Assembly: GCF_024652905.1 (NCBI RefSeq)
Contig: NZ_CP102428.1
Location: 1,252,501 to 1,316,500, forward strand
Source of the DNA: Pseudomonas oryzihabitans
Lineage (GTDB): Bacteria > Pseudomonadota > Gammaproteobacteria > Pseudomonadales > Pseudomonadaceae
Length of the DNA stretch: 64,000 nucleotides
Direction: 5' to 3'
Below the pieces are notes generated by a model. It saw nothing but the letters and a program-made list of their open reading frames with translations, did no database searches and was not told the origin of the DNA. Positions 1-64,000 of this stretch are shown here, piece by piece. The position numbers and the translations under genes were made by a program. Position 1 is the first letter of the stretch. Each line of letters opens with the position of its first letter.

Positions 1-829
1 TGGAGCCGAAGCAGAAACCGCCCGCGCGCTTGTTGGGCACGTAGGGGATGTCGTCGCCGAAGAACCACAGCACCGAGTTGGTGGCGGACTTGCGGGAAGA
101 ACCGGTGCCGACCACGTCACCGACGTAGGCGACCGGGAAGCCCTTGGCGCGCACTTCCTCGATCTGCTTGAGCGGACCGATGCTGCCTTGTTGCTCGGGC
201 ACGATGCCGTCGCGGGCCATCTTCAGCATGGCCAGGGCGTGCAGCGGGATGTCCGGACGCGACCAGGCGTCAGGGGCGGGGGAGAGGTCGTCGGTGTTGG
301 TCTCGCCTGGCACCTTGAACACGGTCAGGGTGTACTTCTCGGCGATTTCCGGACGCTTCCTGTACCACTCGCCTTCGGCCCAGGACTGCATGACGGCCTT
401 GGCGTGGGCATTGCCCGCCTTGGCTTTCTCGGCCACGTCGTGGAAGGCGTCGAACATCAGCAGGGTGTGCTTGAGTTGCTCGGCGGCCACGGCGCCCAGT
501 TCGGCGTCGTCCAGCAGCTCGACCAGGGTGGCGATGTTGTAGCCGCCCTGCATGGTGCCCAGCAGCTCGGTAGCGCGCTGACGGGAGATCAGCGGGGACT
601 GGGCTTCGCCCTTGGCGATGGCGGAGAGGAAACCGGCCTTCACGTAGGCGGCTTCGTCGACGCCCGGCGGTACGCGGTTGGTAATGAGGTCGACGAGGAA
701 TTCTTCCTCACCGGCCGGGGGATTCTTCAGCAGTTCGACCAGACCGGCCGTTTGTTCGGCGTTCAGCGGCTGGGGCACGATGCCCTGGGCGGCACGCTCT
801 TCTACGTGTTTACGATAGGCTTCAAGCAC
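1..829 (-). CDS. acnB: Aconitate hydratase B, N-terminal part (runs off the window)
   Basis: Interconverts citrate and isocitrate in the TCA cycle, also 2-methylisocitrate in the methylcitrate cycle, using a 4Fe-4S cluster. Only the first 276 or so residues are present. They begin VLEAYRKHVEERAAQGIVPQPL, read MLEAY after initiation, and contain the helical HEAT-like domain followed by the start of the swivel domain (VGTGSSRKSATNSV). This is the AcnB order, with the swivel domain at the N terminus, not the AcnA order. The start is GTG at 829, because the protein aligns from this residue and a GAGGG ribosome site lies just upstream. Cluster-binding cysteines lie outside the window. Confidence 0.95.
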   Translation of the reverse strand, partial: MLEAYRKHVEERAAQGIVPQPLNAEQTAGLVELLKNPPAGEEEFLVDLITNRVPPGVDEAAYVKAGFLSAIAKGEAQSPLISRQRATELLGTMQGGYNIATLVELLDDAELGAVAAEQLKHTLLMFDAFHDVAEKAKAGNAHAKAVMQSWAEGEWYRKRPEIAEKYTLTVFKVPGETNTDDLSPAPDAWSRPDIPLHALAMLKMARDGIVPEQQGSIGPLKQIEEVRAKGFPVAYVGDVVGTGSSRKSATNSVLWFFGDDIPYVPNKRAGGFCFGS

Positions 830-952
830 AGGTTGACCCTCATCAGTGGTCCAATATTGCGTCCGGGGGCTGGCGCCCCGAAATGTATCCGGCAGGGTAT
901 GACGGGGGAGGCTGCGGGCAGGACCGCCGTCGCGCCGGACGCATTCCGCTGG

Positions 953-1076
953 AAGCTGTTTTCAAAGTTTTACGCCGGCTGCTGCGGGAAGCAGGTCAGG
1001 CAGCAGGGCGGTTGATGAGGCCGCCGCTGCCTGGAGGTCGCCGGAAACTTTACTCGTGACGCTTTGAAAACAGCTT
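953..1076. repeat. Perfect 15-bp inverted repeat in the acnB leader
   Basis: The sequence aagctgttttcaaag at 953-967 is matched exactly as its inverse complement at 1062-1076, with 94 nt between. The right arm (ctttgaaaacagctt) resembles the right arm of the dispersed repeat at 8237-8377 (ctttgaacaggctct), so this may be a diverged member of that family. It could equally be a leader structure in the acnB mRNA. Confidence 0.55.
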
Positions 1077-1092
1077 CGTATCGGACATTGCG

Positions 1093-1120
1093 CCTATAAG
1101 GCTGCCTAATTCTACGCCAA
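1093..1120 (-). promoter_or_regulatory. Candidate sigma-70 promoter for acnB
   Basis: On the reverse strand, TTGGCG (1120-1115) and TATAGG (1098-1093) are 16 nt apart and would start transcription near 1086, about 257 nt before the GTG of acnB. Only a consensus match supports this. Confidence 0.35.
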
Positions 1121-1188
1121 GCCTCTGGCGAAGTTAAGCGCCGCGTTGTCGCATCGTGTGCGTTATGCCGTTAGACCTTGGCCGTAGC

Positions 1189-1920
1189 CTAGCGACCCAG
1201 ATGCGCGAAGCGTCCGGTGAAGGGCTTGGCGATGGGATAGGCCAGGTCACCGTGCTTGCTGGTGCCCAGGCCCAGGTCGACCAAGGATTCGGCCAGCTTG
1301 ACCGCGGCGCTGACACCTTCGATCACCGGAATGCCGATGGCCTCGCTCAGGGCTTCGCGCAGATCGGCCATGCCGCCACAGCCCAGCACAATGGCCCCGG
1401 CACCTTCCTCGTCCCGGGCGCGACGCCCCTCGGCGGCGATCAGCTCGATCAGGCTGTCGTCGGCGGCCTCCAGCGCCAGCACTGGCAGGTCGATGCAACG
1501 CACCGAGGTGCACAGCTCGGCGAAGCCGTAACGCTGCAGCAGGTGCTCGGCGATGATGCGGGTGCGGGTGAGGGTGGTCACCACGGCGAAGCGGGTGGCC
1601 AGCAGGCTGGCCAGGTGAAAACCAGCCTCGGCGATACCCAGCACCGGCCCCTTGGCCATTTCCCGCGCGGCCAGCAGGCCCGGATCGCCGAAGCAGGCGA
1701 TGACATGGGCCGCGCAGCCCGCCTCGACGCCCTTGCGCATTTCCTCGATCACGCCAACCGCAGCCACGGCTTCGTCGTAGTGACTCTCGATGGAGACCGG
1801 ACCGGCTTCGGGGTTGCTGGCGAGAATGGTGGTACCCGGGCGGGCGATGGCCTGGGCTGCGCGACCGATCTTGGCGGTCATGCTGGCGCTGGTATTGGGA
1901 TTGATGACCTGAATCTGCAT
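1189..1920 (-). CDS. Asp/Glu/hydantoin racemase family protein (hydantoin or allantoin racemase)
   Basis: Cofactor-independent racemase of 243 residues. Such enzymes epimerise 5-substituted hydantoins or allantoin so that a stereospecific hydrolase can use both forms. The two catalytic cysteines of the family are at C76 (ACFGDPG) and C181 (LGCGGM), the positions known for bacterial hydantoin racemases. The start ATG at 1920 (MQIQVINPNTS) has a GAGG site upstream. The frame is open further upstream but overlaps the regulator gene. It lies 8 nt after the GntR gene in the same direction, so the two are probably co-transcribed. The nearby NCS1 transporter supports a hydantoin or allantoin role. 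No hydantoinase or allantoinase is present here, so the substrate is not settled. Confidence 0.8.
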   Translation of the reverse strand: MQIQVINPNTSASMTAKIGRAAQAIARPGTTILASNPEAGPVSIESHYDEAVAAVGVIEEMRKGVEAGCAAHVIACFGDPGLLAAREMAKGPVLGIAEAGFHLASLLATRFAVVTTLTRTRIIAEHLLQRYGFAELCTSVRCIDLPVLALEAADDSLIELIAAEGRRARDEEGAGAIVLGCGGMADLREALSEAIGIPVIEGVSAAVKLAESLVDLGLGTSKHGDLAYPIAKPFTGRFAHLGR

Positions 1921-1928
1921 GGGACGCC

Positions 1929-2633
1929 TCAACTGCGTTTGAAGATGCTGCGGAAATCGGGCTCGGCGGCCACGGGCCGGTCGATCCGGAGGGATTCGCG
2001 GATAAGGCGCAGATGCTGCGCCATCCAGTCGCTGGCGGCCGCGCCCTTGCCCTGGACGAGCAGGTCCAGCAGGTCTTCGTGCTGGCCGCAATCGCAACCC
2101 AGGCTGTGCCGCGAGCCATAGATGGCGATCAGCAGCGAGGAGCGACTGGCCAGTTGGGCGACCTGCTCGGTCAGCACCTGGTTGTCGGCGAGGGCGGCGA
2201 GTTCGACGTGGAAGCGCGCGGACAGCTGGATCGCCAGGCTGTGGCGGCCGCCATGCTGCGCCTCGTGCTCCTCGAGGCACAGCTGCCGCAAGGGCGCGAG
2301 TTGGGCGCTGTCGACCCGTGCGGCCACCAGGGGCATCAGCGCCGGTTCGATCAGCTGGCGCGCGGCGAGGATGTCTTGGGCTTCCTTGGCGCTGGGCTGG
2401 GCGACCTGGGCACCGCGATTGGCGCGCAGGGTCACCAGGCGTTCCAGGGCCAGCCGCTGCAGCACCTTGCGAATGCCAGTGCGGCTAATGCCGAAGGTTT
2501 CCGCCAGGGTGTCTTCCGGCAGCCGGGTGCCCGGGCTCAGGCGATGCTCGACGATGGCGTCGAGGATGTCCTGGTAGATCCGTTCGTCTCGGGGCGAGGC
2601 GGCAACGGCGAGCGGCGAGGGTACTGCACTCAT
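1929..2633 (-). CDS. GntR-family (FCD) transcriptional regulator
   Basis: A 234-residue repressor-type regulator. Residues about 15-80 form the winged helix ([30 protein letters not shown]). The rest is an FCD helical effector domain with candidate metal or ligand-binding histidines in [19 protein letters not shown] and MAQHL. It is divergent from the NCS1 transporter gene and upstream of the racemase. The palindrome TTGTATACAA occurs once near its own start and once at the transporter promoter, as expected for a self-regulating local repressor. The ligand is probably a hydantoin, ureide or a breakdown product, by context only. Confidence 0.88.
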
Positions 2634-2659
2634 GGGCTGGCTCCGGCGATTTGCCTAGA

Positions 2660-2669
2660 TTGTATACAA
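2660..2669. promoter_or_regulatory. GntR-type operator, copy 1
   Basis: Perfect palindrome TTGTATACAA, 26 bp upstream of the GntR start. This type of TTGTnnACAA site is typical of FCD-subfamily GntR repressors. The same ten bases recur at 2871-2880. Confidence 0.7.
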
Positions 2670-2846
2670 GTTATGGGGCCTCGACGATGGGGGAATCTGG
2701 TCGACTCTGTGCGCCAAGGTAGCGCCTGTCTGCCACCAAACGCCCCAGGGGAGTGCACGTCCGGTAACGTCTGGAATGCTGCATTGGTAGCTTTTCCTGT
2801 GAAAAATCCCTAGTGAGCCAGCGAGTTAAGGGTATTTCGCGGTAAC

Positions 2847-2862
2847 TGGCACGGTCTCTGCT
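2847..2862 (+). promoter_or_regulatory. Candidate sigma-54 promoter for the NCS1 transporter
   Basis: TGGCACGGTCTCTGCT has the invariant GG (2848-2849) and GC (2860-2861) exactly 10 nt apart and one mismatch in the -12 element. Transcription would start near 2873, inside the second GntR operator. Sigma-54 control would fit uptake of a nitrogen-rich substrate, but a single-site match can be chance. Confidence 0.45.
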
Positions 2863-2870
2863 CGGTGGGA

Positions 2871-2880
2871 TTGTATACAA
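2871..2880. promoter_or_regulatory. GntR-type operator, copy 2
   Basis: Second perfect TTGTATACAA, 51 bp upstream of the transporter ATG and overlapping the start point predicted from the sigma-54 motif. A bound repressor here would block the transporter promoter. Confidence 0.7.
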
Positions 2881-2931
2881 AAAAAGGCGGGCGCCGTATG
2901 CAGGTACCCGCCACCACGGAGGAGGCGATTC

Positions 2932-4377
2932 ATGAACCAGCAGATTCCCCCGGGCTACAGCCCACGTCTGTACAACGAAGACCTCGGCCCGGTCGAGCAG
3001 AAATGGAGCTGGTACAACATCTTCGCCTTCTGGATGAGCGACGTGCACAGCGTCGGCGGCTATGTCTTCGCCGCCAGCCTGTTCGCCCTGGGGCTGGCCA
3101 GCTGGCAGGTGTTGATCGCGCTGCTGGTGGGGATCTGCATCGTTCAGGTCATCGCCAATCTGGTCGCCCGGCCCAGCCAGCAGGCCGGCGTACCCTATCC
3201 GGTGGTCTGCCGGCTGGCCTTCGGCGTCTTCGGCGCGAACATTCCAGCGGTGATCCGTGGCCTGATCGCGGTGGCCTGGTACGGCATCCAGACCTACCTG
3301 GCCTCCAGCGCCCTGGTCATCGTGGTGCTGCGCTTCTTCCCCGCGTTGGCGGTCTATGGCGACAGCGATTTCCTGGGTCTTTCCTACCTGGGCTGGGGTG
3401 GCTTTCTGACCCTCTGGTTCCTGCAGGCCTGCGTGTTCTGGGCCGGCATGGAGTCCATTCGCCGCTTCATCGACTGGGCTGGCCCTGCCGTCTATGCGGT
3501 GATGTTCCTGCTCGCCGCCTGGATCGTCTGGCGCGCCGGCTGGAGCAATATCAGCTTTACCCTGGCGGAAAAGCAGCTGACCGGCTGGGCGGCCTTTGGC
3601 CAGGTGATCGTCGCCATCGCCCTGGTGGTGTCCTATTTCTCCGGGCCCACGCTCAACTTCGGTGACTTCAGCCGCTACTGCCGCTCCATGCAGGACGTTC
3701 GTCGCGGGAATTTCTGGGGCCTGCCGATCAACTTCCTGGCCTTTTCCCTGGTCACCGTGGTGATCGTCTCCGGCACCCTTCCGGTGTTCGGCGAGATGAT
3801 CCACGATCCCATCGCCACCGTGGCGCGGATCGACAACACGACCGCGGTGCTGCTGGGTGCCTTCACCTTCGTCACCGCCACCATCGGCATCAACATCGTC
3901 GCCAACTTCGTTTCGCCCGCTTTCGACTTCGCCAACGTGGCGCCGAGCAAGATCAGCTGGCGCGCGGGCGGCATGATCGCCGCGGTGGCGTCGATCTTTC
4001 TCACCCCCTGGAATCTGTTCAACAACCCCGAGGTGATCCACTACACCCTGGACGTCCTGGCGTCCTGCATCGGCCCGCTGTTCGGCATCCTGCTGGTGGA
4101 CTACTACCTGCTGCGCAAGGGCCGTATCGATGTCGATGCGCTGTTCGACGACAGCCCGAGTGGCGCCTACTGGTACAGCGGCGGCGTCAATTGGGTCGCG
4201 GTCCAGGCACTGGTGGCCGCCGCGCTGATCGGCCTGTGCTTCACCTTCGTGCCCTGGTTCAAGCCCATCGCCAACTTCGCCTGGTTCACCGGCTGCTTCC
4301 TCGGCGGGCTGTTCTTCTATGGGTTGAGTCGCCGTAGCGCCAATCCGCTGCCGACCCGGAGCGTCGCCGCGGTGTGA
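2932..4377 (+). CDS. NCS1-family hydantoin/allantoin/nucleobase permease
   Basis: An inner-membrane cation symporter of 481 residues with about 12 hydrophobic segments. It opens with the NCS1 signature region (YNEDLGPVEQKWSWYNIFAFWMSD), followed by a conserved helix with PYPVVCRLAFGVFGANIPA and later SGPTLNFGDFSRY. Relatives carry hydantoins (Mhp1), allantoin (PucI/YbbW) or nucleobases. The start follows a strong GGAGGAGG ribosome site. Divergence from the GntR gene and the adjacent racemase point to hydantoin or allantoin import. Exact substrate is inference. Confidence 0.88.
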   Translation: MNQQIPPGYSPRLYNEDLGPVEQKWSWYNIFAFWMSDVHSVGGYVFAASLFALGLASWQVLIALLVGICIVQVIANLVARPSQQAGVPYPVVCRLAFGVFGANIPAVIRGLIAVAWYGIQTYLASSALVIVVLRFFPALAVYGDSDFLGLSYLGWGGFLTLWFLQACVFWAGMESIRRFIDWAGPAVYAVMFLLAAWIVWRAGWSNISFTLAEKQLTGWAAFGQVIVAIALVVSYFSGPTLNFGDFSRYCRSMQDVRRGNFWGLPINFLAFSLVTVVIVSGTLPVFGEMIHDPIATVARIDNTTAVLLGAFTFVTATIGINIVANFVSPAFDFANVAPSKISWRAGGMIAAVASIFLTPWNLFNNPEVIHYTLDVLASCIGPLFGILLVDYYLLRKGRIDVDALFDDSPSGAYWYSGGVNWVAVQALVAAALIGLCFTFVPWFKPIANFAWFTGCFLGGLFFYGLSRRSANPLPTRSVAAV

Positions 4378-4397
4378 TTTGGCCTGGGGTTCTGCAC

Positions 4398-4424
4398 GAC
4401 CGGCGCGGGCCACCCGCGCCGGTC
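4398..4424 (+). terminator. GC-rich hairpin after the NCS1 gene
   Basis: A perfect 12-bp stem (gaccggcgcggg with its complement, 3-nt loop) lies 20 nt after the transporter stop. No U-tract follows, so it may be a weak terminator or a 3'-end stabiliser. Confidence 0.45.
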
Positions 4425-4473
4425 GCCGACGTTTCCGGCTAGACTAGGCGTTTTGCTCCAAGGCTTGCCGCCC

Positions 4474-4950
4474 ATGCCCGCTCCTGTCATCAAGACGCCC
4501 TGTGTCGGCCTGTGCTCGACGATGTTCGGCGACCACGTCTGCCGTGGCTGCAAGAGATTCCACCACGAGGTGGTGAACTGGAATCTCTACGGCGAAGAAG
4601 AGCGCCGCGCCGTCTGGGCGCGTCTGGAATTGCTGCTGGTGCAGGTGGTGTCGGCCAAGGTCGATGTCTTCGATCCGGGGCTTTTGCGCCAGCAATTGCA
4701 GCAGCGCAGCATCCGCTTCCGGCCGGATCAGTCGGAATACTGCTGGGCCTACCAGCTGCTGGCCCGCGGTGCGCGCTACATCCAGCAGCTGGATGCCTAT
4801 GGCGTGCGCCTCTTGCCGGAGTTTCGCGAGCGCCCGCTGGCCGAGTTACGCGATGCCATCGACCGGGAATTCTTCCTGCTCTCCGAAGCCCACTACGACC
4901 GCTACATCGCCCCACGCTTCCTGCTCGAAGGCGTCGACAGCCGCGTCTGA
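4474..4950 (+). CDS. DUF1289 family cysteine-cluster protein
   Basis: A 158-residue cytoplasmic protein. The N terminus has the DUF1289 pattern of closely spaced cysteines, PCVGLCSTMFGDHVCRGCKRF, which probably binds a metal or Fe-S cluster. The rest is a helical extension of unknown role seen in Pseudomonas members; many DUF1289 proteins are only about 60-90 residues. I chose ATG 4474 (MPAPVIKTPC) over an upstream TTG at 4453. Upstream of miaE in the same direction, with a separate promoter-like element between. Function unknown. Confidence 0.8.
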   Translation: MPAPVIKTPCVGLCSTMFGDHVCRGCKRFHHEVVNWNLYGEEERRAVWARLELLLVQVVSAKVDVFDPGLLRQQLQQRSIRFRPDQSEYCWAYQLLARGARYIQQLDAYGVRLLPEFRERPLAELRDAIDREFFLLSEAHYDRYIAPRFLLEGVDSRV

Positions 4951-4993
4951 GTGCCAGCAGGCGAGCGGCGCTGCCCAGGCGCGCGCCTTTCTC

Positions 4994-4999
4994 TATAAT
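4994..4999 (+). promoter_or_regulatory. Candidate -10 element of the miaE promoter
   Basis: A perfect TATAAT lies 27 nt before the miaE ATG. The -35 region is not recognisable. Confidence 0.45.
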
Positions 5000-5026
5000 G
5001 CGCGGCTTTTGCACGGGATTACGCTG

Positions 5027-5635
5027 ATGTCCTTGCCCGAGATGAACGAATTCCTCGGTTGCCGCACGCCGGATGCCTGGGTCGAGGCCGCGCTGCAGGA
5101 TCTGCCGACGCTGCTGCAGGACCACGCCAACAACGAGAAGAAGGCCGCTGGCGCCGCCTTTCACTATCTGTTCACCTATTCCAATCGCGCCGAGCTGTCC
5201 TGGAAGATGTCCCGCATCGCCCGTGAAGAGCTGCGCCATTTCGAGCAGGTGCTGCAAATCATGAAGCGCCGTGGCATCGAGCACCGCAACGTCAGTTCGG
5301 CCCGCTATGCCGGTGCCCTGCGCAAGCTCTGTCGCAACCACGAGCCGCTGAAGCTGACCGACAGCCTGGTGATCGGCGCCTTCATCGAGTGCCGCTCCTG
5401 TGAACGCTTCGGTGCCGTGGCGCCTCACCTGGACGCGGAGCTGGGCAAGTTCTACAGCGGCCTGCTGGCCTCCGAGGCCCGGCATTTCCAGGACTATCTC
5501 AAGCTCGCCTATCTCTATGGCGAGCGCGACGCTGTCGACGCCAAGATCGCCGAGGTGCGCGCCCTGGAAGTGGAGTTGATCACCTCCAGCGATCGCGAGC
5601 TGAGATTCCATAGCGGCATCCCCTCCGCAGCCTGA
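5027..5635 (+). CDS. miaE: tRNA 2-methylthio-N6-isopentenyladenosine-37 hydroxylase MiaE
   Basis: Non-haem di-iron monooxygenase that hydroxylates the isopentenyl group of ms2i6A37 in tRNAs reading U-starting codons. Of 202 residues, the four-helix bundle carries the expected iron ligands: E37 in the first helix (NNEKKA), E68 with H71 (EELRHF), E121 or E126 (ECRSCERF) and E150 with H153 (EARHFQ). Start ATG 5027 gives MSLPEMNEFLGCRTPDAW; the second ATG at 5042 is a possible alternative. It stands after the DUF1289 gene and converges on endA. Confidence 0.93.
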   Translation: MSLPEMNEFLGCRTPDAWVEAALQDLPTLLQDHANNEKKAAGAAFHYLFTYSNRAELSWKMSRIAREELRHFEQVLQIMKRRGIEHRNVSSARYAGALRKLCRNHEPLKLTDSLVIGAFIECRSCERFGAVAPHLDAELGKFYSGLLASEARHFQDYLKLAYLYGERDAVDAKIAEVRALEVELITSSDRELRFHSGIPSAA

Positions 5636-5662
5636 GAGCCTTTGAACTGGCTCTGCACCGCC

Positions 5663-6355
5663 TTACTTGCAGGCCTTGGTCTCGCCTACATAGGGATTGC
5701 CACGCCCCATGATGCAGGCCAGCCGTTGGTTGCGCTGGCGCTCCCAGGCTTCCGGCGGATACTGCTTGGTCCAGGCGGTATAGAGCTGGCGGTCCTGCTT
5801 GGACAGGCGCAGACCATAGCGGTCGCTCATGTAGAAGTAGGTGCGCGCCACCATGCCGCGGATCTCCGGGCGCGGCATGGCGGTCTTGGCCTTGAAGTCC
5901 ACCACCATCTGGCAGGCACCGTACTGGCTCGGTTTCTGCGGCAGCCAGCCGAAGGCGAAGTTGCTGCGATCGCCATTGACCTCGCCGACCACCGGCACCA
6001 GGTTGAAGAGATCGGCCTCGGCCTTCTGGTACACCGGATCGTTGGCGGTGCAGTTCTTGCGGCCGCCTTTCTGCCAGCATTGGCGCTGATGGCCGATCAC
6101 CCAGGCCGGCACGATGTGTTCCCATTCGATACGGCTGGCGCGCTGGGCGCTCTTGCGCGGGACGTAGCCACAGCTCTTGAGGTCCACGGTCTTGCCGTTG
6201 TAGTGGCAACCGCAATAGAAATCCACGCCCTGCTTGGCATAGACCTTGGCCGCGACCACCTTGGCTTCGCTGAAGGTGCGAGGCGGCTGGGGGGTCGCCA
6301 GGGAGCTCAAGGAAGCCAGGCTCAGGCAGAACAGCAGGGCGGGGCGCAACGACAT
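5663..6355 (-). CDS. endA: Secreted endonuclease I (EndA/Dns family)
   Basis: Extracellular or periplasmic DNase of 230 residues. A signal peptide covers about residues 1-20 (MSLRPALLFCLSLASLSSLA). The mature enzyme has the endonuclease I features: disulphide-forming cysteines (FYCGCHYNGKTVDLKSCGY), the catalytic beta-beta-alpha metal motif with histidine in RIEWEHIVPAW, and NGDRSNF. Length is normal for the family. It converges with miaE, 27 nt between stops. Confidence 0.93.
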   Translation of the reverse strand: MSLRPALLFCLSLASLSSLATPQPPRTFSEAKVVAAKVYAKQGVDFYCGCHYNGKTVDLKSCGYVPRKSAQRASRIEWEHIVPAWVIGHQRQCWQKGGRKNCTANDPVYQKAEADLFNLVPVVGEVNGDRSNFAFGWLPQKPSQYGACQMVVDFKAKTAMPRPEIRGMVARTYFYMSDRYGLRLSKQDRQLYTAWTKQYPPEAWERQRNQRLACIMGRGNPYVGETKACK

Positions 6356-6493
6356 GGAGAATCCGTCCGAAAAAGCGCGGATACTACCGACCCGCCTGGG
6401 GGCGCGGTGTGATTGGGTTCACTGGAAGCCGTCCTGCGTCCACCCGTCGATGAGGCGGAACACGATTCGATATCAATGACTTAGAGGTATGGC

Positions 6494-8236
6494 ATGGCAG
6501 CCTGGGACATCTTCTGCACCGTGGTGGACAACTATGGTGACGCCGGCATCACCTGGCGCCTGGCCCATCAGCTGGTCGCCGAACATGACCAGCAGGTCCG
6601 CCTCTGGATCGACGACCTCTATCCCCTGGCACGCATCCAGCCGGGGGTCGATGGCGCGGCCGAGCAGCAATGGCACCGCGGCGTCGAAGTACGGCGCTGG
6701 CACGCCGACTGGACCGCGGCGGAGCCGGGCGACGTGGTGGTGGAGGCCTTCGCCTGCCAGCTGCCGGACGGCTTCGTCACGGCCATGGCGCGTCGCGCCG
6801 AGCGACCGCTCTGGCTGAACTTGGAATACCTGAGCGCGGAGGAATGGATCGAAGGCTGCCACGCCCTGCCGTCGCTGCAACCCACCGGGCTGAACAAGTA
6901 TTTCTTCTTTCCCGGTTTTACCGCCAAGGTGGGCGGACTGCTGCGCGAGCAGGGGCTGCTCGACCAGCGTGACGGCTTCCTGCAGGCCACCGCGGCACAG
7001 GACGACTTTCTCGGCCGGTTAGGCGTCCGGCGGCAGCCGAGCGAGCGGCTGTTTTCGCTGTTCGCCTACGAGAACCCGGCGCTGATCGACTGGCTCGATG
7101 CCCTCAGCGCCGGCACGCGCCCCACCTGCCTGCTGGTACCGGAGGGCCGGGTACTGGCCAACGTCGCCGCCTGGCTCGGCGTCGACTGGCTCAAGGCCGG
7201 CGACGGTCACCGTCGCGGCGCCCTGCGGGTGCAGGTGCTGCCCTTCGTCTCCCAGCAGGACTACGACCGACTGCTGTGGTGTTGCGACTTCAATGCCATC
7301 CGCGGCGAGGACTCCTTCGTCCGCGCCCAGTGGGCGGCGCACCCCTTTGTCTGGCACATCTACCCGCAGGAGGAAGACGCCCACTTCGTCAAGCTCGAGG
7401 CCTTTCTGGCGCGCTATGTCGCCTCAGGTACCCCTGAACTGGGCGCCGCGGTCAGTGACCTGTGGCTGGCCTGGAACGGTCGCGGCGACCTGGCGATGGC
7501 CTGGTCGGCGCTGGAGGCGCAGGTCGAGGACTGGCGTCTGCTGGCGCGGGATTGGAGCGATCGGATGGCTTCTCACAGCGATCTTGCCGCCAGCCTGGTG
7601 CATTTCCATACAGATTGGCTATCATATGGCGCCTCGAAATCCCGTTCTTCCATCCATACGGATAACCGCATGAAAACCGCACAAGAGTTCCGTGCCGGCC
7701 AAGTGGCCATGATCGACAACGCTCCCTGGGTCATCCAGAAAGCTGAATACAACAAGTCCGGCCGTAACGCTGCAGTGGTCAAGATGAAGCTGAAGAGCCT
7801 GCTCTCCGGCAGCGCGACCGAGACCGTCTTCCGCGCTGACGACAAGCTCGAGCCGGTGATTCTGGATCGTAAGGAAGTGACCTATTCCTACTTCGCCGAT
7901 CCCCTGTATGTGTTCGTCGACAACGACTACAACCAGTACGAAGTCGAGAAAGACGACCTGGGCGAAGCCATCGCCTTCATCGAAGACGGCATGACCGACG
8001 TCTGCGAAGCGGTGTTCTACAACGACCGCGTCATCTCCATCGAGCTACCCACCACCATCGTGCGCCAGATCGCCTACACCGAGCCGGCCGTTCGCGGCGA
8101 CACCTCGGGCAAGGTCATGAAGACCGCGCGCCTGAACAATGGCTACGAGCTGAAGGTTTCCGAGTTCTGCGATATCGGCGACCACATCGAGATCGACACC
8201 CGTACCAACGAGTACAAGTCGCGCGCCAAGGTCTAA
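6494..8236 (+). CDS. earP: EarP EF-P arginine rhamnosyltransferase, open in frame through EF-P
   Basis: EarP uses dTDP-rhamnose to rhamnosylate Arg32 of EF-P, which EF-P needs to rescue polyproline-stalled ribosomes in pseudomonads. The transferase part covers about residues 1-376. It shows the donor-site residues D12 and D16 ([11 protein letters not shown]) and the conserved E272 of IRGEDS. The family normally ends near residue 375-380. Here no stop follows DWL at residue 375. The frame continues through about 17 low-similarity residues ([16 protein letters not shown]) into the efp ATG as residue 393, and ends only at the efp stop, 580 residues in all. Whether a fused enzyme-substrate protein is made, or only traces by continued translation, cannot be told from sequence. 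Confidence 0.88.
7670..8236 (+). CDS. efp: Elongation factor P
   Basis: Translation factor of 188 residues that binds between the P and E sites and promotes peptide bonds at polyproline stretches. The three-domain protein is full length and has Arg32 in NKSGRNA, the residue rhamnosylated by EarP, not the lysine used by the EpmA pathway. Its ATG sits in frame inside the longer EarP reading frame. A weak GGAT ribosome site lies 7 nt upstream, so independent initiation is likely and needed for the stoichiometric amounts of EF-P a cell requires. A terminator follows at 8399-8420. Confidence 0.95.
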
Positions 8237-8377
8237 GAACCTATCCAAAGTCTGCTGCGCGTCGGCCAAACGGCGTTGAAAATGGTTTCGGAATGCTCAT
8301 TTACTACTTGTAAACTCCGCTTCCTCAACCCTTTTCGCCTTGTTTGGCTCTAGCTCGCGAGACTTTGAACAGGCTCT
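8237..8377. repeat. Dispersed repeat family 1, copy A
   Basis: Begins directly after the efp stop. Outer arms form an inverted repeat (CAAAGTCT at 8246-8253, AGACTTTG at 8360-8367, extendable outwards with mismatches). Inside are the family core blocks: CTGCGCGTCGGCC, GGAATGCTCATTTAC (8290-8304), GTAAACTCCGCTTCC and CTAGCTCGCG. Copies B and C in this window share these blocks but have different arm sequences. Confidence 0.8.
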
Positions 8378-8398
8378 AATCCAGGCGTCTCGACAGAA

Positions 8399-8420
8399 AG
8401 CCCGGCTTGCCGGGCTTTTT
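8399..8420 (+). terminator. Rho-independent terminator after efp
   Basis: Stem agcccgg/ccgggct with a 4-nt loop followed by TTTTT. It lies downstream of repeat copy A, so the repeat would be transcribed as the efp 3' UTR. Confidence 0.85.
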
Positions 8421-8486
8421 GCTGTCTGGGTGTCTGCCAGGATCGACCGCTGTTTCAACCTTTCTTCGCTGCTGGATAGTGCCATC

Positions 8487-9236
8487 GTGGAATCGCTGTT
8501 TACGTTGTTGATCGATGTCTTCCTCGGCGCGCTGCTGGGCGTGGTGGGTGGCCTGTTCGGCATCGGCGGCGGCTTGATCGCCATTCCGGTGCTGGCCCTG
8601 CTGTTCGGCCTCGACCAGCAACTGGCCCAGGGCACCGCCCTGGTGATGGTGGTGCCCAACGTGCTGCTGTCGGTCTACAAGTACAACCAGCGCAACCGCA
8701 TCGACTGGCAACGCGCCGGGCTGCTGGCCGCGGCCGGGATGCTGTCGGCCCTGGTGGGCACGGCGTTGGCGGTGTCCCTGGATGCCCGCTCGATGCGCCA
8801 CGGCTTCGTCGGCTTCCTGTTCCTGCTGGTGCTCTACAACCTCTGGCAACTCTATCGTCGTGGCCAGCCGCCGCTGACGACGCCGAGCCGGCTGGGTCTC
8901 GGCGTGCTGGGGCTGGTTGCGGGTATGGTCGGCGGGCTGTTCGGTGTCGGTGGCGCAGTGATCGCCACGCCGATCCTGGCCGGAGTCATGGGCCTGACCC
9001 AGGTGGCGGCCCAGGGCATGTCCCTGGCCATGGCGCTGCCCACCACCGGGGTCACCCTGGCCAGCTACGCCTGGCATGGGGAAGTCGACTGGAGCGTGGG
9101 TATTCCGCTCGCCCTGGGTGGGCTGCTCAGCGTGAGCTGGGGCGTGAAGTTGGCGCACCAGCTGCCCGAGCGCCTGCTGCGGCTGCTGTTCTGTGGTTTC
9201 CTGCTGCTGTGTGCGGTGCTGCTGGCGCTGCGCTGA
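8487..9236 (+). CDS. TauE/SafE family (DUF81) membrane transporter
   Basis: Inner-membrane protein of about 249 residues with 7-8 hydrophobic helices and the two duplicated glycine-rich motifs of the family, GGLFGIGGGLIAIPVL near the N terminus and GGLFGVGGAVIATPIL in the second half. Relatives export or import sulphite, taurine breakdown products or other organosulphur anions; substrate here is unknown. GTG 8487 (VESLFTLLIDVFLG) is chosen because upstream in-frame sequence consists of the efp terminator and repeat copy A. The ribosome site is weak. Flanked on both sides by dispersed repeats. Confidence 0.85.
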   Translation: MESLFTLLIDVFLGALLGVVGGLFGIGGGLIAIPVLALLFGLDQQLAQGTALVMVVPNVLLSVYKYNQRNRIDWQRAGLLAAAGMLSALVGTALAVSLDARSMRHGFVGFLFLLVLYNLWQLYRRGQPPLTTPSRLGLGVLGLVAGMVGGLFGVGGAVIATPILAGVMGLTQVAAQGMSLAMALPTTGVTLASYAWHGEVDWSVGIPLALGGLLSVSWGVKLAHQLPERLLRLLFCGFLLLCAVLLALR

Positions 9237-9240
9237 TTAG

Positions 9241-9412
9241 ACGTTGTCTGAAAACTGCCTGCGCATGGGTGATGCTGCGTTAAAAATCAGCTGGATCGCC
9301 AGCTCGGTCGGAATGCTCATTTACCATTTGTAAACTCGAGCGCAAGTCCGATCCGCTTCCTCGCTGATTCTTGCTTTGCCTCACCTTCGCTCGGCGACTT
9401 TTCAGACAAGTC
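9241..9412. repeat. Dispersed repeat family 1, copy B
   Basis: Perfect 11-bp inverted arms TTGTCTGAAAA (9244-9254) and TTTTCAGACAA (9399-9409). The core block GGAATGCTCATTTAC is at 9310-9324. The internal GTAAACT...CCGCTTCC part carries a short insertion compared with copy A. The element fills the whole gap between the TauE-like gene and the LysR stop. Confidence 0.8.
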
Positions 9413-10264
9413 CTACTGCCGAAAGCCCTCGGCGATATGCTCGGCGAGGGTGTCGATGATCGGTGAAGCGCTGCGCGGATTGCGCAGCAGTTCGATGGAG
9501 CAGGCCGGCAGATCGGGCATGCCCTCGGCTTCGCTCAGGCGGCGCAGTTCGCTGGGCAACAGGCTTTCCAATTGCGCGGTGACGGCCAGGCCCGCCTTGA
9601 CGATGCCCAGCAGCGCCGCCAGGCTCGGGCTGCTGTAGGCCAGGCGATAGCCACGCCCACGACTGTCCAGGGCGCGTCGGGCCCATTCGCTGAGAAAGCA
9701 CGAGGTGTTGAACATCGCCAGCGGCAACGGATCGCGCTGGTGGATATCGAAACCCGGCGCCTCGGCCCAGATGAAGCGCTCGCGACGCAGGGGCAGGCCG
9801 ATCTCGTTGCCTGGTTCGCGGGTGACGATGGTCAGATCCAGGTCCTGACGTTGCAGCAGGCCCGCGGTGGTCTCGCAGTGGACATCCACCTGCACCAGCG
9901 GATAGGCCTTGGCGAAGCCCGCCAGGATGCCCGGAATGAACCTCATGACATAGTCATCGGGGGTGCCGATACGCACCGTGCCCACCATGTGCGGCTCGCG
10001 CAGGGTAGTCATCACCTCGCCATGCAGCTTGAGGATCCGCCGGGCGAAGCCCAGCAGGATCTGGCCTTCCGCCGTCAGGCGTACCTGGCGGCCCTCCCGC
10101 TCGAACAGCCGCCGCTGCAGTACGTCTTCTTCGAGCTTGCGCATTTGCATGCTCACCGCCGACTGGGTGCGATTGACCACCTCGGCGGCACGGGTGAAGC
10201 CGCCCTGGTCAGCGATGGCGACAAAGGTGCGCAACAGATCGGTCTCTATGCTGGGATAGTTCAT
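9413..10264 (-). CDS. LysR-family transcriptional regulator
   Basis: A 283-residue regulator with an N-terminal winged helix at about residues 5-63 (IETDLLRTFVAIADQGGFTRAAEVVNRTQSAVSMQMRKLEE shows the LysR pattern) and a LysR substrate-binding domain. I chose the start at 10264 (MNYPSIETDLL), since the alternative at 10291 adds nine residues not typical of the family. It resembles the LrhA/HexA-like group by its short N terminus, but the target is unknown. It is divergent from a DUF1127 gene, a possible target. Its stop touches repeat copy B. Confidence 0.85.
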   Translation of the reverse strand: MNYPSIETDLLRTFVAIADQGGFTRAAEVVNRTQSAVSMQMRKLEEDVLQRRLFEREGRQVRLTAEGQILLGFARRILKLHGEVMTTLREPHMVGTVRIGTPDDYVMRFIPGILAGFAKAYPLVQVDVHCETTAGLLQRQDLDLTIVTREPGNEIGLPLRRERFIWAEAPGFDIHQRDPLPLAMFNTSCFLSEWARRALDSRGRGYRLAYSSPSLAALLGIVKAGLAVTAQLESLLPSELRRLSEAEGMPDLPACSIELLRNPRSASPIIDTLAEHIAEGFRQ

Positions 10265-10365
10265 GGCATCAGCCTGGTGAATGGATCGCATCAGAAAGAT
10301 TCGTTGGATTGATGTTATGCCAGCTTCCAGACTTGGGCCATACCCCTTGGAGAAGGAGTTTCACC

Positions 10366-10617
10366 ATGGCTCGGCTCGCTACTCACCATGATTCGTTCGC
10401 TCGCGCCCGTGGATATCTGGACGTCAGCTGCCGCCTGCGTCGGGCCCTGGCCTGGTGGCAGCGAGCGGTACAGGTCTCCCGTCAGCGCCGTGCGCTCTAT
10501 CGGCTGGATGACAGTGCCTTGCACGACCTGGGTCTGAGTCGCGCCGATGCCTGGCAGGAGGCTGACAAGCCCTTTTGGCAGCAGCCGGCAGAGGAGGGGG
10601 GCCGCCGATCCTGCTAG
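10366..10617 (+). CDS. Small DUF1127 (YjiS-like) protein
   Basis: An 83-residue arginine-rich protein. It carries the DUF1127 motif RRALYRLDDSALHDLGLSRADA at about residues 40-62. Some short members of this family act in RNA turnover or phosphate and carbon metabolism in alphaproteobacteria; its role in Pseudomonas is unknown. ATG 10366 has a good GGAGAAGGAG ribosome site. Divergent from the LysR gene. Confidence 0.85.
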   Translation: MARLATHHDSFARARGYLDVSCRLRRALAWWQRAVQVSRQRRALYRLDDSALHDLGLSRADAWQEADKPFWQQPAEEGGRRSC

Positions 10618-10651
10618 GGTGGAGCATCACCTCTCGCTATCAGGAGTTCGG

Positions 10652-11851
10652 ATGGAAAGCCTTTCCCTGCGCGAGGCCAGACGCCTGGCCTTGCGCGCCC
10701 AGGGCTTCGGTAGCCAACCTAAGGGCGGCGCGGGCGCTGCCGCCCTGTACCGCCAGGCCGTGCGCCTGAATGTGCTGCAGATCGACTCGGTCAACGCCCT
10801 GGTGCGCTCGCACTATCTACCGCTGTTCAGTCGTCTCGGCCGCTATGCCTGCGCCGACTTCGATGCCCTGGCCTGGGGCCGGGGGCGCAAGCGCCAGCTC
10901 TATGAGTGCTGGGCCCACGAGGCCTCGCTGGTGCCAGCCGAGGTCTGGGCCGAGTTGCGCTGGCGTCGCGAGCAGGCGCGCCAGGGCGTCGGCATCTATC
11001 GCCAGCTGGCACGGTTCGCCGTCGAGCAGCCGCAGGTCGTCGCCCAGACCCTGGAAGCGGTCGTGCAACGCGGCGCCCTGGGCGCTGGCAGACTGGCGAA
11101 GCGTGCCGAGCAGGCCGGTCCCTGGTGGGACTGGAGTCCGGGCAAGCTGGCGCTGGAGTGGCTGTTCGCTGCCGGCGAGGTGACGGTGGCGGGGCGGCGC
11201 GGTTTCGAGCGGCTCTATGACCTGCCCGAGCGGGTACTGCCGGCGGCGCTGCTCGCGGCTCCGGCCCCCACGCCTGAAGCCGCACGGCGGGCACTGCTGT
11301 TGCGCAGCGCCCGTGCTCTGGGGGTGGCGAGCGAGGTCCAGCTGCGCGACTACTTCCGTCTGAGTCCCGCCGAAGCACGCCAGGGTATCGCCGAGTTGCA
11401 GGAGGAGGGCAGTCTGCAGCCGATCCAGGTGCAGGGCTGGTCGAAGCCAGCCTATGTGGTGGATACCCCGAACCCCGGGCGGCCGGTGCAGGCCGCCGCG
11501 TTGCTGTCGCCCTTCGATTCCCTGGTCTGGGAGCGCGAGCGCACCGAGCAGTTGTTCGGTTTCCGCTATCGACTGGAGATCTACACGCCGGCACCCAAAC
11601 GGGTCTATGGCTACTATGTGCTGCCCTTTCTCTACCGAGAGCGGCTGGCCGCGCGGGTGGATCTGCGCGCCGAGCGGGCGCAGTCGCGCCTGGCAGTGCA
11701 TGCGGTGCACCTGGAGCCGGCGGGGCTGGATGAGGAAGGCCTGGATGCCCTGGCTGGGCAGTTATGGGCCCTGGCCGACTGGCTGGGCCTCGCCGACCTG
11801 CAATTGCACGGGCGGGCGGACGTCTTGCGGGAGGCAGTGGCGCGGCGCTAG
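10652..11851 (+). CDS. YcaQ/AlkX-type winged-helix DNA glycosylase-like protein
   Basis: A 399-residue HTH_42 family protein. E. coli YcaQ unhooks interstrand cross-links and removes alkylated purines. The conserved motif near the N terminus reads NVLQIDSVNALVRSHYLPLFSRLG; the QID corresponds to the catalytic Q-hydrophobic-D of the YcaQ/AlkX branch. Later winged-helix blocks include LLSPFDSLVWERERTEQLFGFRYRLEIYTP and KRVYGYYVLPFL, both typical. Start ATG 10652 follows CAGGAG. Converges with the DAHP synthase gene, 16 nt between stops. Probable DNA repair role by family. Confidence 0.85.
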   Translation: MESLSLREARRLALRAQGFGSQPKGGAGAAALYRQAVRLNVLQIDSVNALVRSHYLPLFSRLGRYACADFDALAWGRGRKRQLYECWAHEASLVPAEVWAELRWRREQARQGVGIYRQLARFAVEQPQVVAQTLEAVVQRGALGAGRLAKRAEQAGPWWDWSPGKLALEWLFAAGEVTVAGRRGFERLYDLPERVLPAALLAAPAPTPEAARRALLLRSARALGVASEVQLRDYFRLSPAEARQGIAELQEEGSLQPIQVQGWSKPAYVVDTPNPGRPVQAAALLSPFDSLVWERERTEQLFGFRYRLEIYTPAPKRVYGYYVLPFLYRERLAARVDLRAERAQSRLAVHAVHLEPAGLDEEGLDALAGQLWALADWLGLADLQLHGRADVLREAVARR

Positions 11852-11867
11852 AGGCCGCGCAGGCTGC

Positions 11868-13214
11868 TCAACGACGGATGCCCTTGAGCGTCTCGGCGAT
11901 CATGAAGGCCAGTTCCAGGGACTGGTCGGCGTTCAGGCGCGGATCGCAATGGGTGTGGTAACGATCGGAGAGGGCGTCCTCAGTGACCGGGCGGGCGCCG
12001 CCGATACACTCGGTGACGTTCTGTCCGGTCATTTCGATATGGATGCCGCCAGCATAGGTGCCCTCGGCCTTGTGCACGCCGAAGAACTCCTTGACCTCGC
12101 CCAGCACGCTGGCGAAATCCCGGGTCTTGTAGCCGCTGGAGGCCTTGATGGTGTTGCCGTGCATGGGGTCGGAACTCCACAGCACCTGGCGGCCTTCACG
12201 CTCGACGGTCTGGATCAGCCGCGGCAGGTGATCGCCAACCTTGCCCACGCCCATGCGCACGATCAGGTTGAGGCGGCCTGGATCGTTCTCCGGATTGAGG
12301 GTGTCGATCAGGCGGATCAGGTCTTCGCTGGTGGTGGAAGGGCCGACCTTGACGCCGATGGGGTTGTTCACGCCACGCAGGAATTCCACGTGGGCACCGT
12401 CGGGCTGACGGGTGCGGTCGCCGATCCAGAGCATGTGCGCGGAGCAGTCGTACCAATCGCCGGTCAGGCTGTCGCGGCGGACGAAGGCTTCTTCGTAGTT
12501 GAGCAGTAGCGCCTCGTGGGCGGTGAAGAAGTTGGTTTCCTTGACCTGGGGCGCGGTGTCCAGGCCGCAGGCGCGCATGAACGCCAGGGTCTCGTCGATG
12601 CGGTCCGCCAGCTGGTGATAGCGGTCGGCCAGAGCCGAGTTGGCGATGAAGTCCAGGTTCCAGCGATGCACCTGGTGCAGGTCGGCGAAACCACCCTGGG
12701 CGAACGCGCGCAACAGGTTGAGGGTCGCGGTGGACTGGTTGTAGGCCTGGATCAGACGCTGCGGATCCGGGACACGGCTGCCTTCGGTGAAGTCGATGCC
12801 ATTGACGATGTCGCCGCGGTAGGCCGGCAGGGAGACGCCATCCTGGACCTCGTCATTCGCAGAGCGTGGCTTGGCGAACTGGCCGGCCATGCGACCGACC
12901 TTGACCACCGGGCAGCCGGCGGCAAAGGTCATGACCACCGCCATCTGCAGCAGCACCTTGAAGGTGTCGCGAATCTTGCTGGCAGAGAATTCGAAGAAGC
13001 TTTCCGCGCAATCGCCGCCCTGCAACAGGAAGGCCCGCCCCTGGGTGACCTCAGCGAACTGTCGGCGCAATTCGCGGGCTTCGCCAGCAAAGACCAGGGG
13101 CGGATAACCCGCCAGGGTGCGCTCGACATCGGCGAGACGGGCTTGATCGGGGTATTCGGGCTGTTGCTGGATGGGCAGGCCTCTCCAGCTGGTGGGGCTC
13201 CAGGGCGCGGACAT
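11868..13214 (-). CDS. Class II 3-deoxy-7-phosphoheptulonate (DAHP) synthase
   Basis: First step of the shikimate pathway: phosphoenolpyruvate plus erythrose 4-phosphate. Of 448 residues, the normal class II length. Metal and substrate residues are visible: C69 in [34 protein letters not shown] and HCDPRLN near the C terminus. Class II enzymes are plant-like; Pseudomonas carries them beside class I AroF/AroG enzymes and some copies serve secondary metabolism such as phenazines. No phenazine or other secondary-metabolite genes are adjacent, so a housekeeping role is the safer reading. Confidence 0.94.
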
Positions 13215-13326
13215 GATTCTCTCTGAGTGGTGCGACGAAGCCTTCCATGGTAACCGATAGCAGCGACAACTCTCGATAGACAGTGCCCATCGCGGCTACC
13301 ATGGGCGGCTATAGAGGAGGGTGGTG

Positions 13327-14076
13327 ATGGTCGAGACGGAAGTGTTGCTGGAAGAGGTCGTCGACGACCATGGCCGGATTCGGGTGGTGGAGGTGGGGCC
13401 TTATCGCTTCCTTGAATTCGGCGAAGAGGTGGAGCAGAGCTGTGTCTTCACCACGGACCCCGCCTGGCTGGAATACGACTACAACCGCGCCATGCTGCTG
13501 GGCGCGCTCTGCCACCCGCAGCCGCAGCGGGCGCTCTTTCTCGGCCTGGGCGCCGGCACCCTGACTCAGGCCTGCCTCAAGTGGCTGCCCCTGGAGGCGG
13601 TGGAAGCCCTGGAGCTGCGCCCCGCGGTGCCGCGCCTGGCACGGCAGCATCTTGGCCTTGGCGAAGATCCGCGGCTGCAGATCCGGATCGGCGATGCCCT
13701 GGAGCTGCTCGATAGCGCGGCGCCGGCAGATCTGATCTTTGTCGATCTCTACACCGATGTCGGCCCGTCCAGCGCCCACCTGGCCTGGCGTTTTCTGGAA
13801 GACTGCCAGGCCAAGCTCAACCCGGGCGGCTGGTTGATGATCAACCAGTGGAGCGCCACCGACGGCAAGCCGCTGGGCGCGGCGCTGCTGCGCGGGCTGT
13901 TCCGCCATCATTACTGGGAGTGCCCGGTGGTGGAGGGCAACGTGATCCTGCTGGTACCGGCGAGCCTGGAGCAGGAGCTGGACGAGGCTGGCGCACGGCA
14001 GCGCGTTCGCGAACTGAGCCTGCGCATCGGCTTCGATCTGGAGGCCTATCTGAACAACCTGCGTGCGGCAACCTGA
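13327..14076 (+). CDS. Spermidine-synthase-like methyltransferase-fold protein
   Basis: A 249-residue protein with the nucleotide-binding fold of spermidine synthases: LFLGLGAGTLTQACLKWLP (glycine-rich loop), VEALELRP (acidic residue after strand 2) and ADLIFVDLYTDVG. It lacks the usual N-terminal beta domain of true SpeE and is shorter than it, so polyamine synthesis is uncertain. ATG 13327 is preferred to GTG 13321 because the AGAGGAGG ribosome site ends at 13320. Divergent from the DAHP synthase gene. Confidence 0.8.
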   Translation: MVETEVLLEEVVDDHGRIRVVEVGPYRFLEFGEEVEQSCVFTTDPAWLEYDYNRAMLLGALCHPQPQRALFLGLGAGTLTQACLKWLPLEAVEALELRPAVPRLARQHLGLGEDPRLQIRIGDALELLDSAAPADLIFVDLYTDVGPSSAHLAWRFLEDCQAKLNPGGWLMINQWSATDGKPLGAALLRGLFRHHYWECPVVEGNVILLVPASLEQELDEAGARQRVRELSLRIGFDLEAYLNNLRAAT

Positions 14077-14357
14077 CCCTAAAAGTAGACCAAGGTTCTC
14101 TGGAGAAATGTCCAGGGTTCGGGTATTATTCGCCCCGGTCTTTTTGACCTTCCGTTCAGGAACTGCATTTTCCCGGTCCGCCGCCATGGTTACGCCGGTC
14201 GTGCGTTCGCCCGACGGCGAACAATCCTAGACGCTCCACCCCTTTTTCATCTTTATTTCGCAAAAAGCTCACACCTTGGCTGCCTGGGCGACTTCGGTCA
14301 TTCGGATAAGCGCAGCTCTTGGCTTTGGGGTCTTTGCGAAGCACACGAGGCAAGACA
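14077..14357 (+). promoter_or_regulatory. Long leader of the deaD gene
   Basis: These 281 bases before the helicase ATG contain no gene. A TATTAT -10-like hexamer at 14124-14129 would give a leader over 220 nt. Hairpins include ctgga/tccag (14100-14115) and gttcgcc/ggcgaac (14205-14222). Long structured leaders are common in RNA-helicase and cold-shock genes that autoregulate; that role here is inference. Confidence 0.45.
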
Positions 14358-16052
14358 ATGACCCAGGACATCAGCAATTTCGCTGCGCTCAATCTCAATC
14401 CCGCCATCCTCGCCGCCATCAAGGCCGTCGGCTACGAAGAGCCGTCGCCCATCCAGTCGCAGTCCATCCCGGTGATCCTCGCCGGCCACGACATGATCGG
14501 CCAGGCGCAGACCGGTACCGGCAAGACCGCAGCCTTCGCTCTGCCGCTGCTCTCGCAGCTCGACCCGTCCCGTCGCGAACCCCAGATTCTGGTGCTGGTT
14601 CCCACCCGTGAACTGGCCCTGCAGGTGGCTACCGCCTGCGAAACCTATTCCACCGAGATGCCCGGCGTGAAGGTCGTGGCCCTCTACGGCGGCGCGCCCA
14701 TGGGCCCGCAGCTGAAGTCCCTGCGCATGGGTGCCCAGGTGCTGGTCGCCACCCCCGGTCGTCTGTGCGACCACCTGCGTCGCGACGACAACCTGCTGGC
14801 CACCGTCCAGCACCTGGTGCTCGACGAAGCCGACGAGATGCTCAAGCTGGGCTTCATGGATGACCTCGAATTCATCTTCGAAGCCATGCCGGAATCCCGC
14901 CAGACCGTGCTGTTCTCGGCGACCCTGCCGCCGTCGATCCGCGCCATCGCCGAGCGTCACCTCAAGGAGCCGCAACACGTCCGCATCGCGGCCAAGACCC
15001 AGACCGTCGCCCGCATCGAGCAGGCGCACCTGATGGTCCACGCCGACCAGAAGCCGGCCTCGGTGCTGCGCCTGCTGGAAGTGGAGAACTTCGACGCCCT
15101 GATCGCCTTCGTGCGCACCAAGCAGGCGACCCTGGACCTGGCCGAGCTGCTGGAGCGCCAGGGCTATCGCGTCAGCGCCCTGAATGGCGACATGCCCCAG
15201 GCCCAGCGCGAGAAGACCATCGAGTCCCTCAAGGACGGTTCGCTGGACATCGTGGTCGCCACCGACGTCGCTGCCCGTGGTCTGGACGTGGCGCGCATCA
15301 CCCACGTGCTGAACGTGGACATGCCCTACGATCCGGAATCCTATGTGCACCGGATCGGTCGTACCGGCCGTGCCGGTCGTGAAGGTCGTGCGTTGCTGCT
15401 GGTCACCCCGCGCGAGCGCCGCATGCTGCAGGTCATCGAGCGCGTCACCGGTCAGCGCGTCGGCGAAATCCGCCTGCCCGACGCCGAAGCCGTGCTGGAA
15501 GCCCGTATCTCCCGCCTGGCCGATGGCGTGGGTTCGCTGCTGGCCGATGCCGACACCACTCACGGCGCCCTGCGTCAGGAACTGTGCGAGCGTCTGCAGT
15601 GCGATCCTTCGACCCTGGCGGCGGCCCTGCTGGCCAAACTGACCAGCGGCCGCGCCCTGGATATCGAGTCGGTGCGTCGCGAGCAGCCGCTGACCCCCGG
15701 CGCCGGTCGTGGCGAACGTCCCCGTGGCGAGCGTCCTGAGCGGGGCGACCGCCCTGAGCGCGGCGAGCGTCCGGATCGCGGCGAGCGTCGTCCGATGCAG
15801 CCGCTGCCGGAAGGCCGCGTGCGTTGCCGCACCGCCCTAGGCGCCCGTGACGGCGTTGCCGCCAAGAACTTGCTGGGTGCCATCATCAACGAAGGCGGCA
15901 TGGATCGCGAGGCCATCGGCCGCATCCAGATCCGTGACTCCTTCAGCCTGGTGGAGCTGCCCGAGGAAGGCCTGGAGCGTCTGCTGACCAAGCTCAAGGA
16001 CACCCGTGTAGCTGGCAAGGCCCTGCGCCTGCGTCGCTATCGCGAGGATTGA
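14358..16052 (+). CDS. deaD: DEAD-box RNA helicase DeaD/CsdA
   Basis: ATP-dependent RNA helicase of 564 residues, acting in ribosome assembly, mRNA turnover and cold adaptation. Motifs in order: Q motif (GYEEPSPIQSQSIP), I AQTGTGKT, Ia PTRELA, GG, Ib TPGR, II DEAD (LDEADEML), III SAT, IV, V ATDVAARGLDV, VI HRIGRTGRAGR. After the two RecA domains comes an arginine-rich repeat, then a DbpA-like RNA-binding domain (about residues 485-564: RCRTALGARDGVAAKNLLGAI...). A GAGG ribosome site precedes ATG 14358. A strong bidirectional terminator follows. Confidence 0.94.
   Translation: MTQDISNFAALNLNPAILAAIKAVGYEEPSPIQSQSIPVILAGHDMIGQAQTGTGKTAAFALPLLSQLDPSRREPQILVLVPTRELALQVATACETYSTEMPGVKVVALYGGAPMGPQLKSLRMGAQVLVATPGRLCDHLRRDDNLLATVQHLVLDEADEMLKLGFMDDLEFIFEAMPESRQTVLFSATLPPSIRAIAERHLKEPQHVRIAAKTQTVARIEQAHLMVHADQKPASVLRLLEVENFDALIAFVRTKQATLDLAELLERQGYRVSALNGDMPQAQREKTIESLKDGSLDIVVATDVAARGLDVARITHVLNVDMPYDPESYVHRIGRTGRAGREGRALLLVTPRERRMLQVIERVTGQRVGEIRLPDAEAVLEARISRLADGVGSLLADADTTHGALRQELCERLQCDPSTLAAALLAKLTSGRALDIESVRREQPLTPGAGRGERPRGERPERGDRPERGERPDRGERRPMQPLPEGRVRCRTALGARDGVAAKNLLGAIINEGGMDREAIGRIQIRDSFSLVELPEEGLERLLTKLKDTRVAGKALRLRRYRED
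15708..15794 (+). repeat. Arginine/glutamate-rich coding repeat in deaD
   Basis: Imperfect tandem units of about 12-15 nt encode a run of RGERP/RGDRP pentapeptides between the helicase core and the C-terminal RNA-binding domain. Such linkers bind RNA non-specifically and vary in length between strains. Confidence 0.7.
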
Positions 16053-16068
16053 TTCCCGCGGTCCCATG

Positions 16069-16097
16069 AAAAAGCCCCGGATATCCGGGGCTTTTTT
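16069..16097. terminator. Bidirectional rho-independent terminator between deaD and cyaB
   Basis: An A-run, stem agccccgg/ccggggct with a 4-nt loop and a T-run. It serves both converging genes. Confidence 0.9.
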
Positions 16098-16122
16098 CTG
16101 CCTGCAGGAAAGGCGGGGGGAG

Positions 16123-17505
16123 TTAGAGGATCACCTTGTCCTTCAACTTTTCCGCCGCCAGTTGCAGCGCCTGGATGACTCGCTCCTTGTCGTAGTTCTG
16201 GATGTTGTTGGTATCCAGGTACATGGAGAAGCCCGGCAGTTCGTGTTCGACATAGCTGGGGGAGGCGCCCAGGTCACGACGGAAGTCCACCACCTGGTAG
16301 ATTTGCACCGGCTTGCTGAAGCCCTTGACGGTGATCCAGCTCTTGTCGCGGCACATGATGGTTTCCTTGACCAGCGAGTAGGTCTCGTGGCTGATCAGGA
16401 TCTCGCCGGCATCGGCAGCATTCTCCAGGCGGCTGGCCAGGTTCACTTCGCGACCGATGATGGTGTAGTCCATGCGCGTGCTGGAGCCGAAGTTGCCGAC
16501 CGTACAGTAACCGGTGTTCAGGCCCATGCGGATTTCCAGCGGCTTGTTAATGCCCTGGCTGCGCCACTGCTGGCGCAGGACCTTCATGTGCTTGCGCATG
16601 GCGATGGCCATGGAGACCGCGGCCACGGCGTCCTTCTTGGCGCCCTGGCTGTTGGCGTCGCCAAAGAACACCATCACGCAGTCACCGACGAACTTGTCGA
16701 TGGTGCCGCCGTACTTCACGGCGATCTTCGACATCTCGTTGAGGTAGTTGTTGAGCATGTCGGTGAGGGCTTCGGCCTCGAGTTCTTCGGACAGCTCGGT
16801 GAAGCCCTTGATGTCGGAGAAGAACACCGTGATCTTCTTGCGCTGGGTGCCCAGGGCGATGTGCTGCTTGCCCGTGAAGATGGATTCCCAGACCTGGGGC
16901 GAGAGGTATTTCGCAAGGTTATGCGCCAGGATCGCCGACTTCTCCTGCTCGCGCTTGAGGTCGTCGTTGATCTGGATGAGGCGCTTGCGCTGCCGGTGCA
17001 GGAAGTAGCCGGTACCCCAGAGGTGCAGCATGGTGCCCACTACGCTGGTGACCGCCACCAGTAGCGGGCTGGTAAGGTCGACGCCATGAAAGAAGGTGGC
17101 ACTGCCCAGCGCCGCGGCACTGGTGGCGAACAGCAGGCAGAGGCCGAGCAGACGGGGACCACCGCGCAGCATGCTGGTGTAGCCGAGCATGAACAGCAGC
17201 ATCAGGGTAGGCATCAGCGGGAAGCGCAACACCACCGCGGCCATGCCGACGTGAATGGCGTCTATGGCGGCCAGCAGGATATCGGTCTGGGCGCCACGAT
17301 CGCGTCTGAGCTTGAGGCTCAGGGTCTGGGCCAGGTGCGGATAGAGCAGGGCATAGGGGATCAACCACAGGCCCACGGCATCGGTCTGGGTGTAGTAACC
17401 CGCAGTGACGCTGGCGGCGGCGATCAGATAGGCGAACACTCGGGCGTAGTAGACGCCCAGGCTGTCACCGGACGCAGCGAGGAACCGGTTGAGCGCAAAC
17501 TTCAT
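16123..17505 (-). CDS. cyaB: Membrane class III adenylate cyclase CyaB
   Basis: Makes cAMP from ATP. Of 460 residues, close to P. aeruginosa CyaB. Residues 1-170 form a MASE2 membrane sensor with about six helices; a short linker leads to the catalytic domain at 220-400. Metal-binding aspartates D231 (FFSDIKGFT) and D275 (DKFVGDCVM), substrate lysine K271 and the transition-state arginine R359 (REVNLASRLE) are all present, so it should be active as a dimer. In P. aeruginosa CyaB feeds Vfr-dependent virulence and twitching. Divergent from the nitroreductase gene. Confidence 0.92.
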   Translation of the reverse strand: MKFALNRFLAASGDSLGVYYARVFAYLIAAASVTAGYYTQTDAVGLWLIPYALLYPHLAQTLSLKLRRDRGAQTDILLAAIDAIHVGMAAVVLRFPLMPTLMLLFMLGYTSMLRGGPRLLGLCLLFATSAAALGSATFFHGVDLTSPLLVAVTSVVGTMLHLWGTGYFLHRQRKRLIQINDDLKREQEKSAILAHNLAKYLSPQVWESIFTGKQHIALGTQRKKITVFFSDIKGFTELSEELEAEALTDMLNNYLNEMSKIAVKYGGTIDKFVGDCVMVFFGDANSQGAKKDAVAAVSMAIAMRKHMKVLRQQWRSQGINKPLEIRMGLNTGYCTVGNFGSSTRMDYTIIGREVNLASRLENAADAGEILISHETYSLVKETIMCRDKSWITVKGFSKPVQIYQVVDFRRDLGASPSYVEHELPGFSMYLDTNNIQNYDKERVIQALQLAAEKLKDKVIL

Positions 17506-17705
17506 CTGTCGGGTCCGTTTCGAGAAAGGCGAGAGGTCGGGATAACTCCGTTCGCGACGATGAAAGCGGCCGGGTTTTCTAGCATTCGCGATCTTAGCTG
17601 ACCATCCGGGTAGCGGCCAAGAATGTCAGTGATTCCGCTGCTGTGACAGCCAAATTCGGCCGTCGTCCCTGGGTTACACTGCGGCATCCTTACAGGAGAG
17701 ACGCT

Positions 17706-18272
17706 ATGGATGCCCTCGAAGCTCTTTGCAATCGCGCCTCGGTCGGTCGCCTGACCGAACCGGGCCCCACCCCCGAGCAACTGGAGGTCCTGCTGCGCGC
17801 CGCGGACCGGGCGCCGGACCACAAGCTGCTGCGCCCCTGGCGGCTGATCCTGGTGGCCGGCGAAGGTCGCACGGCGCTTGGCGAGCTCTATGCCGACGCC
17901 TTGCGCCGTCGCGAGCCCGACGCGGATACCGCGGCCGTGGAAAAGGCCCGGCGCATGCCGCTGCGGGCGCCCCTGGTGATCGCCGTCGTCGCCGTGCCCC
18001 AGGAGCACCCCAAGGTGCCCGTTCAGGAGCAGATCATCACCGCCGGTTGCGTGGCCCACGGTCTGGTCAATGCGGCCTTCGCCCTGGGCCTGGGTGCGGT
18101 CTGGCGCTCCGGTGAGTTCAGCTACGACCCCTGGGTCCTGCAGGGCCTTGGCCTGACCGAAGGCGAGCAACTGGTGGGCTACATCTACCTGGGCACGCCC
18201 GAGGTGGCCCCGCGGCTTCCGGCGCCACGTGATCTGAGCGCTCAGGTCAGCCATTGGCCAGCACCGGTCTGA
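17706..18272 (+). CDS. Nitroreductase family protein (YdjA-like)
   Basis: FMN-dependent oxidoreductase of 188 residues, the short YdjA type. FMN phosphate contacts are seen in RASVGRLTEPGPT and the APDHKLLRPWRLILV region, with the second FMN segment at GLGAVWRSGEFSYDPWV. Substrate unknown. ATG 17706 has CAGGAGAG upstream; the frame is open further upstream without a good start. The last 26 nt overlap the 3' end of the convergent histidine kinase gene. Confidence 0.87.
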   Translation: MDALEALCNRASVGRLTEPGPTPEQLEVLLRAADRAPDHKLLRPWRLILVAGEGRTALGELYADALRRREPDADTAAVEKARRMPLRAPLVIAVVAVPQEHPKVPVQEQIITAGCVAHGLVNAAFALGLGAVWRSGEFSYDPWVLQGLGLTEGEQLVGYIYLGTPEVAPRLPAPRDLSAQVSHWPAPV

Positions 18273-19620
18273 GCGGCAGGGTGACGGTGGCGAGAAAGCC
18301 GCCGTCCGGGTGATTGCTCAGGTGCAGCTCGCCACCATGGCGCTCCACGGCGCGGCGAGCGATGGCCAGCCCTAGGCCGTAGCCGGTGGCGTGCTGCTGG
18401 TCCGAGCGGAAGAAGGGTTCGCCCAGGCGCGGCAGGTCGTCGGCCTTGACGCCGGGGCCATGGTCACGTACCTGGATGCGTACCTCGCCGGCGGTCGCGG
18501 CTGCCGAGATGACGATGGGGCGGGCGGGCGGATTGAAGCGCAGCGCATTGCGCAGGAGATTGTCCAGGGCGCGTTCCAGGACGTCCGGCCAGCCGTCCAG
18601 GCGCAGGGCGGCGGGAACGTCGAGTTCCACCCGCTGCTGGGGTGCGCTGAGTTGAGCATCGTCCACCAGGCCTTCGAGTAGCGGATGCAGTTCCAGCTGC
18701 TCGGGTGGGCCTGGATCCGCTTCCTGACGCGCCAGGGCGAGGATCTCGCCGATCAGGGTTTCCAGGCGGTCGCATTCCAGAGTCAGGCGCGGCCACATGT
18801 TGCCCAGGTCATGGGGGTCGGAGCGTTCGGCCAGCGCCAGGGCGATGCGCAGGCGGGCCAGCGGGGAGCGTAGCTCGTGGGACACGTCGCGCAGCAGCTG
18901 CCGCTGGCTGTCGATCAGGCGCTGCAGATGGGCGCCCATGCGATTGAAGTCTTCGGCCAGCACGCCCAGTTCGTCCTTGCGGCGGGCGAGGCGGGCGAGG
19001 GTGTCCTGCTGGTAGGCGGTCTGCCCGAGATCATGGACCGCACGCCTTAGATGATTGAGCGGGCGGGTCAGGCTGAGGGTCAGCAGCAGGCTGAACAGGG
19101 TCAGCACCACCGTGGCGATGGCCAGCATGCCGACCGGCCAGAACAGGCTCTGCCGGCGCCAGGCACCCAGCTCGGGGGTGGGCAGGTGATAGATGAACAG
19201 GTAGGTCTGGCCGCTCTGGCTGGTGTATTCGTCGGTCAGGCGTCGCCAGGGCAACGGCCGGTTGGGGTCGCGGGCGCCGGGGCCGGGGCGCTGCTGACGC
19301 TGCGGCTGGTCGAGATCCTGGTCGAAGATGCGCGGTGGCAGGGTGCCGCGCACCAGGGGCGAGCCGTTCTCGCCCAGCACCAGCACATCGATGCCGTAGC
19401 GGCCCTTGCGCTGTTCGAGTAGGCCTTGGGCGGCGGCGGGACCTTCGTTTTCATAACGTTGCACCCACTGTTCGGGGAGGTCGCGCAGGCCGGGATGCTG
19501 CGCGAGGATCCAGGAATCCTGATCGGCCAGGTGGCCGAGCAGCATGGTCAGGCCGACCGCGGACAGGATGGCCAGCCAGAAGGTGGCGAAGATGCGCCAG
19601 AAGAGAGAACGAAAAACCAT
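18247..19620 (-). CDS. Sensor histidine kinase, CpxA/CpxS-like
   Basis: A 457-residue inner-membrane kinase. A transmembrane helix at about 8-30, a periplasmic domain to about 158, a second helix at 160-185, then HAMP, HisKA with phosphorylated H248 (LLRDVSHELRSPLARL), and the ATPase domain with NLLRNALRF, DHGPGV and GYGLGLAIA. The start at 19620 has AAGG 7 nt upstream; an in-frame ATG at 19656 is less likely. It is the last gene of yciB-regulator-LTxxQ protein-kinase on the reverse strand and matches P. aeruginosa CpxR/CpxS in order. Likely senses envelope stress. Confidence 0.88.
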   Translation of the reverse strand: MVFRSLFWRIFATFWLAILSAVGLTMLLGHLADQDSWILAQHPGLRDLPEQWVQRYENEGPAAAQGLLEQRKGRYGIDVLVLGENGSPLVRGTLPPRIFDQDLDQPQRQQRPGPGARDPNRPLPWRRLTDEYTSQSGQTYLFIYHLPTPELGAWRRQSLFWPVGMLAIATVVLTLFSLLLTLSLTRPLNHLRRAVHDLGQTAYQQDTLARLARRKDELGVLAEDFNRMGAHLQRLIDSQRQLLRDVSHELRSPLARLRIALALAERSDPHDLGNMWPRLTLECDRLETLIGEILALARQEADPGPPEQLELHPLLEGLVDDAQLSAPQQRVELDVPAALRLDGWPDVLERALDNLLRNALRFNPPARPIVISAAATAGEVRIQVRDHGPGVKADDLPRLGEPFFRSDQQHATGYGLGLAIARRAVERHGGELHLSNHPDGGFLATVTLPLRPVLANG

Positions 19621-19674
19621 GCGGTCGCCTTGGTCAGACGCTGCGCCGAGGACCATCGGCGCAGCGATCGGGGA

Positions 19675-20109
19675 TCAGGAGGACTTGTGGTCCTGCTTCC
19701 ACTGCTGGAACTCGGCCCACTCCTTGGCGCGATCCTCACGCTTCTTCTCCATTTCGTCGAAGCGCTTCTGCTGATCGGGCTTGAGCAGGGCGCGAATGGA
19801 CTGGCGGGTCTTGTCGCGATTGCCATCCAGCTGATCGTGCAGAGCCTTGCGTTGATCCTCGGGCAGCTTGTCGAGGTAGCTCTTGACGATCTCGCGCTGC
19901 TGCTGGCGTTCCTCGCCCATCAGCTTGCCGACCTGCTCGCGTTGCTGGGGGGTCAGCTTGAGACCGCGCAGGGGGCCGTCGCCACGCGGACCGCCATCCA
20001 TCAGCTTGCCGTGGGGCGGCGGGGTGATGTCGGTGCTGTCCTGGGTAGCGGCCAGGGTCAGGGTCGGCAGCAGGGCGGCGAACAGCACGGCGGGCATGAG
20101 TTTGCGCAT
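19675..20109 (-). CDS. Periplasmic LTxxQ-motif protein (Spy/CpxP-like)
   Basis: A 144-residue periplasmic protein. A signal peptide covers residues 1-21 (MRKLMPAVLFAALLPTLTLAA). The mature part is helical and highly charged, with one clear LTPQQREQ motif and a second LKPDQQKRF, as in Spy and CpxP. These proteins act as ATP-independent chaperones and CpxP damps its sensor kinase. AAGGAGA precedes ATG 20109. It sits between its probable regulator and kinase, and a CpxR-type box lies upstream, suggesting Cpx control and feedback. Confidence 0.82.
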   Translation of the reverse strand: MRKLMPAVLFAALLPTLTLAATQDSTDITPPPHGKLMDGGPRGDGPLRGLKLTPQQREQVGKLMGEERQQQREIVKSYLDKLPEDQRKALHDQLDGNRDKTRQSIRALLKPDQQKRFDEMEKKREDRAKEWAEFQQWKQDHKSS

Positions 20110-20190
20110 CGAGAAATCTCCTTGGGATGACCGGTGCAACACCGGATGAGCCCAGTCTAGGAGCGGGGGAGTCAGTGGCGGTCAGCGGGC

Positions 20191-20206
20191 GTAAAGAGGG
20201 GGTAAA
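20191..20206 (+). promoter_or_regulatory. Putative CpxR box
   Basis: GTAAA-GAGGGG-GTAAA matches the enterobacterial CpxR consensus GTAAA-N(4-8)-GTAAA exactly. It lies 82-97 bp upstream of the LTxxQ protein start, between that gene and the regulator gene, and in the opposite orientation to them. Confidence 0.6.
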
Positions 20207-20220
20207 GGCTGCGCGGTGGG

Positions 20221-20898
20221 CTAGACGCTGTAGTAGTAGCCGCGGCCCCGCAGCGCCAGGATGCGCGGACGACCGTCGGCATGGCTGCCGAGCTTGCGGC
20301 GCAGATTGCTGACATGCATGTCCAGGCTGCGATCGTAGAGGGTCAGCTTGCGGCCCAGGGCCGCCTGGGCCAGGGCCTGCTTTTCCAGGGGATCGCCCGG
20401 CTGGCGCAGCAGGGCTTCGAGGATGCGACTCTCGGTGAGGGTCAGGGTGATCTCGGTTTCGCCGATGTTGGCGACGCCGCGCGCCAGACTCAGCGACAGG
20501 TCGCCCAGCTGCAGGCGGGCCGCGGGCTGGGCCGGATGACTGCGTCTGAGGATGGCTCGGAGGCGGGCGGTGAGTTCGCGCGGATCGCAGGGCTTGGCCA
20601 GGTAGTCGTCGGCACCCAGCTCCAGGCCGAGGATCCGGTCGAGCGGTTCGCCCCGTCCCGACAGCATCAGCACGGGCAGTTGCGGATGATCGCTGCGCAG
20701 CTGCTTGAGCAATTCCAGGCCACTGCCGTCAGGCAGCATCACGTCCAGCACCACCACGTCCGGTGTCGCCTCGCGCAACTGGATGCGCGCGTCGCTGCCG
20801 GCATGACAGGCGGTGACCTCGAAGCCTTCCTGTTTCAGCCAGGCACCGAGCAGGTCGCACAGTTCCTGGTCGTCGTCGATCAGCAGTATCTGACTCAT
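20221..20898 (-). CDS. cpxR: OmpR-family response regulator, CpxR-like
   Basis: A 225-residue regulator: receiver domain (phosphorylated D52 in VVVLDVMLP, acidic pair at DDD 8-10, K in YLAKPCDP) and a C-terminal winged helix (about 130-225) ending LRGRGYYYSV. The MSQILLIDDDQELC start is typical of CpxR. ATG 20898 begins 4 nt after the yciB stop, so translation is probably coupled. An in-frame ATG at 20919 would overlap yciB. In P. aeruginosa the homologue activates mexAB-oprM and envelope-stress genes. Confidence 0.85.
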   Translation of the reverse strand: MSQILLIDDDQELCDLLGAWLKQEGFEVTACHAGSDARIQLREATPDVVVLDVMLPDGSGLELLKQLRSDHPQLPVLMLSGRGEPLDRILGLELGADDYLAKPCDPRELTARLRAILRRSHPAQPAARLQLGDLSLSLARGVANIGETEITLTLTESRILEALLRQPGDPLEKQALAQAALGRKLTLYDRSLDMHVSNLRRKLGSHADGRPRILALRGRGYYYSV

Positions 20899-20902
20899 GG
20901 GA

Positions 20903-21487
20903 TCAGTCTCGCGGTTCATCCATGGGTTGCAGATGGCGCGCCAGATAGAGGCCCTGACCGAGCATGAATACCAGGGTCATCGCCAGACTGCCAAAGACCT
21001 TGAAGTCGACCCAGAAGCTTTCGTAGGTGAAGGCCACGTAGAGATTCGCGCAGCCGCAGACGATGAAGAAAATGATCCAGGCGATGTTCAGCCGCGTCCA
21101 GATCGGGGCCGGCAGTCGCACCGCGTGGCCCAGCATGCGCTGGATCAGCGGCTTGTCGCCGATGAACTGACTGCCCAGGAAGGCCAGGGCGAACAGCCAG
21201 TTCACCACCGGCGCTTTCCACTTCAGGAAGGTCTCGCTATGGAACGCCAGGGTCATGCCACCGAACACCAGGCAGGCGATCAGCGTCAGCCACTGACTCT
21301 TCTCCAGCCGGCGCTGGGTCGCGAAGATCGCGCCGTAGACCACCAGGGAGGCGATGATCAGGACCGCGGTGGCACTGAAGATGCCGCCCAGGGTAAAGGC
21401 GTGCCCGGCGAACTCCACCGGACGCGGATCGAGCTTGTAGACCAGGAAGAACAGGAGCAGGGGGATGAAATCGATGAATTGTTTCAT
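20903..21487 (-). CDS. yciB: Septation protein A (YciB/IspZ)
   Basis: Inner-membrane protein of 194 residues with five or six hydrophobic helices, linked to cell-envelope synthesis and division. The start [19 protein letters not shown] and motifs [45 protein letters not shown] are those of YciB. It is divergent from rnm and tightly upstream of the CpxR-like regulator, which links the Cpx system to an envelope gene in transcription. Confidence 0.92.
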
Positions 21488-21547
21488 TAACGCAGCCGAT
21501 AGCAGTGCATCGCGGCATAATACCTGATGAAGCCGGAGGAGAAAGCC

Positions 21548-22420
21548 ATGCGTATCGACCTGCACTGTCATACCACCGCGTCGGACGGCGCCTTCGCGCC
21601 CGCCGAGGTGGTCAGACGCGCCCATGAGCGCGGGGTGCAACTGCTGGCCATCACCGACCACGACACCCTGGATGGCTATGCCGAAGCCCTGGCAGCCGCG
21701 GATGGCCTGGGGCTGCGCCTGCTCTCCGGGATCGAGATGTCCTGCACCTGGGGCTGCGCGACCCTGCATGTGCTGGGCTACAACTTCGACCCCGAGGCGC
21801 CTGAGTTGAACGCCGCGCTGGAAGCCCTGCACGAAGGGCGCTGGGAACGCGCTCGGGAAATCGACCGGCGGCTGGCGGCCAAGGGCATGCCCGGCACCCT
21901 GGACGGCGCCCGGGCGGTGCAGCTGGCCCTGGGCGACAGTCGCAATGCGCCGGCCCGGCCGCATTTCGCCGAATACCTGGTGCAGGCGGGCTTTGTCGAA
22001 GACCGTGGCGAGGCTTTTCGCAAGTGGCTGGGCGGCGGCAAGCTCGGCGACGTCAAGCAGCACTGGCCGACCCTGGCCGAGACCCTGGCGACCCTGAAGG
22101 GCGCCAAGGCATGGATCAGTCTGGCCCATCCGCTGGCCTATGGCTTCACCCGCACCAAGCTGCGCAAGCTGATCGGGGAATTCGTCACCGGCGGCGGCCA
22201 CGCCATCGAGGTGGTCAATGGCGTGCAGCCGGCGGAGCAGGTCGGCACCCTGGCAATTCTGGCGCGGGAATTCGGTCTGATGGTGAGTGCGGGCAGCGAT
22301 TTCCATGCGCCGGCCGACTGGTCGGACCTGGGCATGTACCGTCCGTTGCCCGAAGATCTGCCGCCCCTCTGGGCGCGCTTCAGTCAACCGCTGTACCCTC
22401 AGAATCGGGAACCCCAATGA
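21548..22420 (+). CDS. rnm: 5'-3' exoribonuclease RNase AM (YciV/TrpH, PHP domain)
   Basis: PHP-domain phosphoesterase of 290 residues. Relatives (E. coli YciV/RNase AM) trim 5' ends of rRNA precursors and hydrolyse 3',5'-bisphosphonucleotides. Metal ligands appear in [34 protein letters not shown] and GSDFHAP. The C-terminal part is normal. GGAGGAG precedes ATG 21548. Its stop overlaps the next start as ATGA, giving a compact operon rnm-yciO-scpA. Confidence 0.9.
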
Positions 22421-23046
22421 GCCAGTTCATCGAGATTCATCCGCAGAATCCCCAGCCGCGGCTGATTCGTCAGGCCGTGGAAGTCATCCAGTCCGGTGGC
22501 GTCATCGCCTATCCCACCGATTCGTCCTATGCGCTGGGCTGCCGTATCGGCGAGAAGAGCGCCGTGGAGCGCATCCGCCGCATCCGCCAGCTCGACGACA
22601 AGCACAACTTCACCCTGGTGTGCTGCGATCTCTCCGAGCTGGGCATCTATGCCAAGGTGGATACCAGCGCCTTCCGGCTGCTCAAGGCCTATACCCCCGG
22701 CCCCTACACCTTCATCCTCAACGCCACGCGCGAGGTGCCGCGCATGCTGCTGCACCCCAAGCGGCGCACCATTGGCGTACGGGTGCCCCAGCATCCCATC
22801 ACCCTGGCGCTGCTGGAGGCGCTGGGCGAACCCTTGATGAGCGTGAGCCTGATCCTGCCGGGGGATGACGAAGCCCTGGGCGATGCCTGGGAGATCCGCG
22901 AGCGTCTCGAGCACTTCGTCGATCTGGTGATCGAAGGCGGACCGGGAGGCTTGCAGCCATCGACCGTCATCAGCCTGGCCGCCGACGAGCCGGAAGTGAT
23001 CAGGGTCGGTGCCGGGGATCCGACGCCCTTCATGATCGAAGCATGA
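22417..23046 (+). CDS. yciO: YrdC/Sua5-domain protein YciO
   Basis: A 209-residue single-domain protein of the L-threonylcarbamoyladenylate synthase fold. Conserved blocks: [78 protein letters not shown] and [14 protein letters not shown]. YciO proteins lack the tRNA t6A activity level of TsaC/Sua5 and may have another role; I would not call it tsaC. Overlaps rnm and scpA by 4 nt each. Confidence 0.88.
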
Positions 23047-23885
23047 GCGAAGCCCTGGATCCCCAGCTGCTCGAACCCGAGCAGCTGCGCCTGGCGCTGG
23101 TCTATGGCGAGGCCTTCACCGAACTGCCCCAGGACCTCTATATCCCGCCGGATGCGCTGGAGGTCTTTCTCGAAGCTTTCGAAGGGCCGCTCGACCTGCT
23201 GCTCTATCTGATCCGCAAGCAGAACATCAATATCCTCGACATCCCGGTCGCCGAGATCACCCGGCAGTACATGAGCTATGTCGAGCTGATGAAGGCGGTG
23301 CAGCTGGAGTTGGCGGCCGAGTACCTGCTGATGGCCGCCATGCTGGCGGAGATCAAGTCGCGCATGCTGTTGCCGCGCGCCGAAGGCCTGGAAGCCGAGG
23401 AGGAGGATCCCCGCGCCGAACTGATCCGCCGCCTGCAGGAGTACGAGCGCTTCAAGAAGGCCGCCGAGGAGCTCGATGATCTGCCGCGGGAGGGCCGCAA
23501 CTTCGTGGTGCCCACCTTGCCGGCGCCCGAGGCACGGGCGCGCAAGCTGTTGCCCGAGGTGGAGCTGGGCGAGTTGCTGCTGGCCATGGGTGAGGTCCTG
23601 CGCCGGGCCGATCTGTTCGAGAGTCACCAGGTGACCCGCGAGGTCCTGTCCACCCGCGAGCGCATGAGTCAGGTGCTGGAGCGCCTCAAGGATGGTGCCT
23701 TCGTGCCCTTCGTGGCACTGTTCACCTTGGGTGAGGGGCGCCTTGGCGTGGTGGTGACCTTCATGGCGATCCTCGAGCTGGTCAAGGAAGCTCTGGTGGA
23801 ACTGGTGCAGAACGAGCCCTTCAGCCCCATCCATGTCCGCGCCCGGGTCAGCGACGCCGAAGCGCAAGCGGCGTCTCAGGCGTAG
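23043..23885 (+). CDS. scpA: Segregation and condensation protein A
   Basis: Kleisin subunit of the SMC-ScpAB chromosome-condensing complex, 280 residues. The N-terminal kleisin region is FLEAFEGPLDLLLYLIRKQNINILDIPVAEITRQYMSYVE (positions about 45-85), followed by an acidic linker (EAEEEDPRAELIRRLQEYERFKKAAEELD) and a C-terminal winged helix. The partner gene scpB, usually next, is absent: a convergent cobE starts here and its stop overlaps scpA by 10 nt. Confidence 0.93.
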   Translation: MSEALDPQLLEPEQLRLALVYGEAFTELPQDLYIPPDALEVFLEAFEGPLDLLLYLIRKQNINILDIPVAEITRQYMSYVELMKAVQLELAAEYLLMAAMLAEIKSRMLLPRAEGLEAEEEDPRAELIRRLQEYERFKKAAEELDDLPREGRNFVVPTLPAPEARARKLLPEVELGELLLAMGEVLRRADLFESHQVTREVLSTRERMSQVLERLKDGAFVPFVALFTLGEGRLGVVVTFMAILELVKEALVELVQNEPFSPIHVRARVSDAEAQAASQA

Positions 23886-24250
23886 GCCAAGGCTGCCGTT
23901 GCCGCCGCGCTCTTGCGTTTGCTCACCAACAGGCGGGCGCCTTCACCGGCTGCCACCAGGGCCGCGGCTTCGGCGACACTGGAGCTGCCAACATGCTGCA
24001 ACACCCGCTTGCTGGCTGAGGTTATGCCGCGTTCTTGCGCCAGGCGTTCAGCGGGAAAGCCCTGTAAGGGCAGCTGCCAGCGTTGGGCGAGGGTGCGCAG
24101 TCCGCGTTCTTCGAGTCGACTAGCCACCGTCGCCAAGGCGGTCAGGGCGGCGCGGTCGCAGCCGGCTTCCTGCAGCACCTCTTGCGCCAGCTCGGCAAGC
24201 TCCTCCACCGAACAATCTCGACGGCAACCTAGGCCCAGGACCAGCGCCAT
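23876..24250 (-). CDS. cobE: CobE/CbiG C-terminal domain protein
   Basis: A 124-residue cobalamin-synthesis protein. The sequence LVLGLGCRRDCSVEELAELAQEVL and ASRLEERGLRTLAQRWQLPLQGFPAERLA is the CobE/CbiG C-terminal fold; in the aerobic pathway CobE is required though its exact reaction is unclear. ATG 24250 overlaps the cbtA stop, so it is translationally coupled as the third gene behind the reverse-strand B12 riboswitch. Confidence 0.88.
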   Translation of the reverse strand: MALVLGLGCRRDCSVEELAELAQEVLQEAGCDRAALTALATVASRLEERGLRTLAQRWQLPLQGFPAERLAQERGITSASKRVLQHVGSSSVAEAAALVAAGEGARLLVSKRKSAAATAALAYA

Positions 24251-24927
24251 CAGCCTTGCGGCTCCTGACGGCAGAACAGCCAGCTGCACGCCAGGCCTAG
24301 CAATAGCCAGAAAGGCAGGTTGCTCACCAGCACGGCGATCTGGAAGTGCCGTTGCAGTTCTTGTGGTGCCAGGCTCTCATGCGCGACCGGCTGGGGCGCT
24401 CCCAGCAAGAGGGGAATGACCAGCAGGCCCAGAGCGGCGATCTTGAAGCCTGGGTGGCGGGCGAACGCCAGCAGGGCGAGGGCGGCCGCGGTAGCGCCCG
24501 CGGTGCCTATCCACCAAGCCTGGCGCAGGGTGAGGTCCGCCGCGGCCGTGCCTGGTAGCTCCGGTGGCAGACCCAGGCTCGGCGCGAGGCAGAAGGTGGC
24601 GTAGCCGGCCAGCCCCCACAGCAGGCCCTGGTAGGTCCGGTTCGGCGCGCGCAGGTTGAACAGGCCGGCGAGCACCATGCCGAAACCCACGGCCACCACC
24701 AGGTTACCGCCGAAGGTCGACAGGGTGCGCGGCCAGCCATCTGCCGGGGCCCAGGCTTCTTCCTCGCCATGATCCTGATGCTCGGCCGTGGCCGGGGCTT
24801 CGGTCTGGACCTCGTAGGTTTCCGCCTGGAGGATGAGCGGCGTCATCCAGGCGCTTTGCAAGATGCTCAGCAACAGAGCGGCGAGCAGCCCGGCCACGCC
24901 GGCACTGAAGGCGATACGCTGGAACAT
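24250..24927 (-). CDS. cbtA: Cobalt transporter subunit CbtA
   Basis: Predicted cobalt uptake membrane protein of 225 residues with five or six hydrophobic helices. It starts MFQRIAFSAGVAGLLAALLLSILQS. A periplasmic loop at about residues 45-62 contains HQDHGEEE, likely metal-binding. CbtA with CbtB is a B12-riboswitch-linked cobalt transporter family. The gene lies 12 nt after cbtB. Confidence 0.9.
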   Translation of the reverse strand: MFQRIAFSAGVAGLLAALLLSILQSAWMTPLILQAETYEVQTEAPATAEHQDHGEEEAWAPADGWPRTLSTFGGNLVVAVGFGMVLAGLFNLRAPNRTYQGLLWGLAGYATFCLAPSLGLPPELPGTAAADLTLRQAWWIGTAGATAAALALLAFARHPGFKIAALGLLVIPLLLGAPQPVAHESLAPQELQRHFQIAVLVSNLPFWLLLGLACSWLFCRQEPQG

Positions 24928-24939
24928 GACGAACTCCTC

Positions 24940-25131
24940 TTAGTGGCAGGGGAAGCCTTCGCTGTGGCGGGTATCGTGGGCACCGTTGTGCAGCGCCTCG
25001 ACATGGGAGAAACCGGCCAGGAACACCAGGCCCAGGCCGAGCAGGCAGGCGAGCAGCGTAGCGGTCAGGCGTTGGGCGCGGGTATGGGTATGAGGCTGGG
25101 ACAGGGCGGTCGTCGAGCGGGTAGCGGTCAT
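24940..25131 (-). CDS. cbtB: Cobalt transporter subunit CbtB
   Basis: A 63-residue protein with one membrane helix (LTATLLACLLGLGLVFLAG) and a C-terminal metal motif of histidines, HVEALHNGAHDTRHSEGFPCH, as in CbtB. The start ATG at 25131 has GAGG upstream. That site is paired in a hairpin at 25138-25172, and the leader is a cobalamin riboswitch, so translation should fall when B12 is plentiful. Confidence 0.9.
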   Translation of the reverse strand: MTATRSTTALSQPHTHTRAQRLTATLLACLLGLGLVFLAGFSHVEALHNGAHDTRHSEGFPCH

Positions 25132-25137
25132 GGCAAG

Positions 25138-25172
25138 GCCTCGGAGTCGAAGCGGCAGGGACGCGCCGAGGC
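25138..25172 (-). promoter_or_regulatory. SD-sequestering hairpin before cbtB
   Basis: On the reverse strand GCCTCGG pairs perfectly with CCGAGGC, which contains the cbtB ribosome site GAGG. This is a likely translational expression platform for the upstream riboswitch. Confidence 0.55.
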
Positions 25173-25230
25173 AGCGAACCGCAGGCGGCCGCCGTCCAGC
25201 ACGACCGCCCACCGCGGGTTGCTTGAAAGC

Positions 25231-25540
25231 GACAGGCCGGTCTCCGGACTCACGAGGGTCTCAAGGTGCGGTCTTGGCTGCGCGTCGGCCTGGCTGCGCT
25301 GAAGCCCTTCGCGGAGTGCTCATTTACTCTCGGTAAATTGCGTTTCCTTGCAGGGTTCCGCCTTGCCAGGTGCTAGCTCGCGCAACACCGCATTCCCGTA
25401 CGACTACCAGGATCGCCTTCCCCAAGCTTGCCAGCCGGGTGGCATCGTGATCCTGCGCTCGTCTACCGTTGCGGGGGCAGTGCCGGACTTGGACCGGCTT
25501 CCCGTTTCACCGCGACCCCTGGCGGAGTCGCGACACCTGA
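25231..25540 (-). ncRNA. Cobalamin riboswitch upstream of cbtBA-cobE
   Basis: Reverse-strand aptamer with the conserved blocks in order: GGGAAGCCGGT, the B12 box region GGCACTGCCCCCGCAACGGT, GATGCCACC, GGGGAAGGC and GTGAGTCCGGAGACCGGCCTG. Between the last two blocks is an arm closed by TGCGGT/ACCGCA that contains about 110 nt of dispersed repeat copy C, making the aptamer about 310 nt instead of about 200. The core blocks are intact, so function is plausible. Confidence 0.9.
25267..25392. repeat. Dispersed repeat family 1, copy C, inside the reverse riboswitch
   Basis: Core blocks GGCTGCGCGTCGGCC, GGAGTGCTCATTTAC (25313-25327), GTAAATTGCGTTTCC and CTAGCTCGCG match copies A and B. The arms are TGCGGT (25267-25272) and ACCGCA (25387-25392), different from those of other copies and paired as a riboswitch arm. 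Confidence 0.78.
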
Positions 25541-25627
25541 AGCAGGGGCGAGCAGACCACGCGGGTCGTCCGACGGTCAAGCCTGTTCGATTGACACCCC
25601 GGCGGGGCACTCGTAGCCTGTCGGGCT

Positions 25628-25832
25628 TCGAGGTGCTCTTGTCCGCAAGAGCTTGAAAGGGAACGCGGTGCGACACCGCGGCTGCCCCCGCAACTGTAAG
25701 CGGCATCTTCAGCCTCTCCACAGAGCCTGTTCATAATTGACGCTAGCTCGCGAAATTATGAACAAGCTTTAAGGCCACTGCTCACGCGGGAAGGCTGGAG
25801 TAGGGCGCCGTGAGCCAGGAGACCTGCCTCGC
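25628..25832 (+). ncRNA. Cobalamin riboswitch upstream of cobW-cobN
   Basis: Forward-strand aptamer with blocks AAAGGGAACGCGGTG, GGCTGCCCCCGCAACTGTAA, GCCACTG, GGGAAGGCTGG and GAGCCAGGAGACCTGCC. Between CTGTAAGCGG and GCCACTG is an extra 45-nt hairpin (25724-25768) built from repeat-family sequence. An intrinsic terminator follows at 25851-25925, so ligand binding probably stops transcription before cobW. Confidence 0.92.
25724..25768. repeat. Dispersed repeat family 1, copy D (hairpin remnant) inside the forward riboswitch
   Basis: Arms AGCCTGTTCATAATT and AATTATGAACAAGCT (14 of 15 paired) flank a loop with GCTAGCTCGCG, the family end block. The left arm matches the right end of copy A in inverse orientation (AGAGCCTGTTCA). 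The internal core is missing, so this looks like an internally deleted copy. Confidence 0.72.
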
Positions 25833-25850
25833 TAGCTTTCCATACGCAAC

Positions 25851-25925
25851 CGGGCGGGGTGATCCGGGCTGCCACCAGGGCCTTGCCGCTGCGCGAGCGC
25901 CTGGCATGCCTGCCCGTCTTTTTTC
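25851..25925 (+). terminator. Riboswitch-controlled terminator before cobW
   Basis: CGGGCGGGG (25851-25859) can pair with CCTGCCCG ahead of TCTTTTTT, with inner pairing CCAGG/CCTGG. It ends 22 nt before the cobW ATG. Confidence 0.65.
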
Positions 25926-25947
25926 GCTTTCTTTCTAAGGGCAGCCC

Positions 25948-27000
25948 ATGAAAACCCTGGCCAAGACTCCCGTCACCATCGTTACCGGCTTCCTAGGTTC
26001 CGGCAAGACCACCCTGTTGCGGCACATGCTCGACCATGCCGAAGGCCGCCGCATCGCGGTGATCGTCAACGAATTCGGCGAGCTGGGCATCGATGGCGAG
26101 ATCCTCCGCCAGTGCAGCATCGGCTGTACCGAAGAAGAGGCCCAGGGGCGCGTCTTCGAATTGGCCAATGGCTGCCTGTGCTGCACCGTGCAGGAAGAGT
26201 TCTTTCCGGTGATGAAGGAGCTGGTGGCGCGTCGCGGCGACATCGACCACATCCTCATCGAGACCAGTGGCCTGGCGCTGCCCAAGCCCCTGGTGCAGGC
26301 CTTCCAGTGGCCGGAGATTCGCAACGCCTGCACCGTGGACGCCGTGATCACCGTGGTCGACAGTCCCGCGGTGGCGGCCGGCACCTTCGCCGCTCATCCC
26401 GAGCAGGTGGATGCCCAGCGCCGCCAGGACCCCAACCTGGACCATGAGTCGCCGCTGCACGAGTTGTTCGAAGATCAACTGGCCAGTGCCGACCTGGTGA
26501 TCCTCAACAAGGCCGATGGCCTGGACGCCGAGGCCCTGGCCCGGGTCCGCGCCGAGGTGAGCGAAGAGTTGCCGCCCGCGGTCAAGGTGGTGGAAGCCAG
26601 TCGTGGCGTGCTGCCCCTGTCGGTGCTGCTGGGCTTGCAAGCCGAATCCGAGGCCCATATCGACAGCCGTCCGACCCACCATGACCTCGAAGGTCATGAA
26701 GACCATGACCACGATGAATTCGACTCCTTTGGCGTAGACCTGCCCGAGGTGGCGGAAGCGACCCTGCTGGCGGCGCTGACCGAGGTGGTCAAGAGCCATG
26801 GCGTGCTGCGGGTGAAGGGCTTCGCGGCCATTGCCGGCAAGCCGCTGCGACTGCTGGTGCAGGGGGTCGGTACCCGCTTCGACAAGCATTTCGACCGTGC
26901 CTGGAAGACCGGCGAGACCCGCAGCACCCAGTTGGTGCTGATCGGCCAGGAGCTGGACCAAGCGGCGATCACCGCCCAGTTGCGCGCCGCGGTCGCCTGA
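25948..27000 (+). CDS. cobW: CobW, G3E-family GTPase of cobalamin synthesis
   Basis: A metallochaperone GTPase of 350 residues thought to deliver Co(II) to the cobaltochelatase. P-loop GFLGSGKT (14-21), the metal motif GCLCC (75-79), NKAD nucleotide-binding motif, a histidine-rich stretch after the GTPase domain (HHDLEGHEDHDHDE) and a C-terminal CobW_C domain. First gene after the forward B12 riboswitch and 6 nt upstream of cobN, which supports cobalt over zinc as its metal. Confidence 0.93.
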   Translation: MKTLAKTPVTIVTGFLGSGKTTLLRHMLDHAEGRRIAVIVNEFGELGIDGEILRQCSIGCTEEEAQGRVFELANGCLCCTVQEEFFPVMKELVARRGDIDHILIETSGLALPKPLVQAFQWPEIRNACTVDAVITVVDSPAVAAGTFAAHPEQVDAQRRQDPNLDHESPLHELFEDQLASADLVILNKADGLDAEALARVRAEVSEELPPAVKVVEASRGVLPLSVLLGLQAESEAHIDSRPTHHDLEGHEDHDHDEFDSFGVDLPEVAEATLLAALTEVVKSHGVLRVKGFAAIAGKPLRLLVQGVGTRFDKHFDRAWKTGETRSTQLVLIGQELDQAAITAQLRAAVA

Positions 27001-27006
27001 CGCCAG

Positions 27007-30000
27007 ATGCATCTGCTGCGTACCCAGCCGGGCGGCTTCGTCCCGGACGACGGCATCGCCCATCTGGCGCAGACGCCGGGTGAGATCGTCGTGCTCTGCA
27101 GTGGCGATTCGCATCTGGCGCTGCTGGCCGAGGCGACTCGTACCCTGGATGCCGGCTATCCCAGCCTGCGCCTGGCCAATCCCATGCAGCTGCAGAACCA
27201 CGCCTCGGTGGACCTCTACGTCGAGGAGGTGGTGAGCCAGGCGCGAGTGGTGTTCATCTCCCTGCATGGCGGCCAGGGCTACTGGCGCTATGGCATGGAA
27301 CGCCTCGCCGAGCTGGCCGCGCGGGGGCTGACCCTGATCGCAGTGCCCGGCTGCGATCGCCCTGACCCTGAGCTGATGGCTCTGGGCACCGTGGCACCGG
27401 ACCTGGCCGAACTGCTGTGGCGCTACCTGCGTCAAGGCGGCCTGGGCAATGCCCGGGATTTCCTGCACTGCCTGGCCGCCGAATGCCTGGATGCCCGATA
27501 CCTTTACGAGCCACCGCGGGAGTTGCCGCGGGTGGCGGTCTATCAGCCTGAAGGCCTGGGGCTGGCCGGCTGGCGCCCAAGCTGGCGACAGGACTGGCCC
27601 ACGGCGGCGCTGCTGTTCTACCGCACCCATCTGCAGTCGGCCAATACCGCCTTCATCGACGCTTTCTGCGCGCAACTCGAGGCCCAGGGGCTGAATCCGC
27701 TGCCCATCGCCGTGGCCAGCCTCAAGGAGGCGGCCTGCCTGACGGAAGTCGAGCGGCTGCTGGACGAGACCGACACCGCGCTGATTCTCAATACCACCGG
27801 CTTCGCCCAGTCCAGTCCGGAGCGGCCGAATCTCACGCCGTTCCGCCGACCGGTGCCGGTACTCCAGGCCATCTGCGCCCAGGACAATCGCGAACGCTGG
27901 CAGGAGAACCCCCAGGGTCTGGGGGCCCGCGACCTGGCCATGCACATCGCCCTGCCGGAACTGGATGGGCGCATCATCACCCGGCCGATCAGCTTCAAGG
28001 GCCTGGCCTGGCGCTGCGAGCGCAGTCAAAGCGACGTGGTCAACTACCAGGCCGATGGCGAGCGCATGGCCTTCGTCGCGCGGCTGGCGCGCAGCTGGAT
28101 CGAGCTGGCGCGGCGTCCGGCGGCGGACAAGCGCATCGCCCTGATCCTGGCCAACTATCCGACCCGCGATGGCCGTATCGGCAACGGCGTTGGCCTGGAT
28201 ACCCCGGCAGCGGCACTCAAGGTGCTTCAGGCCCTGCAGACGGCCGGTTATCCAGTGGCCAATCTGCCCGAGAGTGGTACCGCCCTGATCGAGCGCCTGC
28301 TTGGTGGAGTGACCAACGACAGCGCCCTGCGGGATCTGCGCCCGGCCCTGCAGAGCCTGGCGCTGGATGACTACCAGGCGCTGTTCGCCCGCCTGCCGCT
28401 GAGTTTGCAGCAGGCGGTGACGGAACGTTGGGGGGCGCCCGAGGCCGATCCCATGCATCGGCGCGGTCGGCTCATGGTAGCCGGGGTGCGCTTTGGCCTG
28501 ACCTTCGTCGGTATCCAGCCGGCGCGCGGCTATGACGTCGATCCGGCGGCGGTCTACCACGATCCCTCGCTGGTGCCGCCCCATGGCTACCTGGCCTTCT
28601 ATTTCTGGCTGCGCGAGGCCTATGGCGCCCAGGCGGTGGTGCATCTGGGCAAGCACGGCAATCTGGAGTGGCTGCCGGGCAAGGGCGTGGGCCTGTCCCA
28701 GGAATGCTGGCCGGATGCCATTCTCGGACCGCTGCCCAACGTCTATCCCTTCATCGTCAACGACCCGGGGGAGGGTGCCCAGGCCAAGCGGCGCACCCAG
28801 GCGGTGATCATCGACCACCTGATGCCACCGCTGACCCGCGCCGAAAGCTACGGGCCGCTGCGCGACCTGGAGCGCCTGGCCGACGAATACTATGACGCCA
28901 GCCTGCTGGACCTGCGACGCGCCACCGAATTGCGCGGCGAGATCCTGCAGCTGGTCCGCGAAACCGCCCTGGATCGCGAGCTGGGGCTGGTGATCACCGA
29001 CGATCCGGACAGCTGGCTACCGCAGCTGGACGCCTACCTGTGCGACCTCAAGGAGTCCCAGATCCGCGACGGCCTGCATGTGTTTGGTGAATCCCCGACC
29101 GGCGAGCTGCGTCGCGATACCCTGGTGGCCCTGCTGCGCATTCCCCGGGGCGATGCCCAGGGCGCCAATGCCAGCCTGCTGCGAGTGCTGGCCAAGGACC
29201 TGCAGCTGGGGTTCGATCCCCTGGCCGCCGACCTCGGCGAGTCCTGGCAGGGGCCGCGTCCGGCGTGCCTGGAGGGGCTGTCGAGCGAACCCTGGCGCAC
29301 CCTGGGCGATACCCGGGAGCGGCTGGAGCTCCTGGCCCTGGCCCTGGTTGCCGCGACCGTCGATGCCGAGCCGCTGCCGTTGGCGCTGGACGAATTGCCT
29401 GCCACCCGCCCGGTGCTGGAACACCTGGTCGGCCAGGTCGCGCCGGCCCTGGACAGCTGCGGTCCCGCTGAAATCGGCGGCCTGCTGAGGGCACTGGAGG
29501 GGCGTTTCGTTCCCGCCGGCCCCAGCGGCGCGCCCAGTCGCGGGCGGCTGGACGTGCTGCCCACCGGGCGTAACTTCTTTTCCGTGGATGTGCGTAATCT
29601 GCCGAGCATGACCGCCTGGCGCCTCGGCTGGCAGTCGGCCAATCTGTTGCTGGAGCGCCATCTGCAGGAGGAGGGCGATCACCTGCGCCAACTGGGCCTC
29701 TCGGTCTGGGGCACCGCGACCATGAGAACCGGCGGCGACGACATCGCCCAGGCCATGGCGCTGCTGGGCGTGCGTCCGGTTTGGCAGACCGGCAGCGCTC
29801 GGGTGGAAGACTTCGAGATCCTGCCGCTGTCGCTGCTGGATCGACCGCGGGTGGATGTCACCCTGCGCATCTCCGGTTTCTTCCGCGACGCCTTCGGCGG
29901 TCTGGTACGGCTGTTCGATGCCGCGGTCCAGGCAGTCGCCGCGCTGGACGAGCCGGACGATCTCAACCCCCTGGCCGCCCAGGTGCGCCGCGAGCGCGCG

Positions 30001-30756
30001 GCCCTGGAAGCGGCCGGTACCGAGGCCGATCTGGCACGGCGTCAGGCCGGCTGGCGCATCTTCGGCGCCCAGCCCGGAGCCTATGGCGCCGGTGTCCAGG
30101 GTGCGGTGGAAGAGCGCCAGTGGCAGGAGCGCGGCGAGCTGGCCACGGCCTATCTCAATTGGGGCGGCTACGCCTATGGCGCCGAGGATGACGGCACCGC
30201 CGCCCGTGACGACTTCTCGCGCCGCCTGGGTCGCCTGCAAGCGGTGCTGCAGAACCAGGACAACCGCGAGCACGACCTGCTCGATTCCAACGACTACTAC
30301 CAGTTCCAGGGCGGCATGCTGGCCGCTGCCGAGACCCTGAGCGGCCAGCGTCGCGCCAGTTACTTCGGCGACCACGCCCAGGCCGATCTGCCCAGGATCC
30401 GTACCCTCAAGGAAGAGCTGGGGCGGGTAGTGCGCTCCCGGGCGGCCAATCCCAAGTGGATCGCCGGCATGAAGCGCCACGGCTACAAGGGCGCCTTCGA
30501 GATGGCCGCTACCGTGGACTATCTGTTCGGCTTCGGCGCCACCACCGAGCTGGTGGAGGATCACCAGTACCGGCAACTGGCCGATGCCTACTTGCTCGAC
30601 GCCGATACCCGCGACTTCGTCGAACGCCACAACCCCGAGGCCCTGCGCGACATGACCGAGCGCCTGCTGGAAGCCCAGCAACGTGGCCTCTGGCAGGAAC
30701 CAGGCGACTACCGCGACGCCCTCGAACAGCTATTGATGGATATGGATGAAGCCTGA
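27007..30756 (+). CDS. cobN: Aerobic cobaltochelatase large subunit CobN
   Basis: Inserts Co(II) into hydrogenobyrinic acid a,c-diamide with ATP-driven partner subunits. At 1249 residues it is full length. Family blocks include YFWLREAYGAQAVVHLGKHGNLEWLPGK, YPFIVNDPGEGAQAKRR, GLHVFGESP, FFRDAFGGLVRLFDAAV and the C-terminal MKRHGYKGAFEMAATVDYLFGFGATT, typical of the CobN/BchH superfamily. The ribosome site is weak, suggesting coupling to cobW. It is followed at once by the AAA+ chelatase subunit. Confidence 0.95.
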   Translation: MHLLRTQPGGFVPDDGIAHLAQTPGEIVVLCSGDSHLALLAEATRTLDAGYPSLRLANPMQLQNHASVDLYVEEVVSQARVVFISLHGGQGYWRYGMERLAELAARGLTLIAVPGCDRPDPELMALGTVAPDLAELLWRYLRQGGLGNARDFLHCLAAECLDARYLYEPPRELPRVAVYQPEGLGLAGWRPSWRQDWPTAALLFYRTHLQSANTAFIDAFCAQLEAQGLNPLPIAVASLKEAACLTEVERLLDETDTALILNTTGFAQSSPERPNLTPFRRPVPVLQAICAQDNRERWQENPQGLGARDLAMHIALPELDGRIITRPISFKGLAWRCERSQSDVVNYQADGERMAFVARLARSWIELARRPAADKRIALILANYPTRDGRIGNGVGLDTPAAALKVLQALQTAGYPVANLPESGTALIERLLGGVTNDSALRDLRPALQSLALDDYQALFARLPLSLQQAVTERWGAPEADPMHRRGRLMVAGVRFGLTFVGIQPARGYDVDPAAVYHDPSLVPPHGYLAFYFWLREAYGAQAVVHLGKHGNLEWLPGKGVGLSQECWPDAILGPLPNVYPFIVNDPGEGAQAKRRTQAVIIDHLMPPLTRAESYGPLRDLERLADEYYDASLLDLRRATELRGEILQLVRETALDRELGLVITDDPDSWLPQLDAYLCDLKESQIRDGLHVFGESPTGELRRDTLVALLRIPRGDAQGANASLLRVLAKDLQLGFDPLAADLGESWQGPRPACLEGLSSEPWRTLGDTRERLELLALALVAATVDAEPLPLALDELPATRPVLEHLVGQVAPALDSCGPAEIGGLLRALEGRFVPAGPSGAPSRGRLDVLPTGRNFFSVDVRNLPSMTAWRLGWQSANLLLERHLQEEGDHLRQLGLSVWGTATMRTGGDDIAQAMALLGVRPVWQTGSARVEDFEILPLSLLDRPRVDVTLRISGFFRDAFGGLVRLFDAAVQAVAALDEPDDLNPLAAQVRRERAALEAAGTEADLARRQAGWRIFGAQPGAYGAGVQGAVEERQWQERGELATAYLNWGGYAYGAEDDGTAARDDFSRRLGRLQAVLQNQDNREHDLLDSNDYYQFQGGMLAAAETLSGQRRASYFGDHAQADLPRIRTLKEELGRVVRSRAANPKWIAGMKRHGYKGAFEMAATVDYLFGFGATTELVEDHQYRQLADAYLLDADTRDFVERHNPEALRDMTERLLEAQQRGLWQEPGDYRDALEQLLMDMDEA

Positions 30757-30757
30757 G

Positions 30758-31795
30758 ATGACCGCCCCCGTCTTTCCCCTGGCCGCCGTGGTCGGCGCCG
30801 AGCCCCTGAAGCTGTCGCTGTGCCTCAACGCCATCGATCCCCGCATCGGCGGCGTACTGATCGAGGGGCCGCGCGGCATGGCCAAGTCCACCTTGGCTCG
30901 CGGGCTGGCGGACCTGCTCGGTGGCGGTCCTTTCATCACCTTGCCGCTGGGCGCCAGTGAGGAGCGCATCGTCGGCACCCTGGATCTGGACGCTGCGCTG
31001 GGCGAGGGCCGGGCGCGCTTCGCGCCGGGTGTCCTGGCGGCGGCGGATGGGGGCGTGCTCTATGTCGACGAGGTCAATCTACTGCCGGATCACCTGGTCG
31101 ACCTGCTGCTGGACGTGGCCGCCAGCGGTGTCAACCGGGTGGAGCGGGACGGCATCTCCCATGAGCACGCCGCCCGTTTCCTGTTGGTGGGCACCATGAA
31201 TCCGGAGGAGGGCGAGTTGCGCCCCCAGTTGCTGGATCGCTTCGGCTTCGCCCTGGCGCTGGACAGCCGGCCGGCACCTCTTGAGCGGGCCGAGATCCTG
31301 CGTCGACGCCTGGCCTTCGACAGCGATCCCGCGGCCTTTGTCGCTCGATGGGCATCTGATCAGGCGCAGTTGCGCGAGCGTTGCGCCCAGGCCCGTGCAC
31401 GCCTTGCCAGCATTCCCCTGGATGAGGCGGCCCTTGAGGCCATCACCACGGCTTGCCACCAGGCCGGCGTCGATGGCCTGCGCGCCGACCTGGTCTGGCT
31501 GCGCGCCGCCCGGGCCCATGCCGCCTGGCGCGATGCCGCGCTGATCGAGCACGCGGATATCATCGCCGTCGCCGATTTCGCCCTGCGCCATCGGCGGCGG
31601 GACATAGCGGATCCAACTTCATTAATACCACCCCTACAAGACAAATTACCTTCTGACACTTCAGAGCGAGGGACGCGTGATCAACAGGGGCAGGGTGACG
31701 CCGAGCCCTCAGGCGACGACGGCTGGGGCGCCCTGGCAGCGGAGCCCGTGGCTACGGGCCCCAGACGCCGGTTAGGCGAGGCAAAAAAGCCCTAG
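30758..31795 (+). CDS. ChlI-like AAA+ chelatase subunit (small subunit)
   Basis: ATPase partner of CobN, 345 residues. Walker A GPRGMAKST, Walker B VLYVDEVNLL, and sensor region VGTMNPEEGELRPQLLDRFG mark the magnesium-chelatase ATPase fold; the helical lid follows to about residue 285. A polar linker then leads to the stop right after EAKKP. ATG 30758 is one base after the cobN stop; ATG 30746 overlaps cobN and is an alternative. The last codons AAA AAG form a -1 slippery site that can extend the protein into the VWA subunit. Part of the linker (about 31608-31670) is unusually AT-rich. Confidence 0.88.
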   Translation: MTAPVFPLAAVVGAEPLKLSLCLNAIDPRIGGVLIEGPRGMAKSTLARGLADLLGGGPFITLPLGASEERIVGTLDLDAALGEGRARFAPGVLAAADGGVLYVDEVNLLPDHLVDLLLDVAASGVNRVERDGISHEHAARFLLVGTMNPEEGELRPQLLDRFGFALALDSRPAPLERAEILRRRLAFDSDPAAFVARWASDQAQLRERCAQARARLASIPLDEAALEAITTACHQAGVDGLRADLVWLRAARAHAAWRDAALIEHADIIAVADFALRHRRRDIADPTSLIPPLQDKLPSDTSERGTRDQQGQGDAEPSGDDGWGALAAEPVATGPRRRLGEAKKP

Positions 31796-31830
31796 GCATC
31801 CGATCGTCCCATGCCCTGGATCGCGATGCC
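31783..31830 (+). promoter_or_regulatory. Programmed -1 frameshift signal in the chelatase gene
   Basis: The heptamer A_AAA_AAG is at 31783-31789 in the zero frame (gca aaa aag ccc tag), two codons before the stop. Five nucleotides later a stem begins: GGCATC (31795-31800) with GATGCC (31825-31830), continued by GATC/GATC across a small internal loop. Slippage by -1 enters exactly the frame of the VWA domain. Published work describes such chlD/chlI frameshifting in cobaltochelatase genes. Confidence 0.8.
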
Positions 31831-32460
31831 CGAAGCGGGGCGGGCAAGGCCACTGGTGGTCGCCACGGCGCTCGTTCGTCGGGCACGGCAGGTGCCATCG
31901 CCTGGGTGCCGACCCTGCTCCGCGGTCGTCCGCGGCGCGCCGGTGATCTCCTGCGCCAGCCGCGCAGTCGACGTCCGGCCCAGCTCTGGTTGGTGGTCCT
32001 CGATCATTCCGCCTCCACCCGCCGCCACGGTGCCCTGACCCAGGCCAAGGGCCTGCTGGCCGACTGGTTCGAGCAGGCCTACCGCCAGCGGGTCAGCGTC
32101 GCAGTGCTGCAGACCGCAGGGGAGCGACCCGAGTGGTCCTTCCAGGGGCAACGTAGCGGTCAGGCGTTGCAGGCCTGGCTGGAGCAGCTAGGCGCAGGGG
32201 GCGGTACGCCCTTGCTGGCGGGGCTGGCGGAAGCTCATGACTGGCTGAAGACTCGGCGGCGGCAGCGTCCCGGCGAGGAATGCCGGTTGCTGCTGGTCAC
32301 CGACGGACGCCTGCGTGAGCTGGAGGGGCTGGCCATACCGGACTGCCCCATCCGGGTGCTGGATATCGAACTGGGGCCGCTGCGCCTGGGACGGGCAGCG
32401 GAGCTGGCCCGGCGCTTGGGTGCGGAATACCGGCACCTGGAAGATGTGCCGGTGGTTTAG
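31789..32460 (+). CDS. ChlD/CobT-like VWA part of the chelatase, reached by -1 frameshift
   Basis: This -1 frame segment of 223 residues carries a basic linker and a von Willebrand A domain. The metal-ion-dependent adhesion motif is complete: DHSAS, the threonine of GGTPLLAGL and D in VTDGR. There is no ATG; the first usual start in this frame is GTG 31906, which would cut off conserved linker (GAIAWVPTLL). Joined to the ATPase by the frameshift, it gives a protein of about 567 residues resembling the medium chelatase subunit ChlD. So one gene can give both small and medium subunits to pair with CobN. Confidence 0.82.
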   Translation, partial: ALGIRSSHALDRDARSGAGKATGGRHGARSSGTAGAIAWVPTLLRGRPRRAGDLLRQPRSRRPAQLWLVVLDHSASTRRHGALTQAKGLLADWFEQAYRQRVSVAVLQTAGERPEWSFQGQRSGQALQAWLEQLGAGGGTPLLAGLAEAHDWLKTRRRQRPGEECRLLLVTDGRLRELEGLAIPDCPIRVLDIELGPLRLGRAAELARRLGAEYRHLEDVPVV

Positions 32461-32527
32461 GTGACCAGTCTCGCGTCGAAGCCGAACGCGAAGGTGCTCA
32501 ACCCTCGCGTTGTTGGGCTTCGCGCCG

Positions 32528-32633
32528 CTCAACCCAACCTACCGGTCCGGCGTAGGTTGGGTTGAGACGGCTCCACTGTCGAAGCCCAACGTGAGGGGAC
32601 TTGTTGAGTTTCGCTACGCTCAACCCAACCTAC
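32528..32633. repeat. Three copies of the GTAGGTTGGGTTGAG repeat
   Basis: The 15-mer is present inverted at 32528-32542, direct at 32552-32566 and inverted at 32619-32633. The first two form a hairpin with a 9-nt loop. This kind of short repeat is scattered through many gammaproteobacterial genomes. It fills the gap between two converging operons and may act in termination. Confidence 0.8.
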
Positions 32634-32649
32634 CGAAAGACCCCGGGCC

Positions 32650-33570
32650 TCAATGCCCGCCCTTCATCGCCTTGACCAGGGTATCCACGTTGTAGCGGAA
32701 CATGGCTGCGTAGGTGGACGCCGGGCCATCAGCGGGTGACAGGGCCTCCACATAGAGCTCGCCGCCCGGCTGGGCACCGCTGGCCTTGGCGATCTGCTGC
32801 ACTAGGCGCGGGTCATTGGAATTCTCGAAGAAGTAGGCGGCGACGTGCTCCTGCTTGATCTGGCGGATCAGCTTGGCAACGTCCTGGGCGGAGGCCTCGG
32901 CCTCGGTCGACAGGCCCAACGGCGAAATGAAGGTCACGCCATAGGCATCGGCGAAGTAGCCGAAGGCGTCATGGGAGGTCAGCACCTTGCGCTGCGCCTT
33001 AGGCACCTGGCCGATCTGCTCGCGGGCATAGCGATCCAGGGCCTCCAGTTCGGCGATGTAGCGATCACCGTTGGCCTTGAAGGTGGCGGCAGCCGCCGGA
33101 TCCACCTCGGACAGCGCCTTCACCACGTTGCGGGTGTAGACGACCACATTGAGCGGGTTGTTCCAGACATGGGGGTCGATACCGCCATGGTCGTGATCAT
33201 GGTCAGCATGGCCGTGTTCATCTTCGTCTTCCGCCATTTCGCGGGTCTTGATCCCTTCGCTAAGCACCACTGGCGGACGTGCCTGGCCGGAAGCCTTGAT
33301 CAGGCGATCCATCCAGCCTTCCAGGTGCAGGCCGCTCATGAAGACCACATCGGCCTGTTTCAGCGCCTGGGCATCCGTGGGCGTCGGTTCGTAGGCATGG
33401 GGATCGCCATTGGGACCGACCAGGGAGGTGACCTGGACCTGGTCGCCGCCGACCTGTTTGACCACGTCGGCGATCACGGTAAAGGTGGCGACGGCCTTGA
33501 CCGGTGCGGCCTGTACCTGGCCGGCGGCGGCGAGCAGCAGGGCAGCGCCCAGGGAAAACAGGGATTTCAT
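32650..33570 (-). CDS. znuA: Metal ABC transporter substrate-binding protein, ZnuA-like
   Basis: Periplasmic metal-binding protein of 306 residues with a signal peptide at 1-21. Likely ligands: H58 (NGDPHAY), H134 (DPHVWNNP), H200 (TSHDAFGYF) and an acidic residue near FFENSNDPR. A histidine-rich flexible loop, residues 119-128 (HGHADHDHDH), is characteristic of zinc-specific ZnuA proteins. It is the last gene of a four-gene operon under a Zur-like box. Manganese cannot be ruled out from sequence. Confidence 0.88.
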   Translation of the reverse strand: MKSLFSLGAALLLAAAGQVQAAPVKAVATFTVIADVVKQVGGDQVQVTSLVGPNGDPHAYEPTPTDAQALKQADVVFMSGLHLEGWMDRLIKASGQARPPVVLSEGIKTREMAEDEDEHGHADHDHDHGGIDPHVWNNPLNVVVYTRNVVKALSEVDPAAAATFKANGDRYIAELEALDRYAREQIGQVPKAQRKVLTSHDAFGYFADAYGVTFISPLGLSTEAEASAQDVAKLIRQIKQEHVAAYFFENSNDPRLVQQIAKASGAQPGGELYVEALSPADGPASTYAAMFRYNVDTLVKAMKGGH

Positions 33571-33581
33571 GGTGACTCCTT

Positions 33582-34451
33582 TCAATGGGTGAGATGAGGG
33601 CGGGGACGCAGCCGTCGATAGAGCCCCAGACGGCCGAACAGCAGGGATAGGAGGTAGCAGCCACCGGCGGTGAGCACGATGGCGGGGCCGGAGGCGCAGC
33701 CGAGGTGGTAGGACAGCACCAGGCCGACCAGCCCGCTGAGACTGGCGATCAGACTGGCCACCGCCATCAGGCCGGGCAGGCTGTTGGCCCAGAAGCGCGC
33801 GGCGGTGGCCGGCAGCATCATCAGGCCCACTGCCATCAGGGTGCCCAGGGCCTGGAAGCCGGCGACCAAGTTGAGCACCACCAGCAGCAGGAACAGCAGG
33901 TGATAGAGCGAGCCACGACCACCCACGGCGCGCAGGAAGCCCGGGTCGAAGCATTCCAGGGCCAGTGGCCGGTAGATCACCGCCAGCACCACCAGCGACA
34001 GGGTGGCGATGCCGGCGACCAGGTAGAGCGCCGTGGCGTCGATGGCCAGGATGGTGCCGAACAGCACGTGCAGCAAATCCACGCTGGAGCCGTTCAGCGA
34101 TACGATCAGCACCCCGGCAGCCAGGGAAATCAGGTAGAAGCTGGCGAAACTGGCGTCTTCGCGTTGGCTGGTGAAGCGGCTGACCAGACCTGCGAGTCCG
34201 GCCACCAGCAGTCCGGCGAGCATGCCGCCGATGCCCATGGCTGGCAGCGACAGCCCGGCGACCATGAAGCCCAGCGCCGCACCCGGCAGCACGGCGTGAC
34301 TCATGGCATCGCCCACCAGGCTCATGCGCCTGAGCATCAGCAGAACGCCCACCGGACCGGCGCCCAGCGCCAGGGCCAGGCAGGCCACCAGGGCGCGGCG
34401 CATGAAGCCGAATTCGACGAAGGGTTCGAAGAGAAGCTGATAGAGGGTCAT
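33582..34451 (-). CDS. znuB: Metal ABC transporter permease (ZnuB-like, ABC-3 family)
   Basis: Inner-membrane permease of 289 residues with about eight hydrophobic helices. Conserved ABC-3 features: LLMLRRMSLVGDAMSHAVLPGAALGF near the N terminus and GFQALGTLMAVGLMMLPATAARFW in the second half, which contacts the ATPase. Its start overlaps the ATPase stop by 4 nt. Confidence 0.9.
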   Translation of the reverse strand: MTLYQLLFEPFVEFGFMRRALVACLALALGAGPVGVLLMLRRMSLVGDAMSHAVLPGAALGFMVAGLSLPAMGIGGMLAGLLVAGLAGLVSRFTSQREDASFASFYLISLAAGVLIVSLNGSSVDLLHVLFGTILAIDATALYLVAGIATLSLVVLAVIYRPLALECFDPGFLRAVGGRGSLYHLLFLLLVVLNLVAGFQALGTLMAVGLMMLPATAARFWANSLPGLMAVASLIASLSGLVGLVLSYHLGCASGPAIVLTAGGCYLLSLLFGRLGLYRRLRPRPHLTH

Positions 34452-35182
34452 GCGCGTTCACAGACCCCCGCATGGGCGTCCCAGTGTTCGGCGAGATTGC
34501 GGGCGCGGGCCAGATTCTCGGTGATCAGCACCTGGTCGGTATGGCCCCAGGCGATGGCTTCCCGGGCCAGCAGCAGGGTCTCGGGAAAGTGCTGACGGAC
34601 CTGCTCCAGGTCGTGCAGCACGGCGATCACGGTACGGCCCTGGCCATGCCAGCGCCTGACGATGGTCAGCAGATCCGCGGTGGTGCGGGCATCGATGGCA
34701 GTGAAGGGCTCGTCCAGCAGCAGCACGGGCGCGTCCTGCAGCAGCAAGCGCGCGAACAGCACCCGCTGGAACTGGCCAGAAGACAGGGCGCCGACCAGGC
34801 GATCCTCCAGGCCTTCGAGGCCTACGGCATGCAACGCCTCTGTTGCTTCCTTCCGGTGTGCAGCGGTGACGCCGCGCCAGAGGCCCAAACCACACCAAGC
34901 GCCCAGCACCACAGTTTCCAGCACGCTGAGTGGAAAGCTGCGATCGATCTCCGCGGCCTGGGGCAGATAGCCCAGACGGCGTTGCGGCACTGCGCGGTTG
35001 ACCCGGCCGCTGATCGGTCGCAGGGTGCCGGCGATGGCCTTGAGCAGGGTGGACTTGCCCGCCCCATTGGGACCGACGATGGCGGTCAGACTGCCGGTCC
35101 GAAAGCACCCGCTGAGATGATGAATGGCTGGATGCCGCTGATAGGCCAGCGTCAAGTCCTGGAGTTCGATGGCAGCGCTCAT
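34448..35182 (-). CDS. znuC: Metal ABC transporter ATP-binding protein (ZnuC-like)
   Basis: A 244-residue ATPase. Walker A GPNGAGKST, Q-loop YLPQAAEIDRSFP, signature ALSSGQFQRVLFARLLLQ, Walker B VLLLDEPFTAID and the switch histidine in VLHDLEQV. ATG 35182 (MSAAIELQDL) overlaps the stop of a 38-residue upstream ORF. The SSGQ signature variant (LSSGQ) is common in the ZnuC/MntB group. Confidence 0.9.
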   Translation of the reverse strand: MSAAIELQDLTLAYQRHPAIHHLSGCFRTGSLTAIVGPNGAGKSTLLKAIAGTLRPISGRVNRAVPQRRLGYLPQAAEIDRSFPLSVLETVVLGAWCGLGLWRGVTAAHRKEATEALHAVGLEGLEDRLVGALSSGQFQRVLFARLLLQDAPVLLLDEPFTAIDARTTADLLTIVRRWHGQGRTVIAVLHDLEQVRQHFPETLLLAREAIAWGHTDQVLITENLARARNLAEHWDAHAGVCERA

Positions 35183-35295
35183 GGCAGGGCGACCGCCCAG
35201 CTCACGGCCAGCCACAGAGCGACCAGAGGAATGCAGGCGAGCGACAGACGAGCGGGTACGGAGAGCAGCAGCAGGGAAGGGCGCGGGGATGCCAT
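35179..35295 (-). CDS. 38-residue membrane microprotein heading the zinc operon
   Basis: Short frame MASPRPSLLLLSVPARLSL... ending in AVALP: mostly hydrophobic, one likely membrane segment. AAGG lies 8 nt before its ATG and its stop overlaps the ATPase start as ATGA, so it is placed to be translated and coupled. It lies directly after the Zur-like box. No family is recognised; it may be a small transporter subunit or only a leader for coupling. Confidence 0.5.
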   Translation of the reverse strand: MASPRPSLLLLSVPARLSLACIPLVALWLAVSWAVALP

Positions 35296-35322
35296 GATCG
35301 AGCCTTGGATAACGAAGCAAAA

Positions 35323-35335
35323 GTTATAACATAAC
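35323..35335. promoter_or_regulatory. Zur-like operator
   Basis: GTTATAACATAAC is an inverted repeat GTTAT-N3-ATAAC resembling the zinc-uptake regulator box of gammaproteobacteria. It is in an AT-rich patch 28 bp upstream of the first ORF of the zinc operon. Confidence 0.7.
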
Positions 35336-35467
35336 AAACGCTGCTTCGTCATCAGCTCGCCAGGGCCACTCCTGCAGCGAGGCAGCTGAGCGTCAGGACC
35401 GCTGGAGCGACGCTACCAACGATGGCGCACCGCGATAACCAGAGGCGGAGCGAACCGCTTCTTTCCG

Positions 35468-36586
35468 TCAAGCCGCCTGGGTTTCTGCCATCCGCTGTTC
35501 CAGCCGCTGCAGGAAGTTGAGCAGCAGGACCTCCTCCTCCTTCAACCCCTTGCGCTTGCGCGGTTTGGGCAGGGTGCAGAGGTCACCGGCCAGAAAGGCA
35601 TCCAGCACGCCTGGGTGGATATAGCACTTGCGGCATACTGCCGGGGTATTGCCCAGGGTGCGGGACACCGCCTTGACCATGTCCACCAGCTCTTTCTTGG
35701 CGTCGGTCTGGGTTTCACAACGCAACTCGCGTAGGGCTTCCAAGGCGAGGGCGCTGCCGGCCCAGGTGCGATAGTCCTTGGCGGTGAAATCCGCACCGGT
35801 CAGCTCGTGCAGGTAGGCGTTGACGTCGGATGAGGTCACGGTATGGCGTTCGCCATCGCCATCCACGTACTGGAAGAGGTGCTGGCCAGGCAACTCCAGA
35901 CACTTCTTCACGGTGCGTGCCAGCCGCGGATCGCTGACCTTGATGTCATGCTCCACACCGCTCTTGCCACGGAAGTGGAAGGCGATGGTATTACCGTGCA
36001 CCTCGGCATGCCGGTTGCGCAGGGTGGTGAGCCCATAGGACTTGTTGCTCTTGGCGTACTGGGCATTGCCCACCCGGATCAGGGTGGCATCGAGCAGGCT
36101 GATGACCGTGGCCATGACCTTCTCACGGCACAGGCCGCGCCGAGCGAGATCCTCTTCCACCCGTTGCCGCAGCTTGGGCAAGGCCTGCCCGAAGGCCAGC
36201 ATCCGCTCATACTTGTCGGTATCGCGGATCTCGCGCCAGCGCGGATGGTAGCGATATTGCTTGCGCCCGCGGGCATCGCGTCCAGTGGCCTGCAGGTGGC
36301 CATTGGCGTCCGAGCAGATCCAGACATCGGTATAGGCCGGTGGAATGGCCAGCTTGTTGATGCGTTCGATTTCCGCCTGATCGCGGATGCGTTCGCCCTC
36401 GGGCGTGAAGTAGGCCCACTTGCCACGCAGCTTGCGGCGGCTCAGGCCGGCCTGATTGTCATCGACGTAGTTGAGATCGGGCGGCAGGGGGGTACAGAGG
36501 GCGGTTCCGGTGTCGTCACGCTCATCGGCGGGGATGGGCAAGTCGGTCTGGGCGAGGCGTTGCATTACTTTCGAGCGAGAGGTCAT
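35468..36586 (-). CDS. DNA topoisomerase IB (poxvirus-type)
   Basis: A 372-residue enzyme that relaxes supercoils by a 3'-phosphotyrosyl intermediate. Active-site residues of the type IB family are visible: R171 (LIRVGN), K208 (FRGKSG), R273 (DYRTWAGS) and tyrosine Y322 in RKCYIHP. The N-terminal part (LNYVDDNQAGLSRRKLRGKWAYFTPEG) is standard for bacterial members. Monocistronic, divergent from a DUF3253 gene. Confidence 0.93.
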   Translation of the reverse strand: MTSRSKVMQRLAQTDLPIPADERDDTGTALCTPLPPDLNYVDDNQAGLSRRKLRGKWAYFTPEGERIRDQAEIERINKLAIPPAYTDVWICSDANGHLQATGRDARGRKQYRYHPRWREIRDTDKYERMLAFGQALPKLRQRVEEDLARRGLCREKVMATVISLLDATLIRVGNAQYAKSNKSYGLTTLRNRHAEVHGNTIAFHFRGKSGVEHDIKVSDPRLARTVKKCLELPGQHLFQYVDGDGERHTVTSSDVNAYLHELTGADFTAKDYRTWAGSALALEALRELRCETQTDAKKELVDMVKAVSRTLGNTPAVCRKCYIHPGVLDAFLAGDLCTLPKPRKRKGLKEEEVLLLNFLQRLEQRMAETQAA

Positions 36587-36646
36587 GACTGCACCGACGT
36601 TTTCCTGGTCGAAACGGTGGACTCCAGGAAAAGGGACCAGGTTCTC

Positions 36647-36904
36647 ATGACCGCACCCAAGCCGACCGACGTACAGCTGCGCGACGCCCTGCTGGGCAAG
36701 GCCCAGGCATGCCGTCCGGGCACGACCTTTTGCCCCTCGGAAGTGGCACGAAGTCTGGCCGCGGACTGGCGACCGCTGATGGAGCCCTTACGCGACACGG
36801 CACGGGAACTGGCTCGCGAAGGTCGACTGCGGGTGACGCAAAAGGGCGAATCCCTGGACCTGGAAGTGCCCTGGCGCGGTCCGATCCGATTAAGCTTGGC
36901 TTAA
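36647..36904 (+). CDS. DUF3253 family protein
   Basis: An 85-residue cytoplasmic protein of winged-helix character. The family pattern includes GTTFCPSEVARSLAADWRPLMEPLRDTARELAREGRLRVTQKGE, which resembles a DNA-binding fold, but no function is established. Begins MTAPKPTDVQLRD at ATG 36647. Divergent from topoisomerase IB; the RR boxes of the PepSY operon overlap its 3' end. Confidence 0.8.
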   Translation: MTAPKPTDVQLRDALLGKAQACRPGTTFCPSEVARSLAADWRPLMEPLRDTARELAREGRLRVTQKGESLDLEVPWRGPIRLSLA

Positions 36905-36927
36905 GCGGCGTTTAAGTTTCGATTAAT
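36889..36927 (+). promoter_or_regulatory. Four 11-bp-phased TTAA boxes (PmrA-type)
   Basis: ATTAAG (36889), CTTAAG (36900), TTTAAG (36911) and ATTAAT (36922) are each separated by exactly 5 nt. The middle two fit the PmrA-box pattern YTTAAK-N5-YTTAAK. They overlap the -35 position of a TACTCT -10-like element (36938-36943) before the PepSY gene. Probably bound by the regulator encoded three genes downstream. Confidence 0.65.
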
Positions 36928-36980
36928 GGCGGATCGCTACTCTGGACCCAGATCGAACAGCAACCAGAGAGAGAATCCTC

Positions 36981-37289
36981 ATGAAAAAGCTCACCGCCCT
37001 CGCGACCGCCGCCCTCCTGATCACCGGTGTGGGCGTCGCCCAAGCCCGCGACCTCGGTCCCGACGAAGCCCTCAAGCTGCGTGACAGCGGCAAGATCAAG
37101 AGCTTCGAGGTGCTCAACCAGGCCGCCATCGCCAAGCACCCGGGCTCGACCACCCACGAGACCGAACTGGAAGAAGAATATGGCCGCTACATCTACCAAC
37201 TGGAACTGCGTGACCCCAAAGGTGTGAAATGGGATCTGGAACTCGACGCCACCACTGGCGAAGTCCTGAAAAATCAGCGCGACGACTGA
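36981..37289 (+). CDS. PepSY-domain periplasmic protein 1
   Basis: A 102-residue secreted protein: signal peptide 1-22 (MKKLTALATAALLITGVGVAQA), then one PepSY domain with TELEEEYGRYIYQLELRDPKGVKWDLELDATTGEVLK. PepSY proteins are thought to inhibit peptidases or modulate sensors. First gene of an operon with a second PepSY gene and a two-component pair, suggesting that it tunes the kinase. Confidence 0.88.
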   Translation: MKKLTALATAALLITGVGVAQARDLGPDEALKLRDSGKIKSFEVLNQAAIAKHPGSTTHETELEEEYGRYIYQLELRDPKGVKWDLELDATTGEVLKNQRDD

Positions 37290-37585
37290 CCGTCGTCCTT
37301 GCCGGGCTGATCCTGCTCGGCGGCGTCTCTCCCCTGATTCAGGCCCGCGACCTGGATCAGGACGAGGCCCTCAGGCTGCGCAAGGAGGGGGTGATCCGGC
37401 CCCTGGAGACCCTGCTGCAGCGGGTCAACGAACGCTACCCCCAGGCCCGGCTGCTGGAAGCCGAGTTGGAAGAAGAAGACGGCCAGTATCGCTACGAGAT
37501 CGAGATCCTCGTTGGCGATGTGGTCCGTGAACTGGAAATCGGCGCGATGGATGGCGCCATCCTGAAGGACGAGGTGGACGACTAG
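37229..37585 (+). CDS. PepSY-domain periplasmic protein 2
   Basis: PepSY protein with the same core as its neighbour: ARDLDQDEALRLRKEGVIRPLETLLQRV and LEAELEEEDGQYRYEIEILVGDVVRELEI, so probably a tandem duplicate. The start is unclear. ATG 37229 overlaps the first PepSY gene by 61 nt and gives an arginine-rich leader before a hydrophobic signal segment (LTVVLAGLILLGGVSPLIQA). A CTG at 37286, overlapping the upstream TGA, would give a cleaner signal peptide. Its stop directly abuts the regulator ATG. Confidence 0.8.
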   Translation: MGSGTRRHHWRSPEKSARRLTVVLAGLILLGGVSPLIQARDLDQDEALRLRKEGVIRPLETLLQRVNERYPQARLLEAELEEEDGQYRYEIEILVGDVVRELEIGAMDGAILKDEVDD

Positions 37586-38251
37586 ATGCGCCTGCTGCTG
37601 GTGGAAGACGATGTGGCCCTGGCCGACGAGATCGCGGCGTTCCTCTCGCGCCAGGGTTACGCCGTCGACTGGTTGGCCGATGGCCGCGACGCCGCCTGGC
37701 AGGGTGCTCAGGAGCCCTATGACCTTATCGTTCTCGACCTGGGCCTGCCAGGTCGGCCAGGCCTCGAGGTGCTCGGAGAGTGGCGCGCCGCCGCGCTGGC
37801 GACGCCAGTGCTGATCCTGACGGCGCGCGACAGTTGGGCCGAACGCATCGATGGCCTCAAGGCGGGCGCCGATGACTACCTCACCAAGCCGTTTCACCCC
37901 GAAGAGCTGGGCCTGCGGATCGCCGCGCTGCTGCGGCGAGTGCGTGGCGTCGCCAATCAGCCACTGCTGCAAGCCGGGGGATTGGCGCTGGACGAGGCGC
38001 GCCAGTGCGTGGTCCGTGGCGGCGAGACCATCGCCCTCAGCGCGGCGGAATTTCGCCTGCTTCGCTGTTTTCTGCTGCATCCCGGCCAGATCCTGTCCAA
38101 GACGCGACTCAACGATCACCTGTATGACGGCGAGAGCGAGCGGGATTCCAATGTCATCGAGGTGCACGTCAATCACCTGAGGCGCAAGCTGGGGCGGGAC
38201 GTCATCGAGACCCGTCGCGGTCAGGGCTATCGCCTGGGCGGTGTCGATTGA
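37586..38251 (+). CDS. OmpR-family response regulator (PmrA/QseB-like)
   Basis: A 221-residue regulator. Receiver with D51 ([10 protein letters not shown]), acidic E7-D9 and K in [11 protein letters not shown]-terminal winged helix with [16 protein letters not shown] and [11 protein letters not shown]. Subfamily resemblance is to PmrA, QseB and TctD. Starts immediately after the PepSY2 stop and overlaps the kinase start. The phased TTAA boxes before the operon are its likely autoregulatory sites. Confidence 0.9.
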
Positions 38252-39594
38252 GATCCATCCAGACCCACCTCAGGGTCGGGCTGGTGGCCATCCTGCTGGT
38301 GGCCGGTCTGGTGCTGGTACTCGGCGGCGCCTGGCTGGTGGATCATGCCCTGCGCCGCTATCTGGAAACCGGGCTACGCGGCGAGACGGAAAATCTGCTC
38401 GCTGCCCTGGTACGCGGCCCCCATGGCCTGCAATTGGACGAGGGACGCCTGGGCAGCCTCTATACCCGGCCGCTGTCGGGCCGCTATTTCCTGATCGAGA
38501 TCCCGGCGCTGGATATCCGCTGGCGCTCGCGCTCGCTATGGGATGCGCAACTGGAAGCGCCGCCCGGCAATGGCTTGAGCGATACCCTGGCGGACGGTCC
38601 CAGTGGCCAGCGCCTGCTCACCTACCGCGCTGATTACCAGCGCTATGGCAAGACGGTGCAGGTCACGGTCGCCGACGACTACAACCCCTTGCTGGCCAAC
38701 CTGAAGCGTATCCTCGCCTTCGGCGCCCTGTTGGGGCTGGCGACCCTGCTGGTGGTCCTGCTGCTGCAGCGGCTGATCGTGCGTCGGGCGTTGCGCCCAC
38801 TGGAGCAGGTGCGCGAGCAGATCGCCCAGCTGCATCAGGGCCGCCGCTCGACGCTGGACGCCAGCGTGCCCACCGAACTCGCGCCGCTGGTGGCGGAAAT
38901 GAATGCGCTGTTGCGCCATACCGAAGAAGGCCTCAAGCGTGCACGGCATGGCATCGGCAATCTGGGTCATGCGCTCAAGACGCCCTTGGCGGTCCTCACC
39001 AGCCTGGCCGAGCGGCCGGAATTGCAGGGGTTGCCGGAGCAGCGCGACAGCTTGCGCGAACAGTTGGCGCGCATTCGCGAACGGCTGGAGCGAGAGCTAC
39101 GTCGTGCCCGACTGGCCGGCGAGGCCTTGCCGGGCGCTCATCTGGACGTCGCCGAGCTGCGCGAGCTCTGCGTGCTGCTCAATCGGCTGCATGGCGAGCA
39201 CCTGAGTTTCGACTGCCAACTGCCCACAGGGCTTCGGCTGCCCTGGGACCGTGAAGACCTGCTGGAGCTGTTCGGCAATCTGCTGGACAACGCCGGCAAG
39301 TGGGCGGATCGGCAGGTCCGGCTGGAGGTGGCGCAGGATGAGGAGGGCTATCTGATCCGGGTCGAAGACGATGGACCCGGTGTGCCGGAAGCGGAGCGCG
39401 AGGCCATTCTGGACCGGGGCTCCCGTCTGGACGAGGCGGTGGCGGGGCATGGGTTGGGCCTGGGGATTGCTCGGGACATCGTCGACAGCTGCGGCGGAAC
39501 CCTGGCGCTGGAGGTCGCGGCGCTGGGCGGTCTCGCCGTGGTGATCCGTCTGCCATTGCCTGGTGCCGGCACCAGGCATTCGTCCGGGAGATGA
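38248..39594 (+). CDS. Sensor histidine kinase partner of the PmrA/QseB-like regulator
   Basis: A 448-residue inner-membrane kinase. Helices at about 9-32 and 153-176 bound a periplasmic domain of about 120 residues; then HAMP and HisKA with H241 ([14 protein letters not shown]), N box [19 protein letters not shown] and [12 protein letters not shown] 38248 overlaps the regulator TGA, indicating coupling. The periplasmic domain is a natural site for contact with the two PepSY proteins; signal unknown. Confidence 0.88.
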
Positions 39595-39661
39595 CTCTGC
39601 GGTCAAGTTTGTGGGCAAGGGGTCGATAACGCTCTGAGCTCTTGCGACCAAGGAGAACCCC

Positions 39662-41338
39662 GTGAGCCTGAAACTGAAAGTCACCCTGCTGGCAGTGCTG
39701 CCCGTTTGCCTCTTCACTGTCGTCCTGGGCGGCCTGTCCTATTGGGTGTTCCAGGCGCAGGCAACCAAGGATGTCGCCGATGCCCGCGAGCGGCTCATGG
39801 TGCAGAGTCGCAGCGCCTTGCAGAATACCGTCGAAACGGCCATGACCGTGGTCAAGCCGTTGTACGACAAGGCTGCTGACGGTGATACCGAGGCGCGTAA
39901 GGAGGCCATCCGCCTGCTGTCGGCCATCAGCTATGGCAAGGACGGCTATATCTTCGGCTACGACTCGAACGTCGTCCGGTTGTTCAAGGGCAACGACCCG
40001 GCCGGCATCGGCAAGAGCTTCAAGGACAACCGTGACCCGGCTGGCGTCTACCTCAACCAGGAACTGGTTCGGGTCGGCAAGGATGGCTCGCATTTCAGTC
40101 GCTACAGCTCTTCGCTGCCCGGCAACAAGGACGTGCTGGTGCCCAAACTCGCCTACACCGACTACCTGCCCAAATGGGATCTGGTGATCGGCTCGGCGGT
40201 GAATCTGGATGGTGTGGAGGCCGAGGTCGCTGCCGTGGCCCAGCAGGTCGCCAAGCGCACCCAGGACCAGCTCTGGCTGATCTTCGGCGTGGCCGGCGTG
40301 CTGCTGGTGGTGATCGGCATCGTCGCGCAGCTATTTGCCGCCCGCACCCTCAGGCCTCTGACGCAGATCCGGGAGAATCTCGACGACATCGCGGCCGGGG
40401 AGGGCGATCTGACCCGCCGCCTGCCGGTCAACGGGCGCGACGAGATCGGTGAACTCGCCGCCGCCTTCAATCGCTTCGTCGATCGCATCCAGGGCACCAT
40501 CGCCCAGGTCGTCGACATCACTCACCAGTTCACCGGTCTGCTCGACGACGTCGCCCAGCAGGCCCAGCGCACCGATCGCGACATGCAGCGCCAGCGCAGC
40601 GAAACCGACCAGGTGGCCACCGCCATCAACCAGATGTCCGCGGCGGCCCAGGAAGTGGCGAGCAGTGCCCTGCAGGCCTCCGAAGCCACCCGTCAGACCG
40701 AGGAGAAAGGTCGGCTGGCCCGCGAGACGGTTGCCACCAGCGTGGCGCGCATTCACGAACTGGTCGAGGAGGTCCGCCAGAGCAGCGTGTCCCTGGATGG
40801 CCTCAAGCAGGACGTGGGCGCCATCGTCGGCGTGCTCGACGTGATTCGCGCCATTGCCGAGCAGACCAATCTGCTGGCCCTCAATGCCGCCATCGAAGCG
40901 GCCCGGGCGGGCGAGGCCGGTCGCGGTTTCGCCGTGGTCGCCGACGAGGTACGAGCCCTGGCCAGCCGGACGCAGCAGAGCACCCAGGAAATCCAGGCCA
41001 TGATCGATCGCCTGCAACAGGCTACCGGCCGCGCGGTCGGGGCCATGGAACGCTCGGGCGGCATGGGCGAGGCCACTACGGCTCAGGCCGAGCAGGCCGG
41101 TAACGCACTGGTGGCGATCAGCGAGCTGATCGCCACCATCAATGCCATGAACAGCCAGATCGCCAGTGCCGCCGAAGAGCAGACGGCGGTGGCCGAAGAG
41201 GTCAATCGCAGCGTCCACACCATCGCCAGTGCCGTCGACAGCATGGCTCAGGGTGCCCAGCAAGGCGCGCGCAACACCGCCGGCATGGTCGGCCTGGGCG
41301 AGCGCCTGGACGGCCTGGTTCGTCAGTTTCGCGTATGA
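39662..41338 (+). CDS. Methyl-accepting chemotaxis protein with Cache sensor
   Basis: A 558-residue chemoreceptor. First helix at about 9-30; periplasmic single Cache domain ([28 protein letters not shown]); second helix about 202-226; HAMP; then the signalling domain with the hairpin tip [40 protein letters not shown]. No C-terminal CheR-binding pentapeptide; ends VRQFRV. GTG 39662 has AAGGAG 8 nt upstream. Ligand unknown. Confidence 0.92.
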
Positions 41339-41461
41339 TCCCGGGCGCGCCGGCCACGCTGGCGCGCCTCTTCGGGTCGAGTTGGGGGTGCTTATGGGAA
41401 CCCCACGGCTTCCGAGGCTCTAAGCAAGGCCTGTCATCCTTGTGTGGAATCGCGAAAGCCA

Positions 41462-42511
41462 ATGAAAAGTGCTCGGCTGGAAAACAAGACGTTCCTGATC
41501 CTGCTGGTGGTGGTCTCCCTGGCCTTCGTCTGGATCCTCACTCCCTTCCTGGGCGCGGTGTTCTGGGGCGCCATCCTCGCCATCCTGTTCGCCCCGCTGC
41601 AGCGCTGGTTTGTCCGCCGCTTCAACAACAGACGCAACCTCGGGGCGCTCTGCACCCTGTTCGTGATCCTGCTCATCGTCATCCTGCCAGTGGTGTTCAT
41701 CGCCATTTCCCTGGTGCAGGAAGGCTCGCTGCTGTACCAGCAGGTCAGCAGCGGTCAGCTCAACTTCGGCCAGTACTATCAGCAGATCTGGGGCGCGTTG
41801 CCGGGTTCGGTGCGTGGCGTGCTGGAGCGCTTCGGTGCAGGTGATCTGGATGGTATCCGCCAGAAGCTCTCCGAAGGTGCCATGCAGGGCAGCCAGTTCG
41901 TCGCGACCCAGGCCTTCAGCTTTGGTCAGGGCACCTTCCAGTTCCTGATCGGCTTCGGCGTGATGCTCTATCTGCTGTTCTTCCTGCTGCGCGACGGTTC
42001 GCAGCTGGTGGCGCTGATCCGCAAGGCCATTCCGCTGAGCGACATGCACAAGCGCAGCCTGATGGCCAAGTTCACCGCCGTGGTGCGCGCCACGGTCAAG
42101 GGCAACATCATCGTTGCCGTGGTGCAGGGCGCCCTGGGCGGCTTCATCCTCGGCGTGCTGGGCGTCCAGGGCGCGGTACTCTGGGGCACCCTGATGGCCT
42201 TCCTGTCGCTGCTGCCCGCGGTCGGCTCGGCGCTGATCTGGGTGCCGGTGGCCATCTACTTCCTGGCCACCGGTTCAGTGATCAAAGGGGTCATCCTGAT
42301 CGTCTTCGCCGTGGTGGTGATCGGTCTGGTGGACAACCTGCTGCGCCCCATCCTGGTCGGCAAGGACACCAAGATGCCCGACTACGTGGTGTTGATCTCC
42401 ACCATCGGCGGCATGTCGCTGTTCGGCCTGAACGGCTTCGTCATCGGCCCGCTGATCGCCGCCCTGTTCATGTCCACTTGGGATCTGTTCAGCCACCGCG
42501 ACGATATCTGA
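41462..42511 (+). CDS. AI-2E transporter (YdiK/PerM) family permease
   Basis: Inner-membrane protein of about 349 residues with 7-8 hydrophobic helices and the family's C-terminal motif (GLVDNLLRPILVGKDTKMPDYVVLISTIGGMSLFGLNGFVIGPLIAALFM). Members have been linked to autoinducer or ion/solute export; the AI-2 role is not general. ATG 41462 is chosen over GTG 41444. A GC-rich stem follows, shared with the convergent hexR gene. Confidence 0.87.
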   Translation: MKSARLENKTFLILLVVVSLAFVWILTPFLGAVFWGAILAILFAPLQRWFVRRFNNRRNLGALCTLFVILLIVILPVVFIAISLVQEGSLLYQQVSSGQLNFGQYYQQIWGALPGSVRGVLERFGAGDLDGIRQKLSEGAMQGSQFVATQAFSFGQGTFQFLIGFGVMLYLLFFLLRDGSQLVALIRKAIPLSDMHKRSLMAKFTAVVRATVKGNIIVAVVQGALGGFILGVLGVQGAVLWGTLMAFLSLLPAVGSALIWVPVAIYFLATGSVIKGVILIVFAVVVIGLVDNLLRPILVGKDTKMPDYVVLISTIGGMSLFGLNGFVIGPLIAALFMSTWDLFSHRDDI

Positions 42512-42517
42512 CGGCCA

Positions 42518-42543
42518 GCGTGCTCCGGGAAACTGGAGCACGC
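42518..42543. terminator. Hairpin between the permease gene and hexR
   Basis: Perfect 9-bp stem gcgtgctcc/ggagcacgc with an 8-nt loop, without a U-tract, in the 46-bp gap between two convergent genes. Confidence 0.45.
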
Positions 42544-42557
42544 GAGTGAGCTGTTCG

Positions 42558-43427
42558 CTAGCCCTGGTCGGGCTCGGAGGGATAGCGGGTCGCGACCAGG
42601 CTTTCCTTGACCTTGCGCAGGTGCGGCTGGAAATCCACGCCGCGCTTGAGCGTGACGCCGGTGGCCAGGATGTCCAGCACGGTGAGCTGGATGATCCGCG
42701 AGGTCATGGGCATGTAGATGTCGGTGTCTTCCGGCAACGGGATGTCCAGACTGTGGGTGCAGACCTTGGCCAGGGGGGTATTGCTGGCGGTGAGGCCGAG
42801 CACCGAGGCGCCGTTGTCCCGCGCCAGCTTGGCCACGTCCACCAGTTCGCGGGTGCGGCCGGTATAGGAGATGATCACGAACAGATCACCGGTCCTGGCG
42901 ATGGACGCGAGCATCCGCTGCATCAGTACATCCGAATGCGCCGACACCGCCATGTTGAAGCGGAAGAACTTGTGCTGGGCGTCCAGGGCCACTGGTGCCG
43001 AGGCGCCCAGGCCGAAGAAGTGGATCTGCCGCGCCTGGATCATCAGATCTACCGCGCGATCGACCGTACGGGCGTCCAACCGCTGGCGGGCGCTGTCCAG
43101 CGAGGCGATGGTGCTGCTGAAGATCTTTTCCGCGTAGGCCTCGGATTCGTCGTTGGCTTCCACCGCCTGACTGACATAGACCGCGCCGCTGGCGATGCTC
43201 TGCGCCAGCTGGATCTTCATTTCCGGATAGCCGCTCACGCCCAGGGAGCGGCAGAAGCGGTTGACGGTGGGTTCGCTGACCTGCGCCGCCTGGGCCAGGG
43301 CCGCGATGGTGTAGCGCGTGGCCTGCCGGGGATTCTGCAGGATGACCTCGGCGACCTTGCGCTCCGCGCGGTTGAGTTCGCCGATGCGGGTCTGGATGGT
43401 TTGCAGCAGGGTGCTGGCACGATCCAT
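42558..43427 (-). CDS. hexR: HexR, RpiR-family regulator of glucose metabolism
   Basis: Represses zwf-pgl-eda, edd-glk and gap in pseudomonads and is released by 2-keto-3-deoxy-6-phosphogluconate. Of 289 residues: RpiR helix-turn-helix at about 1-75 ([33 protein letters not shown]) and a SIS sugar-phosphate domain ([39 protein letters not shown]). AGGAG precedes the ATG. Divergent from zwf, the standard arrangement. Confidence 0.95.
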
Positions 43428-43591
43428 GAGAACTCCTAGTGGTTGTTGTGCCTCTATCCTAAGGCTATAAAAGGTTTGGGCCGAGGTTACCCCTGCGCCG
43501 TATTTTTTAATATAAAGACTACGCGAATCGCCCCAGCTCCCCTATCATGGTGCTGGAATATCTCAAACTTTAAGTAAAAGAACGAATATTT

Positions 43592-45061
43592 ATGGCTGGC
43601 GTCCGAGTTCTACCCTGTACCCTGGCAATCTTCGGCGCGTTGGGCGACCTGGCCCTGCGCAAACTTTTCCCTGCCCTTTATCAGCTGGATCGTGAAGGTT
43701 TGCTGCACGAGGATACCCGCATCATGGCGCTGGCGCGTGACCAGGGCGATGGGGTCAAGCAGCTGGAGCACATCGAGGAGCGCCTGCGCCACTATGTGCC
43801 CAAGGCCGATTGGGACGAAACGGTATGGACGCGGATGCGTGGTCGTCTCGGCTATCGCGCCATCGATTTCCGCAATCGCGAAGACTATACGGGACTTGCC
43901 GAGGATGTGGGTGAGACCTCGCCGTTGATCGCCTATTTCGCGACCCCAGCGCTGGTCTACAGTGCCATCTGCGAGAACCTCGCCGCCGTCGGTCTGTGCG
44001 AGCGCACCCGGGTGGTGATGGAAAAGCCCATCGGCTACGACCTGGAATCCTCCAAGGTGGTCAACGACGCCGTGGCGCGCTTCTTCCCCGAGGATCGCGT
44101 CTATCGCATCGATCACTACCTGGGCAAGGAAACCGTCCAGAACCTCATCGCCCTGCGTTTCGCCAACAGCCTGTTCGAGACCCAGTGGAACCAGAACTAC
44201 ATCTCCCATGTGGAGATCACCGTGGCCGAGAAGGTCGGCATCGAAGGCCGCTGGGGCTATTTCGACCAGGCCGGCCAGTTGCGCGACATGGTGCAGAATC
44301 ACCTGCTGCAACTGCTTTGCCTGACCGCGATGGATCCGCCGGCGGATCTGTCGGCCGACAGCATCCGTGACGAGAAGGTCAAGGTGCTCAAGGCGCTGGA
44401 ACCGATTACCGCCGACCAGCTGGCCAGCCGCGTGGTCCTCGGCCAGTACACCTCGGGCTACAGCGACGGCAAGCCGGTGCCGGGCTATCTGGAAGAGCCC
44501 AACTCCAACACCGAAAGCCGCACCGAGACCTTTGTCGCCATCCGCGCCGACATTCGCAACTGGCGCTGGTCGGGCGTGCCTTTCTATCTGCGTACCGGCA
44601 AGCGCATGCCGCAGAAGCTGTCGCAGATCGTCATCCACTTCAAAGAGCCACCGCACTATATCTTCGCCCCCGAGCAGCGCAGCCTGATCAGCAACCGCCT
44701 GATCATCCGCATCCAGCCGGACGAGGGTATTTCGCTGCAGGTGATGAGCAAGGACCAGGGTCTGCGCAAGGGCATGCAACTGCGCAGCGGTCCGCTGCAA
44801 CTCAATTTTTCCGAGACCTTCAAGCATCTGCGCACCCCGGATGCCTATGAGCGGCTGCTGCTGGAAGTCATGCAGGGCAACCAGTCGCTGTTCGTCCGCA
44901 AGGACGAGATCGAAGCGGCCTGGAAATGGTGCGATCAGCTGATGGATGGCTGGTCGAAGATGGGCGACTCGCCCAAGTCCTATGCCGCCGGCAGCTGGGG
45001 TCCGCTGACCTCCATCGCACTGATCGCACGAGACGGGAGATCCTGGTATGGCGACGTCTGA
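43592..45061 (+). CDS. zwf: Glucose-6-phosphate 1-dehydrogenase
   Basis: Oxidises glucose 6-phosphate to 6-phosphogluconolactone with NAD(P)+, the entry to the Entner-Doudoroff and pentose phosphate routes. At 489 residues it is full length. NAD(P) motif [17 protein letters not shown] near the N terminus and the active-site [13 protein letters not shown] around residue 170. The start has no strong ribosome site. The last 14 nt overlap pgl. Upstream is an AT-rich divergent promoter region shared with hexR. Confidence 0.96.
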
Positions 45062-45758
45062 TCTGGGGCAGGGCGTGACCCTGCGCGAATTGCCCGACCG
45101 CGAGGCCCATGCCACGGCGTTGGCCGAGACGGTCACCACCGCGCTGCGCGAGGCTCTGGCGGCCCGTGGCGAGGCCTTGCTGATCGTTTCCGGTGGGCGC
45201 AGTCCGGTGCCCTTCCTCGAACGCCTGGCTCAGGCGGACCTGGAGTGGTCCAAGGTGCTGGTCACCCTGGCCGACGAGCGCTGGGTACCCATCGATGACC
45301 CGGACAGCAACGCCGGCCTCTTGCGCAAGCACCTCTTCCAGGGACCTGCCGCCGCGGCCGGATTCGTCGATCTCTATACCCCGGCGGCCACTGCGCAGGA
45401 GGGCATGGCCCTGACCGAAGCCCGGCTCCGCGACGCCTTGGGTACGCCTGATGTGCTGGTCCTGGGGATGGGTGACGACGCCCATACCGCCTCGCTGTTC
45501 CCCGGTAGTCCCGGTCTGGAAGAGGCCCTGGATCCGGCCAGCGAACGCCTGAGCTTCCCAGGCGTGGCACCGTCCGCGCCCCAGACCCGCATCACCCTGA
45601 GCCGCGCCTATCTGAGCCGGGCGCGGCAACAGATCCTCGCCGTCCAGGGCGCGGGCAAGCGACAGGTACTGGAAACCGCTCTGGCCGAGGGCGACGAGCT
45701 GGCCACTCCGATCAAGGCGTTCCTGCGCGAACCCCTGGTCGTCTATTGGTGCCCCTGA
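45048..45758 (+). CDS. pgl: 6-phosphogluconolactonase
   Basis: Hydrolyses 6-phosphogluconolactone. A 236-residue protein of the NagB/DevB fold with [39 protein letters not shown] and [18 protein letters not shown] 45048 overlaps the zwf 3' end by 14 nt, so the two are coupled. Confidence 0.94.
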
Positions 45759-45772
45759 CGAGGAGTTGAGTT

Positions 45773-46417
45773 TTGGACATGCAGAACAAGATCGCGACCC
45801 TAGATGCCCTGTGCGCCCGCGCGCGCATTCTGCCGGTGATCGTGATCAACGATCCGGCCGACGTGCTGCCCTTCGCCGATGCCATGGCCGCTGGTGGTCT
45901 TACGGCGCTGGAGATCACCCTGAGATCCGCCCACGGGCTGGATGCCGTACGGCTACTGCGCCAGGAGCGTCCTGAGCTGGACGTGGGGGTGGGCACCGTG
46001 CTGGACGTGCGGATGTTCGACGCCGCGGTCGAGGCTGGCGCCCAGTTCATCGTCACCCCGGGCACCACCGAGGAAATTCTCCAGGCCGGGGTAGCGGCAC
46101 CTATTCCGCTGTTGCCGGGCATCGCCACGCCCTCCGAGATCATGCAGGCCTATCGCCTGGGCTATCGCCGCTTCAAGCTGTTCCCCGCCAACGTCTATGG
46201 CGGCGTGGATGCGCTTAAAGCCTTCGCTGGTCCCTTCGCCGAGCTCAAGTTCTGCCCGACCGGTGGCGTCAATCCGGGCAATGTGAAGAACTACTTCCAG
46301 CAGCCCAATCTGCTGTGCGTCGGCGGTAGCTGGATGCTGCCGGGTGACGTGGTGAAAGCCAAGGACTGGACGCGCGTCGAACAACTCTGCCGCGAGGCCC
46401 TGGCGACGCTGGATTGA
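45773..46417 (+). CDS. eda: 2-keto-3-deoxy-6-phosphogluconate aldolase
   Basis: Splits KDPG to pyruvate and glyceraldehyde 3-phosphate. A 214-residue TIM-barrel class I aldolase with catalytic lysine in YRRFKLFPANV, the conserved EITLRS and CPTGGVNPGNVKNY. I chose TTG 45773, 7 nt after AGGAG; ATG 45779 is only two codons later. Ends the zwf-pgl-eda operon. edd and glk, often nearby in the genus, are not in this window. Confidence 0.94.
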   Translation: MDMQNKIATLDALCARARILPVIVINDPADVLPFADAMAAGGLTALEITLRSAHGLDAVRLLRQERPELDVGVGTVLDVRMFDAAVEAGAQFIVTPGTTEEILQAGVAAPIPLLPGIATPSEIMQAYRLGYRRFKLFPANVYGGVDALKAFAGPFAELKFCPTGGVNPGNVKNYFQQPNLLCVGGSWMLPGDVVKAKDWTRVEQLCREALATLD

Positions 46418-46451
46418 TACTGGGGCCATCCGTCACCCGCTGGGCTAGTGC

Positions 46452-46604
46452 GGTGTCTCTGAAGTTCGCGCAAGAATTGGCGAGTGATTTTTTGGCTGTG
46501 GCCAGGCGCCGGTACCAGTCATAGCAGGGCTATGGCGAGGTGTGGCACCGCCGCCACAGCCGAAAAAGCGCTGCCAAAATTGTGCAGTCAATTTCAGAGA
46601 CACC
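46452..46604. repeat. MITE-like element with 12-bp terminal inverted repeats
   Basis: Perfect ends GGTGTCTCTGAA (46452-46463) and TTCAGAGACACC (46593-46604). Inside, GGCTGTGGC and GCCACAGCC form a second nested pair next to T- and A-runs, so the 153-bp element can fold into one long imperfect hairpin. It has no coding capacity. Not related to repeat family 1. Confidence 0.7.
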
Positions 46605-46626
46605 ACACTCGCTAGGCTGGCGCGAG

Positions 46627-46657
46627 CAGGGGCGCTATCATGCGCCCCTGTCTTTTT
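46627..46657 (+). terminator. Terminator-like hairpin between eda and rluB
   Basis: CAGGGGCGC and GCGCCCCTG pair perfectly around a TATCAT loop, followed by TCTTTTT. It can terminate eda transcription, yet the loop is also a plausible -10 hexamer for rluB. Confidence 0.6.
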
Positions 46658-46710
46658 CCTGGCGCCCGTTCCGCGGCGCCTTTGTCGTCCACTACACCGG
46701 GAGGTGCCTG

Positions 46711-47772
46711 ATGACCCTCGACAAGAATCCCCAAAACGAATCCCTCGAAGAATCCGTCCCTGCGCCAGCTGGCGAAAAGCTGCAGAAGGTGCTGTCGCGC
46801 CTGGGCGTCGGCTCGCGTCGCGATGTCGAAGCCTGGATCGGCGAAGGCCGCATCAAGGTCAATGGCGTGGTCGCCCCCCTGGGGCTGCGAGTCATGCCCA
46901 AGGACGCCATCGCAGTGGACGGACGTCTGCTCAAGCGCGACCAGGCCGAGGAAGTGGTACGCCGGGTACTGATCTACAACAAGCCCGAGGGCGAGATCTG
47001 CACCCGTGACGATCCCGAAGGCCGACCCACCGTCTTCGACCGCCTGCCCAAGCCCAAGCAGGGCCGCTGGATCAACGTCGGTCGCCTGGACATCAATACC
47101 ACCGGTCTGCTGCTATTCACCACCGATGGTGAACTGGCCAATCGATTGATGCACCCGTCCTACCAAATGGACCGCGAATATGCGGTGCGGGTACGTGGCG
47201 AGGTGACCGAAGAGATGCTGCTGTGCCTGAAGAACGGGGTGATCCTCGAAGACGGTCCGGCACGCTTCACCGACGTCCAGCAGGCGCCGGAAGGCGATGG
47301 CTTCAACCACTGGTTCCATTGCGTGGTGATGGAAGGCCGCAACCGTGAAGTCCGCCGGCTGTGGGAGTCCCAGGGCCTGGTGGTGAGCCGTCTGAAGCGC
47401 GTTCGTTTCGGTCCGGTGTTCATGACCAGCGATCTGCCGGTCGGCCGCTGGCGCGAGATGACCCAGGGGGAGATCGACATCCTCGCGGGCGAAGTTGGCC
47501 TGCCGCCGGTGGCGCTGCCGGCCATGGGCGGCAAGACGAAGGAAAAGCTCGAACGTCAGCAGCGCAAGACCGCGCGGCCGATCGATGCCGGTCGGGGTTC
47601 GCGCAACAAGCTCAACAAGGCGGGCAAGGCCAGCAAGCCCCAGGGGTCGGCCGTGGCCGAGCGGCCGAGCGAAATGGGCCGCAAGCCGGTCAGCAAGGGC
47701 CGTACCTCGCCTGGTATCGCGCCGCGTCGCGGTCCGAGCGGTGGCGGTACCGGCAAGGGCGGTCGCCGCTAA
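46711..47772 (+). CDS. rluB: 23S rRNA pseudouridine(2605) synthase RluB
   Basis: Isomerises U2605 of 23S rRNA. A 353-residue protein: S4 domain at about 20-65 ([22 protein letters not shown]), catalytic domain with the aspartate in [29 protein letters not shown], and a basic, low-complexity C-terminal tail of about 90 residues. ATG 46711 has GGGAGGTG upstream. Often follows scpA-scpB in gammaproteobacteria; here scpA lies 23 kb upstream. Confidence 0.93.
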
Positions 47773-47779
47773 GCAGAGC

Positions 47780-47801
47780 GGTCGCCTGGCCCCAGGCGAC
47801 C
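47780..47801. terminator. Hairpin between rluB and the GGDEF gene
   Basis: GGTCGCCTGG and CCAGGCGACC pair around CC in the 30-bp gap between two convergent genes. No T-run follows in either direction. Confidence 0.4.
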
Positions 47802-47802
47802 C

Positions 47803-48726
47803 TCAGGTCAGGCTGCAGGATCGATTGCGGCCTTCGGCCTTGGCCTGATAGAGGGCTCGATCCGCGCGCAGCAGTAGGCAGCGCGGGGACTCGACGTCAC
47901 GTAGCGTCGCCAGCCCGAGGCTCAGGGTGACCGGCAGTGGAATGGCGCCGGCGGTCTCCGATTGAGCTTCGACAGCCGCTCTCAGGCGCTCCGCCACGAT
48001 ATGGGCTGCCTCATGACCGGTGGCCGACAGCAGCACGCAGAATTCCTCGCCGCCAAAGCGAAAGATCATGTCCATGCTTCTCAGGCAGTTGCTGAGGGTG
48101 CGGGCGGTCTGCCGCAGCACGTCGTCCCCGACGCTGTGGCCGAAGCGGTCGTTGATGCGTTTGAAGTGGTCCAGATCCAGCATCAGCAGCGACAGGGGCT
48201 GCTGGGTACGGCGCGCCAGCTCCAGTTCCCGCACCAGGGCGCGGTCCAGGGCGTTGCGATTGCCGACCCCGGTGAGGGCATCGCGCAGGGCATTGTTCTG
48301 CGCCTCGCGATAGAGCAGGGCGTTGCGCAGGGGAAACAGCAGGGTGCCGAGGAGGTATTCCAGCGCACTGAGCTCGCTGTCCTGGAAGCGCTCCTGACGG
48401 TAGAAGGTCAGCTCGCCCAGGCGGATATCGCCCTGGCTCAGGTGGTAGTGCACCTGGTGACCCTGCTCTTCGCCCAGTCTGATGACCACGTCTTCTGCGG
48501 CGTTGCGATAGGCGAGCCCAGGCACGTCCACGAGGGTATCTACCTCCTGCCGAAAGAGCTGCAGGACCCGTTCGAGATCCAACGATGACTGCAGGACGCT
48601 GAGCAGCCGCTGACGTAGCGTACTCAGCACCAGGGGATCGCTTTCGCGAACGGGGGCGACTTGGCTGGCGTTACGCTGCTGGCGAGCGCGATCGAGATTG
48701 ATGGTGTTGGATGAGGGCGGGACCAT
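47803..48726 (-). CDS. GGDEF-domain diguanylate cyclase
   Basis: A 307-residue cytoplasmic protein likely to make c-di-GMP. N-terminal ~130 residues resemble a degenerate GAF-like sensor (VPGLAYRNAAEDVVIRLGEEQGHQVHYHL). The catalytic domain has RFGGEEFCVLL, an intact active-site signature, with the product-inhibition I-site RSMD five residues upstream. No membrane helix. AAGGAGAACAGG precedes the ATG. A sigma-54-like site lies just upstream. Confidence 0.92.
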   Translation of the reverse strand: MVPPSSNTINLDRARQQRNASQVAPVRESDPLVLSTLRQRLLSVLQSSLDLERVLQLFRQEVDTLVDVPGLAYRNAAEDVVIRLGEEQGHQVHYHLSQGDIRLGELTFYRQERFQDSELSALEYLLGTLLFPLRNALLYREAQNNALRDALTGVGNRNALDRALVRELELARRTQQPLSLLMLDLDHFKRINDRFGHSVGDDVLRQTARTLSNCLRSMDMIFRFGGEEFCVLLSATGHEAAHIVAERLRAAVEAQSETAGAIPLPVTLSLGLATLRDVESPRCLLLRADRALYQAKAEGRNRSCSLT

Positions 48727-48757
48727 GCCTGTTCTCCTTGGCGGATAGTCCCTCTGA

Positions 48758-48773
48758 AGCGAGAAGCGTGCCA
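48758..48773 (-). promoter_or_regulatory. Candidate sigma-54 promoter for the GGDEF gene
   Basis: Reverse strand TGGCACGCTTCTCGCT has GG and GC 10 nt apart and one mismatch in the -12 block. Transcription would start about 20 nt before the ATG. Confidence 0.35.
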
Positions 48774-48897
48774 GTCTTATAGTTTTATAAAAATCAATGA
48801 CTTAGGCAGATGATGGCGATTGGCCGTCTATAAGTTGGCGCCTGGAGGCCAAGCGGACCGCATAGGCGGCCCGCTCGCGACGATTTTCCGACGCGGT

Positions 48898-49899
48898 TCA
48901 GACCTTGAGCACCAGCTTGCCGAAGTTCTCGCCGGAGAACAGCTTCATCAAGGTCGTGGGGAAGGTGTCCAGGCCTTCCACCACATGCTCGCGGGACTTG
49001 AGCTGGCCGTCGGCCAGCCAGATCGCCAGCTGCTGTTGCGCTTCGGCATAGCGGGCGGCGTGGTCGAGGACGATGAAGCCTTCCATGCGGGCGCGATTGC
49101 TCAATAGCGCCAGATAGTTCTGCGGGCCCTGGATCTTGTCGCTGTTGTACTGGCTGATGGCACCGCACAGGACTACCCGGGCGCGGAAATTGATCTGCGC
49201 CAGGACCGCATCCAGGGTCGGGCCGCCGACGTTGTCGAAATAGACGTCGATGCCGTTGGGGCACTCACGGCGCAGGGCGGCCGCCAGGTCTGGCTCGGCC
49301 TTGTAGTCGATAGCGGCGTCGAAGCCCAGCTCCTCGATCAGATAGCGGCATTTTTCCGCACCGCCGGCGATGCCCACCACGTGGCAGGCCTTGAGCTTGC
49401 CGATCTGGCCGACCATGCTGCCGACCGCGCCAGCGGCGCCTGAGACCACGAGGGTCTGGCCGGCCTTGGGCTCGCCGACTTCCAGCAGGCCGAAGTAGGC
49501 GGTGAGGCCGGTCATGCCGAGTACCGAGAGATACTGGGGCAGGCTGGCCTTGCTGGCATCCACTGGGTAGAAGCCCTGGGGTTCGCCCAGGTAGTAGTCC
49601 TGGATGCCGAGCATGCCGTTGACGGTATCGCCCACCTTGAAGTCCGGGTGGTTGGAGGCCACTACCTCGCCCACGCCCAGGGCGCGGATGACCTCGCCGA
49701 TACCGATGGGCTTGATATAGGACTTGCCCTCGTTCATCCAGCCACGCATGGCCGGGTCGAGGGACAGGAACAGATTCTTGATCAGCACCTGGCCGGCGCC
49801 GGGTTCGCCGACCGGCTGCTCGACGCGCTCGAAGGTATCGGCGGTGGGTTCGCCGGAGGGGCGTTTGGCGAGCAGGAACTGGCGATTGGTACGGGACAT
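48898..49899 (-). CDS. curA: NADP-dependent alkenal/one oxidoreductase, CurA-like
   Basis: Medium-chain reductase of the leukotriene B4 dehydrogenase type, 333 residues, no zinc ligands. Motifs: FLSLDPAMRGWMNEGKSYI, nucleotide loop SGAAGAVGSMVGQIGKLKACHVVGIAGG and YFDNVGGPTLDAVLAQINFRARVVLCGAISQYN. Such enzymes reduce alpha,beta-unsaturated ketones, including curcumin in E. coli. Substrate here unknown. Separate transcription unit. Confidence 0.88.
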   Translation of the reverse strand: MSRTNRQFLLAKRPSGEPTADTFERVEQPVGEPGAGQVLIKNLFLSLDPAMRGWMNEGKSYIKPIGIGEVIRALGVGEVVASNHPDFKVGDTVNGMLGIQDYYLGEPQGFYPVDASKASLPQYLSVLGMTGLTAYFGLLEVGEPKAGQTLVVSGAAGAVGSMVGQIGKLKACHVVGIAGGAEKCRYLIEELGFDAAIDYKAEPDLAAALRRECPNGIDVYFDNVGGPTLDAVLAQINFRARVVLCGAISQYNSDKIQGPQNYLALLSNRARMEGFIVLDHAARYAEAQQQLAIWLADGQLKSREHVVEGLDTFPTTLMKLFSGENFGKLVLKV

Positions 49900-49954
49900 G
49901 GTGTTCTCCTGACGGGAAGGATGCAGTTCCGACCGGTCAGGAGGGTTTCAGGTT

Positions 49955-51142
49955 CTACCGGCGGCGTGCGGTGAGTAGCAAACTGGCCAATAGACCGGCC
50001 ACCAGACCCCAGAAGGCAGAGCCTACGCCGGCCAGCGTCAGCCCCGAGGCGGTGACCAGAAAGGTGATCAGCGCCGGTTCGCGTTGACTGGGTTCGGCCA
50101 GGGCGCCGTGCAAACCGTTCATGATGGAACCCAGCAGGGCCAGGGCGGCCACCGAGATCACCAGTTCGCTTGGCAGCGAGGCGAATAGCGCGGCCAGGGT
50201 GGCGCCGAACAAACCGGCGATGCCATAGAAAAATCCGCACCAGACCGCCGCCGTATAACGTTTGCTGGCGTCTTCATGGGCCTGGGGACCGGTGCAGATC
50301 GCCGCGCTGATGGCCGCCAGGTTGATGCCATGGGAGCCGAAGGGGGCCAGCAGCAAGGAGGCGAGGCCGGTGGTGGCGATCAGCGGCGAGGCTGGAACCG
50401 CGTAGCCATCCGTACGCAGCACGGCGATGCCGGGCATGTTCTGTGACGCCATGGCCACCACGAACAGCGGGAGGGCGATGCCGATGGTGGCGGCCAGGGA
50501 AAAGGTCGGGGTGGTCCATACCGGCACCGCCAGTTCCAGCCGCAGGGCGTGGAAGTCCAGCAAGCCCAGTCCGGCAGCCAGCAGCAGGCCGACCACCAGG
50601 GCCACCAGCACGCAATAGCGCGGCCACAGCCGCTTGGCTACCAGATAGCCCAGGGCCATGCCCAGCACCAGCCCGGTTTGGTGCTGGGCTGCCGCGCAGA
50701 TCTCGATGCCGATGCGAAACAGGATGCCGGCCAGCAGGGCGGCGGCGAGGGCCGGGGGTACCCGACGCAGTAGACGGTCGACGCTGCCGGTGAGGCCGCA
50801 TAGGGCGAGCAGTACCGCGCAGAGGACGAAGGCGCCGATGGCATCGCTGTAGGGCACCGAGGGCAGGCTGGTGACCAGCAGGGCGGCGCCCGGGGTCGAC
50901 CAGGCGATGACGATGGGGGTGCGGTACTTCAACGACAGGCCGATGGTGGTCAGGGCCATGCCGATGGACAGCGCCCAGATCCAGGAGGAAATCTGGCCCG
51001 TGCTGAGCCCCGCGTTCTGGCCGGCCTGGAACATCAGTACCAGGGAGCTGGTGTAGCCCACCAGCATGGCGACGAAACCGGCGACCACGGCGGCGGGGGA
51101 GCTATCGGCCAGCGGGGTAAGGCGTTGTGGAGCCGCGTGCAT
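49955..51142 (-). CDS. benE: BenE-family transporter
   Basis: A 395-residue inner-membrane protein with about 12 hydrophobic helices, of the BenE family named for benzoate uptake. The pattern WSTPGAALL, PALAAALLAGILFRIG and ASQNMPGIAVLRTDGY is shared with SulP/NCS2-fold carriers. No benzoate degradation genes are near, so benzoate is not assured. It begins 8 nt after the LysE-type gene and is likely co-transcribed with it. Confidence 0.87.
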   Translation of the reverse strand: MHAAPQRLTPLADSSPAAVVAGFVAMLVGYTSSLVLMFQAGQNAGLSTGQISSWIWALSIGMALTTIGLSLKYRTPIVIAWSTPGAALLVTSLPSVPYSDAIGAFVLCAVLLALCGLTGSVDRLLRRVPPALAAALLAGILFRIGIEICAAAQHQTGLVLGMALGYLVAKRLWPRYCVLVALVVGLLLAAGLGLLDFHALRLELAVPVWTTPTFSLAATIGIALPLFVVAMASQNMPGIAVLRTDGYAVPASPLIATTGLASLLLAPFGSHGINLAAISAAICTGPQAHEDASKRYTAAVWCGFFYGIAGLFGATLAALFASLPSELVISVAALALLGSIMNGLHGALAEPSQREPALITFLVTASGLTLAGVGSAFWGLVAGLLASLLLTARRR

Positions 51143-51150
51143 CAAAAACC

Positions 51151-51756
51151 TCAGTGATGGCCGAACAGGATGGGGTAGAGGGACAGCACCAGCAGCAGCG
51201 CCATGCTCCAGTTGAACAGCCGCAGGCGCGCCGGACTGCTGAGCAGGCGGCGCAGGCCCATGCCGAACAGCGTCCAGAGGCTGACGCTGGGCAGGTTGAT
51301 CAAGGCGAAAAGCAGGGCGACCAGCAGCAGATTGGCGGTGAAGTTCTCGGCCGGAATATAGGCGGTGACCGCGCCAATCGCCATCACCCAGGCCTTGGGA
51401 TTGACCCACTGGAAGGCCGCAGCCTGGAAGAAGCCGAACGGCTTGCCGCTGCCTGACTCCCGCGGCGTGGGGGCCGCGGCGGTGGCCAGTTTCCAGGCCA
51501 GATACAGCAGGTAGGCGCCACCGATCACTCGCAAGGCGATCTGCAGCGGTGGATAGAGCACGAACAGCTGACCCAGTCCGAGACCGGTGCAGATGACCAG
51601 CAGCATATGCCCCAGGCTGATGCCGAACATGTGCGGCAGGGTACGGCGGAAACCGAAATTGACCCCCGACGCCAGCAGCATCATGTTGTTGGGACCGGGC
51701 GTGGCGGAAGAGACGAAGGCGAAGAGCATGAAGGCGGAGAGCAGTTCGACGGTCAT
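51151..51756 (-). CDS. LysE/RhtB-family amino acid exporter
   Basis: A 201-residue inner-membrane exporter with six hydrophobic helices. N-terminal signature FAFVSSATPGPNNMMLLASGVNFGFRRTLPHMFGISLGH is typical; family members export basic or branched amino acids, homoserine or threonine. Downstream of a MarR gene, upstream of benE. Likely protects against a toxic metabolite or amino acid. Confidence 0.9.
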   Translation of the reverse strand: MTVELLSAFMLFAFVSSATPGPNNMMLLASGVNFGFRRTLPHMFGISLGHMLLVICTGLGLGQLFVLYPPLQIALRVIGGAYLLYLAWKLATAAAPTPRESGSGKPFGFFQAAAFQWVNPKAWVMAIGAVTAYIPAENFTANLLLVALLFALINLPSVSLWTLFGMGLRRLLSSPARLRLFNWSMALLLVLSLYPILFGHH

Positions 51757-51843
51757 GAGGGCATCCCTGGGCTTTGCGTCAGCTTAGCCAGGCCGCTCGG
51801 GGCGGTATCCGTACACCGAGGCCGCGAACCAGCGGTACAGTTT

Positions 51844-52326
51844 TCAGGAGCCGACCGAAGGGGTCGAACTGTCCTGGATTTCGCTTTCGCTCTCCTGGCG
51901 GCCGGCCAGGGCCTGATTGAACGCCAGCCAGCCCTCGGCCGCATCCGCTCCGGCCGTGGCCAGCGCCGCCTGCACCAGGCGCATCTGCTCGCGTCTCAGG
52001 GTCTGCTCCAGGGCGGCGCCACCCCGGGTGAGGGACAGCCGCCGCTTGCGCTTGTCCGCGGCATCCATCTCCATGGCCACCAGTTGCATCTCCAGCAACT
52101 GCCGCAGCGGAATGTTCAGCGCCTGCTTGCTGACCCCGAGCACCTCCAGCAGGGCCTTGTTGCTGAGCCCCGGCTCGCGGGCGATAAAGAACAGGATGCG
52201 CTGATGGACCCGGCTCAGGCCACGGCGCGCCAGCATGTCGTCGGCCTTGGCGGTGAAGGCCTGGTAACTAAAGAAGAAGGTCTCCATGACCAGGCGCTGC
52301 TGAGCGGTCTGATTTAGGTCAAGCAT
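51844..52326 (-). CDS. MarR-family transcriptional regulator
   Basis: A 160-residue regulator with the winged helix at about 40-105 (LSRVHQRILFFIAREPGLSNKALLEVLGVSKQALNIPLRQLLEMQLV, DAADKRKRRLSLT). Its start codon lies inside the palindrome GTCAA-N5-TTGAC, of which a second copy lies 42 bp away toward the divergent aminotransferase gene. Self-repression and control of the divergent genes are likely. Confidence 0.9.
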   Translation of the reverse strand: MLDLNQTAQQRLVMETFFFSYQAFTAKADDMLARRGLSRVHQRILFFIAREPGLSNKALLEVLGVSKQALNIPLRQLLEMQLVAMEMDAADKRKRRLSLTRGGAALEQTLRREQMRLVQAALATAGADAAEGWLAFNQALAGRQESESEIQDSSTPSVGS

Positions 52327-52332
52327 ATTGAC
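52318..52332. promoter_or_regulatory. MarR operator 1
   Basis: GTCAA-GCATA-TTGAC, a perfect 5-bp half-site palindrome that overlaps the MarR start codon. Confidence 0.65.
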
Positions 52333-52359
52333 TTGTCTTTCCGGTGTGGATTAGGGTCG

Positions 52360-52374
52360 GTCAAGTAGTTTGAC
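52360..52374. promoter_or_regulatory. MarR operator 2
   Basis: GTCAA-GTAGT-TTGAC, with the same half-sites and spacing as operator 1. The centres are 42 bp apart, four helical turns, and the site is 33 bp before the aminotransferase ATG. Confidence 0.65.
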
Positions 52375-52406
52375 TCATTAGCCGGCCACGGGCCACAGGA
52401 GGGCAG

Positions 52407-53576
52407 ATGGCATTTTCCGAACGGGTAAGCCGACTCAAGAGCAGCCTGATCCGCGACATCCTGGCGGCGGCGCAGCGGCCGGAGGTGATGTCCTTCGCTG
52501 GCGGTCTGCCGGCCGAGCGCTGTCTGCCGGCGGTGGACTGGAGCCAGCTGCCGGCCGGCTTGGGCCAGTACGGCATGAGCGAGGGCGAGCCGGCGCTGCG
52601 CGAGGCCATCGCCGCCCAGGCGCGCGACTATGGCCTGGACTGTACGGCGGACCAGGTGCTGGTCACCACCGGTTCGCAGCAGGCGCTGGACCTGATCGCC
52701 AAGCTGTATCTCGATGTCGGCACGCCGGTGCTGGTGGAGGGCCCCACCTATCTGGCCGCGCTGCAGAGCTTCCAGTTCTTTGGCGCCGATTGCCTGGAGG
52801 TCAGCCTGACTCCGGAGGGGCTGGATCTGGACGCCTTGCGCCTGCGGCTGCAAGAGCGGCGCCCGGCCTTCGCCTACCTGATCCCGACCTTCCAGAATCC
52901 CTCCGGCGTGCGCTACTCCACGGCCAACCGTGCGGCCGTGGCAGCGCTGCTGGACGAATTCGGCGTGACCCTGGTCGAGGACGAGCCCTATCGCGAACTC
53001 AGCTATGACGGCGCCCCGGCACGACCGCTGTGCGCCCAGTTGCAGCGTAGCGCCTGGATCCATACCGGCAGCCTGTCCAAGACCCTGTTGCCCGGCCTGC
53101 GCGTGGGCTACCTCATCGCCTCGCCGGAGCTGCTCAAGCCGTTGCGAGCGCTCAAGCAGGCCGCCGATCTGCATACCTGCCGCATGAGCCAGTGGCAGGT
53201 GCTGCAATGGCTCGGCAGCGAGCGCTACGCAAGGCACTTGCAGGAGGTGCGGGCCTTCTACCGCGAGCGTCGCGATGGCTTCGCCGAGGCGCTGACCCGG
53301 CACTTCAGCGAGCTGGCCGATTGGCAGATTCCCCAGGGCGGGCTGTTTTTCTGGTTGCAGCTGAAAACGCCCCTGGATACCCGTACCCTGCTGGACGCGG
53401 CCCTGGCGCAGGACGTCGCCTTCATGCCGGGCGAGCCGTTCTTCGCCGAGCCGGATCGCCACCCTGGCCTGCTGCGGCTCAACTTCAGCCATGTGCTGCC
53501 CGAGCGCCTGGATACCGGTCTGGCGCGCCTGGCCGACGTGATTCGCGACGCCACCCCTACCTACAAGGAGCTGTGA
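52407..53576 (+). CDS. PLP-dependent aminotransferase (class I/II, LysN/aromatic-type)
   Basis: A 389-residue fold-type I aminotransferase. PLP lysine K225 (HTGSLSKTLLPGLRVGY), phosphate and ring contacts N164 (PTFQNPSGV), D192 and Y195 (VEDEPYREL). It resembles 2-aminoadipate and aromatic aminotransferases and the catalytic half of MocR regulators, but has no GntR domain. GGAGGGCAG precedes the ATG. Coupled to a GST gene one base downstream of its stop; divergent MarR control. Confidence 0.88.
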   Translation: MAFSERVSRLKSSLIRDILAAAQRPEVMSFAGGLPAERCLPAVDWSQLPAGLGQYGMSEGEPALREAIAAQARDYGLDCTADQVLVTTGSQQALDLIAKLYLDVGTPVLVEGPTYLAALQSFQFFGADCLEVSLTPEGLDLDALRLRLQERRPAFAYLIPTFQNPSGVRYSTANRAAVAALLDEFGVTLVEDEPYRELSYDGAPARPLCAQLQRSAWIHTGSLSKTLLPGLRVGYLIASPELLKPLRALKQAADLHTCRMSQWQVLQWLGSERYARHLQEVRAFYRERRDGFAEALTRHFSELADWQIPQGGLFFWLQLKTPLDTRTLLDAALAQDVAFMPGEPFFAEPDRHPGLLRLNFSHVLPERLDTGLARLADVIRDATPTYKEL

Positions 53577-53577
53577 G

Positions 53578-54177
53578 ATGTATCAGGTCTATGGCGATCG
53601 CCGTTCCGGCAACTGCTACAAGGTGGTGCTGATGCTGCACCTGCTCGGCGTGGAGTATCGCTGGCACGAGGTGGATATCCTCGCCGGCGAGACCCAGAGC
53701 GACGCCTTCCTGGCGAAGAATCCCAACGGCAAGATTCCGGTGCTGGAGCTGGAAGACGGCACCTGCCTGTGGGAGTCCAACGCCATTCTCAACTTCCTCG
53801 CCGACGGCACAGGCTTCCTGCCCAGCGAACCGCGGTTGCGCACCCAGGTGCTGCAGTGGCAATTCTTCGAGCAATACAGTCACGAGCCCTATGTGGCGGT
53901 GGCGCGCTTCATCCAGCTCTATCAGGGGCTGCCTGCGGAGCGCCGTGAGGAGTACGAGGTCTGCCAGGTCCGTGGCTACAAGGCGTTGCGGGTGATGGAG
54001 CAGCAGCTGCAACGCACGCCTTTCCTGGTGGGGGAGCAGTATTCGATCGCCGATATAGCGCTCTATGCCTATACCCACGTCGCCCACGAAGGGGGCTTTC
54101 GCCTGGACGACTATCCGGCGATCCAGGCGTGGCTGGCACGGGTCGCGGCGCAGCCGGGCCATGTCGCCATCGGCTGA
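53578..54177 (+). CDS. Glutathione S-transferase family protein
   Basis: A 199-residue protein with an N-terminal thioredoxin-like domain (RRSGNCYKVVLMLHLLGVEYRWHEVDI, NPNGKIPVLELEDGTCLWESNAIL) and a C-terminal helical domain (EEYEVCQVRGYKALRVMEQQL, YSIADIALYAY). The ESNAIL segment binds glutathione. Co-transcribed with the aminotransferase. Substrate unknown. Confidence 0.9.
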   Translation: MYQVYGDRRSGNCYKVVLMLHLLGVEYRWHEVDILAGETQSDAFLAKNPNGKIPVLELEDGTCLWESNAILNFLADGTGFLPSEPRLRTQVLQWQFFEQYSHEPYVAVARFIQLYQGLPAERREEYEVCQVRGYKALRVMEQQLQRTPFLVGEQYSIADIALYAYTHVAHEGGFRLDDYPAIQAWLARVAAQPGHVAIG

Positions 54178-54223
54178 AACGCCAGGAGGGGAGCCAGGCT
54201 CCCCAGTGGGCGCCGGGGCGTGA

Positions 54224-54646
54224 TCAGCGAGCGCTGACCACGAATTGCCAGTACTGGTTGAGTCGGCGCTCACCCCCGTTGGCGGTCAGCAGGACCGAGG
54301 ACGGCGGCTTGGACTGCAGCTCCGGTAGCGATTTCATCAGCGTGCGCCAGTTGCTGTAGTAGGTCTGCAGGCAGCGCCGGGCGGTGCCATTGTTCTGCAG
54401 AGAGGTCAGAGCCTTCTGATAGGCCGGTTCGATCTGCGACAGCGCCTGGGCGACGCAGCTGTCGGTATCGGAGAAGCGGGCCGTGTCGCCGATGCGGGTA
54501 CCGGCGATCACCGCCTTGTTCGCGCAACTCTTGAAGGCGATCATGCTGGCCTGCTCGAATTGCAGGGCATCCTGATCCATGGCGAAGGCGGGTGCGCTGC
54601 AGACCGCGGCTGCAACGAGGGCTAAGGCATAGGCGTGGCGTTTCAT
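54224..54646 (-). CDS. Secreted hypothetical protein
   Basis: A 140-residue protein with a clear signal peptide (MKRHAYALALVAAAVCSAPAFA). The mature part has four cysteines (KSCANKA, DSCVAQ, ARRCLQTY and none near the C terminus, so three are sure) and no motif I can name. It may be a periplasmic or lysozyme-inhibitor-like protein, but I have no direct support. Converges with the GST gene. Confidence 0.7.
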   Translation of the reverse strand: MKRHAYALALVAAAVCSAPAFAMDQDALQFEQASMIAFKSCANKAVIAGTRIGDTARFSDTDSCVAQALSQIEPAYQKALTSLQNNGTARRCLQTYYSNWRTLMKSLPELQSKPPSSVLLTANGGERRLNQYWQFVVSAR

Positions 54647-54748
54647 GGTGGCGTCCCTGGCTACGTCGGTAAGACGTGATGGCATCAATGCACAGCGGCA
54701 GACTGCACCGCTGAACAAATGTTCAGCGCAAAAGGCGGCAAAGCGCCA

Positions 54749-54838
54749 TCAGGCGAATTCCACCAGACCGACGGTAGTGAGACCTATGAACAAGGTGGTC
54801 AGGACGACCATGGCGAACGCCAGGAGATAATCTTCCAT
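54749..54838 (-). CDS. Possible 29-residue membrane microprotein
   Basis: Short frame MEDYLLAFAMVVLTTLFIGL followed by TTVGLVEFA: one hydrophobic helix with an acidic N terminus. GGAA lies upstream of the ATG. Such very small hydrophobic proteins are real in Pseudomonas but also arise by chance; there is no homology evidence. Confidence 0.35.
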   Translation of the reverse strand: MEDYLLAFAMVVLTTLFIGLTTVGLVEFA

Positions 54839-54950
54839 CAGGGCTTTCCCTACTACGATGACGGCAGTAGGACCGATGGCAAATGGCCAGGTTCTTACGG
54901 AAGGCGAGTCGGCGCGGACTGGCCGACGGAAGGTCATTGGTGGGGGTGAA

Positions 54951-54979
54951 GGCGGCGACACCCCAAGGGTGTCGCCGCC
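54951..54979 (-). terminator. Strong hairpin after katN
   Basis: GGCGGCGACACCC and GGGTGTCGCCGCC form a perfect 13-bp stem with a 3-nt loop, 7 nt after the katN stop. The following sequence has only a short T-run. Confidence 0.6.
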
Positions 54980-54985
54980 TCGGCA

Positions 54986-55885
54986 TCACTCGTTGAGACG
55001 ATTCTTGTCGAGCTGCTTGGCCAGGCCGGCGCCCAGATCGGCACCCGTCACCGGCGCCGCATTCGGGTCCGACATCGTGCGAGTCGCGAGCTGTTCGACC
55101 GCCTTGGCCTGCATCGGCGGCAGCTTGACGCTGGCCAGGCCGTCGCCGCCGTCCACGGCGGGGCTGGGCTGTTCCACGAACTCCCAGTCCTGACCCTGGT
55201 TCCAGGGACCGCGCATATCGCCTTCGCCTTGCGACATGTTGTAGTAGACGCTGGCGAATTCCGGCCGCGGCGGCATCTTGCCCTGGGGGAAGTTGGGCTG
55301 GATGGAGTGCAGCGCGTTCTCGAAGGACTTCTGGTGCGCGATCTCGCGGGTCATCAAAAAGCTCAGGGTGTCCTTGATGCCGGCATCGTCGGTGACGTTG
55401 ATCAGGCGCTCGTAGACGATCTTGGCCCGGGCCTCGGCGGCGATGTTGGATCGCAGGTCGATGGTCGGCTCGCCGACGGTATCGATGTAGGCCGCGGTCC
55501 AGGGCACCCCGCCCGAGTTGATCAGTTGCGGGCCACCACCGTAGAGGATCTGGGTGAGGTGGGAGTCATTGCCGGCACCGGTCAGTGAGCGGTACATGTC
55601 CGCTTCTTCCTGGGTCTTTTCCGCCAGGTCGCCCTTGGCGCCCTTGTTCAGCATGGCGATCATCGAACCGATGATTTCCAGGTGGCTGAGTTCCTCGGTG
55701 GCGATGTCGAACAGCATGTCCTTGCGGCCGGGGTCGAGCTCGGCTATCGCCTGGGTGAAGTAGCGCATGGCGGCGGCGAGTTCGCCTTGGGGACCGCCGA
55801 ATTGCTCCAGCATCAGGTTGGCGAGACCGGGATTGGGTTCGGACACGCGCACGGTGTATTGCAGTCGCTTGTTATGGACGAACAT
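54986..55885 (-). CDS. katN: Manganese catalase
   Basis: Non-haem catalase that destroys hydrogen peroxide at a di-manganese site. A 299-residue ferritin-like protein: ligands in GPQGELAAAMRY (E35), ATEELSHLEIIG, AEARAKIVYERL and TREIAHQKSFE. GGAGG precedes the ATG. Second gene after a YciF-like protein, 39 nt apart, a common general-stress pair in enterics and pseudomonads. Confidence 0.93.
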   Translation of the reverse strand: MFVHNKRLQYTVRVSEPNPGLANLMLEQFGGPQGELAAAMRYFTQAIAELDPGRKDMLFDIATEELSHLEIIGSMIAMLNKGAKGDLAEKTQEEADMYRSLTGAGNDSHLTQILYGGGPQLINSGGVPWTAAYIDTVGEPTIDLRSNIAAEARAKIVYERLINVTDDAGIKDTLSFLMTREIAHQKSFENALHSIQPNFPQGKMPPRPEFASVYYNMSQGEGDMRGPWNQGQDWEFVEQPSPAVDGGDGLASVKLPPMQAKAVEQLATRTMSDPNAAPVTGADLGAGLAKQLDKNRLNE

Positions 55886-55924
55886 GTAACCTCCAGGGGC
55901 TAGTCACGGGTAACACGGGGTAGT

Positions 55925-56437
55925 TCAGCGCTTCGCGGTCAGATCGGGATCGGCGGAGCGTTCCAGGAAGGCTCTGGTGGTGACGGGCAGGTCTTCCAGC
56001 AACCAGGCCGCCATGGCCTTCTCCTGTTCGAGGATGCGTTCGCAGGCTTGCTGCGTTTCGGTATCACCGATCTCGGCAGCGGCGGCGATCAACGTGGTGT
56101 AGGTGGCGATTTCGATGTTCTCGAAGACATAGCCGGCGATGGCGCCCTTGATGACCTCGTCGCTCATGGGCGCACCACCAATGGCCTGGCCCAGCGCCAT
56201 CAACTTGCCGCCCATGTCCTTGAGCGTCGAGGCGCTGCTGCCGAGGCGGCTCAGGCAGCCTTCAAGGACCTGGCGTTGCTCCTGGGTTTCCTTGATGTGC
56301 TGCTCGATGCGCTGGCGCAGTTGCGGATAGTGCTCCAGCCGCGCGGCCTGGGCGGAAAGCATTTTCTCGGCCTGTTCTTCCATGGCATGGGCGTCACGCA
56401 GCCAGTCGATCAGGTTGTCTTGCTTGGAAGCCGTCAT
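55925..56437 (-). CDS. yciF: YciF-like ferritin-fold stress protein (DUF892)
   Basis: A 170-residue four-helix protein: LIDWLRDAHAMEEQAEKML and the paired ligands ENIEIATYTTLIAAAAEIGD and CERILEQEKAMAAWLLEDL indicate a possible di-metal site. Role unknown, linked to oxidative and osmotic stress. First gene of the yciF-katN unit. Confidence 0.9.
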   Translation of the reverse strand: MTASKQDNLIDWLRDAHAMEEQAEKMLSAQAARLEHYPQLRQRIEQHIKETQEQRQVLEGCLSRLGSSASTLKDMGGKLMALGQAIGGAPMSDEVIKGAIAGYVFENIEIATYTTLIAAAAEIGDTETQQACERILEQEKAMAAWLLEDLPVTTRAFLERSADPDLTAKR

Positions 56438-56788
56438 GGAAAACTCCTGCTCGTAGAGAGAGGCGACAACGGGCCGGAAGGCCCCGCCAGATTGCGTTCT
56501 GTCTGCTTATTAGTGGGGGGCGGCTAGCAAGAGATTCGCGGGACGGCGGTCTTTCTGATCGATGGAAAAGGGCCAGGGATTTTGTTCTACAAGCCCAGCG
56601 GCAAAGGGTCGTCTGGCAGGGCTGGTTGTTGGACAACGACCCTCCGGCTGTACAACTCTTGTCCCAGTCAATCTTGGGTTTAGTAATATCTTTGCCGTTC
56701 GCGCCCCTAGGAAAACCGTTCACCCCGTACTTGCCGGAGAGGCAGACATCTGTGTCAGGATCCGGTGGATGCAAGGGAAGGAGTCAGC
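56438..56788. other. Divergent promoter region without a gene
   Basis: This 351-bp gap between yciF and the GGDEF-EAL gene is less GC-rich than its surroundings. It holds the palindrome GTTGT-TGG-ACAAC at 56625-56637 and a TAATAT patch near 56688. I find no convincing promoter pair or coding frame. Confidence 0.5.
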
Positions 56789-59653
56789 ATGAAGGGGCCC
56801 AAGGAACAGCAGTCTGGCGCACGCTCGACCAAGCCGCTGGAGGAACGCTGGCCAGATCCGAATGCCCAGGGCCTGGAAGCGGAGCAGATCATCGCGCAAC
56901 TCTGCGCGGCGGCGGCCGATGCGGACTGGGCCTGGTACCAGCGTCGCGGCAACTGGTCGTGCATGGCCACCGGTAGTGGCGCCAGTGCCTGGCCGGCGTT
57001 GCTCGACGATGAGGAGCTGGCGCAGCTCTGCGCCCAGGCCTCGCTCAGCTGTCATCCCACCGGCAATGGACCGACGCCCCTGGGCTGGCTGCTGGCCCGT
57101 CCGGACGACCGTACCGATTTCGCCGCCTTGGCCCTGAGATTCGGCTTCGTGCTGCAGCGCTTGCAGTTGCAAAGGGCCCAGGCCATCCAGCAGGTGCTCT
57201 ACGACATCACCTATCTGGCCAGCTCGACGGTGGATCGGCAGCTGTTCATGCAGCGCACACATGAACTGCTGGTGACCCTGATCGACGCGGAAAACCTCTG
57301 TCTGGCGCTGCTCGATCCGGACGCTGACCAGATCCACTATCCCTATTATTTCGACCAGCGCGACGAGAGTCCGCCTGAACCGGGCTCCTTCGAGCCACTG
57401 GATCGGGCGCAGCCAAGCTTGACCGCCTATGTGCTCCTGCATGGCGAGCCCTTGCTGCTGCCCAAAGAGGCCATGGAGGCGGCCCAGACCAATGGCCCCT
57501 ACTATTGCCAGGGCTCGGTTCCGGAATTCTGGATGGGCATTCCGCTCAAGGATGGCGCCGATCGGACCTTTGGCGTGCTCAGCCTGCAGGTCTACGACCG
57601 CGAACGCCGCTACGGTCCTGAGGATCAGGCGCTGTTCCAGGTGATCGCCCGCGACGTGGCCATGGCGCTGGATCGCATCCTGCGGCGCGAAGACATGGAG
57701 GCCACCGTGGGGCAGCGCACCCAGGAGCTGTCCGAAGTCAACGCCCGGCTGCGCGAACAGATCGCCGAGCGCGAGCGCGCCGAGCAACTGCAGGCGGCGC
57801 TGTTCCGCATCGCCGAGCTGTCCAGCGCCAGCACCGACATGACCGAGTTGCTGGGCGGCCTGCACCGGGTCGTGGGTGAGCTGCTCTATGCGCACAATTT
57901 CTACATCGCCCTCTACGACGACCTGTCCGGCGAGGTGAGTTTTCCCTATTTCGCCGATGAGCGCCGTACCACGGCGCCCGTCACCCGGCGCGGCACCCGG
58001 GGTTACACCGAATACACCATCCGCCAGCGGCGACCCTGCATCATCGATCGGCACAAGGCGCATCGACTGATCGAAGAGGGGGAGATCACCCCGGTCGAGG
58101 GTACCCCCGAAGCCTGCTCCTGGCTGGGCATCCCGCTCTATGACGGCAAGCAGGTCCGCGGGGTGCTGGCGGTGCAGAGCTATCGCGAAGACGTCTACTA
58201 CAGCCAGCGCGACCAGGAGCTGCTCACCTTCGTTTCACGCCATATCGATACCGCCCTGTCCCGGCGCAGCGCGGCGGAAGCCATCCAGCAGTCACGCCAG
58301 GCGCTGGAGGTCCGGGTCCAGGAACGGACCCGGGCGCTGGACGATGCCAATGCCAGACTGCTGTACGAGAACAACCACGATGCCCTGACCCGGCTGCCCA
58401 ACCGCAGCTTCTTCCAGCAACGCCTGGCCGACCTCTGGGCGGCGTTGGAGCGCGATGGCACCGGCCTGGCGGTGATGTTTCTCGATCTGGACAGGTTCAA
58501 GCGCATCAACGACCAGTTCGGCCACCCCTTCGGCGACCTGCTGCTGGTCGCCGCCGGGCAGCGGCTGTCCAGTTGCCTGCGGGAAACCGATCTGCTGGCG
58601 CGGCTGGGCGGTGACGAATTCGCCATCCTGGTGCCCGGTGGTGGGCTGGAATCGCCGGTGGCCATCGCCCAGCGGATCATCGAGGCCTTCGACCGGCCAC
58701 TGGTGATCGACGACCACAGCCTGTTCGCCTCCTGCAGCATCGGCATCGTGGTGGCCGATGCGAGTCTGCATCGCCAGCCGGACGATCTGCTGCGCGATGC
58801 CGACACCGCCATGTACCGGGTCAAGCAGGGCGGGCGCGACAACTTCGCGGTGTTCAACCAGGAGTTGCGCCAGGTGGTGTCCGACCAGGTGGTGCGCGAG
58901 GGCGCGCTGCGCAAGGCGCTGAAGAACGGCGACGAACTGGAACCCTTCTTCCAGCCGATCATCGAGGTCACGACTGGCCGCGTGGCGGCGCTGGAGGCGT
59001 TGATCCGCTGGCGGCAGCCGGACGGCAGCGTGCTGGCGCCCGGCGCCTTTCTACCCGAACTGGAAGGCCTGCGGCTGATCGGTCGGCTGGATACCTACAT
59101 GCTGACGCGGATCGCCGCCATCCTGGCCGAGCCGGCCCATGCCCACTGGCCGGTGGTCCACGTCAACTGCTCCAGCTACAGCATCGTGCGGCCGGAATTC
59201 GCCGACGAGGTACTGAACATCCTGGCCACGCACGGCGTGGCGCCGTCGCGGATCTGCCTGGAGTTGACCGAAGGGGCGCTGGTCGCTGAACCCGAGCGCG
59301 CCAAGGCCGCCATGGAGGCGCTGGATCTACAGGGCGTATCGGTGGTGCTGGATGATTTTGGCGCGGGCTTTTCGTCGCTCGGCTATGTCCATGAGTATCG
59401 CTTTCGCGGCCTCAAGATCGACAAGTCCTTTGTGCTGCGCCTCGCCGACAGCGCACGCAGTGTCGCCATCGTCCGCGCCATCGTGCGCATGGCCGAGTCC
59501 CTGGGCCTGGACGTGGTCGCCGAGGGCGTCGAGGACGCCCAGGCGCTGCAACTGCTCAAGAACATGGGCGCGCGCCATGCCCAGGGCTATCTGTTCGCCC
59601 GTCCGCTGGATCTGCTGGCGACCCGCCGGCTGCTGGCCGGGGCGGCTGGCTAG
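56789..59653 (+). CDS. GAF-GAF-GGDEF-EAL c-di-GMP protein
   Basis: A 954-residue cytoplasmic signalling protein. An unassigned N-terminal segment to about 135; GAF domain 1 at about 145-300; coiled coil; GAF domain 2 at about 345-500; coiled coil; GGDEF at about 535-690 with [11 protein letters not shown] and I-site RETD; EAL at about 705-950. All phosphodiesterase residues appear intact: [35 protein letters not shown] and AEGVED. So both synthesis and breakdown are possible, with small-molecule control by GAF. AAGGAG precedes ATG 56789. Its stop shares the bases CTAG with the convergent rbsD stop. Confidence 0.92.
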
Positions 59654-60054
59654 AAGGTGACGCCGGCGACCAGGATCAGGTTGGTGTAGGGCTGGCACTC
59701 GCCGGTGCGAACCTGCACCCGAGCCTGGCGGCACAGGGTCTTCAACTCGTCGTGGGACACGAGGCGACGACTGCCAAGAGCGCCGTCGGCGTTCAGGCGT
59801 TCCAGTTCGGCCAGCGCCGGCGGCTGGACCTTCAGGGTTTCCTCGGCGAGCAGATGGCTTTCCACCTGCATCTCGCTGAGCAGCGCCTGCAGCACACTGA
59901 GGAAATCCGGTACGCCCGGAGTGACGGCCAGATCGACCAGCGGCGTACCCGGCGGCACCGGCATGCCGGCGTCCCCGATGACCACCAGATCGCCATGGCC
60001 GAGACTGGCCACGGCCTGGGACAGGGCGATGTTGAGCAGAGCGGTTTTCTTCAC
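59650..60054 (-). CDS. rbsD: D-ribose pyranase RbsD
   Basis: Interconverts pyranose and furanose forms of ribose before the kinase. A 134-residue protein: [34 protein letters not shown] with the catalytic histidine of LGHGD, and C-terminal [20 protein letters not shown] 60054 overlaps the rbsK stop by 4 nt. Last gene of the ribose operon. Confidence 0.93.
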
Positions 60055-60959
60055 CGGGCGAGCTCCTGGCGGGTGGGAATGGACGGTTGGGCGCCTGGGC
60101 GGGTGACGGCGATGGCGGCGGCCTGCTGGCCGAGGGCGATGGCCGCCTCCACGCTCAACCCCTCCGCAAGGCCAGCGGCGAAGCCGCCGAGGAAGGTATC
60201 GCCAGCGGCGGTGGTGTCCACCGCCTTGACCGCAGTGGCCGGATGGTGACGACAGCTGTCTGCGGTGACCTGCAGCAGACCCTGGCTGCCCAGGGTCAGC
60301 AGCACCTGGCGGGCACCGGCGGCGACCAGCTGACGGGCGGCGGCCTCGGCCTGCTCCAGAGTCTCCACCGGCAGCCCGGTCAGCAGGCTGGCTTCGCTTT
60401 CGTTGGGCACCAAGTAGTCGATATGGGCGTACCACTCGGTCGGCAGCGGGCCGGTGGCGGGCGCGGGGTTGAGGATCACCGTCTTGCCCAGGGCATGGGC
60501 GCGGGCGAGGGCATCGCCTACGGTAGCCAGGGGGACTTCCAGCTGGGCGATCACCAGCTTGGCCTGGTCCAGCAGGGGCTCCTGGGCCTGCAGCTGCGCG
60601 GCGGACAATTCGCCGTTGCCACCGGCGACGATGACGATGGCGTTCTGGCCCTGGTCATCCACCAGGATGGAGGCGATGCCGGTGGGCACCTCGGGCGCCA
60701 CCGAGACGCCCCGGCAGTCGATGCCTTCCTGCAGCAGGCTGCGGGTGAGGAAGTCGCCGTAGGGATCGGCGCCGACGCAGCCGATCATGGCGACCCGGGC
60801 GCCCAGGCGTGCCGCGGCGACGGCCTGATTGGCGCCCTTGCCGCCGGGTGCGGTGGTGAAGGTATGGCCGGCGAGGGTCTCGCCGCCCTTGGGCAGGCGC
60901 GGAGCGCGCACCACCAGGTCCATGTTGAGGCTGCCGATGACGACGACGTCAGGGTGCAT
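60051..60959 (-). CDS. rbsK: Ribokinase
   Basis: ATP-dependent ribose 5-phosphorylation. A 302-residue PfkB-family kinase: [41 protein letters not shown] and the catalytic base in [17 protein letters not shown]. The 5' end overlaps rbsR by 11 nt, the 3' end rbsD by 4 nt. Confidence 0.95.
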
Positions 60960-61968
60960 GGGAGGTCTCCAGAGCAGGGGGCGCCGCGGTGGATTCGCGC
61001 AGCACCAGCCGGGGTACGGCGATGTCGTGGGTGGAAGGGCTGCCGACCGTCTCGCGGCGCGCCAGCAGCAGCTGGGCGGCGCGCTCGCCGAGATCGCGGA
61101 TCGACTGGCCGATGGTGGTGAGGGCCGGGTAGAGATAGCGGCTGAGCTCGATGTCGTCGAACCCTACCACCGAGAGCTGGGCGGGGACGCTCAGACCCTG
61201 CTCGGCGGCGGCGCGCAGCACGCCCAGGGCGATGGTGTCGTTGCCGGCGAAGATCGCGGTCGGGCGCTCTGGCTGGGCCAGCCACGCGCGGGCGGCGGCA
61301 TGACCGGCCGCGGCGGTGAAGGGGCAGCGCTGGATGGCGCCAGGCGCGACGCCGGCTTGCGCCAGGGCCTCCTGGTAGCCGGTGATCCGCTCGCTGGCGA
61401 CCGGGGAATCGGCCGGGCCGCCGATGCAGGCGATCCGGCGATGGCCGAGTTCCAGCAGGTGGCGGGTGGCAAGCAGACCGCCCTGGTGGTGATCGATGCG
61501 GATATGCGCGGCCTGGACGCCCTCCAGCGGCCGGTCGGCCAGCACCAGCGGGATGCGTAGGCTGGCCAGGGCCCGGGCGAAGCGCGGATCGCCGTCCACG
61601 GTGGCGACCACCAGGCCATCGATCCGCCGCTCCTTGAGCACCCGCAGATAGCGCAGCTGCTTGTCGGCATCGTCATCGGAGTTGCAGAGGATGACGCTGT
61701 AGCCCTGGCGCTCGCAGTGATCTTCGATGCCGCGGGCCAGTTCGGCGAAGTAGGGGTTGACCGCATTGGGCACCAGCACGCCAAAGGTGCCGGTGGCACG
61801 GCTGCGCAGGGAGCGGGCCACGCCACTGGGTACGTAGCCCAGTTCGGCGATGGCCGCCTCGACCTTTTCCCGCACGCCCGGACTGACCGGGCGGCTGTTG
61901 TTCACCACATGGGAGACCGTGGTGTAGGAGATGCCGGCGCGGGCGGCGACATCCTTGATGGTCGCCAT
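60949..61968 (-). CDS. rbsR: LacI-family ribose operon repressor
   Basis: A 339-residue repressor: helix-turn-helix MATIKDVAARAGISYTTVSHVVNNSR and hinge helix (PSGVARSLRS), followed by a periplasmic-binding-fold sugar domain. Inside the operon between rbsC and rbsK, the order known in Pseudomonas. The start overlaps the rbsC stop by one base. Confidence 0.93.
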   Translation of the reverse strand: MATIKDVAARAGISYTTVSHVVNNSRPVSPGVREKVEAAIAELGYVPSGVARSLRSRATGTFGVLVPNAVNPYFAELARGIEDHCERQGYSVILCNSDDDADKQLRYLRVLKERRIDGLVVATVDGDPRFARALASLRIPLVLADRPLEGVQAAHIRIDHHQGGLLATRHLLELGHRRIACIGGPADSPVASERITGYQEALAQAGVAPGAIQRCPFTAAAGHAAARAWLAQPERPTAIFAGNDTIALGVLRAAAEQGLSVPAQLSVVGFDDIELSRYLYPALTTIGQSIRDLGERAAQLLLARRETVGSPSTHDIAVPRLVLRESTAAPPALETSHAP

Positions 61969-62945
61969 CAGCCTTTGCTCTTGGCGCGCTGGCTGCGGTA
62001 GGTGTCGAGGATCACCGCAACCACGATGACTGCGCCGGTGATGATGCGCTTGGTCGGCTCGCTGGCGCCGATCTGGGCCAGCCCCGCGGCCAGCACCGAG
62101 ATGATCAGCACGCCAAAGAAGGTGCTGATGACCGAGCCGCGCCCACCCATGAGGCTGGTCCCACCGATCACCACGGCGGCGATCACCTGCAGTTCCAGGC
62201 CGACGCCGGCGTTGGGGTCGGCGGCTTCCAGACGGGAGATCTGGAACAGCGCGGCGAGGCCCGCCAGCAGGCCCATGAGGGCGAAGACGATGACCTTGTA
62301 GGGCTTGGGATTGATCCCGGCCAGGCGCACCGCTTCCTCGTTGGTGCCAATGGCGATCAGGTAGCGCCCGAGCACCGAGCGGGTCAGCAGCAGCTGCGCG
62401 ACCACGATCACCAGCAGGGCGATGACGAAGGAGGGCGAGATGCCGAAGGCGAAGGGCGTCGACAGCCAAGCGTAGGCATCGCCGATATAGGCGGTGCGCG
62501 AATCGGTCAGCTGGTAGGCGGCGCCGCGGGCCATCTCCAGCACGCCCAGGGAGACGATGAAGGAGGGGATGCGCCAGGCCACGGTGACACTGCCGGTGAG
62601 GGTGCCGGTCAGGGCCGCGGCCAGCATGCCCAGGGCGGCGGCTGGCAGGATGCCCCAACCCCATTCCAGGGTGGCGACGCTGACCACGGCGGCGGCCAGG
62701 GCGACCACCGAACCCACCGAGAGGTCGATGCCGCCGATGATCAGGATGAAGGTCATCCCGGTCGCCAGCACCATCAGATCGGGGATCTGGTTGGCCAGGG
62801 TGGTGAAGGTGGCGTAGGAGAGAAAGTGGCTGCTCAGCAGGGAAAACAGCACGATCATCGCCAGCAGGGCGGCGGCCAGGCCGACGTAGGTGCCCAGGCC
62901 GAGGCCGAAGGCACGTCGGGCGGAGGTGACGGGAAGACTGCTCAT
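61968..62945 (-). CDS. rbsC: Ribose ABC transporter permease RbsC
   Basis: A 325-residue inner-membrane permease with about ten helices. Hallmark GMTFILIIGGIDLSVGSVVAL near residue 65, the EAA-like loop GTNEEAVRLAGINPKPYKVIVFALMG, and GGTSLMGGRGSV. The start overlaps the rbsA stop as ATGA. Confidence 0.94.
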   Translation of the reverse strand: MSSLPVTSARRAFGLGLGTYVGLAAALLAMIVLFSLLSSHFLSYATFTTLANQIPDLMVLATGMTFILIIGGIDLSVGSVVALAAAVVSVATLEWGWGILPAAALGMLAAALTGTLTGSVTVAWRIPSFIVSLGVLEMARGAAYQLTDSRTAYIGDAYAWLSTPFAFGISPSFVIALLVIVVAQLLLTRSVLGRYLIAIGTNEEAVRLAGINPKPYKVIVFALMGLLAGLAALFQISRLEAADPNAGVGLELQVIAAVVIGGTSLMGGRGSVISTFFGVLIISVLAAGLAQIGASEPTKRIITGAVIVVAVILDTYRSQRAKSKG

Positions 62946-64000
62946 CGAATGGCTTCCTGAGAAAGGGTTTGCGGCGGGACGGGTTCTTCCAGCAGAGCTT
63001 CGCGGGAGCGATAGCCGGCGAAGGCGGCGGCCAGCAGCCGCTCCTGGTCCCAGTCATGACGGTCGAAGGTCGCTTCCAGGCGGCCGGCGGAGATCACACC
63101 GATGCGATCGCAGATCAGCATCAGCTCGCGCAGGTCGCTGGAGACCACCACCAAGGCCTTGCCCTGGCGCGTGAGTTCGGCCAGCAGGCCATAGATCTCG
63201 AACTTGGCGCCGACGTCGATGCCGCGCGTGGGTTCGTCGAACAGCAGCACCTGGCAATCGCGTTCGAGCCAGCGCCCGATGACTACCTTTTGCTGGTTGC
63301 CACCGGAGAGTTCGCCCACCGGCTGGCTGCCACCGTTGCAGCGGATGCGCATGCCCTTGATATGGCGCTCTGCCAGGGCCGTCTCGCGGGCGCCGCTGAC
63401 CAGGCCCTGCTGGGCGACCTTGGCCATGTTGCCCAGGGCGATGTTGGCGCTGATCGGCTGGCTGAGCAGCAGGCCTTCGCCCTTGCGATCCTCGGTGATG
63501 AGGGCGATGCCCTGACGTACCACCTTGGCCGGCGAACCCAGGTCGACCGGCTTGCCGGCCAGGCGCACCGCGCCGGAATCGGCACGGTCGGCACCGAAGA
63601 TCAGCCGCAGCAACTCGGTGCGACCGGCACCGATGAGCCCGGAGATGCCATAGATCTCGCCGGCGCGGACGCTGAAGGAGACGTCCTGGACCTTGTCGGC
63701 GCGAGTCAGGCCCTGGACTTCCAGCAAGGGTGGTCCAAAGCGGCGCTCGCCCATGTCCAGGTGCTCGCCGAGATCGCGACCTACCATGAGGCTGACGATC
63801 TGGTCGATGTCGTAGTGCGCCATGGGCGCATCGGCCACCAGGCGGCCATCGCGCAAGACCACCAGTTGCTGGGCGATGCGCTTGAGTTCTTCCAGGCGAT
63901 GGGAGATGTAGACCAGCGCCACGCCGCGGGCACGCAGGCGCTCGATCTGCTCGAACAGCAGGTCCACCTCGCGGGAGGTGAGCATGGCGGTGGGCTCGTC
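62942..64000 (-). CDS. rbsA: Ribose ABC transporter ATPase RbsA, C-terminal part (runs off the window)
   Basis: Double-ATPase subunit; about the last 353 residues are present. The window edge falls in the Walker B motif of the first domain (DEPTAMLTSREVD). The first-domain switch region (LVYISHRLEELKRIA) and the complete second domain are present: a degenerate Walker A GLIGAGRTELL, signature LSGGNQQKVVIGRWL and Walker B LLFDEPTRGIDVG. rbsB is expected beyond the window. Confidence 0.95.
   Translation of the reverse strand, partial: DEPTAMLTSREVDLLFEQIERLRARGVALVYISHRLEELKRIAQQLVVLRDGRLVADAPMAHYDIDQIVSLMVGRDLGEHLDMGERRFGPPLLEVQGLTRADKVQDVSFSVRAGEIYGISGLIGAGRTELLRLIFGADRADSGAVRLAGKPVDLGSPAKVVRQGIALITEDRKGEGLLLSQPISANIALGNMAKVAQQGLVSGARETALAERHIKGMRIRCNGGSQPVGELSGGNQQKVVIGRWLERDCQVLLFDEPTRGIDVGAKFEIYGLLAELTRQGKALVVVSSDLRELMLICDRIGVISAGRLEATFDRHDWDQERLLAAAFAGYRSREALLEEPVPPQTLSQEAIR

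Follow-up and report, generated by a model that had tools for sequence, protein, structure and literature searches.

EarP, an Arg-32 rhamnosyltransferase (TIGR03837; PDB 5nv8, 6j7j-6j7m, and 5wxi-5wxk), and its substrate, the arginine-type EF-P (TIGR00038; PDB 3oyy and 6j7m chain M), are both known proteins. In the accessible portions of PMC5615199, co-production with EarP gave rhamnosylated EF-P, and residues D13, D17, and E273 of Pseudomonas putida EarP, in the numbering of that source, are invariant acidic residues. EarP is usually made as a separate polypeptide with its own stop codon, a trait that is not part of the family definition, and the excerpts of PMC8184846 treat earP and efp as one operon driven by P-earP.

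The locus described here lies in a 64,000-nucleotide stretch of Pseudomonas oryzihabitans DNA (the window) and joins the two genes in a single frame. It has the gene order and close spacing of the two-gene earP-efp loci of other pseudomonads but lacks the stop, usually the TGA of a TATGAT hexamer, that separates the genes there. Its EarP resembles the known enzyme in family, fold matches, catalytic residues, and neighboring efp; however, it has no stop of its own, and its C-terminus continues into a linker and a complete EF-P. Likewise, its EF-P has the three domains, target arginine, and own ATG with leader of the known protein, but the same frame also encodes the C-terminal third of the EarP chain. 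What is new is the covalent arrangement. The initial annotation knew of no such fusion, and we also found none described in the open-access papers searched, including the accessible text of PMC5615199, PMC6544042, PMC4739656, and PMC8184846; it may have been noticed earlier elsewhere, in subscription papers or protein databases.

Organization of the fused reading frame

The fused frame occupies positions 6494-8236 on the forward strand and translates to 580 residues followed by one final stop. The initial annotation had read it as an earP that lacks its usual stop and continues into EF-P, and this holds: the first stop met by the earP part is at the end of the frame (8236). A likely earP ribosome-binding site, GAGG (6484-6487), is located 6 nt upstream of the ATG, and the sequence AGAGG is kept at this place in all nine genes of this type with an intact frame. 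The EarP part comprises residues 1-376 (6494-7621), ending with Leu376 (codon 7619-7621). It is recognized by Pfam (PF10093, 507 bits) and by TIGR03837 (518.2 bits against a cut-off of 347.05, covering profile positions 1-370 of 371), both at residues 4-372. Asp12, Asp16, Arg270, and Glu272, which correspond by motif matching to P. putida D13, D17, R271, and E273, are present in nine of nine intact fused genes.

The linker, residues 377-392, consists of 16 codons (7622-7669) that also form the leader of efp. Overlapping its start is the hexamer TATCAT (7620-7625), a probable -10 box of efp, and near its end is GGAT (7660-7663), a weak ribosome-binding site for free EF-P; the same GGAT precedes most efp starts in the loci of relatives listed. 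The EF-P part (residues 393-580, 7670-8236) has its own ATG at 7670, three Pfam EF-P domains between residues 395 and 577, and a TIGR00038 match at residues 395-578 (191.7 bits against a cut-off of 185.8). Its target arginine, EF-P Arg32, is fused residue 424 (7763-7765), the tip of the arginine-type modified loop, and is an arginine in all nine intact genes. The linker boundaries, the position of Arg32, and the EF-P start with its GGAT site had all been given correctly in the initial annotation. From these features, free EF-P can presumably start at its own ATG.

In its own genome the fused protein has a single match, the fused gene is the sole match to the EF-P family TIGR00038 at E <= 0.001, and rmlC, the gene for the sugar donor, is present. 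The top matches of a structure search included chains of EarP and of EF-P. AlphaFold2 modeled the fusion with a mean pLDDT of 74.0 and a pTM of 0.50, with confidence below 50 over residues 272-309 (inside EarP) and 348-391, among other stretches, and thus gave no trustworthy arrangement of the EarP and EF-P parts. We dropped a reading of cis docking from this model, given the pTM and the low-confidence stretches that also fall within EarP.

The efp stop is immediately followed by a dispersed repeat some 145 bp long (8234-8382), which has at least 42 match rows in the same genome including itself (40 of 83 candidates scored); the other copies are mostly 76-94% identical and occur on both strands. 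It is followed by a perfect 10-bp inverted repeat (8397-8418), which is perhaps the efp terminator.

Distribution of the open junction and loss of the stop

Of the 13 genomes examined in the genus, 10 lack a stop at the junction and have the same codons there, whereas the remaining three (P. luteola, P. asuensis, and P. duriflava) have one TGA. The comparison of the junction among relatives that the initial annotation called for thus argues against a sequencing slip. Sequencing or assembly errors commonly cause apparent fusions, but that is a general point; since the same open codons recur in 10 genomes of separate species, the probability of such an error at this junction is close to nil. Six of the open-junction genomes, seen again by record name, each have 580 codons and no stop. 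The whole frame is intact in nine genomes. The tenth, P. oryzihabitans KNF2016, has the open junction, but its earP is frameshifted close to the 5' end, a change that may be a true mutation or an assembly error. The records of the fused genomes include P. oryzihabitans, P. rhizoryzae, Pseudomonas sp. 102515, and EpS/L25, and the nine intact rows form one clade with support of 100/99 in a tree of EarP and EF-P from 18 loci.

Searches beyond the genus identified no further fusion among the matches listed. In a family sample of 398 genomes, all other one-piece matches listed carry at least one internal stop, and in the large sister genus (g14, 398 genomes) each of the best 26 matches (E 1e-218 or better) has a stop. 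No additional fusion was present among the matches listed for the order (390 genomes), class (369), and phylum (349) samples, which overlap one another and are limited to E 1e-45 for class and phylum. Matches of EarP and EF-P in two pieces were compared by eye among those listed for the family, order, and class samples. Six phylum-sample genomes (G1702, G1717, G1652, G1643, G1623, and G1727) were considered as independent fusions and rejected, the "open frame" figure that suggested them being misleading: these six and two more (L119-L126) all have a stop directly after EarP (8/8), and therefore none is a fusion. On these comparisons, the fusion appears to be a clade-wide state with one inferred origin and not the mutation of a single strain.

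The stop was lost in the fused clade by a change of the hexamer TATGAT to TATCAT, i.e., TGA to TCA. In the three sister species the hexamer reads TATTAT or TATCAT and a backup TGA follows four codons on; this backup is also gone in the fused clade. TATCAT was also found at five loci outside the genus (L020, L092, L094, L108, and L109), in every case with a further stop no more than four codons away; these look like separate losses of the nested stop without fusion. Besides the fused clade, no lineage without a backup stop was met in this set. Frame would have permitted fusion, because earP and efp are in frame at 58 of 58 unfused loci, which had been picked because EarP and EF-P matched in one piece, and 40 of these have a single intervening stop. 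Only 6 of the 144 possible single changes in the linker would create a stop, and therefore the lack of new stops says little.

The junction hexamer and the constancy of the linker

In most relatives examined EarP ends with CTA TGA T, so that the stop lies within TATGAT, about 47-50 nt before the efp ATG. We examined 100 unfused loci, a set that shares ancestry and includes some duplicates. The stop forms bases 3-5 of TAnnnT in 69 of them (62 TATGAT, 5 TATAAT, and 2 TATAGT), the 69 cases spanning 16 different 18-base contexts. It forms bases 1-3 of the hexamer in nine others (four TAAAAT; the rest may be chance) and neither in 22. Outside Pseudomonadaceae, we observed the earP stop within TATAAT before efp at L059, L064, L067, L069, and L074 and within TAAAAT at L068, L119, L122, and L123.

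Nesting of the stop may therefore date far back in the history of earP and efp. The hexamer is probably the -10 box of efp. The competing explanation is that TATNAT is not an efp promoter and has been retained for the sake of the EarP tail or the leader RNA of efp, with efp transcribed from the earP promoter only. A consensus promoter scan found no efp promoter, and the treatment of earP and efp as an operon under P-earP in the available text of PMC8184846 points the same way and counts against the nested promoter. However, all 69 loci with a nested stop have NTA as the preceding codon (CTA in 57), although CTA makes up 3.3% of leucine codons in 37 long open reading frames of the window. Three Stutzerimonas loci (L051, L052, and L050, the last from the same genome as L075) have insertions that shift the end of earP and give gaps of 106-373 nt, and yet the hexamer keeps its place ahead of efp. 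At 5 of 22 loci outside the family (hand-counted), TATAAT occurs in the same register, with a rough binomial P of 2e-5 that ignores kinship. We therefore regard an efp without a promoter of its own as unlikely.

The linker itself had been described as non-conserved, which the comparison does not bear out: the nine intact genomes differ at 1 of its 48 sites, and its pS is 0 while that of EarP is 0.43. EarP has a pN/pS of 0.16 in the fused clade, 0.36 in group g8, 0.21 in g15, and 0.21 in the three sisters, which indicates purifying selection on EarP in the fused clade. As a matched control, we compared the mean number of efp-leader differences per pair between the fused clade and unfused groups, binned by the pS of EarP or of EF-P. 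At an EarP pS of 0.40-0.45 there were 0.09 differences for fused (11 pairs), 0.33 for g8 (21), 0.12 for g14 (8), and 0 for g15 (1). At 0.45-0.50, the means were 0.31 for fused (13 pairs), 1.39 for g8 (33), and 1.41 for g14 (22), with at most one difference in 31 of the 33 g8 pairs and 17 of the 22 g14 pairs. At 0.50-0.60, they were 0.33 for fused (6 pairs), 5.53 for g8 (81), 5.31 for g14 (107), and 5.62 for g15 (26). Binning by EF-P pS gave 0.33, 0.41, and 0.67 (fused, g8, and g14) at 0.06-0.10; 0.20, 0.69, and 0.48 at 0.10-0.14; and 0.21, 0.84, and 2.93, with 2.27 for g15, at 0.14-0.20.

The fused linker is thus about as constant as unfused leaders at moderate divergence (EarP pS < 0.45). At higher divergence it is more constant, which leans toward extra constraint, a hint inseparable from saturation and kinship: the high-divergence unfused pairs differ more in EarP protein (pN of 0.13-0.21 versus 0.08), pS is near saturation, and ancestry is shared. 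Since unfused efp leaders are about equally constant at moderate divergence, the constancy of the linker is explicable by the efp leader and promoter, and we rejected it as proof of a selected linker. It appears neither to demonstrate nor to rule out selection for a tether.

Interpretation of the fused locus

Jointly, these observations are probably explained by a stop-loss fusion of single origin in the P. oryzihabitans group, in which EarP acts in trans and which persists mainly by doing little harm while the linker DNA, as efp leader and promoter, barely changes. Ribosomes on earP would read through into efp to give a 580-residue EarP-EF-P, and no free complete EarP would be made. The initial annotation envisaged a little fused protein beside free EF-P; because no stop separates the two parts, every complete EarP chain should, by the genetic code, be fused. 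Most EF-P would be initiated at its own start codon, both on the long mRNA and on a short efp mRNA made from a putative promoter within the 3' end of earP. This free EF-P would be modified in trans by the EarP part, which might also modify the EF-P attached to it. The fused enzyme, the sole EarP of these species, is likely active, because EarP is conserved, its catalytic residues are intact, and it cannot be completed without the tail. An EarP tail and an N-terminal EF-P partner also look compatible with the rhamnosylation reaction by analogy, because the accessible portions of PMC5615199 include EarP variants with a C-terminal His tag and EF-P made as a His6-SUMO fusion, and in PDB 6j7m, where EF-P was solved together with EarP, some 17 residues of the EF-P chain precede the match. 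The interpretation offered in the initial annotation is, overall, partly supported.

Selection for the tether itself is a rather unlikely alternative, in which the attached EF-P would be modified in cis, would sit in or near the active site and tune the activity of EarP toward free EF-P, or would bring EarP to the ribosome. All ten sampled species of the clade retain the fusion, and the first domain of EF-P is enough as an EarP substrate according to the excerpts of PMC5615199. The greater constancy of the fused linker in the higher divergence bins also speaks for a tether and against a fusion that is only tolerated. On the other hand, a linker pS of 0 suggests constraint at the DNA level over the protein level, unfused leaders are about equally constant at an EarP pS of 0.40-0.45, and AlphaFold2 offers no reliable placement of one part against the other. 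It is similarly doubtful that EarP works only in its tethered form, with the attached EF-P rhamnosylated in cis and then acting as a brake or ribosome anchor that tunes the activation of free EF-P. We consider it quite improbable that the fusion is made as one chain and then cut at the linker by a protease to free EarP and EF-P, although the low AlphaFold2 confidence at 348-391 is compatible with a flexible, exposed linker and the linker holds several basic residues.

The tolerated stop-loss fusion, if made, would leave these bacteria without free complete EarP and would constitute a natural enzyme-substrate fusion. It would also allow one to ask if EF-P can be modified in cis and if EF-P can act on the ribosome when its N-terminus is extended by 392 residues. 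In annotating these genomes, software that favors the longest frame may call EarP alone and overlook efp. More generally, the hexamer has changed to a non-stop form in several lineages of this set, and the locus shows how a stop codon nested in what is probably the promoter of a neighboring gene can vanish when that promoter changes.
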